Below, piece by piece: positions 1-58,991 of a DNA stretch of 58,991 nt (within the stretch, counting starts at the first letter, position 1; every line of letters begins with the position of its first letter). Location of the stretch: assembly GCA_022775765.1 (NCBI GenBank), contig JALFKC010000084.1, forward strand, positions 1 through 58,991. The letters are read 5' to 3'. The translations under genes and the position numbers were made by a program. The DNA is from Campylobacter sp. GTDB taxonomy: Bacteria > Campylobacterota > Campylobacteria > Campylobacterales > Campylobacteraceae. The notes beneath the pieces were generated by a model. That model had not been told where the DNA came from. It ran no database searches and saw nothing but the letters and a program-made list of their open reading frames with translations.

Positions 1-49
1 CCTTTTAAAAGTAAAGATTTTAACTTTTTTTATCCATATTCTTATATTT

Positions 50-104
50 AAAATGGGAATTTTAATATTAAACTTAAACACTAAAAATGCCAAATTCCCA
101 TTTT
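50..104 (-). terminator. Inverted repeat at end of psr operon, possible terminator
   Basis: A perfect 13-bp inverted repeat (AAAATGGGAATTT at 50-62, its complement at 92-104) is separated by 29 bases. It overlaps the stop codon of the response-regulator gene. The position suits an end-of-operon hairpin, but there is no clear U-tract after it on the minus strand and the loop is long, so the terminator call is moderate. Confidence 0.4.
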
Positions 105-519
105 ATATACAAATCTGTCCCATTTTAAACGCGGGATTACAGTTTTTGTCATCTTTTTTGTAATACTTTCTCATCAGCTCATTTACTCTAAATTTAAGCT
201 CAGCAAGCTCAAATGGTTTTTTGAGATACTCATTGCAACCAAGCTTGTAGCCTATCTCCATATCATCAATGCTAATTAGAGAAGTTATTATCATTATTGG
301 GGTTTGTAAATTTAAACTTTTAGCATACTGCATAACTTCAAAGCCTGAAATTTCAGGGACTTTGATATCAAGCAAAAGCAGGTGATAAAAGTTGTCTTTG
401 ATCTTATCACAAGCCCTAATCCCATCATCTGCCTCATCAACTTCATATCCCAAACTTTCAAGATACTCTTTTATGCTAACTCTATAATTATAGTCATCTT
501 CTAAAAGTAAAATTTTCAA
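103..519 (-). CDS. Receiver-only response regulator (CheY/OmpR-type receiver)
   Basis: The 138-residue product is one receiver domain with acidic pocket ED at residues 8-9, phospho-acceptor Asp51 (LLLLDIKVP), Thr79/Ser80 and the KKPF lysine near 101. It stops about 20 residues after the receiver, so there is no DNA-binding or output domain. I chose the TTG start at 519: it follows an AAGGGG Shine-Dalgarno at a normal distance, while the upstream ATG at 567 would overlap psrC by 32 bases. It is the last gene after psrABC on the same strand and may be co-transcribed. It may act by protein contact or be a truncated regulator. No partner kinase is visible in the window. Confidence 0.75.
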   Translation of the reverse strand: MKILLLEDDYNYRVSIKEYLESLGYEVDEADDGIRACDKIKDNFYHLLLLDIKVPEISGFEVMQYAKSLNLQTPIMIITSLISIDDMEIGYKLGCNEYLKKPFELAELKFRVNELMRKYYKKDDKNCNPAFKMGQICI

Positions 520-535
520 ACAAACCCCTTTAAAA

Positions 536-1480
536 CTATAAAGCCCCTGTGCAAATTTGCCCCGCATAAACTATATAGTATCTAAGCGCAAAGACCCCCA
601 CCAAAACCACCAAAGAGTTTAGCAAAATAAACTTAGGCTTGTAGGCGTGATCTTTTAATGCACTAAAAGCGATAACTATAGGCGATATTAGTCCAACTCC
701 AACTACACCCACCCAAAATAGCACGCCATAAGTTTGGTGAGTTAGAGCTTGAGTTGCCACCACACTAGCACTACCTGGTGTAAAATACATCCCTACAAAA
801 AGTGCAAATAGTAGCAAAATCTCAAACATTATAACTTTTAAATCTAAGCTCAAAAGATATTTTATACTATTTTGATTGATACTGTTTTTAAATCCTACCA
901 TACCGCCCAAAACATTGATAGCAATTCCAGCTGAAAGTCCTGAAAACAAAAATAAAACCGGAAGCACTGGGGTGTTCCAAAGAGGAATTTTTGATATCGC
1001 TCCAAGCAAAAATCCTGTATAAATTCCCACACAAACCCCAAGCACAAAAAGTAGTTTTTCTACAAATTTAAACCAATTTGAGTTTTTAAAACTATCAAAG
1101 ATTTCTACAAATTTGATAAATTTAGCGATATCTTTAGCAAAAACTACCACCGCAAAAAAATATGCAAGTGGTGTAAAAAGTAGCAAGCAAATAACTCCTA
1201 TACTCATCACAGAACTAAGATTGTATTTTATCAAAAGCCAGTAAAAGCTTAGGGGTTTTCCAAGGTCTATTATCAATAGAAGCAGCCCTAAGGTTATGGC
1301 AATAGGTGCGATCAAAGCCCCAGCCTTAACAGTAGCGTCATCATAACCGTTTTTGTTCTTAACCAAAATACTAGCTATCACGCACCCTGCGCTAAGACCT
1401 GCTAAAAACAGATACACAGCTATTGGCCACGGCCAATAAATTGCGTCATATTGAGTAGTTACTCCCCACATATTATTCAT
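536..1480 (-). CDS. psrC: NrfD/PsrC-type membrane subunit of polysulfide or thiosulfate reductase
   Basis: This 314-residue polytopic protein has eight or more hydrophobic helices and the NrfD-family look, including the early PWPIAVYLFLAGLSAG segment and a late RYYIVYAGQ helix. In the PsrABC complex this subunit takes electrons from menaquinol in the cytoplasmic membrane and hands them to the Fe-S subunit. It overlaps psrB by 8 bases and its ATG follows a GGGGG Shine-Dalgarno. Because catalytic subunits of this family differ in substrate, the complex could reduce polysulfide, thiosulfate or a related compound. Confidence 0.85.
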   Translation of the reverse strand: MNNMWGVTTQYDAIYWPWPIAVYLFLAGLSAGCVIASILVKNKNGYDDATVKAGALIAPIAITLGLLLLIIDLGKPLSFYWLLIKYNLSSVMSIGVICLLLFTPLAYFFAVVVFAKDIAKFIKFVEIFDSFKNSNWFKFVEKLLFVLGVCVGIYTGFLLGAISKIPLWNTPVLPVLFLFSGLSAGIAINVLGGMVGFKNSINQNSIKYLLSLDLKVIMFEILLLFALFVGMYFTPGSASVVATQALTHQTYGVLFWVGVVGVGLISPIVIAFSALKDHAYKPKFILLNSLVVLVGVFALRYYIVYAGQICTGAL

Positions 1481-2039
1481 AATATCCCCCTTTTTTATTT
1501 GCTATAAATCCAAGTCTAGGTTTGGTTTTAAGATGAGCTTTTGGATAGACAATGCTATTTGTAGCCAAAACTTTGCTAACTTCACTACTAGGGTCATTTG
1601 CGTCACCAAATATAAGTGCGTCTGTTGGACATACGCTCACACACGCTGGATCAAGCCCCTTTTTTAATCTAGTGCTGTAGCAAAATGTGCATTTGCCAAT
1701 CTCATTTGTGGTTGGTTCAACAAATCTTGCATTATATGGACAGGCTAAAATGCAGTATTTGCAACTTACACAGATGCTAGGATCAACTAGCGTTATTCCA
1801 TCATCAGTTTTAAAGCTAGCTTTGGTCGGACAAACTTCCACGCATGGGCTATCTTCACACATAACACAACTTTGTCTTACAAAATCAGTCTTAAGTCTAG
1901 GAAAAACGCCTTTTAACTCGCTAATGACTTGAAGTCTATAAACCCCTTCGCTCACACTATTTTCATTTCTACAGGCAACCGAACAAGCTTGGCAACCTAT
2001 ACATAAATTTTCATCGTGTATCATTACATATTTTTTCAT
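1473..2039 (-). CDS. psrB: Four-cluster ferredoxin-like subunit of polysulfide/thiosulfate reductase
   Basis: The 188-residue protein carries four cysteine groups typical of PsrB/DmsB/NrfC: CIGCQACSVAC, CVMCEDSPCVEVC, CVSCKYCILAC and a last group beginning CTFC and ending CVSVC. These bind four [4Fe-4S] clusters that wire PsrC to the molybdenum subunit. I start it at the ATG at 2039, which overlaps the psrA stop as TGATG and sits six bases after a GGAG. A GTG three bases upstream is less well placed. There is no signal peptide of its own, as expected for a subunit exported together with its Tat partner. Confidence 0.88.
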   Translation of the reverse strand: MKKYVMIHDENLCIGCQACSVACRNENSVSEGVYRLQVISELKGVFPRLKTDFVRQSCVMCEDSPCVEVCPTKASFKTDDGITLVDPSICVSCKYCILACPYNARFVEPTTNEIGKCTFCYSTRLKKGLDPACVSVCPTDALIFGDANDPSSEVSKVLATNSIVYPKAHLKTKPRLGFIANKKGGYYE

Positions 2040-4300
2040 CACGCTCTCCTTATATTAACCCCAACATTTGTAACCATTGTCGCACAAACATGCCCATCAG
2101 CTGGATTTAAAAGTACGCTTTGGTTGGTGCCAACAGAGTTTGCTCTAGGCATACCTGGCGTAATATGGCCAAATCCGTGATATAAAAACAAAGTATCCTC
2201 TCTAATCCCCTGGGTTACAAACGCAGTGCCATTTTGCTTGCCATATTTATTCTCAAGGATGATTTTATCACCTGTTTTTATTCCATTTTTGCTAGCAGTT
2301 TTTGGGTGAATCCAAACCGGAGCGTCACTCATCAAATCATTTAATATAGGAAGCCACTGAGTGTGACCGTTAGTGTGAATTGGGGTTTTACCAGTTAATA
2401 ACACTAACTCATATCCTTCATAAACATCCATATCAATAGTATTTAAACAGCCATGACCTGGTAGTTTTTCTTCTACCATAGCTGAATATAGTTCAATCTT
2501 GCCACTTGGGGTTTTAAGCTTACAAAAACTACTAAAGTGCCCATTTTCATCTACAAATTGTGCTGCATTTGGAAACTCTTTGATGAAATTTGCAACGCTA
2601 GTTTTTTCTCTTAGATAAAGTGGTGGGGTTTTATAATTAACTTGACCATCTTTTATTAAATTTGCAATAAACTTATCATCACCTTTTGCTTGAATCATCC
2701 TAAACTCATTGATATCTTTATAAGAGTAATTGGCGTCAATTCCCATCAAAGAAGCGAGTTTTCTAAAAATTTCATATCCGCTAAGGGTTGAATTAATTGG
2801 TTCAACCGCCTTATTTCGCATATTATAAGCTGGGCTTAAGCCTGATTTGTCTTGAATGCTCTCATCTCTTTCTAGATAAGTCGCCTCAGGAAACACTACA
2901 TCAGCTAGATTTGAAAAGTCATTGAGATACACATCCATACTTACAATAAAATCTAGCTTCTTTATCGCTTCAACTGAAGCGTTGGTTCCAGCTACATTTA
3001 TAAGGTGATTAAATCTAGTATTGACCCAGCCTTTGATAGGGTATGGTTTTTGCGAAAGTATGGCTGGGGCAATATCCATCAATACGCCGTGTTTGCGTGG
3101 GATAAAGCAGTGAATGCCATCTTCACCAGCCCCATCAAGTCTTGGAATACTTGGAACTTTAAAGGCTGAGTTTGGATTAGCTAGGGTTGGAAATCTATCT
3201 TCGCCAATTAATGAGTTTATCATTTTAGCGTTTTTGGATAGATACATTCCGCCTTTTTTCTCAAAATTTCCCATCAAAGCGTTTGCTATCAAAATTGCCC
3301 TTGTTCTTTGGTATTCAGCTCTTGTGGTTGTGGTTTTGTGGCCGTAGTCAATTATCACTTTTGGGGCTGCATCCCAAATCTCATTAGCAACTCTTTCTAC
3401 CACTTCAGCCTTAATTCCTGTGATAGGCTCTTGCCACTGTGGGGTAGAGTTTTGCACGCTTTTTCTAAGCTCATCAATGCCAACAGTGAAATTCTCAACA
3501 AACTCTTTGTCATATTTATCATCTCTTAGCCAAATATGAATAAGCGCCATTACAAACGCTAGGTCAGTTCCTGGTCTAATAGGAAGCCACTCATCAGCTT
3601 TAGCAGCAACTACGCTAAATCTAGGTTCAAGCACAAGAAGCTTAGTACTATCTTTTGTGGCAAATTTAGCAAGCTTTTTAGCGTCTGAAACGACAATCCC
3701 TTCAAATAGATTGTGACCGAAATTGACTATATATTTTGCATTGGCAAAGTCTCTTTTTAATCCACCACCAAAGGTGTGAGAAAGAGCGATTTGATATGTA
3801 ATAGGACAGCAAGACCAGTGAGAGAATATATTTGGACTTCCATAAGCACAGGCAAAATTTGTCATTTGCTGACAGTTTTCACCAGCTTTTGAAGTAAAAA
3901 CTACACTTTGTGGACCAAATTTCTCTTTTATTTCGCCTAGCTTTTTAGCACAAAGCTCTAAAGCTTCATCCCAGCTTGCCTCTCTCCATCTGTTTTCGCC
4001 ACGCTCTCCAACTCTAATAAGTGGCGTTACAAGTCTATTTTTATCATACAGTTGATTAAGTCCTGCACCACCTCTAGCACAAACTGAGCTTTTATTAGAG
4101 CTTTTTGGATTGCCCCCTATAAAGCTAACCTTGCCATCTTCAACTCTAGCTTCTATACCACATCTTGATGAGCACATTTCACAAACGCTAGGGACTTTTT
4201 TTGATACGCCACTACTAATTTGTGAAGCACCAAGAGTGCTTTGCAAACTCGCAAGAGTGCCGATGGCTGCGGTTGTTTTTAAGAAATTCCTTCTATCCAT
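2039..4300 (-). CDS. psrA: Tat-exported molybdopterin oxidoreductase, polysulfide/thiosulfate reductase catalytic subunit
   Basis: The 753-residue protein opens with a Tat signal (MDRRNFLKTTAAIG) and a [4Fe-4S] motif CEMCSSRCG...SSVCARG near residues 41-75, followed by full-length bis-MGD oxidoreductase domains. The region around residue 165 (HWSCCPITY) is where the Mo-ligand cysteine lies in PsrA/PhsA proteins. It reduces a sulfur compound in the periplasm with electrons from PsrB and PsrC. The start follows AAGGAGAG. It heads the operon psrA-psrB-psrC-receiver. Polysulfide and thiosulfate reductases cannot be told apart reliably by eye, so the symbol is a family-level choice. Confidence 0.85.
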   Translation of the reverse strand: MDRRNFLKTTAAIGTLASLQSTLGASQISSGVSKKVPSVCEMCSSRCGIEARVEDGKVSFIGGNPKSSNKSSVCARGGAGLNQLYDKNRLVTPLIRVGERGENRWREASWDEALELCAKKLGEIKEKFGPQSVVFTSKAGENCQQMTNFACAYGSPNIFSHWSCCPITYQIALSHTFGGGLKRDFANAKYIVNFGHNLFEGIVVSDAKKLAKFATKDSTKLLVLEPRFSVVAAKADEWLPIRPGTDLAFVMALIHIWLRDDKYDKEFVENFTVGIDELRKSVQNSTPQWQEPITGIKAEVVERVANEIWDAAPKVIIDYGHKTTTTRAEYQRTRAILIANALMGNFEKKGGMYLSKNAKMINSLIGEDRFPTLANPNSAFKVPSIPRLDGAGEDGIHCFIPRKHGVLMDIAPAILSQKPYPIKGWVNTRFNHLINVAGTNASVEAIKKLDFIVSMDVYLNDFSNLADVVFPEATYLERDESIQDKSGLSPAYNMRNKAVEPINSTLSGYEIFRKLASLMGIDANYSYKDINEFRMIQAKGDDKFIANLIKDGQVNYKTPPLYLREKTSVANFIKEFPNAAQFVDENGHFSSFCKLKTPSGKIELYSAMVEEKLPGHGCLNTIDMDVYEGYELVLLTGKTPIHTNGHTQWLPILNDLMSDAPVWIHPKTASKNGIKTGDKIILENKYGKQNGTAFVTQGIREDTLFLYHGFGHITPGMPRANSVGTNQSVLLNPADGHVCATMVTNVGVNIRRA

Positions 4301-4665
4301 AATCTCTCCTTTCTTTAAATATTTAAATTAATATACCAAATCAATGTAAAATTAATGTAAAATATTTGAAATTGTATCGATATCAGATAAAATAGATATT
4401 AAGAAAAATAGGCAATTTAATATACAAAATAGTCATTAACTTTAAAATATAAAAAATAAATTTATAAAATACTTATATAAATTTTGCCATAAAATCGTAG
4501 TAATCTTAATATAAAATATAAATTAAGGATTTACTAAATGCTTTTGATATTTTAGTAATTAAAGCATATAAAAATTTACTGTACTTTCAAGACCAAAAAG
4601 CAAAAAAATAGTCAGAATTTATATAAATTTATGAGATTTATTTGATACAAGCGTAATTTATTAAA
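4301..4665. promoter_or_regulatory. Intergenic region upstream of psrA
   Basis: This 365-base, very AT-rich gap lies between psrA and the next minus-strand gene. A TATATT -10-like hexamer for psrA is at 4330-4335 (minus). A partly matching Crp-family half-palindrome, TGTATCGATATCAGA, is at 4373-4387; it agrees at 11 of 15 positions with the site found at 57781 but lies about 57 bases from the predicted start. A weak hairpin ATGCTTT/AAAGCAT is near 4538-4567. I see no convincing gene here. Confidence 0.35.
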
Positions 4666-5580
4666 TTAGATTTTTATCTTGTCAATTTCACTTTTTAAAT
4701 CAAATTTTTTCGTTTTGTGAAGTGGCAAATTTGGATCATAAATTTGCAAATATCCACCATTAGCCAAATGGCTTACAAAGCGTTCAAATTTCTTTTTTTT
4801 ACCCTTTTTGATTAGTGGCAACAAAACTACCCCAGCACTACCATTGCAAACTGCTTCGCTTATCATAGAAACTGAATCCACAGTGATAAAGACATACTCA
4901 CACCTGTTTAAAAAATCGCTAATTGGGTTGATTGGATTTTGTGAATAGACAACCCTAAAATCAAAATCCATACTATCAAGTTCGTTTTCAAACCACTTTG
5001 GCGTACGTGGCGAAGTTGTGATGAGCTGTTCGTAATCGCTTAATCTCTCTTTAATGCTAGCAATTTCGCCCACGAGATTATAAGTTAGCTTATAGTTTGA
5101 ATTATCACCACCTATTATAAACGCCACAGCCTTAGTGTTTGGTGTATAAAAACTCTCATCATTTGGGAAATTTACATTCACAGGAAGCGTAAATAAATTT
5201 GGCAAATTCTTAGGGTTGTCGTGAGCGGTAGCTATAATAATATCAAAATTTTTCCTAAAACCTTTTGGATACATCATCGCTACGCTTTTAGATTTAAGCT
5301 TTTTAGCGATATATTTGCACGGATAATACGCCCCAGACCCAGCCGAAACAATCACGCTATAGCCTTTATCTTTCAAACAAGCAAAGCCACCATCAAGCTT
5401 GAAAACTCGCGATGAAATTTGAAAATAATCAAGTGCATAGGTTAGAAGTTTGGCAAAGATATTTTTGTATGAAACCTTGACTATATCGTAGTTCCAGCCT
5501 TTTAATTTACAAAACGCTTCGCTTTGGCTTTGGTGGCCTGGACGAGAGTCGCTGATGATGAGAGCTTTTACATTTTCCAT
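4666..5580 (-). CDS. ELM1/GtrOC1-family protein (putative glycosyltransferase, COG3660)
   Basis: The 304-residue protein begins ALIISDSRPGHQSQSEAF and has IVSAGSGAYYPC and later FITVDSVSMISEA segments, the pattern of the ELM1/DUF1022 family whose bacterial members are annotated as putative GT-B-like glycosyltransferases. No signal peptide is visible. It overlaps the LpxL-like acyltransferase by 13 bases and is the last gene of dedA-htrB-this gene, so a role in lipid A or cell-surface glycolipid assembly is a reasonable inference. The biochemical activity of bacterial members is not well established. Confidence 0.7.
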   Translation of the reverse strand: MENVKALIISDSRPGHQSQSEAFCKLKGWNYDIVKVSYKNIFAKLLTYALDYFQISSRVFKLDGGFACLKDKGYSVIVSAGSGAYYPCKYIAKKLKSKSVAMMYPKGFRKNFDIIIATAHDNPKNLPNLFTLPVNVNFPNDESFYTPNTKAVAFIIGGDNSNYKLTYNLVGEIASIKERLSDYEQLITTSPRTPKWFENELDSMDFDFRVVYSQNPINPISDFLNRCEYVFITVDSVSMISEAVCNGSAGVVLLPLIKKGKKKKFERFVSHLANGGYLQIYDPNLPLHKTKKFDLKSEIDKIKI

Positions 5581-6464
5581 CTATTATGCATCCAAAACCA
5601 CTGCGTTGGGTCGAGCTTAACAACGCTTTGAAATATATCATTTATCTCTTGAGTAATAAGTCTCATATCATCTTCTTTGTTGCCACTTAGTTTTAAATCT
5701 CTCATCTGTTTGATGATGATTTTGTATTTGCCACTAGGCTCACGAAGCGAAAATATCGGTATCACCACAGGGCGGTATTTTAGCACCAAAGCACCAATTG
5801 TTTGAGGGGTGGTGCAAGGCCTATTAAAAAATGTAGTTTTGATAGCGTTTGTGCTCCCACCTTTTTGATCTATCAAAATTCCCACATTTTTGCCACCTCT
5901 TAGATTTCTAACCATTGCTGACATTGCATTATCTTTATATGCCAAATCATTGCCAAATTTTAGCCTTGATGGACGAGTGAAGTTTTGTTCGATTAGAGTG
6001 TTGTTGCCCTCTCTACCGATGACAACCATATTGTGGCCTTTGCTACCCACATAGTTTGCCAAAACTTCCCAATTACCAAAATGTGCAGTGGTAAAGAGTA
6101 TTGGTTTTGAGCCATTTTGACTAAGTTCGTCTATTTTTTGAATGGCAAGCTCAGGTTCGATTAACAAATCCGCTAATTTCAACCTATCCACATATACTAA
6201 CAAAGCCTCAGCCGCAGTTATCGCAAGGCTATGGTAGTTTTGTTTGGTAAGATTATAAGCTTCATTTTCGCTTAAGTTTGGATAGGCTAGAGTGAGATTT
6301 TGGATACTTAATTCTCGCCTTGATTTAACTAGATAAAATACCAAATTTGCAAAAGCTTTGGTTATAGCAAACACCAAGCTAACTGGCAAAACTTTGCAAA
6401 GTTTTACAAAGATTGCAAGCGAGTAATATTCGAGTTTTTCTCTAAATTTATGCTTTTTTGTCAT
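5568..6464 (-). CDS. Lipid A biosynthesis acyltransferase (LpxL/HtrB/WaaM-like)
   Basis: This 298-residue protein has one N-terminal hydrophobic segment (about residues 27-46) and the acyltransferase HX4E motif HFGNWE with His128 and Glu133. ILIDQKGG and TPQTIGALVLKYRPVVIP blocks are also typical of the LpxL/HtrB family, which adds secondary acyl chains to Kdo-lipid A at the inner membrane. Family length is about 300 residues. It overlaps dedA by 17 bases and the downstream gene by 13, indicating tight co-expression. Confidence 0.85.
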   Translation of the reverse strand: MTKKHKFREKLEYYSLAIFVKLCKVLPVSLVFAITKAFANLVFYLVKSRRELSIQNLTLAYPNLSENEAYNLTKQNYHSLAITAAEALLVYVDRLKLADLLIEPELAIQKIDELSQNGSKPILFTTAHFGNWEVLANYVGSKGHNMVVIGREGNNTLIEQNFTRPSRLKFGNDLAYKDNAMSAMVRNLRGGKNVGILIDQKGGSTNAIKTTFFNRPCTTPQTIGALVLKYRPVVIPIFSLREPSGKYKIIIKQMRDLKLSGNKEDDMRLITQEINDIFQSVVKLDPTQWFWMHNRWKM

Positions 6465-7074
6465 TAGTTTTTCGTCTTTTAAGTATGATTATATACACCA
6501 CTGATATTATGGCAATAACCACAAAAAGCAAAATTGTGATGATGTGAAGTTGTTCTTTGATGAGTTCTTCATTACCACCCAAAAAGTATCCAAGTGCGAT
6601 TAGTATTGCCACCCAAATTCCAGCCCCAAGAGTTGTAAATAGCGAAAACTTTGCAAAGTTCATCTTAGCAAGTCCAGCTGGCAAACTAATGTATTGTCTA
6701 ATGCCTAGAATTAAGCGACAGTTAAAAGTGGAAATTTCGCCGTGTTTATTAAAAAAAGCTTCAAATTTATGCATTTTCTCAGGAGTTATACCGACATAAC
6801 GACCATATTTTTCTATCAAACTTCTGCCAAAAAAATAGCACAGATAATAATTAAACATAGCTCCTACCAAAGAGCCAAAAGTCCCTGCAAACCACGCCAT
6901 ATAAACGCTCATTTTGCCTTGATACGCAAGATATCCAGCAGGTATCATCGCCACCTCACTAGGAAAAGGGACAAAAGTGCTTTCCAAAAACATCATAAAA
7001 AATATTCCTAAATATCCCCAACTCTCAACCAAACCAACTATAAAAGCAACAAATGAGTGCAACAAATCAGCCAT
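6448..7074 (-). CDS. DedA-family membrane protein
   Basis: The 208-residue polytopic protein has the DedA/SNARE-associated pattern: ESTFVPFPSEVAMIPAGYLA near residues 30-49, the GxxxG-rich GTFGSLVGAMFNYYLCYFFGR block, and the FNCRLILGIRQYISLPAG block with conserved arginines. DedA proteins are thought to flip phospholipids or undecaprenyl phosphate. The start follows AAGG. It is the first of three overlapping envelope genes. Confidence 0.85.
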   Translation of the reverse strand: MADLLHSFVAFIVGLVESWGYLGIFFMMFLESTFVPFPSEVAMIPAGYLAYQGKMSVYMAWFAGTFGSLVGAMFNYYLCYFFGRSLIEKYGRYVGITPEKMHKFEAFFNKHGEISTFNCRLILGIRQYISLPAGLAKMNFAKFSLFTTLGAGIWVAILIALGYFLGGNEELIKEQLHIITILLFVVIAIISVVYIIILKRRKTNDKKA

Positions 7075-7205
7075 CTACAACCTTAAATTTTTTGGGATAT
7101 TATAACACTAATTTTTAAAATCAAGGTAAAAAACTATTTTAAGCGTAAAATATCGGTAAATTTGTAAAATTTTAGTGGGAATTTATATCTGAAAATTTAT
7201 AGAAA

Positions 7206-7233
7206 TTTAGGCAAAGAAAGCTCTTTGCCTAAA
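7206..7233 (-). terminator. Rho-independent terminator after the metQ cluster
   Basis: A perfect 12-bp stem (TTTAGGCAAAGA at 7206-7217, its complement at 7222-7233) has a 4-base loop. On the minus strand it is followed by a T-rich stretch. It lies just past the stop of the last metQ copy. Confidence 0.85.
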
Positions 7234-7238
7234 TATCG

Positions 7239-8015
7239 TTAAAATACAGGAAGTATCGCTCCACCGTATTTTTGATTGATAAAGTCTTTGGCAGTTTGGC
7301 TTGTGATAGCTTTATCAAGAGCTTTGGTTTTTTCGCTATCTTTGTTTTCAGCCTTGACAGCAACGACATTTGCATATGGACTATCAAAACTCTCAATCGC
7401 TAAGGCGTCTTTTGATGGATTAAGGTTAGCATTTAATGCGTAGTTCATATTGATAATTGCAATATCAGCGTCATTTAGAGTTCTAGGAACGCTCGCAGCT
7501 TCAACTTCTATGAATGATAAATTCTTAGGATTTTTGGTGATATCGAGTGGGGTTTTAAGCTCAACACTCTTATCAAGCTCAATAAGTCCAATAGTCTCTA
7601 AGATATCAAGTGCACGACTTTCGTTGGTTGGGTCATTTGGTAAGCTAACTTTTGAGCCATCTTTTAGCTCATCGATATGCTTAATTTTTTGGCTATAAAC
7701 CCCCATTGGCTCGATATGCACGGCGACTGTTGGGACTAAATTTGTGCCTTTGTTTTTATTAACCTCTTCTAAAAAAGGCTTGTGCTGATGAAAAGTCGCG
7801 TCAAGCTCACCATCGTTTGTAGCTATATCAGGGATGACATAGTCATTAAAAACCTTAACTTCAAGCTCATACCCAGCCTTCTCAAGTTCTGGGGCGATCG
7901 CCTCTAAAATCTCAGCGTGTGGGACAGGTGTAGCACCAACTACGATCTTGTTGTTTGCAAAAAGCGATGAACTAAGTGCTACTGAAAGCACAGAAACCAA
8001 AAATAGTTTTTTCAT
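7239..8015 (-). CDS. metQ: MetQ/NlpA-family methionine-binding protein, copy 1
   Basis: The 258-residue periplasmic binding protein of the NlpA/MetQ family has the hallmark VGATPVPHAEIL right after the signal peptide and an SLPNDPTNESRALDILE block. The ATG at 8015 follows AAAGGAG; a start six codons upstream would place that Shine-Dalgarno inside the gene. The signal peptide ends SSLFA/NNK with no lipobox cysteine, so this copy looks soluble rather than lipid-anchored, unlike E. coli MetQ. It is the last of three tandem paralogues and is followed by a strong terminator. Confidence 0.88.
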   Translation of the reverse strand: MKKLFLVSVLSVALSSSLFANNKIVVGATPVPHAEILEAIAPELEKAGYELEVKVFNDYVIPDIATNDGELDATFHQHKPFLEEVNKNKGTNLVPTVAVHIEPMGVYSQKIKHIDELKDGSKVSLPNDPTNESRALDILETIGLIELDKSVELKTPLDITKNPKNLSFIEVEAASVPRTLNDADIAIINMNYALNANLNPSKDALAIESFDSPYANVVAVKAENKDSEKTKALDKAITSQTAKDFINQKYGGAILPVF

Positions 8016-8029
8016 TTTTTCTCCTTTAA

Positions 8030-8803
8030 TCAAAATGCAGGCAAAACTGCACCTTTGTATTTTTCATTGATAAAATTTCTAACTTCATCAGTCATAAGTG
8101 CGTCTTTTAAAGCTTTGGTATAGGCCTTATTTTCATTACCCTCTTTGACGATGAGATAATTCACATATGGGCTTTCGCTCCCCTCAAGCCCCAAAGCGTC
8201 ACTTCCTGGGTTTAATCCGGCCAAGAGTGCGTAATTGGTATTGATAACCGCAATATCAGTGTCTGTTATGGTTCTTGGCACACTAGCTGGTTCAAGGGTA
8301 GTGAATTTTAATCCCTTAGGGTTTTCATAGATATCGCTTGTGGTGATAAACTCACTATCAGGGTTTTCAAGCTTTATAAGGTTGAATTTCTCAAGCAGTC
8401 TAAGAGCTCTAGTCTCAGTTGAGACATCGTTTGGAAGAGTAACTTGTGCTCCATCTTTTAGCTCATCAAGGCTTGAGATTTTATTTGAATAGATTCCCAA
8501 AGGCTCAATATGAACTCCAACTACAGCAAACATATGAGTGCCATTTTGAGCATTAAACTCTTTCATATATGGAAGCCCTATCAAAAAGTGAGCGTCAATC
8601 TCGCCCTTTTCCAAAGAGTAATTTGGTATAACATAGTCATTAAACTCAACTATTTCTAAATCATAGCCATTTTTGGCTAAATTTGGCTTGATAAGCTCCA
8701 AAATTTCAGCGTGTGGAACAGGCGTAGCACCGATCAAAATCTTTTCATTTGCACTTAAATTTAGCACTAAAAATAGAGCTATTAAAGTTAAAATTCTTTT
8801 CAT
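8030..8803 (-). CDS. metQ: MetQ/NlpA-family methionine-binding protein, copy 2
   Basis: The 257-residue paralogue has the same VGATPVPHAEIL block and NDVSTETRALRLLE region. Its signal peptide ends NLSA/NEK, again without a lipobox cysteine. It has a strong AAGGAG Shine-Dalgarno and sits 9 bases after copy 3 and 14 bases before copy 1. All three are full length and diverged well beyond a recent duplication, so they may differ in ligand (L-Met, D-Met, Met-peptide or sulfoxide); that is a guess. Confidence 0.88.
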   Translation of the reverse strand: MKRILTLIALFLVLNLSANEKILIGATPVPHAEILELIKPNLAKNGYDLEIVEFNDYVIPNYSLEKGEIDAHFLIGLPYMKEFNAQNGTHMFAVVGVHIEPLGIYSNKISSLDELKDGAQVTLPNDVSTETRALRLLEKFNLIKLENPDSEFITTSDIYENPKGLKFTTLEPASVPRTITDTDIAVINTNYALLAGLNPGSDALGLEGSESPYVNYLIVKEGNENKAYTKALKDALMTDEVRNFINEKYKGAVLPAF

Positions 8804-8812
8804 TTTTTCTCC

Positions 8813-9571
8813 TTAAAATGCTGGCAAAACTACGCCATCATACTTTGAGTTTATAAACTCTTTTACTTGTTCGCTTGTGATGGCGTCTTTTAGTGTGTTT
8901 AGTTTGGTTGAGTTTTCATCGCTTTTTCTAATAGCAATGATATTGACATATGGGCTATCCTTCTCCTCAACAAAAAGCCCATCTTTGAGTGGATTTAGCC
9001 CACCTGCTAGAGCGTATGAAGTGCTAATGATTGAGATATCTACATCGTTAATACTTCGTGGTAAGGTCGCGGCTAAAAGAGTAGTAATTTGTAAATTCTT
9101 AGGATTTGAAGTAATCTCAAATTTCTCATCATCAAACTCTATAAGACCCGCTTTATCAAGCAAAATCAGAGCTCTTTTTTCGTTGATTGGGTCGTTTGGA
9201 ATGCTAACTTTTGCACCACTTTTTAGCTCATTTAGGTTTTTGTGATTTGTGCTATAAATTGCCATCGGCTCGATATGAACTTTAGCAAGCGAGATAAGGT
9301 GGGTGCCGTTTTGAGCATTAAAATCCTTTAAAAACGGCTCGTGTTGATAAAAATTAGCGTCTATATCACCACTCTCAAGCGAGTAATTAAGAACCTTATC
9401 ATCAATCTCTGTGATTTTAAGTTCGTAGCCTTTTTCTTTCAAAATCGGTCTAGCAACTTCTAAGATTTCAGCATGTGGAACTGGCACAGCCCCCACTTGA
9501 ATGATTTCATTAGCGTTTAAGCCAAGCACAAAAGCTAAACTCAAAAACGATAATTTGATTAAATTTTTCAT
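8813..9571 (-). CDS. metQ: MetQ/NlpA-family methionine-binding protein, copy 3 (first of the operon)
   Basis: The 252-residue NlpA/MetQ protein begins with a signal peptide ending GLNA/NEI and has the VGAVPVPHAEILE block. It lacks a lipobox cysteine. It is the first metQ downstream of a Met-rich leader peptide and terminator, so expression of all three copies is probably controlled there. Its weak AAAGG Shine-Dalgarno (about 9574-9579) abuts and partly enters an 11-bp hairpin (9579-9616), so translation initiation may also be controlled. Confidence 0.88.
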   Translation of the reverse strand: MKNLIKLSFLSLAFVLGLNANEIIQVGAVPVPHAEILEVARPILKEKGYELKITEIDDKVLNYSLESGDIDANFYQHEPFLKDFNAQNGTHLISLAKVHIEPMAIYSTNHKNLNELKSGAKVSIPNDPINEKRALILLDKAGLIEFDDEKFEITSNPKNLQITTLLAATLPRSINDVDISIISTSYALAGGLNPLKDGLFVEEKDSPYVNIIAIRKSDENSTKLNTLKDAITSEQVKEFINSKYDGVVLPAF

Positions 9572-9578
9572 TTTTGCC

Positions 9579-9616
9579 TTTCATAAATTTACTCATTTAA
9601 AACTGAATTTATGAAA
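9579..9616 (-). promoter_or_regulatory. Hairpin abutting the first metQ start
   Basis: A perfect 11-bp inverted repeat, TTTCATAAATT (9579-9589) and its complement (9606-9616), has a 16-base loop. In the transcript the 3' arm runs into the AAAGG ribosome-binding site of the first metQ (ATG at 9571). The 5' arm and loop are covered by ribosomes translating the small ORF at 9589-9639. This geometry would allow translation of the small ORF to open the metQ start. Confidence 0.5.
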
Positions 9617-9639
9617 ATAGTAAGAAAATTTAGCTTCAT
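9589..9639 (-). CDS. Possible second short leader ORF before metQ
   Basis: The 16-residue ORF MKLNFLTIFINSVLNE starts at an ATG preceded by AAAAAGGAATTTTT, a good Shine-Dalgarno. It lies between the leader terminator and the first metQ, and its stop falls inside the start-site hairpin. It has no Met beyond the initiator. It could simply be a translated spacer that keeps the metQ start open, or chance. Coding status is unproven. Confidence 0.4.
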   Translation of the reverse strand: MKLNFLTIFINSVLNE

Positions 9640-9667
9640 AAAAATTCCTTTTTAAATGTTTATAAAA

Positions 9668-9691
9668 GCACTTAAAAAGAAATTTAAGTGC
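9668..9691 (-). terminator. Attenuator terminator between Met-rich leader peptide and metQ
   Basis: A perfect 9-bp stem GCACTTAAA/TTTAAGTGC with a 6-base loop is followed on the minus strand by TTTTAT. It starts 4 bases after the stop codon of the Met-rich leader ORF. A competing 7-bp hairpin (TTTAAGT at 9693-9699 pairing with ACTTAAA at 9683-9689) overlaps the leader stop codon and shares the terminator's first arm, so it can serve as an antiterminator. Both are visible in sequence; function is inferred. The U-tract is short. Confidence 0.6.
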
Positions 9692-9694
9692 AAC

Positions 9695-9739
9695 TTAAAA
9701 ACTACACATTTCATACATATCTGACATTTCTGAAGTCAT
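9695..9739 (-). CDS. Met-rich leader peptide of the metQ operon
   Basis: The 14-codon ORF encodes MTSEMSDMYEMCSF, with Met at positions 1, 5, 8 and 11. Its ATG is seven bases after a strong AAAAGGAG Shine-Dalgarno, and a TATAAT promoter element lies about 30 bases upstream. It ends 4 bases before a terminator hairpin and precedes three methionine-binding-protein genes. A short peptide rich in the amino acid handled by the downstream operon is the signature of ribosome-mediated attenuation: stalling at Met codons when charged Met-tRNA is scarce would favour antitermination. I know of no described Campylobacter example but could not search. Confidence 0.65.
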   Translation of the reverse strand: MTSEMSDMYEMCSF

Positions 9740-9769
9740 TTTTTTTCTCCTTTTAAATTTGATTTGTGA

Positions 9770-9775
9770 ATTATA
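9770..9775 (-). promoter_or_regulatory. -10 element of metQ leader promoter
   Basis: Perfect TATAAT on the minus strand, predicting a transcript start near 9763, about 24 bases before the leader-peptide ATG. Campylobacter sigma-70 promoters need little -35 consensus, and the T-rich upstream sequence fits. Confidence 0.6.
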
Positions 9776-9815
9776 ATAAAATTATTCTTAAAATTTTCTA
9801 AAGTAATATAAAAAT

Positions 9816-9879
9816 AAGATATATTTTTATAAATTAAGCTTAAAAATATGTATTTATGCGAATTATAAAAATATATCTT
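9816..9879 (-). terminator. 17-bp inverted repeat ending the metN-metI unit
   Basis: A perfect 17-bp arm AAGATATATTTTTATAA (9816-9832) is repeated inverted at 9863-9879 with a 30-base loop. On the minus strand it is followed by ATTTTTATATT. It lies 12 bases past the metI stop and upstream of the metQ leader promoter, so it probably separates the two units. The stem is almost pure A-T, which weakens it. Confidence 0.5.
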
Positions 9880-9890
9880 TTAAGTATAAA

Positions 9891-10715
9891 TTATTTTTTA
9901 GCTTTTCTATATAGATAATTGCCAACCATTTGAAAAATTTGAACCATCACAACTAGTATGACAACTGTATAGAGCATAATATCAGCTCTAAATCTTTGAA
10001 AACCATACCTTATAGCCACATCTCCAAGCCCACCGCCTCCAAGCGTACCAGCCATCGCTGAAAAGCCAATAACTACGATTATGGTTAGGGTTGTGACATT
10101 AATTAGAGCTGGCACAGCCTCAACCAAAATCACTCTAAAAATTATTTGCATCTTACTAGCCCCAAAGCTCTTAGCAGCCTCAACTATACCGCTATCAACT
10201 TCAATTAATGCGTTTTCTATCAAGCGAGCGATAAATGGTGCGGTGCCAATGGTTAGAGGAACTATAGCTGCGTCGGTGCCAATACTCGTGCCAACCACAA
10301 ACCTAACAAATGGGAAAAGCACAATAATAAGAATAATAAACGGAAAACTTCTTAAGGTATTTACAATAGTATCAAGGATGAGATAGATGAAGCGGTTTTC
10401 CATCAAACCACCACTTCTTGTTAAAACCAAAACAATAGCCAAAATTAGCCCCAAAATCCCAGCAAAAAAAGTCGCTGTGATACTCATATACAGAGTTTCC
10501 CAAGTGGCAACTAGCAAAATATCAACTATCACTTTGTAGTTTTTGGCCCCAAGTAATGCGGTTAAGCTCTCTTTTAAGCTAGCAAAAATTTCACCAAAAA
10601 AGGGCTTATTAATGGTGCTATCTATGCTAACAAAAACTGAATTTCCTACAAAAAATGGGTAGAGAAAAAATAAAACTAAAATCAATCCTAAAAATATAAC
10701 TGTTTTTTTACCCAT
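9891..10715 (-). CDS. metI: MetI-type methionine ABC transporter permease
   Basis: The 274-residue inner-membrane permease has the MetI pattern: a TWETLYMSITATFFAGILGLILAI-type first core helix region, LRSFPFIILIIVLFPF, and the EAA-like loop EAAKSFGASKMQIIFRVILVEAVPAL near residues 180-205. Usual MetI length is about 217; the extra ~50 residues are an N-terminal helix and loop, seen in some Campylobacter homologues. Its ATG overlaps the upstream Sel1 stop as TAATG, so it is translationally coupled to that gene. Its partner ATPase is metN. Confidence 0.88.
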   Translation of the reverse strand: MGKKTVIFLGLILVLFFLYPFFVGNSVFVSIDSTINKPFFGEIFASLKESLTALLGAKNYKVIVDILLVATWETLYMSITATFFAGILGLILAIVLVLTRSGGLMENRFIYLILDTIVNTLRSFPFIILIIVLFPFVRFVVGTSIGTDAAIVPLTIGTAPFIARLIENALIEVDSGIVEAAKSFGASKMQIIFRVILVEAVPALINVTTLTIIVVIGFSAMAGTLGGGGLGDVAIRYGFQRFRADIMLYTVVILVVMVQIFQMVGNYLYRKAKK

Positions 10716-11119
10716 TAGTAGCCCTGTCTATTTAAATCAGCATATCTGCCACAACCTAGTTGAAATCCAAAATCGCAAGTTTTGCCAAAATACTTCTTAG
10801 CTGTGGTATAGTTTTTCTTTACTTCTTGAGCATTTTCATATGAAAATCCAAGACTAAAGCAACCTTCATCAACACCACCATCACAAGCCATTTTGTAGTA
10901 TTTATTAGCTTCTTTATAGTCTTGTTTTACACCCAATCCAGTATCGTATAAAACACCAACATTATAGTAAGTATCATCAACACCACCATCACAAACCTTT
11001 TTATAATACTCAGCAGATTTTGTAAAGTCGCCATTATTATAAGCTTCTACAGCTATATCAAAATCATTCGCACAAACAGCACCAAATCCCAAAATCAAAG
11101 CTAAAAATAACTTTTTCAT
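10715..11119 (-). CDS. Exported cysteine-rich Sel1-repeat protein (Hcp-like), between metN and metI
   Basis: The 134-residue protein has a signal peptide (MKKLFLALILGFGAVCA) and about three Sel1/TPR-like repeats, each with a Cys pair (YKKVCDGGVDD, YKMACDGGVDEGC, FGKTCDFGFQLGC), as in Helicobacter cysteine-rich Hcp proteins where the pairs form disulfides. Function is unknown; some family members bind beta-lactams or act in host interaction. It has a strong AGGAG Shine-Dalgarno and is coupled to metI by a TAATG overlap. Its placement inside a transporter operon is odd. Confidence 0.75.
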   Translation of the reverse strand: MKKLFLALILGFGAVCANDFDIAVEAYNNGDFTKSAEYYKKVCDGGVDDTYYNVGVLYDTGLGVKQDYKEANKYYKMACDGGVDEGCFSLGFSYENAQEVKKNYTTAKKYFGKTCDFGFQLGCGRYADLNRQGY

Positions 11120-11148
11120 TTTATCTCCTTAGAAATTCTAATTTCTCA

Positions 11149-12117
11149 TCACTTATATTCATCCAAAATTTCCCACAAAACGCCGGTTTTTTTGATATAC
11201 TCTATCACTATATTTTTATCTTTTGGGTCGATATTGATAACCAAATGCCCTAACACCAGCTCACTTAACTGCTCGATTTTGCCCCAAACTATATTAAAAT
11301 TAATATCTAAATCCCTAGCCATATTTGTTATCACGCAATTAAAGGCGACATTTCTAGGAAAATATAGTGAAATATTTAGTCCTTCATTTGGCACTATCAC
11401 ATCTTCGCCCAAAAACTCCTTCATATCTTCACCTGGCTTTAAAAACATATCTTCAGTGTTGCCACTATCTTTGATCTCTCCGCCAACCAAAAGCACGGCT
11501 TTGTTTGCAGTGGTTTTGACTACCTCCATCTCGTGGGTAACTAGCACGATGGTAATTCCTAGATTTTTGTTAATATCTTTTAAAAGTTCTAAAATTTGCT
11601 TGGTAGTTTTTGGGTCAAGTGCTGAAGTCGCTTCATCGCTTAATAGGATTTTGGGATTTAGCGCTAGGGCTCTAGCGATAGCGACGCGTTGCTTTTGACC
11701 GCCACTTAGCTCTCTTGGATATGAGTTTAATTTCCCACTTAACCCAACGATATCAAGTAGCTCTTTAACTCTTTTGTCAATATAGTTTTTTTCGTATCCC
11801 CAAAATAGAAGTGGTGTAGCAACATTTTCATATACTGTTTTTCTACTCATTAGTGCAAAATGCTGAAATATCATACCGATATCACGGCGAAATTCTCTAA
11901 GTTCTTTGTTTTTTAGAGTATTAACCTCTTTGTCAAAAACTTTCACGCTTCCACTATCATAACTCTCAAGCCCATTTAAGCATCTAAGTAGCGTGCTTTT
12001 GCCAGCTCCGCTATGGCCTACAAGGGCAAATATTTCACCCTTTTTTATCTCGAAATTGATATCTTTTAAAACAGGTGTGTTGCCGTAACTTTTGTATAAA
12101 TTTGTGACTTTTATCAT
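11149..12117 (-). CDS. metN: MetN-type methionine ABC transporter ATPase
   Basis: The 322-residue ATPase has Walker [11 protein letters not shown]-loop FQHF, signature LSGGQKQR, Walker [13 protein letters not shown] and the switch His in VTHEMEV, followed by a C-terminal ACT-like NIL domain from about residue 240 that in MetN senses intracellular Met. I start at the ATG at 12117 ([12 protein letters not shown]), 10 bases after the upstream Sel1 stop. A longer reading to 12201 would run into that gene. Confidence 0.9.
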
Positions 12118-12127
12118 ACTAAATTTC

Positions 12128-12487
12128 TTAAAACCCCTCTTCGTTAAGCTCTCTAAATTTATCACAGCCCACTTGTTCGCCAAGGTCGCACGACACTCCA
12201 TAAAACTCCTTAGCTAGGGGCTTGTCTTGCCTAACGGCTTGGCCACTTTCATATACATAGCCTAGATTATTGCACCCAAATGGATTACTATCCCTGCAAG
12301 CCACCGAGTAGAATTGATACGCTTTTTTGTAATCTCTTTGAACGCCATCACCATCTGTGTAGATTACACCTAAGGTATTACAAGCTGTGGAATTATTATC
12401 ACTAAGGCATAAACTCTCAAGCTCAGTGACGCTACTAGCTAGCAAATTTAGAGCAAACAAGCCCAAAAATAGATAAATTTTTCTCAT
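12128..12487 (-). CDS. Exported cysteine-rich Sel1-repeat protein (Hcp-like), upstream of metN
   Basis: The 119-residue protein has a signal peptide ([17 protein letters not shown]) and two to three Sel1-type repeats with Cys at regular spacing ([33 protein letters not shown]). It is related to but clearly distinct from the Sel1 gene at 10715. The start follows AAGGAAA. It lies 8 bases from the upstream DUF486 gene and 10 bases from metN, so all are likely one transcript. Two such proteins flanking metN suggest a link to transport or periplasmic thiol chemistry, but function is unknown. Confidence 0.7.
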
Positions 12488-12495
12488 AAATTTCC

Positions 12496-12864
12496 TTACT
12501 TTTTAAACATAAAATAGACTGCCAAAATCATAAAAACAAAGCCTATTATGTGATTTATTCTTAGGGTTTCAGTTTTAAAAACAACTAGCGTAAAGATTAC
12601 AAATACGCTTAGGGCGATGACTTCTTGGATGACTTTTAGTTGCCAAAGATTAAATGGTCCGCCGTTTGACGCGTAGCCGATACGGTTGGCTGGGACTTGA
12701 AAACAATACTCAAAAAACGCTATCATCCAGCTAATGACAATGATGGCAAAAAGCCCAAAGCTACTAAATGGCTCGGTTTTGCTAAATTTCAAATGCCCAT
12801 ACCACGCAAGAGTCATAAAAATATTTGAAATCATCAACAAAATAATTGTATAAAAACCTTTCAC
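12496..12864 (-). CDS. DMT-family small membrane protein (DUF486)
   Basis: The 122-residue protein has four hydrophobic helices and the DUF486 signature AWYGHLKF near residues 20-27 and EYCFQVPANRIGY near 52-64, with the NLWQLKVIQEVI segment. DUF486 proteins belong to the drug/metabolite transporter superfamily and may act as dimers; substrates are unknown. The GTG start at 12864 follows GGGGATAGC. It is the first gene of the unit leading into metN and metI. Confidence 0.8.
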   Translation of the reverse strand: MKGFYTIILLMISNIFMTLAWYGHLKFSKTEPFSSFGLFAIIVISWMIAFFEYCFQVPANRIGYASNGGPFNLWQLKVIQEVIALSVFVIFTLVVFKTETLRINHIIGFVFMILAVYFMFKK

Positions 12865-12983
12865 GCTATCCCCAAAAAATTTAATCTAATAATTTACCAT
12901 AAATTTATGAATTTAACGCTTATTTGTCTTTGAATTTGGTGAAATTTATCGAAATTTTTAATTTTAAATTTATACTTTTTTAG

Positions 12984-13030
12984 TTGATTAATGGATCAAT
13001 TAACTTTTTAAAGTTTAAATACGATACAAT
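12984..13030 (+). promoter_or_regulatory. Promoter and inverted repeat upstream of the DUF2000 pseudogene
   Basis: A TACAAT -10-like hexamer is at 13025-13030. Upstream, TTGAT-TAATGG-ATCAA (12984-12999) forms an inverted repeat extendable to nine positions. The half sites match FNR-type boxes but the spacer is 6 rather than 4, so another operator or a hairpin is equally possible. Confidence 0.4.
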
Positions 13031-13056
13031 TAAGGTTTGAAATTTAGCAAGGTGAT

Positions 13057-13463
13057 ATGATGAATTTTGACACAAAAATTAAGATTGTTCTAAGAGATGA
13101 TTTAGAGCCGTGGCAAGAGTTGAATGTCGTGGCGTTTTTGATGAGTGGAATTGGTGCGACACAAAATATCGTGGGTGAACCTTACAAGGACAAATCTGGC
13201 AACGAATATCTTTCTATGTCACAGCAACCTATTATGATTCATAGTGGCTCAGGCGAGACGATGAATGCTATGCTTCAAAAGGCTCTTTGCTGAGGGCACA
13301 ATAAACATCTACACACATGAGCTTTTACACAACTTATAATGATGATAACAGAGCTAGTGTGGCGAGCTTTGAAGTGGGTGAGTTAAATTTAGTAGGCATT
13401 GCAATGCATGGCAAGAAAAATCCAATCGATAAGCTTTTTAAGGAATGCCCACTTCATAAGTAG
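13057..13463 (+). pseudogene. DUF2000-family gene broken by two frameshifts
   Basis: The first frame (13057-13293) gives 78 residues starting MMNFDTKIKIVLRDDLEPWQ, a clear DUF2000 N-terminus with IVGEPYKDKSGNEYL. Coding sense continues after the early TGA in a second frame (FAEGTINIYTHELLHN) and then a third (YNDDNRASVASFEVGELNLVG...), ending at TAG 13461-13463. Rejoined, the product is about 135 residues, the usual family length. Two single-base indels, near 13287 and 13340, therefore inactivated it. DUF2000 proteins adopt a peptidyl-tRNA-hydrolase-2-like fold; function unknown. Confidence 0.75.
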
Positions 13464-13530
13464 TTTAAATTTATAAATCTTGCTAAATTTAGTGAGATTT
13501 ACTTTGTAATATTTTAATTTATAATTTAAT

Positions 13531-14275
13531 TTATCTATCATCCAATACAATATATTTTTTAGTTTTGTTTAAATTTATACCAGTTTGTGTCAAAAGATAA
13601 TTTTTAAGCCTAAAGAACTCTTCGTTACTACCTATAATAAATGAAATTTGTCTATCTTTTGAATAGATAATTATCCCATCATATAATATCAATCTTAATT
13701 CAAATTTAAACAGCAAATATAGCATAAATTTAGCTACCTAAATAATAAAAATAGCTAGAAATACCAAAATTAAAGTAGCGATGATATCGCCACTTTTTAT
13801 ACATTGCCACAAAATAGCTAAGCAAAGCAAAAGACAACAAAATACATAAAGTATTTTATTATCAAGAAGTTTTTTTGAGCATTATTCATCGCCTTATAGT
13901 CTCTAAAATATATAGCTCGTTTAATTTCGGTAATGTCTTTAATTCTGATTAGATTTTTGATTTTATTATTTTCTTTTTTTATAATAGAATTCTCTGTGAA
14001 ACATAAATAAATTTTACTATTAAATATTTATTTAAGTAAAATATTAGGTATGGAACTCCTAAAATTGGAAATAGTAAAAACAGTTTTTGATAATTTTCTG
14101 CACCAGGATTAATAATGAAAAACAGTATTAAATATATAAAAAATGCTAAAAATATCATAAAATAATGGAGATATTTTTTGTCATTTATAATAAGAGATGA
14201 CATATTGTAGTCATATTTTTCTTTGTCAGTTTTGCTATTTAAATTTGAGACTTTACCACTACACATATCAGCCAA
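13531..14275 (-). pseudogene. Degraded membrane protein gene (at least two frameshifts and one in-frame stop)
   Basis: Reading down the minus strand from the ATG at 14275, a two-helix segment (to about 13990) shifts frame after LIVKFIYV into FTENSIIKKENNKIKNLIRI..., shifts again near 13820 into a hydrophobic segment ending LVFLAIFII, hits a TAG near 13737, and continues in the same frame as the 64-residue stretch ending KKYIVLDDR at 13531. Rejoined, this is about 245 residues with four hydrophobic helices and a charged domain between them. I do not recognise the family. It may be read elsewhere as two small hypothetical genes (13531-13725 and 13979-14275). Confidence 0.6.
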
Positions 14276-14286
14276 CCTACAAATTT

Positions 14287-14335
14287 TTAGTGATTATAGC
14301 ATAAATTTAGATTAATATTTCAAAATAATCACTAA
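14287..14335. repeat. 11-bp inverted repeat upstream of the membrane pseudogene
   Basis: TTAGTGATTAT (14287-14297) is repeated perfectly inverted at 14325-14335 with 27 bases between. It sits just before the pseudogene start and after the frdB terminator, so it may be an old operator pair or a hairpin. Confidence 0.4.
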
Positions 14336-14362
14336 TGCTTAAATACTATTTTTAATTAAAGT

Positions 14363-14388
14363 CCCAAATTCGCCGTAGCAAATTTGGG
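14363..14388 (-). terminator. Terminator of frdCAB
   Basis: The stem CCCAAATTCGC (14363-14373) pairs with GCAAATTTGGG (14378-14388), one G-T wobble and a 4-base loop, just after the frdB stop. On the minus strand it leads into ACTTTAATTAAAAA. Confidence 0.7.
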
Positions 14389-14397
14389 CTATAAAAA

Positions 14398-15117
14398 TTA
14401 TTTGGTAGTTGCCATCTTTCTTCTAAGATAGGCGATTTTGCTTTGAAGTGGGATATGTTTAGGACAGTTGTCTTCACATCCTAACAAACTCATACATCCA
14501 AACACACCATTATCATCACCAACGATATCGTAGTATGCTTTATCATCTCTTTGGTCGTGGCTATCAAGCATAAATCTTACGATTTTGTTTAGTCCAACAG
14601 CACCCAAAAAATCCTCTCTCATAAGTGCAGTTCCACAACTTGCCACGCAAATTCCACACTCTACACATCTATCAAGTTCAAATACCTCTTGTGCTACTTC
14701 AGGATCAACTCTCTCTTCAACCTTTGAGATATCAGGTTTGGCATTGGTGTGAATCCACGCTTCAACGCGTCTATTCATCTTATGCATCCACTTGCCAGTA
14801 TTAACGCTAAGGTCTTTGATGAGCTTAAATGCGGGCAGAGGCATAAGCTCAATTACTCCATCTGGGTAATCCTTGGTAAGAGTTCTACACGCTAACTTTG
14901 GCACGCCATTTATCACCATACCACAGCTTCCACAAATTCCCGCCCTACAGACAAAGTCAAAGCTAAGGCTTGGATCAAATCTCTCTCTTATATTTGATAG
15001 AGCGACATAAATAGTCATTCCATCAGTCTCCTCAAGCTCATACTCAGCAAAATATGGCTTGCTGAGTTTGCTTTGGGGGTTAAATTTAAAAGCTTTTATT
15101 TTAATTGTTCTACTCAT
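14398..15117 (-). CDS. frdB: Fumarate reductase iron-sulfur subunit
   Basis: The 239-residue protein has the [2Fe-2S] motif [10 protein letters not shown] with a later Cys (about 58-78), a [4Fe-4S] motif [11 protein letters not shown] (about 150-160) and a [3Fe-4S] region [13 protein letters not shown] (about 207-219). This is the standard order for FrdB/SdhB, wiring cytochrome b to the flavin subunit. It overlaps frdA by 8 bases. The order frdC-frdA-frdB is typical of Epsilonproteobacteria. Confidence 0.95.
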
Positions 15118-17098
15118 TACCGACTCCTATTCTTTCATTTGGTGCTTTGTATTCAGGTTGAAGTTCATAGTGCATAAGTGCGTCTTGAATTTCATATCTA
15201 CTTTTACCTTCAGCGGTCATTTTTTCTTTAATCTCATCAACCTCTTTTTGGCGAATTTCACTATTAGGGTGTTCTATGATGTTGCCTTTTGCACCATAGC
15301 CTCTAAATGCCGGTGGCATCTCCATTTTCATAATATCAAGCTCTTCATACTCAACTGTAGGCATTGTATCGCCATCTTTCCAACTTGTAAGAGTTCGTTT
15401 TAGCCAGTGAGCGTCATCTCTTTTTGGGTAATCTTCTCTGTAGTGAGCTCCCCTACTTTCAGTTCTAAGAAGTGCTCCATATGCCACGCATAGGGCTAAT
15501 TTAATCATTCTTGGCACTCTATAGGCCTCTTCAAGCTCAGGATTGCCATATTTTTCTTTGTTTTGAACTTTGATATTAGATGACTCTTTATATAACTCTT
15601 CAAGCTCTTTTACTGCGGTTTCAAGTCCTTCGCCGGTTCTAAAGATTGCGACATGATCCCACATAATTTTTTGCATTTTTTTCTTGATTTCAAAGACATT
15701 GTATTTGCCATCTCTTGAGAGAAGTTCATCTATATAATCTTCTTGTTTTTTAACAAATTTCTCAATATCGTTAGTTTTAATATCGATATCATTTTCTCTA
15801 CAGAATTTACCAAAATAATCGCCAACTATCATTCCAGCTACGACTGTCTCAGCAACTGAGTTTCCACCAAGGCGGTTAAATCCGTGCATATCCCAGCACG
15901 CTGCTTCACCAGCACTAAATAGCCCTTTTAGAGTTGGGCTTTCGCCTGTTGGTTTGGTTTTGATTCCACCCATTGAGTAGTGCTGCATTGGAAGAACTGG
16001 TGCCCATCCTTTTGGACCCTCATCAGCTGGGTCGATTCCATTGAATACTTGACAGATCTCTTGAACATCACGCAAATTTTTCTCAATATGTTCTCTACCA
16101 AGAATGCTGATATCTAGCCAAACATGCTCTCCATATGCACTTTTTACACCTTTGCCTTTTCTAATATGCTCCATTATACGCCTACTAACAACATCACGGC
16201 TAGCTAACTCTTTTTTCTCTGGTTCATAATCAGGCATAAAGCGGTATCCATCGACATCTCTTAGGATTCCACCATCACCCCTACAACCCTCAGTTAGCAA
16301 AATTCCACTTGGGACAATTGGGGTTGGGTGAAACTGAACTGCTTCCATATTGCCTAATCTTGCCACGCCTGTCTCAAGTGCGATAGCCGCTCCAGTTCCC
16401 TCACAATTTACCGCATTTGTGGTATGTTGATAAATTCTTCCATATCCACCAGTTGCTATCAAAGTTCCCCTTGCTACATAAGCGTCAATTTCGCCAGTTA
16501 TAAGGTCTCTTACTATAGCACCATAACATCTATTATCCTTATGAATAAGTGCAACTGCCTCTTTTCTATCTCTGATATCGACATTGTATTTTACACACTC
16601 ATTTGCCACACCAAAGAGCATAGTATGACCAGTTGCGTCAGCTGTATAGCAAGTTCTCCACTTTTTAGTTCCGCCAAAATCTCTTGAATGGATTAATCCG
16701 TGAACTTCTTCTTTTTCTGTGATAGTTGTTTTTTTAGCATTTATTACAGCCTCTCTATCACCTTTTGTAATTCTAGTCCATGGAACTCCCCAGCCAGCTA
16801 ACTCTCTAATAGCCTTTGGTGCAGTTTGCACAAACATTCTAGCCACTTCTTGATCACAACCCCAGTCGCTTCCTTTTACTGTATCGGCAAAATGTACATC
16901 TTCATTATCACCTTCACTCATTTTAGAATTTCCTAAGCTTGCTTGCATACCACCTTGAGCAGCAGCTGAGTGAGATCTCCTAACCGGGCAAAGGCTTAAA
17001 ACTATAGTGCTATTGCCGTTTTTCGCAGCCGCAACCGCAGCTCTAAGACCAGCTAAACCACCACCAATTATCAGTGAATCACAATAAATTATATTCAT
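15110..17098 (-). CDS. frdA: Fumarate reductase flavoprotein subunit
   Basis: The 662-residue protein has the FAD-binding [10 protein letters not shown] motif, the [10 protein letters not shown] segment with the histidine that binds FAD covalently, the HPTPIVPSG and [10 protein letters not shown] active-site blocks and the [11 protein letters not shown] block. It reduces fumarate to succinate on the cytoplasmic face as the end of an anaerobic chain from menaquinol. I prefer the ATG at 17098, nine bases after AAGGGG, over a TTG six bases upstream that is too close to it. No Tat signal, so it is not the periplasmic Mfr type. Confidence 0.95.
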
Positions 17099-17114
17099 AT
17101 TCAATTACCCCTTT

Positions 17115-17798
17115 TTATGATAAACTTATCCATTTGAAATCTGCTATTATAGATAAAACAAATAAAGCACCCCAAATTATGAAAACGATTTTTTTTACGC
17201 TTTGCCTTTTGGCTTTAACCTCTTCTTGTTTGCCAGGAATACTTATCCATTTTACATAAAGTCTATAACAGCCAATGCTGGCGTGCAAAACTGTAAAAAC
17301 AAGTAGTGCAAAATAAAATAGATGAAGCGTATCAAATCTACAAATAGATAAATCAGCAGTAATTTTATCTCCAAAAACTATAGTTATGATGTGTGCACTC
17401 GCAAAGAAAAATAGCAAAAACCCCGTCCAAAACTGAAACCACCAAAGCGTAGTATCGCAGTGTTTCATACGAATTTTGTGTGATTTAAAAGCTAAATATG
17501 CTTTGTAATTGCTAGGAAATTTTCTCATAGCCAAAAAGCCGTGAATCATAAAAATCACCAAAATAACAAAAGCAACGACATTTGTTACTTGATGAATTCC
17601 AAATGGTTCAGCAAAACTAACAACTCCCTCATAAGCCTCTTTGCCTATAAGAATACTACCAGTAAAAAGCATATGGCATATCATAAAACATGCCAATATG
17701 AGACCGGTAACGCTTTGTAACTTATCCTGTGTTGCAGGAATACTACTTTTGTGACCATCTATCGATTTGCCCAAAAAACCTTCTATGCGTTCAGTCAT
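17115..17798 (-). CDS. frdC: Fumarate reductase cytochrome b subunit
   Basis: The 227-residue dihaem cytochrome b has five hydrophobic helices and conserved haem/quinol-site segments such as LILACFMICHMLFTG (His near 41), FGIHQVTNVV, HGFLAMRKFP and LLVFTVLHASIGCYRLY. It anchors FrdAB and oxidises menaquinol. The ATG follows AAGGAGAAACT. A promoter with perfect TATAAT lies about 40 bases upstream, and the gene heads the operon. Confidence 0.93.
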   Translation of the reverse strand: MTERIEGFLGKSIDGHKSSIPATQDKLQSVTGLILACFMICHMLFTGSILIGKEAYEGVVSFAEPFGIHQVTNVVAFVILVIFMIHGFLAMRKFPSNYKAYLAFKSHKIRMKHCDTTLWWFQFWTGFLLFFFASAHIITIVFGDKITADLSICRFDTLHLFYFALLVFTVLHASIGCYRLYVKWISIPGKQEEVKAKRQSVKKIVFIIWGALFVLSIIADFKWISLS

Positions 17799-17834
17799 AG
17801 TTTCTCCTTAAAAAGATAATTAAACTTGACGATA

Positions 17835-17840
17835 ATTATA
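17835..17840 (-). promoter_or_regulatory. -10 element of frdCAB promoter
   Basis: Perfect TATAAT on the minus strand, about 37 bases upstream of frdC, in a T-rich setting. No clear FNR-type box was seen next to it. Confidence 0.6.
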
Positions 17841-17965
17841 CATAAATTACTTAAATTTAAACTTTAACTTTATGGAAAAATAATATATAAATATTAGAAT
17901 TTTTAATTAATATTAGATTTAGTTTAAAGCGATACTAAATTATTGTCAGAAGCTTAAATAACGAT

Positions 17966-17998
17966 ATATCGTAAATTTAGTGGGTAAATTTACGATAT
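17966..17998 (-). terminator. Strong hairpin between lgt and the frd promoter
   Basis: A perfect 13-bp stem (ATATCGTAAATTT at 17966-17978, complement at 17986-17998) has a 7-base loop. It lies about 90 bases past the lgt stop and can insulate frdCAB from read-through. There is no strong U-tract on either side; the rest of the 17799-18088 gap is plain AT-rich sequence. Confidence 0.5.
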
Positions 17999-18088
17999 AA
18001 ATTTAACATTAAAATATAATTTTATTAAAAATGGTTCTAATTTCGTTAAAAATTTGCAATTTTTTGTATTGAATTTTTTTATAAAAAT

Positions 18089-18910
18089 TTATTGACTTGT
18101 TTTTAAATTTTTAAAATATAGGTATCCATATAGTATAACTCCAGCACAAAGCATCATAAATGATAGAATTTGCCCCATACTAAATCCAAATACCAAATAC
18201 CCAATCTGTGCGTCTGGCTCTCTAAAGATTTCGCTAATAAAACGCATTATAGAGTATAAAATCGCATAAAGTGCGATAAGCTCACCATCAAATTTCTTGT
18301 ATTTTCTATAAGAAAATAGTATCAAAAACACGCAAAAGCCTTCCAAAAACGCCTCATATAATTGACTTGGATGCCTTAAAACTCCATCAACATATATTCC
18401 CCACGCCACATCTGTAGCTTTGCCAAAAAGCTCTTGATTCAAAAAATTACCAATTCGGCCAAACACATACCCAGGCGGTATAGATAGTGCCACAAGGTCA
18501 AGTAATAAAAGCACATTTAACTTGTATTTTTGATAAAACATAGCTGTAGCAACGATAAACCCAACTATCGCCCCATGATAGCTCATACCACTAATTCCTA
18601 CAAACTCACCATTGTAAAATGGGTTAAAAATCTCCCACGGCCTTGTGATATAAAAAATTGCATTGCCTGAATAGATAAATATATACCCAAGTCTAGCACC
18701 AAGAAGTATTCCTATCTCAACCCACAAAAAATAGCGTTCAAGTGTATCTTTGCTAAAAGGATATCTGTCTTTTTTGGCAATTTTGCCAGCCAAAAAAAGT
18801 GCAACAAGCAAAGCACAAACATACATTAATCCATACCAATGCACCTTAAAGCCAAAAATTTCAAAAGCTACAGGGTTAAAATGTGAATAAATTTCTCTCC
18901 AAAACTCCAT
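18089..18910 (-). CDS. lgt: Prolipoprotein diacylglyceryl transferase
   Basis: The 273-residue polytopic enzyme transfers diacylglycerol from phosphatidylglycerol to lipobox cysteines. Visible Lgt blocks are [26 protein letters not shown] with the catalytic histidine near 115, and the signature [13 protein letters not shown], plus [10 protein letters not shown] and [11 protein letters not shown]. The ATG at 18910 overlaps the upstream stop as TGATG and lies nine bases after AGGA; a TTG just before it is less likely. It lies next to frdCAB as in other Campylobacter. Confidence 0.93.
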
Positions 18911-19449
18911 CAATTTTTTCCTACGCTTAGTTTTAGCATATTTAGATAATCAGCAAATAGATAGCCCGAAGCCTTGTAAAAATCACTACTAGCGTGAGTT
19001 TTAAGCTCATAAGAAAAAGCTATGGCTGATTCTAAAAACTTATCATCCAAAAATTTCGCAAGCTCTTTTGAGTTTCCATCTTTTAAGCTAGATTTTAGAC
19101 TAGAAAAAACAAAACCGAGTAAATTTGAAATATGTGAGCTTTTGATATCTTTAAAAAGCACTTCATAGCGAAGTTTAGCAAAATATTCATTCATATCATT
19201 TTCATTAATTAGCATAAAATAGCTCATATCAAAATATCTATCAAGCGATTTAAAGTCAGCTTCTATAGCCTTAAAATCGGCATTTTTTATAGCTTTTTGC
19301 CAAAGTTCGCGTCCTGTTTTATTTTCAAAAGTTTCATTTTGAATTAGCCAGTTTGGCTTGAGATTTTTAAAATCATCTCTGTGCGGTGTGGATTTAAAAT
19401 TGCTAGCAAAAGCTAGGGCTAAAAGTGAATAAATTTCTGCTAAAGTCAT
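18910..19449 (-). CDS. Possible TorD-family redox-enzyme chaperone
   Basis: The 179-residue, mostly helical, cytoplasmic protein has no signal peptide. Its size, helix-rich character, [20 protein letters not shown] segment and [21 protein letters not shown] segment resemble TorD/NarJ-like proteins that guard Tat-exported molybdoenzymes. The classic E-P-x-x-P motif is not evident, so the assignment is tentative. A Tat molybdoenzyme (psrA) is in the same window but not linked. It is coupled to lgt and to the upstream UDG-like gene by near-zero spacing. Confidence 0.4.
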
Positions 19450-20045
19450 CAGTTGTCCTTTGAATTATTAAAAGTTTGAATTTTAGCCAAATCTTGCAAA
19501 AAATTTGCTTTTTTATTAGGGTTTGCTCTCACAAAATCCAAATCATAAGTTGGCATTACAAAAAGACCATCTTTTTTGATAAAAGACCCTCTAATTAGCT
19601 CTATTGATGGTAAATTTTCATCCTTTAAAATAGCTTTTGTCGCTCTATCGCCAAATGTTATTATAAGCCTTGGATTTAGAGTTTTAATCTCAGAAAAAAT
19701 ATATGGAATGCACTGCTTAAAAGCGTCCAAATTTGGGTTTTTGCAGTAGCATTTTATCAAAAAAGAGCTATAAACTCTATATTTATTGATAAAATTTAGT
19801 AGCTTTTCGTATTCACCTACAAAAATTTCATTGGTTCTATCTTGAATCTCATTTGGTTTTTCAAAAACTAACATAATTTTAGCACTTAAGTTTTGAGAGG
19901 TTAAAATATGCTTTCTAGTCTTTGCATTTAGGCATAAATCACACTTTTTTAGTGGCAAAAACTGCGAATTTAGAGGTATTTTAAGAGAGTTTTCATCTAT
20001 AAATTTATAGCCAAAAAGCTTTTGATAATACAAAAATTTAGTCAA
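19449..20045 (-). CDS. Uracil-DNA-glycosylase-superfamily protein, Fe-S type, divergent active site
   Basis: The 198-residue protein has four cysteines spaced like family 4 UDGs: CDLC near residue 36 and KCYC...FKQC near 108-122. The usual motif A (GEAPG) reads VFEKPNEIQDRTNEIFVG and the usual catalytic HP region reads MPTYDLDFVRANP, so the key His is replaced by Asp. The fold is likely kept but uracil excision may be lost or changed. The TTG start at 20045 follows AAGGA. It overlaps prmC by 8 bases. Confidence 0.6.
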   Translation of the reverse strand: MTKFLYYQKLFGYKFIDENSLKIPLNSQFLPLKKCDLCLNAKTRKHILTSQNLSAKIMLVFEKPNEIQDRTNEIFVGEYEKLLNFINKYRVYSSFLIKCYCKNPNLDAFKQCIPYIFSEIKTLNPRLIITFGDRATKAILKDENLPSIELIRGSFIKKDGLFVMPTYDLDFVRANPNKKANFLQDLAKIQTFNNSKDN

Positions 20046-20847
20046 AGTTTAGATTCCTTGCTACAAATCCCCTATCAAATCCGGCCAAATCTTTATAAAA
20101 CTCACTCTCAAATCCGTGAAGTTCTAAAAACTCACTAAGACTCTCTTTTTGATCATATCCTATCTCACAAGCTAAAAATTTAGCCCGTTTTTTAGCTATC
20201 AAAATGATATTTTTTAAAATTTCATCACCCCTTTCGCCACCAAAAAGTGCAGTTTTTGGCTCATTTGCAACAAATTTATCAAGCTTGTATGAATTTGCGA
20301 TATATGGGGGATTTGAGACCAAAATATCGCAGTTTTTATCTAAGCTTTCGATATACGCTGAGTGAAAAAACTCAACATTAGCCCCTAATTTTAGTGCGTT
20401 TTGTTTGGCGATATTTAACGCCCCCAAACTAATATCAGTTGCAAAAATTTCCAAATCGCTATTTGCCAAGCAGAGACTTATTGCGATAATTCCACTTCCG
20501 GTGCCAATCTCAAAGAGTTTTTTGAGATTAAATTTAGCACAAATTTCCAAAGTTTTCAAAACCAAAATTTCAGTCTCAAATCTAGGAATCAAAACATTTT
20601 CATCAACCAAAAACTCTCTATTCAAAAACTTAGCCTTACCAGTTAGATATTCAAGCGGTGTGCCGTTTTGATAAAGGTTTGCAAACTCTAAAATTTTATA
20701 AAATTTATCCTGTCTAAGCGGGCTAGAGTTTAAGTTTAAAATCAGATCTTTATCATCAAACTCTAAGATATTTTTGACAATCTCTCTAGCTACAAAGTCG
20801 CTATCCGTGATAGCTCTAGCCTTTTTTAACGCGTCAAAAACTCTCAT
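20038..20847 (-). CDS. prmC: Release factor glutamine N5-methyltransferase
   Basis: The 269-residue SAM-dependent methyltransferase has an N-terminal helical domain with GTPLEYLTG near residue 58, the SAM motif FEIGTGSGIIAISL, and the catalytic NPPY tetrapeptide (VSNPPYI). PrmC methylates the GGQ glutamine of release factors. Length and motifs match the family. It overlaps the M48 protease gene upstream by 14 bases. Confidence 0.92.
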   Translation of the reverse strand: MRVFDALKKARAITDSDFVAREIVKNILEFDDKDLILNLNSSPLRQDKFYKILEFANLYQNGTPLEYLTGKAKFLNREFLVDENVLIPRFETEILVLKTLEICAKFNLKKLFEIGTGSGIIAISLCLANSDLEIFATDISLGALNIAKQNALKLGANVEFFHSAYIESLDKNCDILVSNPPYIANSYKLDKFVANEPKTALFGGERGDEILKNIILIAKKRAKFLACEIGYDQKESLSEFLELHGFESEFYKDLAGFDRGFVARNLNFD

Positions 20848-22009
20848 TTTCTAATCTATTAATCCGCTCTAGCAAACTTGGGTGCGAAAAGTAAATGCTA
20901 GCGTAAAGCTTGTGTGCTTTTGGAAAGGCTTTATTTTCATAGGCTAGCTTTTTTAGTGCATTTGCCATATCTTGATTTGTAGTTTTGTTCGCCCCAAACT
21001 CATCAGCTCCAAACTCGTGCGATCTACTAATCGCAGATAAAATTGGCTGAAAAATAAAGCTAATAACTGGTGAAAATATAAAGAAAAATAGTATCACTGA
21101 GCTAGATTTCGCGTAATCAAGCCCCGCACCAAGGAAAAACTCATTTGGAATATGAGAAAATATAAAAAATAATATAAACAAAAACAGCGACATCAAAGCG
21201 ATATTTTTGATGATATCACCGTGTTTAAAATGCCCTAGTTCGTGGCCTAAAACCGCAATTATCTCATTTTTAGAAAGCTTAGCTATCAAAGTGTCAAAAA
21301 GCACAACTCTTTTTGTCGCACCAAATCCACCAAAATACGCATTTAAGCGGTTATCCCTTTTGCTAGCGTCCATCACAAAAACCCCACTACTTTTAAAACC
21401 TGCACTTTGAAGCAAATCCGAGATACTATCTTTTAGCTCACCATCATCAAGTGGCGTGACTTTGTTAAAAAGCGGGGCAATGATAGTTGGATAGATCAGA
21501 TTTATAATTAAAATCACCGCAAAACTTATACCAAATGCATATATCCACCACAAGCTAAAATTTTCTATACAAAAAAGTATCACCCAAACAAAAAGCGTTC
21601 CAAATATTAGCGTCAATAATAAAGATTTGATAGTATCACTAGCAAAAGTTTTAAAAGTAGCGTTTGAAAAGCCAAATTTTTTATCTTTGACAAATGTTTC
21701 ATAGATACTAACCAGCAGGTCCAAAAGCATATTTATTAATAGAAAACTCATCACCACAGCGACTTGATTAGCCACGATTTGATTTAAAATCTCAAACCCG
21801 AATCCTATCCAGCAAACCGCAATCAAAAAGCTATAAACTATCTTAAATATCTCAAATTTTTTATTAACTATAGCGATAATTCCAGCTTTTTGATAGTCCT
21901 CTTTTGGCAAAATAACCGCTTCAGAGCTCATCTCATTTTTGACAAATTTAAGCTGCAAAATTTCTAAGTAAATTTTCACAACCATATATGCAATCAAAAT
22001 ATAAATCAT
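20834..22009 (-). CDS. M48-family membrane zinc metallopeptidase (Ste24/HtpX-like)
   Basis: The 391-residue membrane protein has several hydrophobic helices and the zinc motif HELGH at residues 256-260, with a third ligand in SHEFGADEFG near 328. The GGFGATKRVVLFDTL block before the zinc motif is typical of CAAX-protease-like M48 members (Ste24 type), which are longer than HtpX (about 290). It probably degrades misfolded or small membrane proteins. Shine-Dalgarno AAAGGA precedes the ATG. Confidence 0.85.
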   Translation of the reverse strand: MIYILIAYMVVKIYLEILQLKFVKNEMSSEAVILPKEDYQKAGIIAIVNKKFEIFKIVYSFLIAVCWIGFGFEILNQIVANQVAVVMSFLLINMLLDLLVSIYETFVKDKKFGFSNATFKTFASDTIKSLLLTLIFGTLFVWVILFCIENFSLWWIYAFGISFAVILIINLIYPTIIAPLFNKVTPLDDGELKDSISDLLQSAGFKSSGVFVMDASKRDNRLNAYFGGFGATKRVVLFDTLIAKLSKNEIIAVLGHELGHFKHGDIIKNIALMSLFLFILFFIFSHIPNEFFLGAGLDYAKSSSVILFFFIFSPVISFIFQPILSAISRSHEFGADEFGANKTTNQDMANALKKLAYENKAFPKAHKLYASIYFSHPSLLERINRLENESF

Positions 22010-22051
22010 AAATTTCCTTTTTTGCTAATAATAAAAGATATTTATAAATAT

Positions 22052-23410
22052 TTATTTTATAAAATTATCATAAAAACTACTTATAAAAACTACAAAAATC
22101 ACAAAAGGAATGATAAATTTAATATAAAAATACCAAATTTTGATAATTTTTTTGTCGCCTTTGTAGCCAAAAGCAAGCTCACCAGTAGCCTTATCTTTTA
22201 AAACCCAGCCTACATAAATCGCACAAAATAGTGAAGTTAGTATGAAAAATATCGTCGCACTTATACTATCAAACGAATCAAATATATTTTTGCCAAAAAT
22301 AGTGACATCTTTTAAGATATTGCTAGAAAAAATTGAAGGCAAATTTCCTAAGATAAAAATGCCACCCAAAACCAAAATTATCGCTTTTTGACGCGAAATT
22401 TTGGCTTTTTCAACCACAACCGTGATTAAAACCTCATAAATAGGAAGCGAAGTTGTAAGGGCTGCTATCATTAAAAGCACAAAAAATAGCACAAGCAAAA
22501 TTTCACCCAAAAATATATTCGAAAACACTACAGGCAGAGTTTTGAAAACCAAACTAGGCCCACTATCAGGTGCAATTCCAAAGCTAAAAAGCGATGGAAA
22601 TATCATAAACCCAGCCAAAACTGCTATGAAAGTATTTAAAATCCCAGTTATGCAAGAAGTTTTGATTAAATTTGTATTTTTATCAAGATAGCTTGACATT
22701 GTTATCATCACGCCAAATCCAAGCGAGAGAGCAAAAAACACCTGCCCCAGGACATCAACAAAGAGCTTAGGCGAAATCTTAGAAAAATCGGGCTTAAGAT
22801 AAAACTCAACTCCAACCATAGCATTTGGTAGAGTTAAATTTCTAATCACCATCACAAGCATTAGCAAAAATAGCAGTGGCATAAAAACCTTAGCCGCTTT
22901 TTCTATCCCATCAACCGCACCTTTGCTTAAAATAATATAATTTATCACTACAAAAATAAAAGTCGCAACGCTAATAACAAGTGGCGAATTGTTGATATTT
23001 TTCTCATAAACAGTCGAACTTTTTAGCTCATCAATATCGTTTAAACTTAGCCCGCCAAGCGTGAGTTCGTATATATAATCAATTACCCAACCCCCAATCA
23101 CCATATAATAAGCCATTATCCCAAATGCACCACAAAGTCCCATATATCCGACTATTTTCCACCTGCCTATAAAGCAATCAACGGCGTTTTTTTGCATTCT
23201 TCTACCGATGACATTTTCAACCAAAATCATAGGAATTCCTATAACAATCATCGCTATACAAAATAGCAATACATACGCCCCACCGCCATTTTGTCCAACC
23301 AAATAAGGAAATCTCCAAGTGCAACCAAATCCAATCGTCGCTCCAGCAACTGCCAAAATATACGCAATTTGCGAACTCCAAAGTTGCCTATTGATTCTAT
23401 TTTTCTTCAT
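22052..23410 (-). CDS. Sodium-dependent NSS/SNF-family transporter
   Basis: The 452-residue, roughly 11-12-helix transporter has the NSS start signature GATIGFGCTWRFPYLVGQNGGGAYVLLF near residues 19-46, whose unwound helix 1 binds Na+ and substrate, and a FALSLGFGVMITMSSY block. Bacterial members import amino acids or amines. Substrate cannot be told from sequence. It overlaps the ABC-F gene by 14 bases. Confidence 0.88.
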   Translation of the reverse strand: MKKNRINRQLWSSQIAYILAVAGATIGFGCTWRFPYLVGQNGGGAYVLLFCIAMIVIGIPMILVENVIGRRMQKNAVDCFIGRWKIVGYMGLCGAFGIMAYYMVIGGWVIDYIYELTLGGLSLNDIDELKSSTVYEKNINNSPLVISVATFIFVVINYIILSKGAVDGIEKAAKVFMPLLFLLMLVMVIRNLTLPNAMVGVEFYLKPDFSKISPKLFVDVLGQVFFALSLGFGVMITMSSYLDKNTNLIKTSCITGILNTFIAVLAGFMIFPSLFSFGIAPDSGPSLVFKTLPVVFSNIFLGEILLVLFFVLLMIAALTTSLPIYEVLITVVVEKAKISRQKAIILVLGGIFILGNLPSIFSSNILKDVTIFGKNIFDSFDSISATIFFILTSLFCAIYVGWVLKDKATGELAFGYKGDKKIIKIWYFYIKFIIPFVIFVVFISSFYDNFIK

Positions 23411-25334
23411 TTAAACTCTCCGCTATGCTTAAAACTTCAAAATACTCATTTTCCAAAGTATTTAGATCTCCTTTTTTCTCCTCTAGCTCTTCAAAAAGCT
23501 CTTGAATACCAAATTTTTGGTAAATTTCAGGTGTTGAAAGTGCGTGATCTAGCTCTTTGATGCGTTTTTCAAGTGCTTCGATTTGGTGGGGATACTCTTC
23601 TAAGATTTTGTTTTGTTTGTAGGTAAGTTTTGTAGTTGGGGATTTTTGTTTGGTGGTGGGCTCTTCTTCAATCTGTTTTAAAATCGTATCAAACTCTTTA
23701 ACCTCATCTTCAAACTCAAGGTATTCTGAGTAGCTAATGTAGGATTCTACGATATTTGCGCCCTCAAATATCAGAAGTTTATTTGAAATTTTATCCACAA
23801 AATATCTATCGTGGCTAACTATCAAAATCGCTCCAGTGAAATTCATCAAATACTCTTCAAGTATATTAATTGTCACAATATCAAGATCATTTGTAGGCTC
23901 ATCAAGTATCAAGCAGTCATACTCATTGGTAAAAAGTTTAGCTAGGGCTAGGCGGTTTTTCTCGCCGCCACTTAGGGTAGCAACTGGCTTGGTTAAAAAC
24001 TCCTTTGGAAAAAGAAAATTTTTAAGATAGCCAAAAACATGCATATACCTGCCTTGAACCATTATATGATCGCCCCCGTTTGGGCAAAAATTTTCTATCA
24101 AGCTTTTGTCTTCGTCAATATTTCGCCTTGTTTGGTCAAAATATCCTATCTTAACTTCACCCTTTTTTATCTCGCCGCTATCTGGGGCAATCTCACCCAA
24201 AAACACCTTAAGAAGAGTGCTTTTGCCACTTCCATTTGCTCCAACTATGCCTATTCTATCGCCTTGTAAAACTCTAGTATTAAAATTCTCAAAAAGCTTC
24301 TTGCCACCCATTGATTTAGTTAAACCCTTGCATTCAAATAGCATTTTTTTGCGGTTTTGATTGATTCCACCGCTATTAAAGCTCATCGTTGCACGCCTTA
24401 GTTCAAGCTTAACTTTTCTTATAATTCCTGGATTTTTCTTAGCCTCTTCACGCATTTGAAAGATTCGCTGTTTGCGACCTTCATTGCGTTTTAGCCTAGC
24501 TTTTACGCCTCTTCTTAGCCACTCTTCTTCAGATTTTAACTGTTTGACTAGCGTTTCGTGAGATTTCAAAGCTGAGTCTAAAATTTCTTGTTTTTTCTCT
24601 AAGTAATTAGCGTATCCACCATCAAAACTTCTAATCACTCCCGCGTCAAGTTCAAGCGTTCTAGTGGCGATTTTGTCTATGAAATACCTATCGTGCGAGA
24701 TAAAAATTATGGTCTGTTTAGAAGCTAATAGCATCTCTTCAAGAAATTTCACCATATAGACATCAAGGTGGTTGGTTGGCTCATCTAGTAGCAACACATC
24801 AGGGTTTTTAAGGATTAGCCCACCTAGTGCCACGCGGCGAATCTCACCGCCACTTAGAGTTGAAACAGGCCTATTTTCATACTCTTTGAGCTTGAAGTTC
24901 TCTAGGACTTGTTCTACCTTATTGTCAATATTCCACGCGTCCTTGCTTTCAATAACTTTAATAAGTTCATCTTGTCTTTTTAAAAGCTCGCTATTTGTGG
25001 GGTCATCTGCTGTTTTGGCTAGGATAGAGTTATACTCTTTTAAGACGGATAATATATCTTTGAGTTCATTATAGATAGCCTGTTTGACTGTGAGAGTTTC
25101 GTGGAATTTTGGGGTTTGAGCTAGCATTTGGATATTTGTGTTGTTTTGGATAATAATTCTGCCATCATCTGGCATATACTGCCCTGCGATAATCTTCATC
25201 AGCGTAGATTTTCCACAGCCATTTTGCCCTATGATCGCAATTCGCTCTTTTTCGCTAATGTTTAAATTAACACTATCAAGGATGGTTGTAGATGAAAATT
25301 TCTTAGTAATGTCTATCAAGTCTATTAATGCCAA
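23397..25334 (-). CDS. ABC-F family ATPase (ribosome-associated type)
   Basis: The 645-residue soluble protein has two ATPase domains: Walker A GQNGCGKST and GANGSGKST, signatures LSGGE (twice), Walker B LLLDEPTNHLD and LILDEPTNDLD, joined by a charged linker and followed by a C-terminal coiled coil (about 560-640). With no membrane domain it is ABC-F, probably acting on ribosomes; Uup is the closest-looking class. I start at a TTG at 25334, nine bases after GGAG; a TTG at 25349 is possible. Confidence 0.87.
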   Translation of the reverse strand: MALIDLIDITKKFSSTTILDSVNLNISEKERIAIIGQNGCGKSTLMKIIAGQYMPDDGRIIIQNNTNIQMLAQTPKFHETLTVKQAIYNELKDILSVLKEYNSILAKTADDPTNSELLKRQDELIKVIESKDAWNIDNKVEQVLENFKLKEYENRPVSTLSGGEIRRVALGGLILKNPDVLLLDEPTNHLDVYMVKFLEEMLLASKQTIIFISHDRYFIDKIATRTLELDAGVIRSFDGGYANYLEKKQEILDSALKSHETLVKQLKSEEEWLRRGVKARLKRNEGRKQRIFQMREEAKKNPGIIRKVKLELRRATMSFNSGGINQNRKKMLFECKGLTKSMGGKKLFENFNTRVLQGDRIGIVGANGSGKSTLLKVFLGEIAPDSGEIKKGEVKIGYFDQTRRNIDEDKSLIENFCPNGGDHIMVQGRYMHVFGYLKNFLFPKEFLTKPVATLSGGEKNRLALAKLFTNEYDCLILDEPTNDLDIVTINILEEYLMNFTGAILIVSHDRYFVDKISNKLLIFEGANIVESYISYSEYLEFEDEVKEFDTILKQIEEEPTTKQKSPTTKLTYKQNKILEEYPHQIEALEKRIKELDHALSTPEIYQKFGIQELFEELEEKKGDLNTLENEYFEVLSIAESLNEEK

Positions 25335-25367
25335 ATTTGCTAACTCCAAAAATTTTGTAAATCCGTT

Positions 25368-25373
25368 ATTATA
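25368..25373 (-). promoter_or_regulatory. -10 element of the ABC-F gene promoter
   Basis: Perfect TATAAT on the minus strand about 35 bases upstream of the ABC-F start, in the divergent gap with the response regulator. Confidence 0.55.
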
Positions 25374-25471
25374 TTGAAAAAGAGTTAAAAAAATAATTAA
25401 TCAATAATCATTTTGACTCTTAAAGCTAAATTTTGATGATTTGGATTCTTTACAGAGAGAAAATTATGTGA

Positions 25472-25477
25472 TATAAT
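25472..25477 (+). promoter_or_regulatory. -10 element of the two-component operon promoter
   Basis: Perfect TATAAT on the plus strand, extended by TG one base upstream (TGATATAAT), about 27 bases before the response-regulator ATG, which follows AAAAGG. Confidence 0.65.
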
Positions 25478-25504
25478 CCGCAAAAATCACAAAAGGTAAT
25501 TTTA

Positions 25505-26161
25505 ATGAATGAATTAATAGTCGTTATAGATGATGAAGAAGATTTAATTGATTTACTAGAATACAACCTTAAAAAAGCTGGTTTTGGCGTAGTTGGCTTT
25601 ACAAATAGCTTGAGGGTTGAGCAGTTTTTAGAAGAAGAAAATGTTGATTTGCTAATAGTCGATAGAAATCTCATCCACGAAGAAGGGGCTGTTTTCGTGC
25701 AAAATTTACGCCTTAAAGGATTTAATCATCCTGTGATTTTTCTAACCGCAAAAGATAGCAAAGCAGATGTATTATCAGGCTTTGAAGCTGGGGCGGATGA
25801 CTATATTTCAAAGCCTTTTGATATGGATGATTTGATTGCTAGAATCAAAGCTGTTTTAAGACGAACAAAAAATGAATCACAAATTTATAAACACAAAGAG
25901 ATCTATATTAACACAGCCACAGGTGAAGCAAAGATTGGCGTGACTAGACTAAATCTTACAAATTTAGAGATGAATTTGATGGTAGAGTTTATCAAAAATA
26001 AAAACATAATATTAAGCAGGGAATATCTACTTGATAAAGTTTGGGAAGGGCAAAATTTCAACGACAAAACGGTCAATATTGCTATAACTAGGCTAAGACA
26101 AAAGCTTGGCAAACAAAACTATATTATCTCAATTCGATCACAAGGATACAAACTTTGTTAA
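25505..26161 (+). CDS. OmpR/PhoB-family response regulator
   Basis: The 218-residue regulator has a receiver domain (acidic pocket DDEE at 9-12, phospho-acceptor Asp53, Thr81, Lys103 in SKPF) and a C-terminal winged-helix DNA-binding domain (about 125-218) ending in RSQGYKLC. It is co-transcribed with the kinase that follows, overlapping by 7 bases. The input signal is not evident; Campylobacter has several such pairs (PhosSR, DccRS and others) and I cannot assign this one by eye. Confidence 0.9.
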   Translation: MNELIVVIDDEEDLIDLLEYNLKKAGFGVVGFTNSLRVEQFLEEENVDLLIVDRNLIHEEGAVFVQNLRLKGFNHPVIFLTAKDSKADVLSGFEAGADDYISKPFDMDDLIARIKAVLRRTKNESQIYKHKEIYINTATGEAKIGVTRLNLTNLEMNLMVEFIKNKNIILSREYLLDKVWEGQNFNDKTVNIAITRLRQKLGKQNYIISIRSQGYKLC

Positions 26162-27117
26162 AACAAGTAAGCAGATTTTTGATAATTTTTTTGATAGTTA
26201 TATTTTGGTTTTTACTGCTTCATATAGTTATCAAAAATATATATATTTTGATAATATTAGCCTCTTTTATGGCCTCTTTTACCCTTTTTGTATTCACAAA
26301 AAATGACTTTGAAAAGCTCTCAAAACAGATAAGTGAGATTTTTAATGATAATTTGGAAGAAAAAGATGAGAGTATGATATTTACCTACAGCAAAGAGTTT
26401 GAAAAACAGCTAAATCTACTGAAAATTTATCTCAAAGATAAAAACGCTAAATCCATCAAAAAATCAGCTAAAATCAAAGTCAAAAATAATCAACTCAGGG
26501 GAATTTTAAGCTCAATATCACATGAATTTAGAAATCCCATTTCAATCATTAGAATTTCAAGTCAAAACCTAAAAAGCGATGATTTACCAAAAGAGTTAGA
26601 GCTTAAATTTCTTGATAAAATTGATAGAAATTCTCAAAAACTTGTAAATTTAATAGATAGGTTAAATCTAAAATCCACTCAAGGAATAACCCTTAGTAGA
26701 AGCGAATTTGATCTCAAAGCAGTCTGCATTGAGTGCAAAAATGAGCTACTTGAAAAGTATAAAAATAGAGAAATTTTAGTGCAAGATAGGCAAGCTTTGA
26801 TAAAAGCTGATGAAACTCTAATCAAACAAGTTATCATAAATTTAGTAGAAAATGCTCTAAAATACTCGCTTAATACAGTTAAAATTAGCTTTGAAGATGG
26901 CTGTCTTTTAGTAAAAGACAAGGGCAAGGGCATTAAAGAAGAAGATATAGAACTAGTTACCAAAAAATATTTTAAAACTGAAGACAATATCGCCACCAAC
27001 TCCTTTGGCATAGGGCTTTATGTGGTTAAGCATATCTTAAAACTGCACGATTTTGAGATGATAATTCAAAGTGAATTTGGGGTTGGCTCAACCTTTGGAT
27101 TTAGGTATAAAACTTAA
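26155..27117 (+). CDS. Sensor histidine kinase
   Basis: The 320-residue kinase has two closely spaced N-terminal membrane helices (about residues 8-25 and 29-47) with almost no periplasmic loop, then HisKA with His123 in SISHEFRNP, and an ATPase domain with N-box VENALKYS, G1 KDKGKGI and G2 FGIGLYVVKH. The lack of an external sensor suggests it detects a membrane or cytoplasmic cue. The start is TTG at 26155, eight bases after AAGGA and overlapping the regulator stop. Confidence 0.88.
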   Translation: MLKQVSRFLIIFLIVIFWFLLLHIVIKNIYILIILASFMASFTLFVFTKNDFEKLSKQISEIFNDNLEEKDESMIFTYSKEFEKQLNLLKIYLKDKNAKSIKKSAKIKVKNNQLRGILSSISHEFRNPISIIRISSQNLKSDDLPKELELKFLDKIDRNSQKLVNLIDRLNLKSTQGITLSRSEFDLKAVCIECKNELLEKYKNREILVQDRQALIKADETLIKQVIINLVENALKYSLNTVKISFEDGCLLVKDKGKGIKEEDIELVTKKYFKTEDNIATNSFGIGLYVVKHILKLHDFEMIIQSEFGVGSTFGFRYKT

Positions 27118-27429
27118 TAATTATTAAACTAAATTTCACCAAAAGCCACTAAAACACAAAGATGAACTAAAATTAGCTAATTTTAATAAATTTAAGAATT
27201 TTATATAGACAACAATGTTTAATTTGCAAATAAGTATTTTTGATAGTAGTAATTTTATAATTATTGGTCATATCTAAAATGTGAATTTACGCTTAGGAAT
27301 TTGACATAGTGCAATTAAAATTATCACCAAAAGCGTAAATTTTGGTATAAATTTATAGTAATTTTATTATACTTAAAATCATCATAAAGCAACCACTCAA
27401 AATATCTAGGTGTAAATAACATACTTAAA
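27118..27429. other. Intergenic gap, no gene seen
   Basis: This AT-rich stretch lies between the kinase and the terminator of the opposite-strand operon. I see no ORF with a credible ribosome-binding site, no tRNA-like fold and no strong repeat. Confidence 0.5.
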
Positions 27430-27435
27430 TAAAAA

Positions 27436-27481
27436 TTGCCTTTGCAAACAAATAAGCTTATCAAATTAGCCACAAAGGCAA
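27436..27481 (-). terminator. Terminator of the methyltransferase/hisD operon
   Basis: Arms TTGCCTTTG (27436-27444) and CAAAGGCAA (27473-27481) pair over 9 bp with a 28-base loop that holds a smaller palindrome around AAGCTT. On the minus strand it is followed by TTTTTATTTA, a proper U-tract. Confidence 0.7.
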
Positions 27482-27499
27482 ATTTAAGCAGCCTAAATT

Positions 27500-29044
27500 T
27501 CACACCAAAAACGCATTTTCATATAAAAACTGAATTTTAGCTTTTACATAATTTTTAGCCAAAGACGCGATTTTTTCTTTTGAAGTTACAGTCCTATCTT
27601 CAATAACAAATCTAAATTTTCCATCTTTTTCTATTTTGATGAGTTCATTAACCAGCTCATCAAAACTACGCGTTCCATCAAAATATGGCAAAAACTCAAA
27701 ATCTACATTCTCATCAATGCTAGCATTTTCATATTTTGGTGTAAAAAATGAGACTAATTTGCCATTTTGCTTAATATAATCTAAAAGTTTAAGATATGCT
27801 GAATCTATTTTTGGTTTGTCTTTGATAGATGGATTAAATTTCATCTCAAAAAGTTCGAAATTAAGCTTTTTAGCACAAAGCAAAAAGCACAGATTTTTAT
27901 ACATTTCATCAACTTCTTCTTTGCTATGATAATTTTTATACTCATCTATAAATTTGCCAACTTTTAAATTTGATGGATAAATTTCACTAAGTTTATCCAA
28001 AAGCTCACCCATATTGCGTGGCATATATTCATTATTTGTTAAGTTTTTGTATGCTTTTTGAGTAGAGTCGTAGCTAAATTTGCCATCCACAAAAAGCTCA
28101 TCAAGAGTTTCATATTTGATATTAATCTCAGGATTTATCTCTTTGGCAAACTCACTTTTCACAAAAAGAGTTCGTCTAAAAGTTTTATTGGTGATAAAAT
28201 CAATAAATTGCTCAAACTTAACTCTATCCTTACCACACTCTTTTTGCAATGCCTCTTTTAACTCACCACTAACTGGTGCAAACACAGAACTAACAATGTC
28301 AGCCTCACACAAAAACTCAAGCCCATACTCTCTAGCAATTTTGGCCACATCCTTAAAATAATCTGGATTATTCACATCTTCAAAATATTCGTGCATTATA
28401 TAGCTTGATGGCTTATTAACCAAATTATCATAATACTCATCAATTGTTGATTTGATAAGATGGTCTTTTGGGTTATTTTTGAGAAATTTAAGTGTATCAA
28501 GGCCTAATTTAAACTTATCATCACTACTAATTTCTCTATCCAAGGTTCTAAAAAGCATAATATCTCTTAGAATTTCTTTGAATTTCCAACCCAGATATGT
28601 GTTGTATGATAGATATGCAATGCCATCTTTACTTAAACATTTACTAAATATTTTAAAAATACCATCTTTTACACTATCAGGCACCCAGCTATAAATTCCG
28701 TGAGCGATTATGTAATCAAACTCACCAAAACCATCATCTATCTCTAAGATATCTTTTTGATAAAATGAGATATTTTGAATGGCTAATTTTTTGGCTAAGC
28801 TTTTAGCCTGTTTGATCTGATTTTTGGATAGATCAATACCGACAACTTTTGCCGATTTATGTTTAAGTGCAAATGGGATGATATTGCCCCCACCCGCACA
28901 ACCTATCTCAAGGACTCTCGCACTCTCAACATTTGCAGGGTTTAGCCCATAAATTAGCCCAGCTATGAATGAGTTTTCGGGCTGAGCTGTTTTGAAAACA
29001 GACGAAGTGTAAGGAATCTCGTCGTAAGCGTTTAATTTTTCCAT
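27500..29044 (-). CDS. Class I SAM methyltransferase with C-terminal methyltransferase-regulatory domain
   Basis: The 514-residue protein has an N-terminal class I methyltransferase domain (LEIGCAGGGNIIPFAL near residues 45-60, acidic VVGIDLS strand 2 end, IIAHGIYSWV) followed by about 300 residues matching the PRMT/methyltransferase regulatory domain found after such enzymes, with KNYVKAKIQFLYENAFLV at the end. The substrate is unknown. It lies 19 bases after hisD on the same strand and has an AAAGGA Shine-Dalgarno. The terminator at 27436 ends the unit. Confidence 0.75.
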   Translation of the reverse strand: MEKLNAYDEIPYTSSVFKTAQPENSFIAGLIYGLNPANVESARVLEIGCAGGGNIIPFALKHKSAKVVGIDLSKNQIKQAKSLAKKLAIQNISFYQKDILEIDDGFGEFDYIIAHGIYSWVPDSVKDGIFKIFSKCLSKDGIAYLSYNTYLGWKFKEILRDIMLFRTLDREISSDDKFKLGLDTLKFLKNNPKDHLIKSTIDEYYDNLVNKPSSYIMHEYFEDVNNPDYFKDVAKIAREYGLEFLCEADIVSSVFAPVSGELKEALQKECGKDRVKFEQFIDFITNKTFRRTLFVKSEFAKEINPEINIKYETLDELFVDGKFSYDSTQKAYKNLTNNEYMPRNMGELLDKLSEIYPSNLKVGKFIDEYKNYHSKEEVDEMYKNLCFLLCAKKLNFELFEMKFNPSIKDKPKIDSAYLKLLDYIKQNGKLVSFFTPKYENASIDENVDFEFLPYFDGTRSFDELVNELIKIEKDGKFRFVIEDRTVTSKEKIASLAKNYVKAKIQFLYENAFLV

Positions 29045-29063
29045 ATTTTTCCTTTACGAGAGC

Positions 29064-30347
29064 CTATTTGGTTCTAATTTTAACTGACAATTTGTGTGCT
29101 TCAAGCCCTTCGGCGTCAGCTAAATCCATACAAGCCTTGCTAAGTTCATCTATACCGCCACGGCTAATTGAGATGATAGAAGTTCGCTTGATAAAATTAT
29201 ACACCCCAAGCGGCGAGAAAAATCTCGCACTTCCACCTGTTGGCAATGTGTGATTTGGCCCTGCGATATAATCCCCCATCGCCTCAGGCGTATTGCTTCC
29301 CAAAAACAGAGCTCCTGCGTGTTTGATACGCGGTAAAATCTCAAAACTATTTTCACAAACCACCTCAAGGTGCTCTACAGCTAACTCATTCATTAAGCTT
29401 ATACTCTCATCCATATCTTTTGTGATTATGATAGCAGCTTTATTTTCAATACTTTTAGTAGCGATAGCGGTTCGTTTTAAGCTTGGCAAAATTTTATAAA
29501 TTTCATCTTTTACTTTGATAGCCAAACTCTCATCACTTGTCACCAAAAAGCTACTTGCAAGCTCGTCGTGTTCGGCCTGAGATAGTAGGTCAATTGCCAA
29601 AACTTTTGCGTCAGCAGAGCTATCAGCTATCACGCCTATTTCGCTAGGACCTGCTATCATATCGATATTTACTTCGCCAAAAACTAACTTTTTGGCAGTG
29701 GCTACAAAGATATTACCAGGACCTGTGATTACATCTACTTTTTGCACACTTTTGGTGCCGTAGGCCATCGCCCCAATCGCACTAGCCCCACCAAGTTTAT
29801 AGACTTTCTTAGCACCCAAAAAGTGTAATGTCGCCAAAAGCAGCTCACTAACCTTTCCGCCTACTGCGGGCGTACAAACAACTATCTCTTTAACTCCTGC
29901 AACAACTGCTGGGATATAGTTCATCAGTAGTGAGCTTGGATAGGCCGCCTTACCTCCTGGGACATAGAGCCCTGCTCTATCAACTGGGGTGATTTTTTGC
30001 CCTAAAACTGTGCCACTGTCTTCAAAACTTAGCCAAGTTTTCTCAAGCTGTTTTTGGTGATAGTCATAGATCCTATCATAGGCTATTTTGATAGCGTTTT
30101 TAAGATCTTCTGGGGTTTTGTCATAAGCCTTTTTCATCTCATTTTCAGAGATTAAAAAGCCATCTTTTGGCTCCCATTTGTCAAATTTAATAATCTGCTC
30201 TTTTAACGCCTCATCGCCCCTAACTTTGATATCATCAAGTATTTGGCTAACTACTGGCATAACATTTGCCATATCTAAATTTGATCTATTAACTAATCTA
30301 TCAAATTCATCCCTAAAATTTACTTCATCTGTTTTTAAAATTTTCAT
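29064..30347 (-). CDS. hisD: Histidinol dehydrogenase
   Basis: The 427-residue enzyme oxidises L-histidinol to L-histidine. Family blocks include DRAGLYVPGGKAAYPSSLLMNYIPA, ITGPGNIFVATAKK, DMIAGPSEIGVIAD, the AEHDELA zinc-site motif near residue 255, the VEHLEV motif with catalytic Glu/His near 320 and a GPNHTLPTGGSARFFSPL segment. Full length. The ATG follows AAAAGGATGATAA. It overlaps the PLP enzyme gene by 23 bases. It stands apart from any other his gene in the window. Confidence 0.95.
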   Translation of the reverse strand: MKILKTDEVNFRDEFDRLVNRSNLDMANVMPVVSQILDDIKVRGDEALKEQIIKFDKWEPKDGFLISENEMKKAYDKTPEDLKNAIKIAYDRIYDYHQKQLEKTWLSFEDSGTVLGQKITPVDRAGLYVPGGKAAYPSSLLMNYIPAVVAGVKEIVVCTPAVGGKVSELLLATLHFLGAKKVYKLGGASAIGAMAYGTKSVQKVDVITGPGNIFVATAKKLVFGEVNIDMIAGPSEIGVIADSSADAKVLAIDLLSQAEHDELASSFLVTSDESLAIKVKDEIYKILPSLKRTAIATKSIENKAAIIITKDMDESISLMNELAVEHLEVVCENSFEILPRIKHAGALFLGSNTPEAMGDYIAGPNHTLPTGGSARFFSPLGVYNFIKRTSIISISRGGIDELSKACMDLADAEGLEAHKLSVKIRTK

Positions 30348-31197
30348 TTATCATCCTTTTTCTTTCATATCTTTTAAGTTGAGTTAAATTTCCTAAAATT
30401 CCACCTTGATGAATGTATAAGATATTTTTTGTAAATTTACTCAAATTTTCAAGCAGTGTCAAAAATCCAATCGGATCATAAAGCAGGTCAAACTCTATAC
30501 CTGTCTCATCAAGTAAATTTCGCCAAATTTCATAAAGCTCTACTTTTAAATCCCCAAAATGGTATTTTTTGGGCGGATTTAAGATGGTTGGTTTTGGGCT
30601 ATCATCTAGCTCTCTCATCTGCTTTAAAAGATAATCACTATCACCAACACAAGGGCAAGTAAAAACTCTAAATTTAGTATGTTTTGCTAGATATAGTGCA
30701 CTCGCTCCGGTCCCACTTGGTAAAAATATATCAAACTCAAGCGAGTTTTCATCGGCAAAACTCTCAATCTCTTTAGTTTGAGCTTCAAATCCAGACTCAG
30801 CCTCTTTTTGAGCTACACCCTCTTTGATAAAGATAGTTTTGTCATCGCACAAGCTTTTTGCAAAACTCTCTCTATCTTTTGCGACAAAAAGCTTCATACC
30901 GTTTTCTAAGGCAAATTTTAGATTGCCTTGTGGATTGGCTTTTAGGTTTGATGAGAGATGACTAACCGCGTATTTAAACTCAAGCCCCTTAAGCTTGGCA
31001 AAAACGCTTAGGCTATACATAGCATTTGACTGCGATGAGCCATAGCTTACCACGCTATTATAATCATTAAGATCGCGGTTTAAAAAGTAGTGAAGTTTTC
31101 TAGCTTTATTGCCATTAAACTCACCCAAAAGGTCATCTCTTAAAAGATAAAACTCGCGGTTTCTAAACTTAAACCTATCAATTTTTGCTCGCATCAT
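30325..31197 (-). CDS. PLP-dependent ACC-deaminase/D-cysteine-desulfhydrase-like enzyme
   Basis: The 290-residue fold-type II PLP enzyme has LLGEFNGNKARKLHYFL near residues 24-40, where NKARK carries the Schiff-base lysine, a VSYGSSQSNAMYSL block that binds substrate carboxylate, and LPSGTGASALYL binding the PLP phosphate. This matches the ACC deaminase/D-cysteine desulfhydrase family. Several active-site features separate the two activities and I cannot assign one. It overlaps the OmpA-like gene by 20 bases. Confidence 0.75.
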   Translation of the reverse strand: MMRAKIDRFKFRNREFYLLRDDLLGEFNGNKARKLHYFLNRDLNDYNSVVSYGSSQSNAMYSLSVFAKLKGLEFKYAVSHLSSNLKANPQGNLKFALENGMKLFVAKDRESFAKSLCDDKTIFIKEGVAQKEAESGFEAQTKEIESFADENSLEFDIFLPSGTGASALYLAKHTKFRVFTCPCVGDSDYLLKQMRELDDSPKPTILNPPKKYHFGDLKVELYEIWRNLLDETGIEFDLLYDPIGFLTLLENLSKFTKNILYIHQGGILGNLTQLKRYERKRMINENFKNR

Positions 31198-32230
31198 ATT
31201 TTAAAAAGTTCTCTATCTCTTGCAAGGTTTGCTTGTTTGATATCATAAACTTAATCTCTATACGCCTACTAGCGTCTTTATCCTCAACCCCATCAACTAT
31301 AATTGGTGACATAAAGCTTCGTCCGCTAGCGGTAAGATAGTGCTTTAATCTCTCATCTGTATTCCACGAATTTATAAAAGCCATCACAGAAAACGCTCTT
31401 TGTTGTGAAAGATTGAGATTATAGATATAATCCCCATCGCTATCAGTATGCCCTTCTATCACAATTGCGTCTAAATTTTGCCTAATATCATCGTCATTTA
31501 AAAGCGTATCAAAATACCTTTTTAGCGTATTTTGAAGCCCATCTTTTGCCTCATCTTTTAGCACATATGATCCCTTATCAAAAAGAACTGATGATGATAG
31601 AGTTAAAGCTCCAGTATCTTGGTCGATATTTACACTATCACCTAATGAATCTTTGATTTTAGAGATGATCTCAACCTTAATCCCGGCTAAATTTTGAATA
31701 CGATTTTTGGTAATATTTAGGTCATTTAGTATAGTTTGCAAATCCTTATCTTTTTGAGAAATTTGCTCCATAAAATATGCAATTTTTAGCTCATTTTCAG
31801 ATATAGTCTCGTTTTGTTCTTGATTTAGTGCTTGCAAATCCTTTATATATGCGTCAAGGTCGATATTTTGATTTTGCAAACTCTGCACTAATTTTTCAAG
31901 CTCATCAATCTGCACTACATAGATAGAATTTGATTTTTTGAGATCTTTGGTTTCAATATCAAGTTCATTTAGCCTATCGCTAAATATTTTGTTTAAATTT
32001 TCAAGCTCAGCGGTTTTGTTTTTTTCTAAATTTAACATTCCCAAAGTATTCAAAAAATCTTGCTGTTTTTGCTCCAAAGAGATTTTGGTATCGGCTAGGC
32101 TTGTTTGAACTAACATATATTTGACAATAATGCCACCCACTAAAAGTATAAATACAAAAAGCAGTCCCGCCATCAAGTCTGCATATGCGACCCAAAAATT
32201 CTCTCTTTCGTCATCTTTTCGCTTCATCAT
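31178..32230 (-). CDS. MotB/OmpA-like stator-type protein with long coiled coil
   Basis: The 350-residue protein has one N-terminal helix, FWVAYADLMAGLLFVFILLVG (19 core residues from 12), with an aspartate at residue 18 placed like the proton-carrying Asp of MotB. A coiled coil spans about 45-180 and an OmpA-type peptidoglycan-binding domain about 205-345 (IVIEGHTDSDGDYIYNLNLSQQRA). It pairs with the MotA/TolQ-like gene just upstream, so the two likely form a proton-driven machine anchored to the cell wall. It corresponds in context to C. jejuni Cj0599. Confidence 0.8.
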   Translation of the reverse strand: MMKRKDDERENFWVAYADLMAGLLFVFILLVGGIIVKYMLVQTSLADTKISLEQKQQDFLNTLGMLNLEKNKTAELENLNKIFSDRLNELDIETKDLKKSNSIYVVQIDELEKLVQSLQNQNIDLDAYIKDLQALNQEQNETISENELKIAYFMEQISQKDKDLQTILNDLNITKNRIQNLAGIKVEIISKIKDSLGDSVNIDQDTGALTLSSSVLFDKGSYVLKDEAKDGLQNTLKRYFDTLLNDDDIRQNLDAIVIEGHTDSDGDYIYNLNLSQQRAFSVMAFINSWNTDERLKHYLTASGRSFMSPIIVDGVEDKDASRRIEIKFMISNKQTLQEIENFLKYDASKN

Positions 32231-32232
32231 GG

Positions 32233-33513
32233 CTAGTCATTTTTTATATTTATTTTATCATCAATATTTTCAAGCGAGAGTTTAAGCTCTTCTACCAAAT
32301 CAGTATTATCAGAATCTTTATACTCATCAAATTCACCCTTTAACTTCGCAATCTCATCACTAATAACTTTTTGAAATTTAGCATTTGATTTTTCGTAAGT
32401 ATCGTTTATATCTTGTTTAACACTTGAGAGATTTTGTTCAAATCCAAACAAAGCCTTGCTAAAAGCGGTGGTTAGCTCATCTAATTGTTCTATTTTACTG
32501 TTGTTGTGGGCTATCATATCTTTATACTCTTTTGAGAGATTGCTTTGGATAATGGCGATATTTTTGGCTAAAGAGTCAATACTAGAGATAATTTTGGCTT
32601 GATTTTTGTTAAAACTATCTTCTATTTCAGCACTTCTAGCTAAGATATTTGATATATCAACAAGCTTTGAATTTGCCGATTTGATAGAGCTCTCTTCAAG
32701 TTCAATAATGCTTTTAAAATTTGCAAATTTAGCATTCAAAGCTGAAGTAAAATTCTCACTAAAATCCCCTTGAAATGCGTTGTTTAAAATATTAGTAGTT
32801 CGCTCGCTTTTAGAGATAATCTCGACCAAAAGCCCTTGAGTGATCTCTTCGTTTTGCCAAAAAAAGTTTCTCGTAGCGTTTTTGTATTTAAAAAGCAACT
32901 TTTCAAACCTACTCATACCCCTTTTTTCAAAATATATCCACCACAATGCTAAGAATATACCATAAATTGAGATATAAAATGCCGTTCCAACCCCGCCTAG
33001 AAGCTGAGCGATTTCAGTTTCAAGCCCATCAATATTGGTTGAAGAAAACTCAGGCATTGATATAGCAATACTAATAAAAGTTCCTAAAATTCCAAGCATT
33101 GGAAATACGCCTGAGGCGACTCTTGAGTAGTTTTCATTTCTAATATCTCTTACAAATTCCTCTACAAAATCATCAAATCCAGCATTTGATTTTTTACGAT
33201 TACCGATGACGATGAGATGAGACATTATATAATCTTTGAGATTTTTTTTGAAAACTTCTATTCTATCTTCAAAAAGCCTACAACCATACTCAGCATTATG
33301 CCTTGCAACAATCAAAGCTATCAAAAGCAAAAATGCCATCATAACTATGCTATGAAGCTCAACTTTTAGCGATATAATATCAAAATATCCTAGTGCAAAT
33401 ACTACAAAAAATGCCACAGGTGCAAATATTATCTTTAGATAAACCCCTATTAAAGACCCGCCTGTATCATCAGGAACCAAAATGTCTAATGCGACTTCTT
33501 TACTGTTTTCCAT
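32233..33513 (-). CDS. MotA/TolQ/ExbB-type proton-channel protein with coiled-coil tail
   Basis: The 426-residue protein has an N-terminal helix pair (about 25-72), a cytoplasmic segment, then the conserved MotA/TolQ/ExbB block SGVFPMLGILGTFISIAIS near 132-150 and LLGGVGTAFYISIYGIFLALWWIYFEKR near 170-197. The C-terminal ~200 residues are charged, coiled-coil-like and extend into the cytoplasm. It lies 2 bases before the OmpA-like partner. The context equals C. jejuni Cj0598; the role of the pair is not established to my knowledge. Confidence 0.78.
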   Translation of the reverse strand: MENSKEVALDILVPDDTGGSLIGVYLKIIFAPVAFFVVFALGYFDIISLKVELHSIVMMAFLLLIALIVARHNAEYGCRLFEDRIEVFKKNLKDYIMSHLIVIGNRKKSNAGFDDFVEEFVRDIRNENYSRVASGVFPMLGILGTFISIAISMPEFSSTNIDGLETEIAQLLGGVGTAFYISIYGIFLALWWIYFEKRGMSRFEKLLFKYKNATRNFFWQNEEITQGLLVEIISKSERTTNILNNAFQGDFSENFTSALNAKFANFKSIIELEESSIKSANSKLVDISNILARSAEIEDSFNKNQAKIISSIDSLAKNIAIIQSNLSKEYKDMIAHNNSKIEQLDELTTAFSKALFGFEQNLSSVKQDINDTYEKSNAKFQKVISDEIAKLKGEFDEYKDSDNTDLVEELKLSLENIDDKINIKND

Positions 33514-33524
33514 ACTCTCTCCGC

Positions 33525-34589
33525 TTAGTTTCTATTAAGACAATTTAGATCACTAAATGCAATCTGTAGTCTCTTTACCATACTCTCTTCGCCCATTCTT
33601 AGCCATTTTCTAGGGTCGTAATATTTTTTATTTGGCTTATCTTCGCCCTCAGGATTGCCGATTTGTCCTTGCAAATAGTCTCTAAATTTAAGTTCATACT
33701 CTCTAACACCATCCCAAAAAGCCCACTGAGTGTCAGTATCAATATTCATCTTTACTACGCCATAGCTAACTGCATTTTTAATGTCTTTGATATCGCTGCC
33801 ACTTCCGCCGTGAAATACAAATTTCACTGGTTTTTCATCTTTTAATCCAAACTCATTTTTCACATAAATTTGTGAATTTTTAAGAATTTCAGGTCTTAAA
33901 ACGACATTGCCTGGTTTATAAACCCCATGAACATTGCCAAAACTAGCTGCTATGCTAAATTTATCACTTACAGCACTTAACTCTTTGTAAGCGTAAGCTA
34001 CATCACTAGGCTGAGTATATAAAAGTGAGTTATCCACGCTCGTGTTATCTACGCCATCTTCTTCGCCACCTGTCACGCCAAGTTCTATCTCAAGGCTAAT
34101 GCCAAGCTCGCTTAACTCCTCTAAGTAACGCTTAGAAGTTGAGATATTTTTATCCAAACTCTCTTCACTAAGATCAAGCATATGCGAACTAAATAGTGGC
34201 ACACCGTGATTTGCTTTAAATTTTCTACTCGCTTTTATAAGCTCATCAATCCAAGGAAGCAGTTTTCTAGCGGCGTGATCGGTATGCAAGATAACAGCTA
34301 CACCATAAGCCTTAGCCATCATATGTGCGTGTTTTGCCCCAGCAATCGCCCCCATTACAGTGGCCTGTGGGCAGGTTTTGCCAGCATAAAATGAAGCTCC
34401 ACCATTTGAAAACTGAATTATAACGGGCGAATTAGCTACTTTTGCACTTTCAAGCACTGCGTTGATAGAATTTGACCCTACTACATTTACTGCAGGTATA
34501 GCAAATCCATTTTCTTTTGCATAATCATAAACTTTGCTTACATCATCGCCACTCAAAACGCCCGGTCTAACTATATCTAATACGCCCAT
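33525..34589 (-). CDS. fbaA: Class II fructose-bisphosphate aldolase
   Basis: The 354-residue zinc aldolase interconverts fructose-1,6-bisphosphate with DHAP and glyceraldehyde-3-phosphate, mainly for gluconeogenesis in Campylobacter. Motifs: ILHTDHAARK with catalytic Asp and zinc His near 108-112, LEIELGVTGGEEDGVD near 180, FGNVHGVYKPGNV zinc His, VFHGGSGS near 258 and YGVVKMNIDTDTQWA. Strong AAGGAG Shine-Dalgarno. Located between peb4 and the MotA-like gene, as in C. jejuni. Confidence 0.95.
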   Translation of the reverse strand: MGVLDIVRPGVLSGDDVSKVYDYAKENGFAIPAVNVVGSNSINAVLESAKVANSPVIIQFSNGGASFYAGKTCPQATVMGAIAGAKHAHMMAKAYGVAVILHTDHAARKLLPWIDELIKASRKFKANHGVPLFSSHMLDLSEESLDKNISTSKRYLEELSELGISLEIELGVTGGEEDGVDNTSVDNSLLYTQPSDVAYAYKELSAVSDKFSIAASFGNVHGVYKPGNVVLRPEILKNSQIYVKNEFGLKDEKPVKFVFHGGSGSDIKDIKNAVSYGVVKMNIDTDTQWAFWDGVREYELKFRDYLQGQIGNPEGEDKPNKKYYDPRKWLRMGEESMVKRLQIAFSDLNCLNRN

Positions 34590-34598
34590 TTTTTCTCC

Positions 34599-35414
34599 TT
34601 ATCTATATTCTACTTTTGATTTTTTTACTAAATCATCAGCTATTTTTTGGATATTTGCTTTGTATTTTTCCTCTTTTAAGACATTTTCTATATATTTTTT
34701 GGTCTCATCTAGTGTGAGTTGTTTTTTATCTTTATTATCAACTTTATAGATTACATGATAACCAAAATCAGATTTAACAGGGGTTTTTGAAATTTCACCC
34801 TTTTTAAGTGCTACAACTGCGTCAGAAAAAGGTTTAACCATCTGTTCTGGGGCAAACCAACCAAGATCACCACCTGATTGTTTAGCAGCTGGTTCGATAG
34901 ATTTTTCTTTGGCAATAGCTGTGAAGTTGCCATCAAGACCCTCTTTTTTAACCTTAGAAAGTTTAGCGATGATATCTTTGGCCTCTTTTTCATCTTTGAC
35001 TAAGATATGTTTTGCGTGAATTTGAGCTGGCTCTACAAAATTTGCTTTGTTTTCGTCATAAAACTTTTTGATCTCAGCGTCACTTACTTTTGTTTTAGCA
35101 AACTCACCTAGCTGCCAAACACGAAGTGCGATATTATCTTTTGCAATCTCAACTTCTTCTTTATAGGTTGCGTTGTTTTCAATGCCACTAGCTTTTGCGT
35201 GTTTAGTTAATAGATGAAACTGAATGCTTTTATCAATTAAATCCTTTTTTGCGTCAATTGGAAGTTGATTGATGTCAAATCCAGCTGGAATGCCTTGCAA
35301 AAGTGGGGCGACCTCGCGTTCTGTGATATTTTCGCCATCCACAACAGCAAAAACTTGAGCGTTCAAACTTAAAGCCGCAACTAGGCTTAAAGCACCAAAT
35401 AGTATTTTATTCAT
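34599..35414 (-). CDS. peb4: Periplasmic peptidyl-prolyl cis-trans isomerase/chaperone (PEB4/Cbf2)
   Basis: The 271-residue parvulin-type chaperone has a signal peptide (MNKILFGALSLVAALSLNAQVFA), an N-terminal SurA-like helical domain (about 25-125) and a rotamase domain (about 128-225) with HILVKDEKEAKDII and GGDLGWFAPEQMVKPFSDAV. It folds outer-membrane proteins in the periplasm. The ATG at 35414 follows AAAAGG; an in-frame start 15 codons upstream would spoil the signal peptide. Divergent to nth, followed by fbaA. Confidence 0.92.
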   Translation of the reverse strand: MNKILFGALSLVAALSLNAQVFAVVDGENITEREVAPLLQGIPAGFDINQLPIDAKKDLIDKSIQFHLLTKHAKASGIENNATYKEEVEIAKDNIALRVWQLGEFAKTKVSDAEIKKFYDENKANFVEPAQIHAKHILVKDEKEAKDIIAKLSKVKKEGLDGNFTAIAKEKSIEPAAKQSGGDLGWFAPEQMVKPFSDAVVALKKGEISKTPVKSDFGYHVIYKVDNKDKKQLTLDETKKYIENVLKEEKYKANIQKIADDLVKKSKVEYR

Positions 35415-35481
35415 ACAAATCCTTTTAAAAAAATTTCTGCGATTATAGCTTAAATTCATTTAAAAATAGCTAATTTTTAGC

Positions 35482-35487
35482 TACAAT
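35482..35487 (+). promoter_or_regulatory. -10 element of nth; likely leaderless transcript
   Basis: TACAAT lies only 7 bases before the nth ATG (35495), so the predicted transcript start falls at or next to the initiation codon. No Shine-Dalgarno is visible before the ATG, consistent with leaderless translation. Confidence 0.45.
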
Positions 35488-35494
35488 TACGCTT

Positions 35495-36127
35495 ATGAGA
35501 AGTAAAAAAGATATTTTAGAGATTAAAAAACTATTTTTAGATCACTTTGGCAAGCCTGAAACTGAGCTTAAGTTTAACTCACTTTATGAGCTTTTGGTAT
35601 GCGTTATGCTCTCAGCCCAGTGCCCAGATAAGAGAGTAAATCTCATCACACCAGGGCTTTTTAGCGAGTATCCAAATATTCCTAGCCTAGCCGTGGCAAA
35701 ACTTGGTGCGGTAAAAATGCTGATAAATACCTGTAATTTTTATAACAATAAAGCGACAAATTTAATCAAAATGGCAAAGTCTGTGATGGAAAATTTCGGC
35801 GGTGAAATTCCAAATTCTAGAGATGAGCTGATGAGCCTTGCAGGTGTCGGCAGGAAGACTGCAAATGTGGTGATGATAGAGTGGTTTGGGGCGAATTTGA
35901 TGGCTGTGGATACGCATGTTTTTAGGGTTTCGCACCGCCTTGGGCTAAGCTTAGCAAAAACAGTAGATGAAACTGAAGCTGACCTTACAAAGGCGTTTAA
36001 GACCGAATTAAACTACCTTCATCAAGCGATGGTGCTTTTTGGGCGTTATACTTGTAAGGCAAATAAGCCAAATTGTGGTGAATGTTTTATGAGTGAAATG
36101 TGTAAAAGTAAGGATAAAAGAATTTAG
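35495..36127 (+). CDS. nth: Endonuclease III
   Basis: The 210-residue base-excision DNA glycosylase/AP lyase has the helix-hairpin-helix LAGVGRKTANVV (about 114-125), catalytic Lys in that motif and Asp in MAVDTHVFRVSHRLG (about 136-150), and a [4Fe-4S] loop CKANKPNCGECFMSEMC with C-X6-C-X2-C-X5-C spacing. Full length. No Shine-Dalgarno, with a promoter immediately upstream. Divergent from peb4, as in C. jejuni. The 3' end appears partly duplicated 530 bases downstream. Confidence 0.94.
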   Translation: MRSKKDILEIKKLFLDHFGKPETELKFNSLYELLVCVMLSAQCPDKRVNLITPGLFSEYPNIPSLAVAKLGAVKMLINTCNFYNNKATNLIKMAKSVMENFGGEIPNSRDELMSLAGVGRKTANVVMIEWFGANLMAVDTHVFRVSHRLGLSLAKTVDETEADLTKAFKTELNYLHQAMVLFGRYTCKANKPNCGECFMSEMCKSKDKRI

Positions 36128-36159
36128 ATTTATGAAACTTCTAAATCTTGACAACCTTT

Positions 36160-36230
36160 AAGTTAAATTTGGGATTTTAAGTGAAACGCACTTCTCGTGC
36201 GTCGCAACGCAGAAATTCCAAATTTAACTT
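36160..36230. repeat. Long nested palindrome downstream of nth
   Basis: Arms AAGTTAAATTTGG (36160-36172) and CCAAATTTAACTT (36218-36230) pair perfectly over 13 bp and extend inward to about 19 bp with G-T wobbles. The loop holds a second hairpin ACGCA/TGCGT (36186-36202) and the string CGCACTTCT-cgt-GCGTCG. It may terminate nth, but the GC-rich core is unlike the genome and is shared with a second element at 36488. Confidence 0.6.
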
Positions 36231-36292
36231 AAATACTGCCAATTTTATCATAAGTTATTTTTTAGATATCAAATTTGTTTTTTTTGAAACCT

Positions 36293-36416
36293 AAATTTCA
36301 CTCAGATAAAATTTAAAGTTAAAATTTAGCTTTGCCTTTTTAATAAAATTTAGTCCAAATTTCGTTCATATAAATTTAAGGCTAAAATTTGGCTTAGCTT
36401 AATCTGAGCGAAATTT
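36293..36416. repeat. 15-bp inverted repeat flanking an AT-rich segment
   Basis: AAATTTCACTCAGAT (36293-36307) is repeated inverted as ATCTGAGCGAAATTT (36402-36416), 14 of 15 matching. The 94 bases between contain further AAATTT-type partial complements, so the region could fold back on itself. No ORF is seen. Confidence 0.45.
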
Positions 36417-36457
36417 CACTATCTTATTTTTAAAAAAAATTCAAACAATGTAACAGA

Positions 36458-36566
36458 GCGGATTGTTTGCGAACGCAAACTACTATCCGCACTTCTAGCG
36501 TCGTCGGGGGTTGGGGATTTTATGGGGGAAGGGGAGCGACTTCGCAATTCAAGCCCCCTTCCCCCT
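36458..36566. repeat. GC-rich palindrome cluster with G-quadruplex motif
   Basis: Within a ~30% GC genome this block is strikingly GC-rich. It holds a 16-base perfect palindrome GTTTGCGAACGCAAAC (36465-36480) framed by GCGGAT/ATCCGC (36458-36490); the string CGCACTTCT-a-GCGTCG (36488-36503) shared with the 36160 palindrome; four runs of 4-5 G in 29 bases (36506-36534), a textbook G-quadruplex pattern; and an 11-bp hairpin GGGGGAAGGGG/CCCCTTCCCCC (36524-36534 and 36555-36565) that would compete with the quadruplex. It looks like part of a repeat or mobile element or a structured RNA; no ORF. Confidence 0.6.
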
Positions 36567-36609
36567 TAAAACAACCTGTTTATTTTTTATTTTAATTTAA
36601 ATTTACATA

Positions 36610-36656
36610 ACTCTTGTGGTTATAGACAGAAATCTACAAGTATAAGGATAAAAAGA
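36610..36656 (+). pseudogene. Possible degenerate duplicate of the nth 3' end
   Basis: This stretch resembles the last codons of nth (36075-36130). It shares TTGTGGT, and then ACAGAAATCTACAAGTATAA with the following GGATAAAAAGATTTAA mirrors the true end; translated, TEIYKYKDKKI-stop aligns with SEMCKSKDKRI-stop. The copy lacks the Fe-S cysteines and is out of frame upstream. It could mark an old insertion or duplication at nth. Short and degenerate, so uncertain. Confidence 0.35.
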
Positions 36657-36721
36657 TTTAAATTTATCAATTTTATATTTATACAATTAAAATATCGGTA
36701 TATATTTTGAAGTAAACGAAT

Positions 36722-37036
36722 TTAAATCTTAACATATACATTAATTTGATTAGGTCTATTTTGATATTGCATTATATTATTATTTTTTCTTCGAAGTCTT
36801 AAAGCCTCATTTTGATTTCTTATAGTTTTGTTATAAAAATCTTGTTGTTGCATTAACTCTTGCATTTTTATTGCCATTTGTTCGTTAGATATTTATCTTT
36901 CTTGTATTAATCTTTGCTGATATAAAATATAGTTTAATTTCTCATTGCTTAATTTGTCAGAGCAACCAATTAAACCATGCATAAAAAACTGTTTAAGCAT
37001 TTCATTTTCTATATTGTTTTTAGCTTTATCACTCAC
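36722..37036 (-). pseudogene. Decayed small gene with in-frame stop
   Basis: From GTG at 37036 one frame reads 47 residues (VSDKAKNNIENEMLKQFF...), meets TAA at 36893-36895 and continues in the same frame for 56 more codons (ISNEQMAIKMQELMQQQDF...) to TAA at 36722. The second part is Gln/Asn-rich and coiled-coil-like. Rejoined, about 104 residues, family not recognised. It lies 4 bases after the decayed lipoprotein gene and may have been co-transcribed with it. Confidence 0.5.
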
Positions 37037-37040
37037 ATAT

Positions 37041-37566
37041 TTAAGCTACAAAGTTATAACTTTCATCATTTCATAAAGATTTGTCTCCACCCATAAAATT
37101 TGATTTTTTGCATAAAATTTCTTTTTTATCTACCATTGGAAAATAAACATAATTAGCTAAAGGAATTAAATAAGATTATTTATTATAAAATTCTATAGAT
37201 GGATACACATTCACTCTAGATTTAAATCTTTCCGTAACCTCATAATAGCTTATTGGTTTAGAGCAACCAGCCCAACCATTTTTAGATAAATTAATAAAAT
37301 TTGAGATTAGCATATTAGAATTATCATCAAAAATTCCATTAACTTTATCGCTTTTTACCCAAAATACTTCATCAAATTTACAAAAATTTTGTGAAGTTTT
37401 AACTTTAATATTCTCTGGTCTTGTATCATATTTAGTTTCCAATGGAATATCATAAACCCTACCATTAACTATATCTGTTCCCATATTTAGATGCCGAAAA
37501 TGTAGAACAACCAGTTAAAACAAAAATGATACCAAACAGCAATGTTAAATTTTTAAAATTCATCAT
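37041..37566 (-). pseudogene. Decayed lipoprotein gene
   Basis: An ATG at 37566 or 37563 opens a lipoprotein signal peptide (MNFKNLTLLFGIIFVLTGCS, lipobox LTGC) that runs out of frame after about 27 residues. A one-base shift near 37485 joins it to a 102-residue frame (37176-37484, MGTDIVNGRVYDIPLE...YNK). After TAA at 37176 the same frame continues as SYLIPLANYVYFPMVDKKEI..., hits a TGA near 37075 and ends at TAA 37041. At least three lesions in about 175 codons. The family is not recognised. The 102-residue segment may be annotated elsewhere as a separate hypothetical protein. Confidence 0.6.
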
Positions 37567-37676
37567 TATTCTTTAATATATAAAATTTTATACTATAATA
37601 AATTCTAGATTTTATCTAGCTTATTATAAAATTTATATAAAATTAAAAAAATTGTTATTTAACCAACTTAAATTAT

Positions 37677-38972
37677 CTACACACTTTTAACTATTTCATC
37701 AACTACTTTTAGTATTATATCAGCTGAACTTATCTCAAGCCTCTCCCCAATGCTATGCGGTGCAAAAATATTTGGGCCAATTGATGCGACTTTTAGGTTT
37801 TTGTCTTTTGCCAAAAACACCCCGCACTCAAGCCCAGCGTGAACGGCTGCAAATCTAGCATTTGGATTATATTTTTTAAGAACTTCTAGCACTAAATTTG
37901 AAAACTCATTAATCTTTGGCTTCCAAGGGGTGGTTTGATTTTCAAATCTCACTTCAAAGCCAAAGCTACGAGCCAAAGTCTCAGTTTCAAATTTGCTGTT
38001 TTCAAGCCCATCTTCGCTCATAGACCTAGCAAAAAATAGCACTTCAAAAACGGCGTCTTTTTTAGGCGAATTTTCAAAGACTTTTTCTTTTGCAGTGGAT
38101 AAATTTATACTATCTTCAGGAATATTTACTTCAGTGTTAAACGCCCTAACGCCTTGCGAAAACGAACATAGCATATTTAAAAGCTCATCACTAAATGAGT
38201 AGATATTACTCTCTTTTTTACCTAAAAATTTAGCTTTGATAAAATTTGGGATATTCTTTAGCTCACTATCAAAAATAGCTTCTACTTTAGCGTTTGCAGC
38301 GATTGAGTTTCGCCTCTCACCTCCATCAAATTTAGCGATTTTACCGCCATTTTTTTTGATAAATCTAGCCATAAATTTAATAGCATTTGGGATATTTTCG
38401 TGAATTTGCGTTCCACTATGCCCGCCTTTAAACCCCTCTGTATTTAACTCATACAAATAGCCATTTTTAGGGACTTTGCTAACATTTCTACTAGCATAGA
38501 TATCCACACTTCCTGCACACCCAATACTAACTCTATCATATTCTTCGCTATCAAGGTTTAGCAAATTTGAGCTTACAACCGCACCTTCAAACCTAGCAAC
38601 GCCCCAAAGCCCCACTTCTTCGTTGTTTGTAAATATCACTTCAAGGTTAGAATACTTATCCATCATACACATCATCATCGCCACGCCTATGCCATTATCA
38701 GCTCCCAAAGATGAGTTTTTGGCAGATAAAAAGCCATCTTTTAAAGTTAGCTTGATATCCGGTGCGTCGCCAACACAGACCATATCGTAGTGACTTTGCA
38801 GGCAAATTTTAGGCTCACCTTTGATAGCGTGGATGTTTCCAGCCGTATCAACCTTAGCTAAAAAGCCCGTTTTTTCGCAGTGATTTAGCAGATACTCTCT
38901 TAACTCATCAGTTTCAAAACTCCCATGTGGAATAGCACAAATCTCTTTAAAATAGTCCATATAGGTTTTCAT
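37677..38972 (-). CDS. pepD: Aminoacyl-histidine dipeptidase (M20 family)
   Basis: The 431-residue zinc dipeptidase has M20 metal-site blocks LQSHYDMVCVGD (His near 79), SLGADNGIGVAMMM (bridging Asp near 95) and FTNNEEVGLWG (catalytic Glu), plus LNLDSEEYD and GGHSGTQIHE, and a C-terminal HAGLECGVF and GPNIFAPHSIGERLEISS. It hydrolyses Xaa-His dipeptides in the cytoplasm. ATG after AAGAAGGAAAGA. Monocistronic by position, facing away from cmoB. Confidence 0.92.
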   Translation of the reverse strand: MKTYMDYFKEICAIPHGSFETDELREYLLNHCEKTGFLAKVDTAGNIHAIKGEPKICLQSHYDMVCVGDAPDIKLTLKDGFLSAKNSSLGADNGIGVAMMMCMMDKYSNLEVIFTNNEEVGLWGVARFEGAVVSSNLLNLDSEEYDRVSIGCAGSVDIYASRNVSKVPKNGYLYELNTEGFKGGHSGTQIHENIPNAIKFMARFIKKNGGKIAKFDGGERRNSIAANAKVEAIFDSELKNIPNFIKAKFLGKKESNIYSFSDELLNMLCSFSQGVRAFNTEVNIPEDSINLSTAKEKVFENSPKKDAVFEVLFFARSMSEDGLENSKFETETLARSFGFEVRFENQTTPWKPKINEFSNLVLEVLKKYNPNARFAAVHAGLECGVFLAKDKNLKVASIGPNIFAPHSIGERLEISSADIILKVVDEIVKSV

Positions 38973-39029
38973 ATTCTTTCCTTCTTAATTAAATTATGAT
39001 AGTATATCAAAAATTTTTAAGGATTAAAA

Positions 39030-39938
39030 GTGAATTTAGATGATATAAGATATCAGAATTTAAAGGCGTTAGAGCTTGAAATTTATAAGGGCTTAAATTT
39101 TAGCATAGAAAATCTTAAGGAATTTAGCGAAATTTCTAGGGAATTTGAGCTAAATTTCGCTGATATTGTAAGCATTGATGGTAAAATTTCGCCTGAATTT
39201 AGTGATGAAATTTACCGCGTAGCCAAAGCTCTAAAACCGTGGCGCAAGGGCCCATTTAGGTTGTTTGATACTTTCATCGATAGCGAATGGCAAAGTTTTA
39301 TCAAGTTTAATATTCTAAAGCCATTTTTAAGTTTAGATGGCAAAATTGTGGCTGATATTGGGTGCAATAACGGCTACTATCTTTTTAGAATGCTTAAGAT
39401 GAATGCCAAAAAACTAGTCGGTTTTGACCCATCTATTAGGACGTTTTTGCAGTTTAAATTTATCAATAAATTTATAAAAAGCGGTATAAATTATGAGCTT
39501 TTAGGTGTTGAGCATTTGCCATTTTTTGAGCATAAATTTGATACGATTTTTTGTCTTGGGGTGATTTATCACAGAAGCGATCCGATTAAAATGCTAAAAG
39601 AGCTGAAATCTAGCTTAAATAGTGGCGGGGAAATCTTCCTTGATACGATGTATATTGATCTAGATTTAGAAGTTGCTCTAACCCCTAAAAATCGCTATTC
39701 TAAGATGAAAAATGTCTATTTTATACCAACGATTAAGGCTTTAGAAAATTGGTGCGAGAGAGCAAAGTTTAAAGAATTTGAGATACTAGCTACCAAAGAA
39801 ACTGATGAAAACGAACAAAGAAAAACCGAGTGGATAGATGGCGAGAGCTTGGGGGATTTTTTAGATCCAAATGACAAAACTAAGACAGTTGAGAGCTACC
39901 CTGCCCCAAAAAGAGTTTATGTAAGGCTTAAGATTTAA
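39030..39938 (+). CDS. cmoB: tRNA U34 carboxymethyltransferase
   Basis: The 302-residue enzyme uses carboxy-SAM to form cmo5U34 in tRNA. Visible blocks are LKPWRKGPFRLFDTFIDSEWQS (about 70-91), the SAM motif VADIGCNNGYYLFRML (about 109-124), FDPSIRTFLQFKF and LGVIYHRSDPIKML. Length slightly below the usual 320. The GTG start follows AAGGATTAAAA. Its stop overlaps the stop of the opposite-strand DUF2971 gene at a shared TTAA. Confidence 0.92.
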   Translation: MNLDDIRYQNLKALELEIYKGLNFSIENLKEFSEISREFELNFADIVSIDGKISPEFSDEIYRVAKALKPWRKGPFRLFDTFIDSEWQSFIKFNILKPFLSLDGKIVADIGCNNGYYLFRMLKMNAKKLVGFDPSIRTFLQFKFINKFIKSGINYELLGVEHLPFFEHKFDTIFCLGVIYHRSDPIKMLKELKSSLNSGGEIFLDTMYIDLDLEVALTPKNRYSKMKNVYFIPTIKALENWCERAKFKEFEILATKETDENEQRKTEWIDGESLGDFLDPNDKTKTVESYPAPKRVYVRLKI

Positions 39939-40663
39939 GTCCTAGACATAACTAATTTAGACATTATATTGTCATCTAATTTTGATGACTCAGTCTCATA
40001 AAAATTACTATAATAATAAATGTCTATTTCTTTAGAAACAGCCGCATCGTAAATTTCAAGTATTTCTTTAATAAAATTACAATCAAACTTTAAGCCTTTT
40101 TGGTATATTCGAGATTTCATATCAAAAAGTCCTCTACCAAAAGTTATATTTTTAATCTCTATTTTCACAAATTGTTTATCGGTTAAAACCCTATTTTCTC
40201 TTTCATATTTCCAAGCTTTATGTTTTGTAGTCATAATTTTTTTAAACTTACGAGCAAATTCCTCATCGCTATTTATTGTTGGAAAATCACCAAAATCTAG
40301 ATATTTTACTTCATCTGCTTCAAAACTAGGATCTAAGTCAAATTCTATCCTTATTCCCCTACTCGAATTTGCATAATGCGACCACATAAGAGCGTCTGAA
40401 TAGATATCTATTTCATCTTTTAAACTAAAACAACAAATATTATTTTTATATCCATTCTCCCATATTTTTGCATTATAATTTTTCACTGCATCCACTTTAT
40501 CACTTGTAATAATATATAGCCCTTCAAAAGGATCATTAAATTTATCAAATTTACCAGCATATAATTTATTGTCTTTTAAAATATCCATACAATGCTTAAA
40601 ATCTTTTGGACTTCCAAGAGCTCTGTATTTATAATATTTACCACAATTTTCATTTTCACACAT
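39935..40663 (-). CDS. DUF2971 domain protein
   Basis: The 242-residue soluble protein has the DUF2971 pattern: YKYRALGS near residue 10, LYAGKFDKFNDPFEGLY near 33-49, CCFSLKDE near 77, and LMWSHYANSSRGIRIEFDL near 91-109. DUF2971 proteins are of unknown function and often sit in accessory or mobile regions. N-terminal CENENCGKYY contains two cysteines. Own Shine-Dalgarno (AAAAGGA). It lies between cmoB and an SDR gene without clear operon partners and may be an insertion. Confidence 0.75.
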   Translation of the reverse strand: MCENENCGKYYKYRALGSPKDFKHCMDILKDNKLYAGKFDKFNDPFEGLYIITSDKVDAVKNYNAKIWENGYKNNICCFSLKDEIDIYSDALMWSHYANSSRGIRIEFDLDPSFEADEVKYLDFGDFPTINSDEEFARKFKKIMTTKHKAWKYERENRVLTDKQFVKIEIKNITFGRGLFDMKSRIYQKGLKFDCNFIKEILEIYDAAVSKEIDIYYYSNFYETESSKLDDNIMSKLVMSRT

Positions 40664-40691
40664 ATAATTATCCTTTTTTAAAATTAAAATC

Positions 40692-41483
40692 TCACTTGCT
40701 AAATTTCCCGCGATTTATATAGCTAAGTATCGCTAGTAGTAGAGTTTGTGGCACAAATTTTGACATAAATACTAAAGCGTTATATGGAAAAGGAATTATC
40801 ACTCTTTTTCTTGTCATAAATTTCTTATAAGAGAGTTTGGCGATATATTCAGGGCTATGCATAAGATTTTTGTTAAAAACACTTACCCCTGCAATATCAA
40901 AAAACCTAGTATCAACTGGACCTGGGCATAAAACACTCACAAAAGCCCTATCTTTATGATTATTTGAAAGCTTTTTGCACTCTTCATCAAGCCCAAGGCT
41001 AAAGCTTAAAGCGTAAGCTTTGCTTGCATAATATACATTCATAAAAGCCCCAGGGAAAAATCCAGCTATCGAAGCGACATTTAGGATTCCGCCACCATTT
41101 TTAAGGATATCTGGCAGAAATTTATGACACATTTTAGTTAAAGCTATGCAGTTTAAGCTTATCATATTTGAGTTATTTTGCATATCACTTTTGACAAACT
41201 CATCACCACTTCCAAAGCCAGCTGAATTTACTAAATATTTGATATTAATTTTGTTTATATATACAAAATCAGAGATTTTATCTATAGCATCATTTTCGAG
41301 CAGATCAATATCAAAAATCAAAACTTTTACATTAAAATTAGCTTCTAATTCAAGCTTTAAGCTTTTTAATTTTTCAAGACTTCTTGCAACCAAAACTAGA
41401 TTGTGTGAATGTTTCGCAAATTCCTTAGTTAAGCACTCCCCTATGCCAAAACTAGCCCCACTTATAAGAGTAAAATCGTCCAC
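40692..41483 (-). CDS. Short-chain dehydrogenase/reductase (SDR) family oxidoreductase
   Basis: The 263-residue classical SDR has the NAD(P)-binding TLISGASFGIGECL glycine motif near the N-terminus, NSAGFGSG (the NAG-type motif), a catalytic Ser in VASIAGFFPG and the YxxxK pair in YYASKAYAL, followed by LCPGPVDTRF. The C-terminal tail is hydrophobic (about 235-258). Start chosen at GTG 41483, six bases after AAAGG; a TTG six codons upstream overlaps the MBL gene. Substrate unknown. Confidence 0.82.
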   Translation of the reverse strand: MDDFTLISGASFGIGECLTKEFAKHSHNLVLVARSLEKLKSLKLELEANFNVKVLIFDIDLLENDAIDKISDFVYINKINIKYLVNSAGFGSGDEFVKSDMQNNSNMISLNCIALTKMCHKFLPDILKNGGGILNVASIAGFFPGAFMNVYYASKAYALSFSLGLDEECKKLSNNHKDRAFVSVLCPGPVDTRFFDIAGVSVFNKNLMHSPEYIAKLSYKKFMTRKRVIIPFPYNALVFMSKFVPQTLLLAILSYINRGKFSK

Positions 41484-41493
41484 TTTATTCCTT

Positions 41494-42087
41494 TTAACCA
41501 AAATGTTTTAAAATTTGCCTAATATTTGCTTGTTCAACCTTAAGAGTAGTTGAAGCTCCGTGCCCCGGATAAACTCTATAATCTTTATCCCATTTTAACA
41601 GTTTTAAAAGGCTATTTTTCATCTCATTAGCGTTTGAAAATGGAAAATCATACCGTCCAATACTGTTTTTAAATATGAAATCACCACTAAAAAGTAAGTT
41701 TTTAATCTCTATCATAGAACACCCAGGTGTATGTCCAGGAAAGTGATGAAACTTAAATCTAATCTCGCCAAACTCAAACTCATCACCATCGCCTACTAAA
41801 ATATCGGGCTTACAGGGATTTTCAAGCATATCAAAAAAATCATTTTCCATCATAAAAGCGTCATCTTTAGGTGCATAAACCCTAACCCCATCTTTTTGAA
41901 ATTTATAGTTATCATAAATATGATCAAAATGGCCATGAGTGCTTAAAATAGCAAGTATATTTGTAGTATTTTGCTTCACCCACTCATAGCTGTTTTGCCC
42001 CGCGTCTATCACAACTTCACCACCATCAATCTTTAAAATGTAACAATTTGTCACTGCAATGCCAAAAGCGTGAGAAATAATCTGCAT
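41494..42087 (-). CDS. MBL-fold metallohydrolase (glyoxalase II-like)
   Basis: The 197-residue protein has the metallo-beta-lactamase-fold zinc motif STHGHFDHIYD (HxHxDH, about 53-58), HHFPGHTPGC with a further ligand near 116, and LFSGDFIFKNSIGR with the bridging Asp near 134, ending RVYPGHGAST. Glyoxalase II-like hydrolases or persulfide-related enzymes share this pattern. It lies back to back with nadE, as Cj0809c does with nadE in C. jejuni. Confidence 0.85.
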   Translation of the reverse strand: MQIISHAFGIAVTNCYILKIDGGEVVIDAGQNSYEWVKQNTTNILAILSTHGHFDHIYDNYKFQKDGVRVYAPKDDAFMMENDFFDMLENPCKPDILVGDGDEFEFGEIRFKFHHFPGHTPGCSMIEIKNLLFSGDFIFKNSIGRYDFPFSNANEMKNSLLKLLKWDKDYRVYPGHGASTTLKVEQANIRQILKHFG

Positions 42088-42117
42088 ATAATACCTTTAT
42101 AATTTTTTTAGCTTAAT

Positions 42118-42128
42118 TATAATACAAT
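42118..42128 (+). promoter_or_regulatory. Promoter of the nadE-lpxK-thrC-kdsB block
   Basis: Overlapping -10 candidates TATAAT (42118-42123) and TACAAT (42123-42128) lie about 30 bases before nadE on the plus strand. The genes that follow are tightly spaced to kdsB, so this may drive most of the block. Confidence 0.5.
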
Positions 42129-42155
42129 AGCGTAAATATTAACTTGGAAATTTAA

Positions 42156-42896
42156 ATGGATTTTAAGAAACTAGAAGAAAAACTTATAGAGTTTTTGCAA
42201 TCCAAGCAAAGAGAAATCGGCGTAGATTGCTTTATCGTGGGAATTAGCGGTGGGCTTGATTCGGCTGTGGTTTCAGCACTTTGTGCAAAAAGTGACATAA
42301 AAACTTATGGATATATCTTACCAACTTCGGTTTCAAGTGCCATAAGCTTAAAAGACGCAGTTAATCATTGTGATAAATTTGATATAGAGTTTAACATTAT
42401 AAATATTGACTCTATTTTATCAGCCTATGCGAATGTGATTGATATCTCAGATATCCACAGAATGGCAAATTTAAGTGCTAGAGTTAGGGCAAATTTGCTC
42501 TATGACAGGTCGTTTTTTCATCGCGGAATAGTTGTAGGAACTAGCAATCTAAGCGAAAGAGTGCTAGGATATGGGACGATTTATGGGGATTTGGCGTGTG
42601 CAATAAATCCAATCGGCAATATCTTAAAAACCGACCTTTTTAGCTTTGCTACACACCTTAATATAAACGAAGCAATCATCTCAAAGCCCCCATCAGCCGA
42701 ACTTTATGATGGTCAAAGTGATGAGAGTGAGTTTGGGTATAAATATGAAGACATTGACAAAATTATCAAAATTGCGATAAAAAACAGTATGGAATTTGAC
42801 AATATTATAGGTGACATAAATTTGATAAATTTTGTCAAAACTCGCTATGAAAATAATAAATTTAAGCTAAAAATGCCAACTATAGCTGAATTTTAA
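42156..42896 (+). CDS. nadE: NH3-dependent NAD+ synthetase
   Basis: The 246-residue enzyme adenylates and amidates nicotinate adenine dinucleotide. The PP-loop ISGGLDSAVVSAL (about 29-41), GTSNLSERVLGYGT and KPPSAELYDGQSDESEFGY blocks identify it. There is no N-terminal glutaminase domain, so it uses ammonia. First gene of the plus-strand block. Confidence 0.95.
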   Translation: MDFKKLEEKLIEFLQSKQREIGVDCFIVGISGGLDSAVVSALCAKSDIKTYGYILPTSVSSAISLKDAVNHCDKFDIEFNIINIDSILSAYANVIDISDIHRMANLSARVRANLLYDRSFFHRGIVVGTSNLSERVLGYGTIYGDLACAINPIGNILKTDLFSFATHLNINEAIISKPPSAELYDGQSDESEFGYKYEDIDKIIKIAIKNSMEFDNIIGDINLINFVKTRYENNKFKLKMPTIAEF

Positions 42897-42927
42897 AACT
42901 AATATAAAAATTTAAAGAAAGGCAATT

Positions 42928-44061
42928 ATGTATAACATTCCACTTTACAAACCTTTTAAGTCACAAGTTGGCTTAGACCTTATCTCGCAGGTGGTAGAAG
43001 ATAACGACACAAATATCATTTATGAGCTAGAAAAAACACTTATGGATTATTTTAATGTAAGCCATGTGATATCCACAAACAACGGCACTTCCGCAGTTCA
43101 TCTCTCACTTTGTGCGATGGAGACGAAAAGAGCCGATAAGTTTATATGCTCTGTAAATTCATTCCCAAATGTCGCCCAGTGCATTAGACATTTTGACGCT
43201 GAGCCTATATTTGTAGATATTAACGAAGATGATTTTAATATCAATCTTGACGCTTTTGAAAAAACCATCAAAGAAAATCAACACAAAAAACTAAAAGGTG
43301 CTTTTATCAACCATGTAGCAGGTCAAGCAGCAGACCTCAAAGAGCTCTCAGCGATCGCTAATAAATACGGCGTCAAAATTATCAACGACGCAAATAAAGG
43401 CGTTGGACTAAACTATGAAAACACCAAAATTGGCTCTTGCAAAGACGCCTTTATATCGTGCTTCCAAAACCACAGACAGACCAAACCTAGCTTGGCAAAT
43501 GCTGGATTTATCACCACAAATAGCGATGAGATTAGCGATATGGCTAGGCTTTTAAGAAACTACGGATTAACTACCAAAAACCTTAAAAATCAGTTAAATT
43601 ACGTATATGATATAGTTCAAATCGGACAAAAATATGATATTGACGCTATCAGTGCAGCTTATTCTTTGGCTCAATTTAAAGAGATAGAAAATCTCACTCA
43701 AAGAAGACGAGAGATAGCTGAAATTTATAGCAATGAACTTGCCGATTGCACTCATATCACGCTTCCTGCTGCTAAAAAAGATCATATTTTTACTGAATTT
43801 ATTATCAAAATAGATAAAAATAGAGATGAATTTGCAAAACAATTAGAAGAAAAAGGGATAGAAACTGGACTTCATTATATACCAATTCACCTACTAACAT
43901 ATTATAAACAAAAATATAATTTTAAGATAAATGATTTTCCATCAGCTCTTAAAGTATATTCACAAATTTTATCTCTGCCAATATATGAGAGTTTAAGTGA
44001 TGAAGAGGTGCACTATATCTGCAAACAGATAAAACTCATAGCCACTAGCCGTGCATACTAA
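42928..44061 (+). CDS. DegT/DnrJ/EryC1/StrS-family PLP protein, possible His in place of catalytic Lys
   Basis: The 377-residue protein has the sugar-aminotransferase fold: [13 protein letters not shown] (about 49-61), [22 protein letters not shown] with the cofactor Asp154, and a C-terminal [20 protein letters not shown] block. Where these enzymes carry the Schiff-base Lys in an SFxxxK motif, I read [10 protein letters not shown] with His182; Lys186 is four residues later. A His there is known in ColD and E1-type sugar dehydratases. So it may be a sugar 3-dehydratase or another PMP enzyme rather than an aminotransferase. It lies between nadE and lpxK, which suggests surface-sugar work. Confidence 0.7.
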
Positions 44062-44977
44062 AATATATTTTTGGGTGAATAGATATTTTTATTCACCCAG
44101 TGCGTTGCAAATTTTATTAGCAGTGCTACTCTTGCCATTTAGTTTAATTTACTCTTTGTTTGTAACAATTAAAAAATTTACAACTAAAGAGATAAATTTT
44201 GATGATTTAAAAATCATCTCAGTTGGAAATTTAGTCGTTGGTGGTAGTGGTAAAACACCACTTTGCAAGGCGATTTACTCATTACTTTCACCAAAATTTA
44301 ATGTTTTCATAGTTTTGAGAGGCTATAAAAGACAAAGCAAAGGGTTATTTGTAGTTGCAAATAATGGCAAAATTCTCACACCAGTTAAAATAAGTGGCGA
44401 TGAGGCGATGGAATACGCTATTTTTGGTGCGAATGTAATCGTTAGCGAAGATAGAATTAAAGGCATCCAAAAAGCTAAAAGTTTGGGGGCAAAATGCGTA
44501 ATACTTGATGATGGATTTGGTAAATTTAAGATTCAAAAATTTGACATTTTACTAAAGCCAAGCGTAGAGCCAAAGCTAAGCTTTACCTTTCCAAGTGGAG
44601 CGTATAGATATCCGCTAAGTTTTTATAAATTTGGCGATTTTATCCCCCAAAATAGCGATATTATCAAAAGCTCATCCATCACCAATCAAACCACTAAAAT
44701 GGTCCTGGTTTCAGCTATTGCAAACCCGCAGCGTCTAGGAGAGCATTTTAGCAAATGCGTTGGCGTAGAGCTTTTCCCAGATCATCACAGCTTTAGCAAG
44801 GATGAGCTACAAAATATACTCAAAAAATACCAAGCCACTTCACTTCTGGTTACAATGAAAGACTACGCTAAGATTAAAGAGTTTAATTTGCCCCTTTCTA
44901 TCATAGAACTTCACACAACTTTAAGCGATAATTTCAAAGAAATTTTATACAATTACACAAAGGAGATTTATGCTTAA
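44051..44977 (+). CDS. lpxK: Tetraacyldisaccharide 4'-kinase (lipid A)
   Basis: The 308-residue inner-membrane kinase phosphorylates the lipid A disaccharide 4' position. It has an N-terminal membrane helix (about 18-40), Walker [15 protein letters not shown] (about 57-70), FIVLRGYKR and [12 protein letters not shown] with the conserved DDGF, and [12 protein letters not shown] start at 44051, overlapping the upstream gene by 11 bases; its Shine-Dalgarno is weak, so translation may be coupled. Confidence 0.92.
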
Positions 44978-45815
44978 CAAAATGCAAATCGCAGATGTAA
45001 TAGTTTCAGCACTTCCTTATATAAGGAAATTTCACGATACAATTTTTGTCATAAAATATGGCGGTGCAGCTCAAATCGATGATGAGCTAAAGGCTAAATT
45101 TGCCCAAGATATCACGCTTTTAAGGATGGTTGGCATTAAAGTTGTCGTAGTTCACGGTGGTGGAAAGGATATAAACTTTTACCTTGATAGGCTCGGTATC
45201 AAAAGTGAGTTTAAAGATGGGCTTAGAGTTACATCAAAGGAGACGATGGAGGTAGTTGAGATGGTGCTTGCTGGCAAAATCAACTCGCAAATCACTTCAT
45301 ATCTCAATGATAACGGCACAAAGGCTATGGGAATTTGTGGCAAAGATGTCCATTTAATGGAAGCTGAAGCGTTAAATTTTGAAAAATATGGCTATGTTGG
45401 CAAAATCAAAAGGGTCGATACCGATACCATCAACTATCTTCTTGATGGTGGGTATGTCCCAGTCATCGCCCCTATCGCATTTGGCACAAACTCTCAAACT
45501 TTTAATATCAATGCTGATTGGTGTGCGAGTGCTATTGCAAGAGAGTTAAAAGCTCAAAAAGTGATATTTCTTAGTGATATCAAAGGCGTACTTGATAAGG
45601 ATGGCAAGCTCATAGCAAAATTAAACAAAGATTTAATAGATAATCTAAAAGATGATGGCACAATAAATGGCGGAATGATTCCTAAGATCGATTCTTGTTT
45701 GGAATGCGTTTTAAATGGCGTAGAGAGTGCTCAAATCATTGATGGCAGAGTCGCACACTCTCTTTTACTAGAAGTATTTACTGACCGTGGGGTGGGGAGT
45801 ATGATTACATGCTAA
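44970..45815 (+). CDS. argB: Acetylglutamate kinase
   Basis: The 281-residue enzyme catalyses the second step of arginine synthesis. Motifs are VIKYGGAAQ (about 27-35), [11 protein letters not shown] (about 62-72), [28 protein letters not shown] and [17 protein letters not shown] follows AAAGGAG and overlaps lpxK by 8 bases. An arginine gene inside a lipid A/threonine block is unusual. Confidence 0.95.
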
Positions 45816-46108
45816 TTCAAACAACTACTGATGATTTAAATGTGGCCAAAAATATCGCCAAATCCCTACTTTCAAACTCACTTTGTGCGTGTGTGCAAAT
45901 TAGTAAAATTGAGAGCTTTTATACTTGGGATGGTGAGATTAAAAATAATAGTGAGCATTTACTTAATATTAAAACTACTGCGAGTTTTGAGAGGGTTGAG
46001 AATGAGATACTAAAACTTCACAACTACAAAACACCTGAAATAATCGGAATAAATTTAGATAAAATCAATCAAAATTATAAATTTTGGCTAGAAAAGGAAA
46101 GTAAATGA
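45809..46108 (+). CDS. cutA: CutA-family divalent-cation tolerance protein
   Basis: The 99-residue trimer-forming protein has the CutA core ACVQISKIESFYTWDGEIKNNSEHLLNIKT (shown here as residues about 31-60), preceded by NVAKNIAKSLLSNSLCA and followed by HNYKTPEIIGI. Function in bacteria is loosely tied to copper tolerance. It overlaps argB by 7 and thrC by 4 bases. Confidence 0.9.
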   Translation: MLIQTTTDDLNVAKNIAKSLLSNSLCACVQISKIESFYTWDGEIKNNSEHLLNIKTTASFERVENEILKLHNYKTPEIIGINLDKINQNYKFWLEKESK

Positions 46109-47544
46109 AACTTATATCAACTAGAGATAAAACCCAAAAAGTCAGCTTAAAACAAGCACTTTTAAATCCTAGTTCAAATTATGGTGGGCTTTTCGTGCCT
46201 AAGAAATTTCCTAAATTTAATGAAGAGTTTTTTGATGAATTACCAAATTTAGATTACAAAAGTTTAGCTCTTAAAATTATATCTTCGTTTAAATTTGATA
46301 TCGATTTGGAAGTTTTTGAAAAAGCACTTCAAACTTATGAGAAATTTGACGATCCAAACTGCCCGGTAGCTATCAAACAAATCGGGCAAAAACTCTATAT
46401 CAATGAGCTTTATCACGGACCAACTAGAGCTTTTAAAGATATGGCACTTCAGCCATTTGGTAGCATATTAAGCCATTTGGCCAAAGAAGATGACAAAAAT
46501 TATCTCATAATGTGTGCGACAAGCGGTGACACAGGCCCTGCTACACTTGAGAGTTTTGCCAACAAAGACAATATCAAAGTCGTATGTCTCTATCCAGCTA
46601 ATGGAACAAGTGAAGTTCAAAAGTTACAAATGGTAACAAATAGTGCAAAAAATGTAAAAGTTATCGGAATAGAAGGTAATTTTGATGACGCACAAACTGC
46701 ACTAAAAACTCTGCTAAATGATAGTGATTTTAAAACATCTCTAGCCAAAAATAGTCTCAGCCTAAGTGCAGCAAATTCGGTAAATTTTGGAAGAATTTTA
46801 TTTCAAATAATTTACCATTTTTATGCAAATGCGTGGCTTGTGAAAAATGGCATTATAGACAAAGATGAAAAATTTGATATTGTGGTCCCAAGTGGGAATT
46901 TTGGTAACGCTTTGGGTGCATATTATGCCAAAAAAATGGGTGCGAAAATCAAAAAAATAAAAATCGCTTCAAACTCAAACAATGTTTTAACAGAATTTTT
47001 CAATAAAGGTATCTATGATATTCAAAACAAAAGTTTAATCAAAACCATAAGTCCTGCGATGGATATTTTGATCTCTTCAAACATAGAGAGGCTTTTGTTT
47101 GATAAATTTGGCGATAAAGAGACTAAAAAATTTATGGAAAAGCTATCTAACAATAAAAAATATCGCGTCAATAAAAATGCATTTAAAACATTTAATGCTA
47201 AAAAGTGCAGTGATGATGAGTGTAGCAAATTTATCAAGCAATACGCAGATATGGGGATTTTGATTGATCCACACACTGCAACTTGCTTTAAATTTAGCCC
47301 AAAAAATAGACCTATGATTATCACTTCAACTGCACACTGGGCGAAATTTACCCCATCGATGATTCACTCTATCAAAAATAGAGAAATTCAAAACGAAAAA
47401 GATGATATGATTAACCTTGCAAATGAGTTTGATGAGAGCCTGCCAAAAGCCATAACTGGGCTATTTGACAAAGAGATAATTCACAAAGATATACTAAAAA
47501 CTAGCGAAATAAAAGATAGAATTTTAGATTGGATAAATAAATGA
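46105..47544 (+). CDS. thrC: Threonine synthase
   Basis: The 479-residue PLP enzyme turns O-phosphohomoserine into threonine. It has the N-terminal SSNYGGLFVPKKFPKF, the Schiff-base block HGPTRAFKDMALQPFG with Lys near 110, MCATSGDTGPATLESF, and VPSGNFGNALGAYYAKKMG. ATG overlaps the cutA stop as ATGA and follows AAAGGAA. thrC followed by kdsB matches C. jejuni order. Confidence 0.94.
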   Translation: MKLISTRDKTQKVSLKQALLNPSSNYGGLFVPKKFPKFNEEFFDELPNLDYKSLALKIISSFKFDIDLEVFEKALQTYEKFDDPNCPVAIKQIGQKLYINELYHGPTRAFKDMALQPFGSILSHLAKEDDKNYLIMCATSGDTGPATLESFANKDNIKVVCLYPANGTSEVQKLQMVTNSAKNVKVIGIEGNFDDAQTALKTLLNDSDFKTSLAKNSLSLSAANSVNFGRILFQIIYHFYANAWLVKNGIIDKDEKFDIVVPSGNFGNALGAYYAKKMGAKIKKIKIASNSNNVLTEFFNKGIYDIQNKSLIKTISPAMDILISSNIERLLFDKFGDKETKKFMEKLSNNKKYRVNKNAFKTFNAKKCSDDECSKFIKQYADMGILIDPHTATCFKFSPKNRPMIITSTAHWAKFTPSMIHSIKNREIQNEKDDMINLANEFDESLPKAITGLFDKEIIHKDILKTSEIKDRILDWINK

Positions 47545-48254
47545 TAATAATACCTGCAAGACTAGCTTCAACTAGATTTAAAAATAAAATTTTAAAAGAG
47601 ATAAATGGCGTTCCTATGTTCATCGCTACAGCCAAAAATTGCCAAAAAGCTGACAATATCTTAATAGCAGTTGACGATGAAAGCACACTTAAAATAGCTC
47701 AAAACTACGGCTTTGACGCGGTTTTGACAAGCACAAATCACCAAAGTGGTAGCGATAGAATTAACGAAGCTATTGATAAATTTAAACTAAGAGATGATGA
47801 AGTAATCATAAATGTCCAAGCTGACGAGCCATTTTTTGAGAGTGAGAATTTGCTTAATTTTAAAAAATTTTCAACAAATGCTATTTTAAAAGAGGGTAAA
47901 TTTATGGCAAGTTGCTACAAAATAGCCAGCGAAAATGACGCAAAAGACCCAAATTTAGTCAAAGTAGTTACCACTCAAAATGGTGACGCACTCTATTTTT
48001 CTCGCTCACTCATCCCATATCCAAGAAATAAATATAGCGGTTACAAAGCTCACATTGGAATTTACGCTTATAGTCAAAAAAGCCTTAGTGAGTTTTGCAA
48101 ATTTAATGAGAGCGAACTTGAAAAAACCGAGAAATTAGAGCAGTTAAGAGCCCTGCAACACGGCAAAACTATAGCAATGCTTGAGATTAAAACCTCTAGT
48201 TTTGGAATTGACACTATTGAAGATTATGAGCGAGCTTTAAAAAGCATTAATTAA
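47541..48254 (+). CDS. kdsB: CMP-3-deoxy-D-manno-octulosonate cytidylyltransferase
   Basis: The 237-residue enzyme activates Kdo for inner-core LPS/LOS. Motifs: IIPARLASTRFKNKIL at the start, VAVDDES-type segment, TSTNHQSGSDRINEA, VQADEPFFESENL, and FSRSLIPYPRN, HIGIYAY, GIDTIEDYERAL near the end. It overlaps thrC as ATGA and ends the tight block. Confidence 0.94.
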   Translation: MIIIPARLASTRFKNKILKEINGVPMFIATAKNCQKADNILIAVDDESTLKIAQNYGFDAVLTSTNHQSGSDRINEAIDKFKLRDDEVIINVQADEPFFESENLLNFKKFSTNAILKEGKFMASCYKIASENDAKDPNLVKVVTTQNGDALYFSRSLIPYPRNKYSGYKAHIGIYAYSQKSLSEFCKFNESELEKTEKLEQLRALQHGKTIAMLEIKTSSFGIDTIEDYERALKSIN

Positions 48255-48315
48255 ATTTAGATATAAGGTTTAGTTTTATAGGCAAAATGTCTATTTTTAT
48301 ATAGGAATGTAATGT

Positions 48316-49635
48316 ATGAATATTTCGCTTTTTAAGCTATTTTTGCCAATTTATATCGATATGATGCTTCGTCTTGCGACGATTTTTATAAATACATATA
48401 TGATAAGCCGTATCAATGTAAGTCTAGTTGGTGCGATGGGTGCTGGCAATCAAATTTTTACTCTATTTGTTACGATTTGTAACTTTTTGGCAGTTGGGTG
48501 TTCTGTGGTAGTTGCTCAAGCAATCGGTGCTAAAAGACGCAAACTAGCCATCAGAGCCACTCACATAAGTATCGCTTTTAACGCTATTATCGGGCTAATA
48601 AGCGGAATTGTAGTGCATTTTTATGCCAAAGAGATCTTACACCTACTTCAAATACCAGATGAAGTTTTAGAAGAGAGCTACCACTATCTAAAAATCTTAG
48701 CAATTGTGTTTGCATTTGACGCAGTTGCGATAGTTGGATCTACCATAGTTAGAGTTTATAATCACGCCACAAGTATGATGGTTGTAACGATTATTATGAA
48801 TATAATGACAGTAATTATGAACTATCTAGTGCTTTTTGAGCCATTTGGACTTCCATATTTGGGCCTTGAGGGCGTGGCGTATTCCACTGCAATTGGTAGG
48901 TTTTTCGGGGTGTTTATGATAATGTTTGTGCTTGTTAAAATCGTAGGGATGAGAATTTACCCACGACTATTTTTTAGGCCGAACTTTGATATTTTACGCA
49001 AAATTTTACGCATTGGACTTCCAAGTGCTGGTGAAAATCTACTCTGGATAGGGCAATATATGGTCGCTTTTAGCTTTGTAGCGAGTATGGGTGAGCTAAG
49101 CCTTACAGTTCAAACCATCTACTTTCAAATTTCATCATTTATCTTTTTCTTTGCAACATCTTTAAGTATAGCAAATGAGGTGATAATTGGGCGAATGGTT
49201 GGTGCCAAAATGCTCGATACTGCGTATAATAGAGCGTTTAAAACTCTCAAAATTGGGCTATTTTGCACCGCCATCATAATGGCTATAGTGTTTCTTAGCA
49301 GATACCAGATAATGGATTTACTAAGCGTAAAAGGTGAGCTAGCTAGCATAATGTTACCACTTTTCACACTTTCAATTTTTCTAGAACTAGCAAGAGCATT
49401 TAATATCATAATGGTTAACTCACTTCGTGCGAGCGGGGATGCTAAATTTCCATTCTATATGGGGATAATTTTTATGTGGGGTGTGTCACTACCGCTTGGA
49501 TATTTTTTGGGAATTCATCTAGAAATAGGAATTTTAGGCGTTTGGATGGGCTTTTTAGCTGATGAGTTTTTAAGAGGATTTTGTAATACTCTAAGATGGA
49601 GAAGCAAGGCGTGGCAAAGCAAAACTCTAGTATAA
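48316..49635 (+). CDS. MATE-family multidrug/metabolite efflux transporter
   Basis: The 439-residue transporter has about 12 hydrophobic helices in two homologous halves and MATE features such as YMISRINVSLVGAMGAGNQ in helices 1-2 and GLPSAGENLLWIGQYMVA at the start of the second half. It likely exports cationic compounds using Na+ or H+. Shine-Dalgarno AGGAATG lies upstream. Its 3' end overlaps the next gene by 40 bases. Confidence 0.88.
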   Translation: MNISLFKLFLPIYIDMMLRLATIFINTYMISRINVSLVGAMGAGNQIFTLFVTICNFLAVGCSVVVAQAIGAKRRKLAIRATHISIAFNAIIGLISGIVVHFYAKEILHLLQIPDEVLEESYHYLKILAIVFAFDAVAIVGSTIVRVYNHATSMMVVTIIMNIMTVIMNYLVLFEPFGLPYLGLEGVAYSTAIGRFFGVFMIMFVLVKIVGMRIYPRLFFRPNFDILRKILRIGLPSAGENLLWIGQYMVAFSFVASMGELSLTVQTIYFQISSFIFFFATSLSIANEVIIGRMVGAKMLDTAYNRAFKTLKIGLFCTAIIMAIVFLSRYQIMDLLSVKGELASIMLPLFTLSIFLELARAFNIIMVNSLRASGDAKFPFYMGIIFMWGVSLPLGYFLGIHLEIGILGVWMGFLADEFLRGFCNTLRWRSKAWQSKTLV

Positions 49636-50411
49636 CCATTGATAATATCCCTATCCAAATCCAAAAAAACGCCCGTTCAAAACGCATAAAACTGCGTATC
49701 ACTTCTAAAAAAGAGGTGATAATGAGCGTGCCATTTTTTTATAAAAAAGAGTATGTATTTGAGTTTGCAAAGTGCAATCTTGAGTGGATTAAAAGCAATC
49801 TAAACAAAATTCCTACCCCAAAAAGTGATGAAATTTGGATTTTAGGAGTTAAATTTAAGCTTAAATTTGATGATAAAATTTATATAAATTTTGAGAATTT
49901 ATCCAGCAATATATCAAAAAACAGTTCAAATTTAAAATCAAATTTTGATGAAATCATAAAATTGTGTGAAATTTTGCAGCCAAATTTAACCAAAAATCTC
50001 ATAAAATATAAATCTGCTATTATAAATTTAGAGAGTTTATTAAACTTGCCAAACAACAGCCTAACTATAAAAAACAGTCAAATTTTAGATGAGTTTTTAA
50101 GAGCTATTTTGTTAAAAAAAGCATTGGAATATATCATTAAATTTCGCCCACAAATCTCGCACCCAATAAACCATATAACTATCAAGCAAATGACCACGCG
50201 TTGGGGAAGTTGCAATAGCAAAAAAGGATATATTAATCTAAACTTAAGCTTAGTTCATCTCAAAAAAGAGCTAATAGAATATGTGATTTTGCACGAGATG
50301 ACACACCTAATTTTCCCACATCATCAAAAAAGCTTTTATGAGTTTTTGGGTGGGATTATGGGGGATTTTAGGCAAAGAGAGCTAGGATTAAAAGGCAAAT
50401 TTATACGCTAA
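49596..50411 (+). CDS. YgjP/SprT-like zinc metallopeptidase (DUF45/M48-type)
   Basis: The 271-residue soluble protein has the N-terminal NARSKRIKLRI...VIMSVPFFYKKEYVFEFA pattern and the C-terminal MTTRWGSCNSKKGYINLN followed by HEMTHLIFPHHQKSFYEFL (HExxH plus third His), all typical of the YgjP-like family. The middle ~90 residues are longer and more variable than in most members. It overlaps the MATE gene by 40 bases, so the start is uncertain. Confidence 0.85.
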   Translation: MEKQGVAKQNSSITIDNIPIQIQKNARSKRIKLRITSKKEVIMSVPFFYKKEYVFEFAKCNLEWIKSNLNKIPTPKSDEIWILGVKFKLKFDDKIYINFENLSSNISKNSSNLKSNFDEIIKLCEILQPNLTKNLIKYKSAIINLESLLNLPNNSLTIKNSQILDEFLRAILLKKALEYIIKFRPQISHPINHITIKQMTTRWGSCNSKKGYINLNLSLVHLKKELIEYVILHEMTHLIFPHHQKSFYEFLGGIMGDFRQRELGLKGKFIR

Positions 50412-50419
50412 AGGTTAAT

Positions 50420-50465
50420 AAATTTGCCAAATTCACCACAATTATTTTGCAATCAAAGCAAATTT
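50420..50465. terminator. Possible bidirectional terminator between convergent genes
   Basis: AAATTTGC (50420-50427) and GCAAATTT (50458-50465) pair over 8 bp with a 30-base loop, with TT following on the plus strand and A/T-rich flanks. It overlaps the end of the small exported-protein gene. Weak. Confidence 0.35.
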
Positions 50466-50782
50466 TTAAATAGAGTTTTATCTAAATTTACGATTTTGCT
50501 ATCTTTGTTGCTTTTTAAATTTAAATAGTCATATCCACTTTTTATGCTACTTAAAACTACGCTTTTTTGATTAGTATCAAAACTAAAAATATTTGAATTA
50601 ATCTTAACTAATTTTTTCATTGTAACTGAATTATCATTTATTCCGCTAACGCTAATAAAAATAGTCGTATTTTTAATGCGTTCTGGGTCTATAATCTTGA
50701 TATCACTAATATTATCATCGTGAAATGTAAGCCCAAAAGCGTTTATCACAAAAACGGCAATCAGCAAAATTTTCTTTATCAA
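50453..50782 (-). CDS. Small exported protein of unknown function
   Basis: The 109-residue product starts with a signal peptide (MIKKILLIAVFVINAFG, then LTFHDDN) and has no cysteines or helices beyond it. The mature part reads like a small beta-rich periplasmic domain (IKNTTIFISVSGI, VTMKKLVKI, SVVLSSIKSGYDYLNLK). I choose the TTG at 50782 because AAAGGA lies eight bases upstream; the ATG at 50791 directly abuts that sequence. I do not recognise the family. Confidence 0.55.
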   Translation of the reverse strand: MIKKILLIAVFVINAFGLTFHDDNISDIKIIDPERIKNTTIFISVSGINDNSVTMKKLVKINSNIFSFDTNQKSVVLSSIKSGYDYLNLKSNKDSKIVNLDKTLFKNLL

Positions 50783-50930
50783 AATAACCATCCTTTCATA
50801 AAATAAACCTTATTATACCACTATAAATTTAATAAGTTTGTAAATTTATGTTAATTTAAAATGCTGTTTATAAAATTGAATAATTTTATAAACTAAAAGC
50901 TTTGGAATATTTTATTAAAATACACCAAAA

Positions 50931-51902
50931 TTACTCAAACTCATTTTGACACGAACAATGCAGTGAGCCATTTTGCCTGATAAATACCCTTGCATCAACT
51001 CCCACTACTTCTAAATTTGGCAGTGCTTTTTTGAGTGAGTTTAGAGCATACTCATCAGCTTTCTTATCCCCATAAAGCGGCACTATTAGCCCACCATTTA
51101 CAAAGACAAAATTTGCATAAGTTGCCGGTAGTCTCTTACCTTCAAACATCACAGGGCGAGAAATTGGAAGCTTTAGAAAGTTAAATCCAGTTTGCTTTAG
51201 CTCACTTTCCATATTTTTAAGCTCAGCGTAATGCAAATCACTCTCATCATCGCACCCGCTAAATGCGATGGTATCAGGGGTGATAAATCTAGCCAAAGTA
51301 TCGATATGAGAGTCGGTATCATCACCCTTTATAAAGCCATTTTCAAGCCAAATTATTTGTTTTAGTCCAAAAAGCTCACTTAAATTTGCCTCTATTTCAG
51401 CCCTGCTTAAATCGCTATTTCTATTATCATTTAGCAGGCATTTTGTTGTGGTTAGCATAACGCCATCCCCATTAAAATCCACGCTACCACCCTCTAAAAT
51501 CATATCTATTTTTTTGAAATTTGTTATATTTTTTAGTCTAAAAAGTTCGTCATTTACCGCATTATCTAGGCTACTTTGAAACTTTCCACCCCACGCATTA
51601 AACCTAAAATCATAGCTGATTTTTTGCTTTTCATCTTTTGCGTCAATGAAACCATAATCTCTTATCCAAGTGTCATTTGTTGGAATTTGATAAATTTCTA
51701 TATTTTTAATTTCACTTAGAAATTTGCTCGCAAAATCCCTATCATAGGCTATTACACTAACTTTTTGAAACCTAGAAGCTGTGCGTATAAAATCCTTGTA
51801 TGAGTTTAAAATCTCATTCAAATATGGTTTCCAATCTGTATTTTCGTGTGGCAGGGCAACTAAGAGAGAGCGTTGTTTTTCCCATTCGGCAAATGCTTTC
51901 AT
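50931..51902 (-). CDS. Agmatine deiminase / peptidyl-arginine-deiminase family enzyme
   Basis: The 323-residue protein has the family blocks WKPYLNEI, NDTWIRDYGFI near residue 78-88, LEGGSVDFNGDGVMLTT near 141-157, GDDTDSHIDTLARFI with catalytic His near 207 and the C-terminal nucleophile Cys316 in GSLHCSCQ. These hydrolyse agmatine to N-carbamoylputrescine for polyamine synthesis, as AguA or Cj0949c. Good AAGGAA Shine-Dalgarno. Confidence 0.85.
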   Translation of the reverse strand: MKAFAEWEKQRSLLVALPHENTDWKPYLNEILNSYKDFIRTASRFQKVSVIAYDRDFASKFLSEIKNIEIYQIPTNDTWIRDYGFIDAKDEKQKISYDFRFNAWGGKFQSSLDNAVNDELFRLKNITNFKKIDMILEGGSVDFNGDGVMLTTTKCLLNDNRNSDLSRAEIEANLSELFGLKQIIWLENGFIKGDDTDSHIDTLARFITPDTIAFSGCDDESDLHYAELKNMESELKQTGFNFLKLPISRPVMFEGKRLPATYANFVFVNGGLIVPLYGDKKADEYALNSLKKALPNLEVVGVDARVFIRQNGSLHCSCQNEFE

Positions 51903-52111
51903 ACTTTTCCTTAAATTAATCTATTTTGTGCGTGATTATATCAAATTTTAAAAAACAGCGAAGTTAGACTATAAATTTAAGATATTTTTTTAAAAATATA
52001 TTTAATTAATATGTATAAAATAGCACTATTTTAAAGTATTTTATCAATATTTTTAAATTAACATATATTTATACTATACAAATGTTAAAGAAAAATTTAT
52101 ATATTTTAGGA

Positions 52112-52117
52112 TACAAT
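52112..52117 (+). promoter_or_regulatory. -10 element of the cysteine ABC-transporter operon
   Basis: TACAAT sits about 32 bases before the first permease start, after a T-rich ATATTTTAGGA stretch. The remaining 51903-52111 gap is AT-rich with no gene or leader ORF seen. Confidence 0.5.
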
Positions 52118-52149
52118 TACTCTTTTAATTAAAAGGACAAATTTACAGT

Positions 52150-52803
52150 ATGGATTTTGAATTTATATCAAATTTTACACCTATGTTTGTTAAAGCTGGA
52201 ATTTTGACACTAAAACTAGCGTTTTTAGGTATTTTACTCTCTATTATTATAGGCTTTTTATGCACCTATATTCGCTACAAAAATGTGTCTATTTTAAAAA
52301 GCATCGTTGGAGGGTATATTGAATTATCAAGAAATACCCCGCTTCTAATTCAGCTATTTTTTCTATATTATGGCTTACCAAAACTTGGTCTGTCTCTTAG
52401 CTCGTTTCAATGTGCTGTGATCGGTCTAGCGTTTTTAGGGGGAAGCTATATGAGTGAGAGCTTTAGAACTGGCTTTGAAGCTATCAAAAAAGCTCAAATC
52501 GAATCAGCGATGAGCCTAGCACTTAGCGAAAAGCAGATTCTGTTTTATGTGATACTTCCAAAAGCTCTAGCTATAGCACTTCCATCACTTTCTGCAAATG
52601 TGATTTTTTTGCTAAAAGAGACCTCGATTGTTAGTATTATCGCTCTAGCGGATTTGGTTTATGCCGCAAAAGATGTCATTGGGATATATTATAAAACTGG
52701 CGAAGCACTCTTTATGCTAACAGTTTCATATATAATCATCATTTTACCTATCTCACTAGGGCTTACTTATCTTGAAAAAAGGCTTAGCTATGCTAGGGGA
52801 TAG
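52150..52803 (+). CDS. Polar amino acid ABC transporter permease (cysteine type), subunit 1
   Basis: The 217-residue HisM/GlnP-type permease has four to five helices and the EAA loop EAIKKAQIESAMSLALSEKQILFYVILPKALAIALP near residues 115-150. The GGYIELSRNTPLLIQLFFLYYGLP block near 56-79 is typical. First gene of the four-gene operon. Confidence 0.88.
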   Translation: MDFEFISNFTPMFVKAGILTLKLAFLGILLSIIIGFLCTYIRYKNVSILKSIVGGYIELSRNTPLLIQLFFLYYGLPKLGLSLSSFQCAVIGLAFLGGSYMSESFRTGFEAIKKAQIESAMSLALSEKQILFYVILPKALAIALPSLSANVIFLLKETSIVSIIALADLVYAAKDVIGIYYKTGEALFMLTVSYIIIILPISLGLTYLEKRLSYARG

Positions 52804-53458
52804 CGTTATATTTACTAGTTCAAACATTTCGCGTCTTTTAACTGGCCTTGGAATTACGCTTGAGATTTCGCTAATTTCAGTGGCTGTGTCGCTTGTATTT
52901 GGTTTCGTACTTGGAATTTTGATGACTTCCAAAAACAAGCTAATTTACGCAGTTCTTAAGATCTGCCTTGAAATTGTTAGGGTTATGCCTATAATCGTAT
53001 GGCTATTTTTGGTCTATTTTGGGCTTAGCAAAACCCTTGGCGTGCATATTTCAGCCGTAAATGCGTCGATATTTGTATTTAGTATTTGGGGTGTGTTTGA
53101 GATGATGGATTTGGTGCGTGGTGCAATTGTTAGCATACCAAAACATCAATACCAAAGTGCTGAAAGCTTAGCTCTAACAAAGGTGCAAATCTATATCTAT
53201 GTCATCATCCCGCTCGCTACCAGACGGCTTGTCCCAGCGTGCATAAACCTACTAAGCCGTATGATAAAAACCACCTCTGTGGCTGTACTAATCGGCGTAG
53301 TGGAACTAGTCAAAGTCGGTCAACAAATCATCGAAATCACAACTCTAAAAAACGATATGGCACCTTTGATAGTGTATGGACTGATATTTTTTATCTACTT
53401 TTTGATCTGCTATCCCATATCAAAACTATCAAAAATACTTGAAAAGAGATGGAATTAA
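52790..53458 (+). CDS. Polar amino acid ABC transporter permease (cysteine type), subunit 2
   Basis: The 222-residue HisM/GlnP-type permease is homologous to the preceding one, with [23 protein letters not shown] and the EAA-like [36 protein letters not shown] start at ATG 52790, seven bases after AAAGG; a TTG six codons upstream is possible. It overlaps the first permease by 14 bases and likely forms a heterodimer with it. Confidence 0.87.
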
Positions 53459-54195
53459 TGGATATCTTACAAATTAATAAAATCAACAAATTTTATGGCA
53501 ATCTTCACGCTCTTAAAGATATAAGCTTAAATATAGCTGAAGGTGAAGTGGTGGTGATACTAGGGCCTAGTGGGTGTGGCAAAAGCACTCTACTTAGGAC
53601 AATTAATGGCCTCGAAGAGATTCAAAGTGGCAATTTTGTAATAGATGGTGAGTTTATAGACAAAAGCTTTAAAAATTGGCGTCAAATTCGCCAAAAAGTC
53701 GGAATAGTTTTTCAAAGCTATGAGCTTTTTGACCATCTAAATGTGCTTGATAATGTCATTTTAGGCCCTACAAAAGTTCAAAAAAAATCCAAAGATGAAG
53801 CGATCAAAACCGCTAGATACTGGCTTGAAAGGGTAAATTTAGCCAACAAAGAGCTATCTTATCCAAAAGAGCTAAGTGGCGGTCAAAAGCAACGCATTGC
53901 GATAGTTAGAAGTTTGGCGATGAATCCTGAAATAATGCTATTTGACGAAGTAACCGCAGCTCTTGACCCAGAAATCGTAAGAGAGGTGCTTGATGTTATG
54001 CTAGACCTTGCAAAAGATGGCCGCACAATGCTAATTGTCACCCACGAAATGGCGTTTGCAAGAGCGGTGGCTGATAGGATAGTCTTTATGGATGCGGGCC
54101 ACATCGTTGAGATAAACACCCCAGAAGAGTTTTTTACTTCGCCTAAAACCGATAGAGCGAAGAAGTTTTTGAATATGTTTGAATTTACAAAATAA
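53458..54195 (+). CDS. Amino acid ABC transporter ATPase (cysteine type)
   Basis: The 245-residue ATPase has Walker [11 protein letters not shown]-loop VFQSYELF, signature LSGGQKQR, Walker [15 protein letters not shown] and switch His in [11 protein letters not shown]. It powers the two permeases. The ATG at 53458 overlaps the permease stop as TAATG; an in-frame ATG nine bases upstream is also possible. Confidence 0.9.
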
Positions 54196-54214
54196 ATCTT
54201 ATAAAGGAGAAAAA

Positions 54215-55120
54215 ATGAAAAAATTTCTAAGTCTTTTCATAGTTGCGTTCGCACTATTTTTTACAGGTTGTTCAGGTGGCAGCGAGAGTTCAAACAACGC
54301 TTCAAACACTACAAATACAAACGAAGCAACTTCGTCAGACAACGCTTCAAGCGAGGCAAAAGCCAAAAAAACTTCGCTTGATACCATAAAAGAGCGTGGC
54401 TTTGTCAAAATCGGCGTTTTTGGTGACAAACCGCCATTTGGCTATATTGACGCTGATGGAAACAACGCAGGCTATGACATTTACTTTGCAAAACGCATAG
54501 CAAAAGAGCTACTTGGCGATGAGAACAAGGTAGAGTTTACCGTCGTAGAAGCAGCAAATAGAGTTGAGTTTATACTCTCAAACAAAGTCGATATAATCCT
54601 AGCAAATTTCACCGTCACACCTGAGAGAAAAGAGGTGGTGGATTTTGCACTTCCTTATATGAAAGTCTCGCTTGGAATTGCAAGCGTTGATGGCAATATC
54701 ACCGATGTTAGTGAGCTTGAGGGCAAGAATTTACTAGTTAATAAAGGCACAACCGCCGATATATTTTTCACCAAAAACTATCCAAATATTCACCTTACCA
54801 AATTTGACCAAAACACTGAGACATTTGCTGCTATGAAGGACAAAAGGGGTGACGCGATAGCTCACGATAATACTCTACTTTTTGCATGGGTCAAAGAAAA
54901 TCCTGAGTTTAAAGTAGGTGTAACAACTCTTGGCGGCATTGATACCATCGCCCCAGCAGTTAAAAAAGGCGACGAAGCTCTTAAAAATTGGCTTGATGAG
55001 CTAATAATCAAGCTTGGAAAAGAGCAGTTTTTCCATAAAGATTATGACACTACTGCTAAAGAGTTTTATACTGATGATATCAACCCTGATGATGTAGTCA
55101 TAGAAGGCGGCAAGATTTAG
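54215..55120 (+). CDS. cjaA: CjaA-like cysteine-binding lipoprotein of an ABC transporter
   Basis: The 301-residue solute-binding protein has a lipoprotein signal (MKKFLSLFIVAFALFFTGC), a Ser/Asn/Thr-rich linker to about residue 52, and binding lobes starting FVKIGVFGDKPPFGYID, with VVEAANRVEFILSNKVDIILANFTVTPER, the LVNKGTTADIFF segment and the terminal DDVVIEGGKI. These match C. jejuni CjaA, a cysteine-binding surface antigen. ATG follows AAAGGAG. The Ser/Asn linker is longer than I recall for CjaA. Confidence 0.87.
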   Translation: MKKFLSLFIVAFALFFTGCSGGSESSNNASNTTNTNEATSSDNASSEAKAKKTSLDTIKERGFVKIGVFGDKPPFGYIDADGNNAGYDIYFAKRIAKELLGDENKVEFTVVEAANRVEFILSNKVDIILANFTVTPERKEVVDFALPYMKVSLGIASVDGNITDVSELEGKNLLVNKGTTADIFFTKNYPNIHLTKFDQNTETFAAMKDKRGDAIAHDNTLLFAWVKENPEFKVGVTTLGGIDTIAPAVKKGDEALKNWLDELIIKLGKEQFFHKDYDTTAKEFYTDDINPDDVVIEGGKI

Positions 55121-55143
55121 GCTAAATTTAGCTTACTAGAATT

Positions 55144-55183
55144 GCAAATTTACCAAGTCCAATATAGATTTTGGTAAATTTGC
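55144..55183 (+). terminator. Terminator of the cysteine ABC-transporter operon
   Basis: A perfect 13-bp stem GCAAATTTACCAA (55144-55156) / TTGGTAAATTTGC (55171-55183) with a 14-base loop lies 24 bases after the cjaA stop and is followed by TCTTCAACTTTT. Between here and 55363 no gene is seen. Confidence 0.7.
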
Positions 55184-55328
55184 TCTTCAACTTTTAACTC
55201 TTTTTTGGCTTCTATCTTGACATTGATACTTTTAAGCAATTAAAAATTTGCAATTGTGGTTAATCATAAATAATAAAAACATTGCTTTTTAAGTTTTGCA
55301 ACTTTACAAGCCAAATTTATGCGAAATC

Positions 55329-55357
55329 TAACCCCCTGCAAAATTTGTAGGGGGTTA
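55329..55357. terminator. Hairpin after the DUF2892 genes
   Basis: TAACCCCC (55329-55336) and GGGGGTTA (55350-55357) form an 8-bp GC-rich stem with a partly self-complementary 13-base loop. It lies just past the second DUF2892 stop on the minus strand, so it probably ends that operon, though the U-tract is clearer on the plus strand (ACTTTTTT). Confidence 0.5.
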
Positions 55358-55362
55358 TAAAA

Positions 55363-55539
55363 TTACTTTTTTATAGAGCATTTATTTAAAAAGTAACACG
55401 CTGGACAAAAGCCAGTAACTCCTACTATCAAAGGCACAAGTCCTAAAAGTGCCCACCAACTTTGAAATCCAAGCCAAAAAACCAAAATCCATAAAATTCC
55501 GATTAAACTTCTAATAATCCTTGTTTTTTTACTTAACAT
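55363..55539 (-). CDS. DUF2892-family small membrane protein, copy B
   Basis: The 58-residue two-helix protein MLSKKTRIIRSLIGILW... has the DUF2892 signature SWWALLGLVPLIVGVTGFCPACYF, with a CPAC dithiol at residues 45-48. DUF2892 domains often follow rhodanese domains or travel with sulfide oxidation genes. Its ATG overlaps the stop of copy A as TAATG. Last gene of the SQR operon. Confidence 0.8.
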   Translation of the reverse strand: MLSKKTRIIRSLIGILWILVFWLGFQSWWALLGLVPLIVGVTGFCPACYFLNKCSIKK

Positions 55540-55703
55540 TATTTATCCTTTCTAAAAATTTTATACAAAGGGCAGTAACCATAATACCCAGTTAGCAAAG
55601 GTATCAGCCCCAAAGCCCACCACCAGCTAGGAAATACAAATCCAAATATAAAAAATATAATCCCAGCAACAATCAACCTAATAGTTTTATCTAAAACACT
55701 CAT
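55539..55703 (-). CDS. DUF2892-family small membrane protein, copy A
   Basis: The 54-residue protein MSVLDKTIRLIVAGIIF... has two helices and the signature SWWWALGLIPLLTGYYGYCPLY. It has one Cys (residue 44) where copy B has CPAC. ATG overlaps the oxidoreductase stop as ATGA and follows GGGGGAGAG, so it is tightly coupled. Role probably in sulfur handling at the membrane, inferred from neighbours. Confidence 0.8.
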   Translation of the reverse strand: MSVLDKTIRLIVAGIIFFIFGFVFPSWWWALGLIPLLTGYYGYCPLYKIFRKDK

Positions 55704-57040
55704 GCTCTCCCCCTTAACATTCCTTTCATCACCATAGGCTTAAAAGCATAAAGCTTAACAAGCCAGCTCATATAACTCTCTCTAGTTGCCCCAAATGCTG
55801 GTGCACTAGGCGCAATACCATCCCAATCAAACTCAACCATAATAGCCTTACCATATCTTGTGATAAAGGGACAAGCTGTGTAGCCATTATAACTCTCAAT
55901 AAGTGGTTCTCCCATAATATGATTTACTATATTTTGAAATACAAGTGGATACATCTTTCTAACACTAGCACTGGTTTTTCCAATTGGCGTTCCTACGATA
56001 TCACCTATACCAAAAATATTTTCATACTTTGAACTTTGAAGTGACCTTTTATTAACTGCTAGCCAGTTGAGACTATCATTTTCATTGGTAAGTCCAGCTT
56101 TAGCTAATAGCTCTAAGCCTGTTTGTTTAGGTGGTAAGTGAAACCAGTCATATTTAACTTCTATATACTCTTTTGCTACTTTTTGTTCGCCATTTTCTTT
56201 ATATGGCATCCAATGCTCAAAAATTGCTAAGTTTTTATTTTGATCTATTTCAACTATTTGATGATTAAAAGTGTATTTTATATCCCTTGATATCATAATT
56301 TGCGCCATCGCAGCTGCGTATGTAGGATCGCTAAAAAGAGTTGGTCCGCCAGTGTATAGATGAACACTACCTTTGTCTCTATTTTTGGCTCTACTTAGCC
56401 TAGCTTCACTCATACAAAGCATTTTTTTATTTGCACCGCTACATTTCATCGGTGTTTTTTGGTCAGCAAAGATAGCCTTGCCACCATTTTGTGCAAATTT
56501 TTCCATAAGAGTGTTTGTTTTGATTGCCCCATCTAGCGTATAAATAGATGATATATTTGAATTATTACTATTGATATCTTCAAGGCTAAGTCCTTTAACT
56601 GCTTCAAACTCATATCTAACACCAGTTGCAACTACCAAATAATCATAACTTAAATTTGTGCCATTTTCTAATGTTATGAAATTTTCACTTGGCTCAATGG
56701 CGATAGCATTTTGTCTTATCCACTCAACGTCTTTTGGGATAAGACCCTCTTTGTTAAAAATAACATCATCTTTACTATAAAAACCTATAGCCACAAGTGT
56801 AAATCCTGGCTGATAGTAAAAAATTTCTTCTTTGTCAACTAAAACTATGTCTGAATTTGGTAAATCCCTACTTAGTTTAGCCGCTAAACTAATCCCTGCA
56901 AGGCCCGCACCGATGATAACAATTTTTTTCTTAATATCTTTATATTTTTTCGCTTCGGCCTCTTGTGGGATAGCAAAGCTACCCATTAAAGCAATTGAGC
57001 CAAAAATTTTTAAAGCATCTCTTCTGTTTAAAATGCTCAT
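55700..57040 (-). CDS. Tat-exported sulfide:quinone-oxidoreductase-like flavoprotein
   Basis: The 446-residue FAD enzyme has a Tat signal (LNRRDALKIFGSIALMG, Ala-rich cleavage near 30), the FAD motif IVIIGAGLAGISLA (about 40-53), VVATGVRYEF, and IFGIGDIVGTPIGKTSASVRK. Cysteines 200 (PMKCSGANKK) and 390 (YTACPFITRYGKAIM) fit the SQR/FCSD redox pair; Cys209 is extra. It probably oxidises sulfide and passes electrons to quinone or a partner from the periplasmic side. Strong AAGGAG. An operator and promoter lie directly upstream. Confidence 0.8.
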   Translation of the reverse strand: MSILNRRDALKIFGSIALMGSFAIPQEAEAKKYKDIKKKIVIIGAGLAGISLAAKLSRDLPNSDIVLVDKEEIFYYQPGFTLVAIGFYSKDDVIFNKEGLIPKDVEWIRQNAIAIEPSENFITLENGTNLSYDYLVVATGVRYEFEAVKGLSLEDINSNNSNISSIYTLDGAIKTNTLMEKFAQNGGKAIFADQKTPMKCSGANKKMLCMSEARLSRAKNRDKGSVHLYTGGPTLFSDPTYAAAMAQIMISRDIKYTFNHQIVEIDQNKNLAIFEHWMPYKENGEQKVAKEYIEVKYDWFHLPPKQTGLELLAKAGLTNENDSLNWLAVNKRSLQSSKYENIFGIGDIVGTPIGKTSASVRKMYPLVFQNIVNHIMGEPLIESYNGYTACPFITRYGKAIMVEFDWDGIAPSAPAFGATRESYMSWLVKLYAFKPMVMKGMLRGRA

Positions 57041-57091
57041 CGCAAACTCCTTAAGATTTTTCGTAGTATACTGTTTTAAAAAGTTTGCTTG

Positions 57092-57106
57092 TGTGATAAT
57101 GTTACA
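57092..57106 (-). promoter_or_regulatory. Crp/Fnr-type operator before the SQR-like gene
   Basis: TGTGATAATGTTACA is a 15-bp imperfect palindrome (TGTnAnAnTnTnACA). It overlaps the stop of the crp-family gene. A TATACT -10 lies at 57065-57070 (minus), so a start near 57058 would place the operator centre about 41 bases upstream, the class II activation position. A near-identical site is at 57781. Confidence 0.65.
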
Positions 57107-57743
57107 AAGATAAATTTACAATAGTAATGCTGCCTTTATTTTGTAAAATTTCTCCATCATTTTGCATCTCTTTTAGTATCCTGGAGACAGCCTCTCTTGC
57201 TGAACCTAAGTGCATAGCTATCTCTTCGTGGGTGATTTTAATTCTGTTATTACTACTATTTTCAAATAAAAAGTGCCTTATTCTCTTTGTAAGTGGAGTA
57301 AAAAGTGCTTGTTCCATCGCCTTAACAGAGTCTGAAAATCTAATCGCCATAAGATCTATGATATGGTTTTGAATAGTGGTGTATTTAAAACTTAGGTTTT
57401 TAAAAACCTCAATTGGGATAATGAGAATTTCACAATCATCTATGGCACTTAAATTCAGATTTGAGCTAAAATTTTTTATAAAACAATCATTACATATAAG
57501 GCACTCTTCACCACCTTTTAGCGTAAAAAGAGTGATCTCTTTAAGATTATCCGAAACTAAATAAGCCCTTAAAAAGCCAAATTTCAAAAAAGCATATCCA
57601 TAGCAAACATCGTTAAAATAAAGAAATTCGCCCTTTTTTAACCTTTTTGTGTAGCTTTTTGTTAAGACTAAATTCGAGTCTTCAACGCTTAGATTAAATT
57701 TATCTATAAATTTTTGATTTAAAATATCACTATTACTTAACAA
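57102..57743 (-). CDS. Crp/Fnr-family regulator with cysteine cluster
   Basis: The 213-residue protein has a cyclic-nucleotide-binding-like beta barrel (about 25-125), a long dimer helix, and a C-terminal winged helix with ITHEEIAMHLGSAREAVSRILKEMQNDG (about 170-197). In the sensor domain GGEECLICNDC places Cys81, Cys84 and Cys87 close together, plus Cys47; these could bind a metal or Fe-S cluster or react with persulfide. No N-terminal Fnr cysteine box. TTG start after AAGGA. Upstream of SQR and divergent from a SLAC1-type channel. Confidence 0.85.
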   Translation of the reverse strand: MLSNSDILNQKFIDKFNLSVEDSNLVLTKSYTKRLKKGEFLYFNDVCYGYAFLKFGFLRAYLVSDNLKEITLFTLKGGEECLICNDCFIKNFSSNLNLSAIDDCEILIIPIEVFKNLSFKYTTIQNHIIDLMAIRFSDSVKAMEQALFTPLTKRIRHFLFENSSNNRIKITHEEIAMHLGSAREAVSRILKEMQNDGEILQNKGSITIVNLSL

Positions 57744-57780
57744 TACTTTCCTTTTTTGGCTGACATTTTACTAAAATATA

Positions 57781-57795
57781 TGTAACAATATCACT
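57781..57795 (+). promoter_or_regulatory. Crp/Fnr-type operator in the crp/SLAC1 divergent region
   Basis: TGTAACAATATCACT matches the reverse complement of the site at 57092-57106 at 13 of its first 14 positions. A TAAAAT -10 at 57817-57822 would give a start near 57829, again about 41 bases from the operator centre. For the crp gene on the other strand the site would overlap its promoter and could mediate autorepression. Confidence 0.65.
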
Positions 57796-57847
57796 AAAAA
57801 TTTTTATTTTACCCGATAAAATTTGAGAAATTTTGAATGGAGCATTT

Positions 57848-58774
57848 ATGAAAAAAATTACAAATTTTCCAATAATGTTTTTCGCATCAACCATGGGATT
57901 TGCTGGTTTTACCATAGCTTTTAGAAGGTTAAATTTAATGTTTGAGATCTCAAATTTAGCCTTTTTGGTTTTAAAATACTTTGTTACAACCCTTTTTGTA
58001 ATTATAACTTTTTTATATATTATCAAGATATGTCTTAATTTAGAGGGGTTTAAAAAAGAGTTTTCTCACCCAGTTAAGATAAATTTCTTTGCGGCTTTTG
58101 TGATATCCTTGCTACTTATAGCAACGGTGTGGGAATATGGGCTGGTACATTATCTATTTTACTATAGTGGGACATTTTTGCTTACTTTTTTGACTCTATA
58201 TACTATCTCTTTTTGGATAAAAAATCAGATAAAGCTAGATAACTTAAACCCAGCTTGGTTTATACCGATTGTGGGGAATTTAATAGTTGTTTTAGCTTCT
58301 AATCAAAAAGCTTTGTATCTGTGGTACTATTTTAGCGTTGGAATGTTTTTTTATGTAGTTTTGTTTGCTATAATTTTTTATAGAGTGGTTTTTTATGACG
58401 CTTTAAATCAGAAATTTACACCGACATATTTCATACTTTTAGCTCCTCCAGCTATCGCTTTTTTGGGTTACACAAAGCTAATTGGCGAGTATGACGCTTT
58501 TTCATATTTTTTGCTTAGCCTAACGCTATTTTTTCTATTTTTGATAATTTTTATGTTTAAAAATTTTTTAAAGCTTAATTTTTATCTTTCGTGGTGGGCT
58601 TTTACATTTCCATTAGCAGCCATAACTCTAGCTTTTTTTAAAGCAGCAAATTTGGATAAATTTTTCTTATATATGGGAATTTTTAGTTTTATAGCCCTTA
58701 GTTTGTCTATCTTAATCGTTACATTTTTTACCATATCAGCTATCATAAAAGGTAAAATTTGCATTGAAAAGTAA
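57848..58774 (+). CDS. SLAC1/TehA/TDT-family anion channel or transporter
   Basis: The 308-residue protein has about ten helices and the TDT-family pattern ITNFPIMFFASTMGFAGFTIAF at the start, PAWFIPIVGNLIVV in the middle and WWAFTFPLAAITLAFFK at the end. Relatives carry tellurite-related anions, C4-dicarboxylates or sulfite (yeast Ssu1). Given the SQR-like gene under a matching operator, sulfite or another sulfur oxyanion is a fair guess. ATG at 57848 follows GGAG. Confidence 0.82.
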   Translation: MKKITNFPIMFFASTMGFAGFTIAFRRLNLMFEISNLAFLVLKYFVTTLFVIITFLYIIKICLNLEGFKKEFSHPVKINFFAAFVISLLLIATVWEYGLVHYLFYYSGTFLLTFLTLYTISFWIKNQIKLDNLNPAWFIPIVGNLIVVLASNQKALYLWYYFSVGMFFYVVLFAIIFYRVVFYDALNQKFTPTYFILLAPPAIAFLGYTKLIGEYDAFSYFLLSLTLFFLFLIIFMFKNFLKLNFYLSWWAFTFPLAAITLAFFKAANLDKFFLYMGIFSFIALSLSILIVTFFTISAIIKGKICIEK

Positions 58775-58818
58775 TTTAAAAGGCTCTAGCCTATCACCCA
58801 TTTTTTAATAAATTTAGA

Positions 58819-58991
58819 TCAAGACAACTTAAGCGGATTTTCTCTTATCAGTTTTAATAGAATTTGATATAAATCTTTGTCATCTTTATTGATATAATAC
58901 CCAAACTCACACTCTTTTAAATGTAATATAAAATTATCTCTTTTTATACCTTTTGAATTTACTTAATCTTAATTTACAATATCCCCAAAAA
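58819..58991 (-). pseudogene. IS1595-family transposase C-terminal remnant, frameshifted, truncated by window edge
   Basis: On the minus strand from the window edge, one frame reads GYCKLRLSKF, and after a one-base shift another reads NSKGIKRDNFILHLKECEFG, continuing through LYQILLKLIRENPLKLS to TGA at 58819. HLKECEF and LLKLxRENPL are hallmark C-terminal motifs of IS1595/ISXO2-type transposases. The frameshift suggests a dead copy. GGCTCTAGCCTATCACCC at 58782-58799 could be the element's terminal repeat, but the other end is outside the window. Confidence 0.65.

Follow-up and report, generated by a model that had tools for sequence, protein, structure and literature searches.

The question raised by this locus is how a small Met-rich open reading frame (ORF) lying before methionine transport genes could control them. 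It was studied in a stretch of 58,991 nucleotides of a Campylobacter sp. genome (contig JALFKC010000084.1), hereafter called the window. In other bacteria, methionine genes are controlled in their 5′ leaders by SAM riboswitches and T-box leaders, and the attenuation of amino acid operons is commonly presented as a matter of transcription termination. A mechanism of this last kind had been proposed for the window in an earlier reading of its sequence.

The leader is placed between metI and three consecutive metQ genes, all on the minus strand. The metI permease gene (9891-10715) lies upstream of the leader and the metN ATPase gene occupies 11149-12201. The proposed regulated target is metQ1 (8813-9571), which encodes a MetQ/NlpA substrate-binding protein, and metQ2 (8030-8803) and metQ3 (7239-8033) follow. 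In C. jejuni, three metQ copies adjoin metNI, the same gene set as in the window (PMC11774046). Within the metNI region of the window, metN is flanked by two small secreted-looking proteins (10715-11119 and 12128-12487), both of which, judged by eye, resemble Sel1-type repeat proteins.

Leader open reading frame and promoter

The leader ORF (9739-9695, minus strand) comprises 14 codons, MTSEMSDMYEMCSF, and a stop codon, with Met at codons 1, 5, 8 and 11. Its Shine-Dalgarno (SD) sequence, AAGGAG, is found at 9747-9752, and relatives have an AAAGGA-type SD. A TATAAT box at 9770-9775, on the same strand, was assigned as the -10 box of the leader's own promoter, from the sequence and from a conserved TANAAT. 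All these elements, as well as the two hairpins that the earlier reading had described with them, were present in the sequence. TANAAT was found upstream of the leader ATG, mostly 35-42 nt off, in 48 of the 52 distinct leaders versus 21 expected. No convincing -35 box was found, and in a promoter scan promoter-like sites were no commoner in the region than in shuffles. An AT-rich 15-bp inverted repeat (9818-9877), situated after the metI stop and before the leader promoter, is a possible metI terminator or operator.

Conservation of the leader in the Campylobacteraceae

The upstream regions of metQ were compared among relatives. About 70 Campylobacteraceae genomes were found to have Met-rich leaders at the same position ahead of metQ. 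A search model using sequence only gave strong matches in 54 of the 153 genomes of the family, 16 of which match by construction because the model was built from them; it matched a single leader copy in the window's own genome. Weak matches of this model in three genomes (G056, G022 and G024) were discounted. The core motif was also looked for elsewhere in the order, outside the family, where the 19 loci inspected were all chance-like and had no leader context.

Several leader types were distinguished. The SDMYEMC core of the window leader is the counterpart of SDMCEMC in relatives. The closest relative has a Met-rich small ORF with an SD (MKSDMCEMYGLEFSCQMT), other relatives have MMSDMCEMRYTS and MKSDMSDMYEMCRCLAMRCRKTF at the same position, and leaders of the form MKSDMC[EDQH]MC... 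occur throughout one whole genus. Fifteen further genomes carry ATGATGNNNCAGATG leaders, MM[SYTP]QM[RF], all before metQ; they belong to the genus containing C. bilis and C. volucris. A third type (MIQMR, MMQMR or MMTQMQ) was found in three genomes of another genus. Across leaders, the Met positions are constant while neighbouring residues vary. An alignment across relatives had been suggested with the earlier reading, and it showed that leader position and Met codons are conserved throughout the family.

The chance of three extra Met within 13 codons, given 2.3% Met, was calculated by hand as about 0.003. Conservation is far stronger evidence for a Met leader than this probability. Since Met-rich leaders occupy the same place in about 70 genomes, the leader cannot be ascribed to chance. 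Judged from these comparisons, it is real and conserved, and its putative Met-sensing codons are not a chance occurrence. In two of the loci (L009 and L010), the metQ-like gene that comes first downstream of the leader seems to be broken or to have lost an internal part: at about 2460-2740, metQ fragments with 36% and 31% identity and a stop precede an intact metQ.

Alternative hairpins in the window

Segment X (9683-9691) is the 5′ arm of a 9-bp hairpin, X:Y, formed by GCACTTAAA (9691-9683) and TTTAAGTGC (9676-9668), with an energy of -9.6 to -10.8 kcal/mol. It is directly followed on its 3′ side by TTTTATAA. Segment W (9693-9699), over the leader stop codon, is the 5′ arm of a second helix, W:X, in which TTTAAGT (9699-9693) and ACTTAAA (9689-9683) form 7 bp of -1.9 to -2.7 kcal/mol; it is weaker than X:Y by about 8 kcal/mol. 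The 51-nt hairpin region had a folding z of -4.9, and 0/200 shuffles folded equally well.

A longer and stronger helix had been overlooked in the earlier reading. Segment Y (9668-9685) pairs with X through its 3′ part, 9676-9668, and its nucleotides 9685-9669 (AAATTTCTTTTTAAGTG) pair with segment Z (9658-9642, CATTTAAAAAGGAATTT). The resulting Y:Z helix has 17 perfect pairs, including two G-U, and is the longest perfect helix with a span of at most 60 nt on either strand of the 59-kb window. X:Y and Y:Z are mutually exclusive because both use Y. Z holds the SD (AAGGA, 9650-9646) of a second small ORF, ORF2, and this SD is sequestered in Y:Z.

ORF2 (9589-9639, minus strand; MKLNFLTIFINSVLNE and a stop) is putatively translated. 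It is known from two genomes only, that of the window and that of its closest relative (L002), where its counterpart is MISILLNFINSVLNGFIY; in both, its SD is Z and the ORF ends just before metQ. A further hairpin precedes metQ1. Its 5′ arm, V, lies at 9606-9617 and its 3′ arm, S, at 9578-9589, where it overlaps the metQ1 SD (GAAAGG, 9582-9577). ORF2 probably couples its translation to that of metQ1.

Helix chains and covariation in relatives

X:Y was kept in every leader type. In relatives the helices form chains that end on the metQ SD, either X:Y/Y:Z or X:Y/Y:Z/Z:V/V:SD. In the shorter chain, Z is the next gene's own SD in L009 and L010, so that the SD lies inside Y:Z, and the metQ SD lies partly within Y:Z in C. 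jejuni-type leaders. MMYQMR, the exact C. jejuni sequence, is present in two genomes (G156 and G160), with X:Y and a helix of Y toward the metQ SD region. The longer chain, with Z:V and then V:SD of metQ, was found in a large genus and in three leaders of the window's own genus (L007, L025 and L036). Helix V:S covers the metQ SD in 31/31 sequences examined. All the architectures observed consist of either two or four helices; because this number is even, X left free goes with an open SD in each of them, and the sign of the regulation is unchanged.

Pairs were counted in alignment A3, made up of 36 distinct four-helix leaders. X:Y is 99.3% paired (n=36) and shows A-U to G-C changes, with a single pair changed on both sides, so that its support comes less from covariation than from its occurrence in all leader types. 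Y:Z is 96.7% paired, with both-sided changes at three pairs; its covariation score was reached by 0/500 shuffles and was well above that of all slid versions. Z:V is 90.4% paired, with both-sided changes at three pairs (19 cells), and 0/500 shuffles reached its score. Sequences of kin can beat shuffles even where there is no structure, so single change events also matter. L150 has a G to A change in both Y and V together with a C to T change in Z, and in L155-L157 a T to A change in Y is matched by an A to T change in Z.

Two other conserved elements were observed in the alignments. In leaders of the C. jejuni type and related ones (A2, A4), AAGCAAGC is strictly conserved between Y and Z, where the rest of the loop is variable. 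Just before the leader stop, GTC-GAAA-GAC is conserved in one genus of A3, with the loop variants GCAA, AAAA and TAAG, and is either a small hairpin or the conserved SKD end of the peptide.

In the earlier reading, X:Y was an intrinsic terminator and W:X an antiterminator formed on ribosome stalling, as in classical transcription attenuation. We judge this mechanism unlikely. It accounts for a 9-bp hairpin followed by TTTTAT in the window, and the metBA leader RNA of C. jejuni was reported to end shortly after the leader stop codon (PMC3847290). A T4 tract directly follows X:Y in only 4/50 distinct leaders, however (the window, L025, L171 and L172), and W:X, at about -2 kcal/mol versus about -10 for X:Y, is absent from the window's relatives. 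Transcription attenuation also gives no account of the 17-bp Y:Z helix or of its covariation. The views that X:Y is conserved for a terminator function and that W:X is a conserved antiterminator were both rejected on these grounds; what stands of the proposal is a translated-looking, Met-rich leader that lies ahead of metQ and has hairpins excluding one another. As the conserved partner of X:Y is Y:Z, which lies over an SD, the role of X:Y would be the opposite of that proposed, ON and not OFF. Some transcription termination may still take place at the window X:Y, given the TTTTAT that follows it.

Cys-rich sister leaders

The sequence model detected a second leader copy in five genomes, four of which were inspected (L154-L157). 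It lies at 3190-3388 in L154, 2933-3135 in L155, 568-770 in L156 and 3084-3285 in L157, before a cystine-type ABC transporter operon and, in L154, also upstream of a cystathionine synthase/lyase family gene, these gene calls being best NCBIfam matches below the curated cut-offs. Additional Cys codons are present in the sister leaders (MKNDMCDMCCKVKV, MKNDMCDMCCCEMKS), and their helix chain is that of the metQ leaders. This match between leader codons and the amino acid predicted to be transported, seen in few genomes, supports codon sensing. The leader probably senses cysteine besides methionine.

Proposed model of translational attenuation

The anatomy of the leader, its conservation and its covarying helices are best explained by translational attenuation mediated by the ribosome, with methionine sensed via the Met-rich leader peptide, and we regard this explanation as likely. 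When Met-tRNA is short, a ribosome would stall at a leader Met codon and X would stay free. Once Y is transcribed, X would pair with it, leaving Z unsequestered and the SD open (ON). When methionine is plentiful, the ribosome would reach the leader stop and cover X, so that Y:Z would form and the SD would be hidden (OFF). Y:Z would hide the SD directly in two-helix leaders, and in four-helix leaders it would leave V free to do so. In the window, the hidden SD is that of ORF2, whose translation would melt the hairpin over the metQ1 SD. We infer, rather than compute, the stalling of the ribosome, the direction of regulation and the coupling of ORF2 to metQ1.

The cost of opening the SD was calculated by folding with the ribosome footprint blocked, for a ribosome at the leader stop versus at the last Met codon. 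Most two-helix leaders gave a difference of the sign and size expected from the model. For six leaders of the C. jejuni type, moving the ribosome to the stop raised the opening cost of the target SD by 1.8 to 4.5 kcal/mol, and this difference was matched by 0/100 shuffles in each case. The cost was 2.4 kcal/mol higher for the ORF2 SD of the window (1/100 shuffles) and the difference was 2.3 kcal/mol for L009 (2/100 shuffles). The effect on ORF2 of L002 was not significant (0.2 kcal/mol; 37/100 shuffles) and the difference had the opposite sign in L171 and L172.

Most four-helix leaders showed little or no difference in the equilibrium SD calculation. An average of 15 kcal/mol separates their ON fold from the more stable OFF fold, and direct-path barriers range from 0 to 19 kcal/mol. 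As equilibrium folding of most of them favours OFF whatever the ribosome state, ON could only be reached as a kinetic, co-transcriptional state. This predicted need for a kinetic ON state is the weakest point of the model.

The leader could also be translated while metQ is mainly controlled by other means (CosR, CjNC110 or the promoter), with hairpins that serve mRNA stability. CosR affects the protein levels of Cj0771c and Cj0772c (PMC3139631), and met transport mRNAs are among the predicted targets of CjNC110 (PMC11774046). We find this improbable, for it leaves unexplained the conserved Met codons, the alternative pairings that end on an SD and the Cys-rich sister leader. An arrest peptide, in which the nascent SDMCEMC core would stall the ribosome on free methionine, SAM or cysteine and not on uncharged tRNA, with unchanged hairpins, would fit the non-Met residues conserved in long leaders (K-S-D-M-C-E/D/Q/H-M), but is very improbable because the C. 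jejuni-type leaders have only six residues, variable around Met (MM[SYTP]QM[RF]) and short for an exit-tunnel signal, and because arrest on excess methionine would switch transport ON when it is not needed. A SAM-type aptamer, SAM riboswitch or T-box was rejected, as no Rfam covariance model matched at the gathering score in the window or the loci of six relatives.

Comparison with known leaders

The translational attenuator proposed here can be set beside the attenuator of the E. coli trp operon. In the latter, segments 1-4 form hairpins 2:3 and 3:4, and a ribosome at the leader stop covers segment 2. W, X, Y and Z behave like trp segments 1, 2, 3 and 4, X:Y being the equivalent of 2:3 and Y:Z that of 3:4. 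Unlike in trp, the equivalent of 3:4 would hide an SD rather than terminate transcription, and two further helices often extend it. A W:X-type helix of 5-8 bp, running from the last Met codon region to X, occurs in leaders of the C. jejuni type and related ones (L166, L168, L047, L053 and L064); it is placed like trp hairpin 1:2, and by this analogy could act like it.

The window has a leader ORF with an SD and Met codons, and exclusive hairpins that start at the leader stop, as in attenuators generally. As in translational attenuators, the SD of a downstream gene lies in one of the alternative helices: the ORF2 SD is in Y:Z and the metQ1 SD is overlapped by V:S. In the ermC and cat translational attenuators, too, a stalled leader ribosome is thought to free downstream translation, but the inducer is an antibiotic. 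To our knowledge, no four-helix chain is known in these attenuators or in the polycysteine uORFs of mycobacteria. These uORFs are described as cysteine-responsive (Canestrari et al., 2020, cited in PMC9031893); an amino acid is sensed and a stalled ribosome would free the downstream gene, as in the metQ model, but the case concerns Cys on leaderless uORFs and not methionine transport.

Two precedents come from C. jejuni. Attenuation by Met-tRNA was proposed by Porcelli et al. (2013) for MetL, before metBA, which was reported to be confined to C. jejuni, C. coli and C. doylei (PMC3847290). MetL is likewise a Met-codon leader peptide in an epsilonproteobacterium, but it precedes a biosynthetic operon and transcription termination was proposed (PMC3847290). 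Froschauer et al. (2025) detected translation of MetL and, by Ribo-seq, that of CJsORF19 (MMYQMR), before Cj0772c (metQ), which they suggested to be regulatory, potentially a new leader peptide (PMC11955535). Translation of the metQ leader is shown for this C. jejuni counterpart only, and no RNA mechanism is given for it in the available text (PMC11955535). CJsORF19, like the window leader, is Met-rich and lies before the first metQ of three. The window shows the same pattern, a Met-rich uORF before the first metQ and an X:Y whose 3′ arm pairs toward an SD; its leader differs in having 14 codons and another sequence type, and the homology is one of position and Met content, not of alignable sequence.

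The statement that such a leader was undescribed in an epsilonproteobacterium does not hold, given these two precedents. No published mechanism for the metQ leader was found in the literature searched. Its hairpin circuit and wide conservation appear to be undescribed, with the C. jejuni leader as the published precedent. We are evenly divided on a wider proposal, that of an undescribed family of translational attenuators for sulfur amino acids in the Campylobacteraceae, with a Met/Cys leader, a two- or four-helix relay onto the SD of either metQ or a cystine-type transporter, an even helix number that would preserve the logic and a kinetic ON state in four-helix leaders.

The four-segment logic of attenuation appears here to act on translation, to be extended into a helix relay and to be rewired between genera with its sign kept. 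The natural variants of the leader are test material for how nascent RNA chooses among competing folds. If the model is true, it would provide a mechanism for the Met leader of C. jejuni, so far only a Ribo-seq peak, and would explain how methionine (and cystine) uptake is controlled at loci where no SAM riboswitch was matched.
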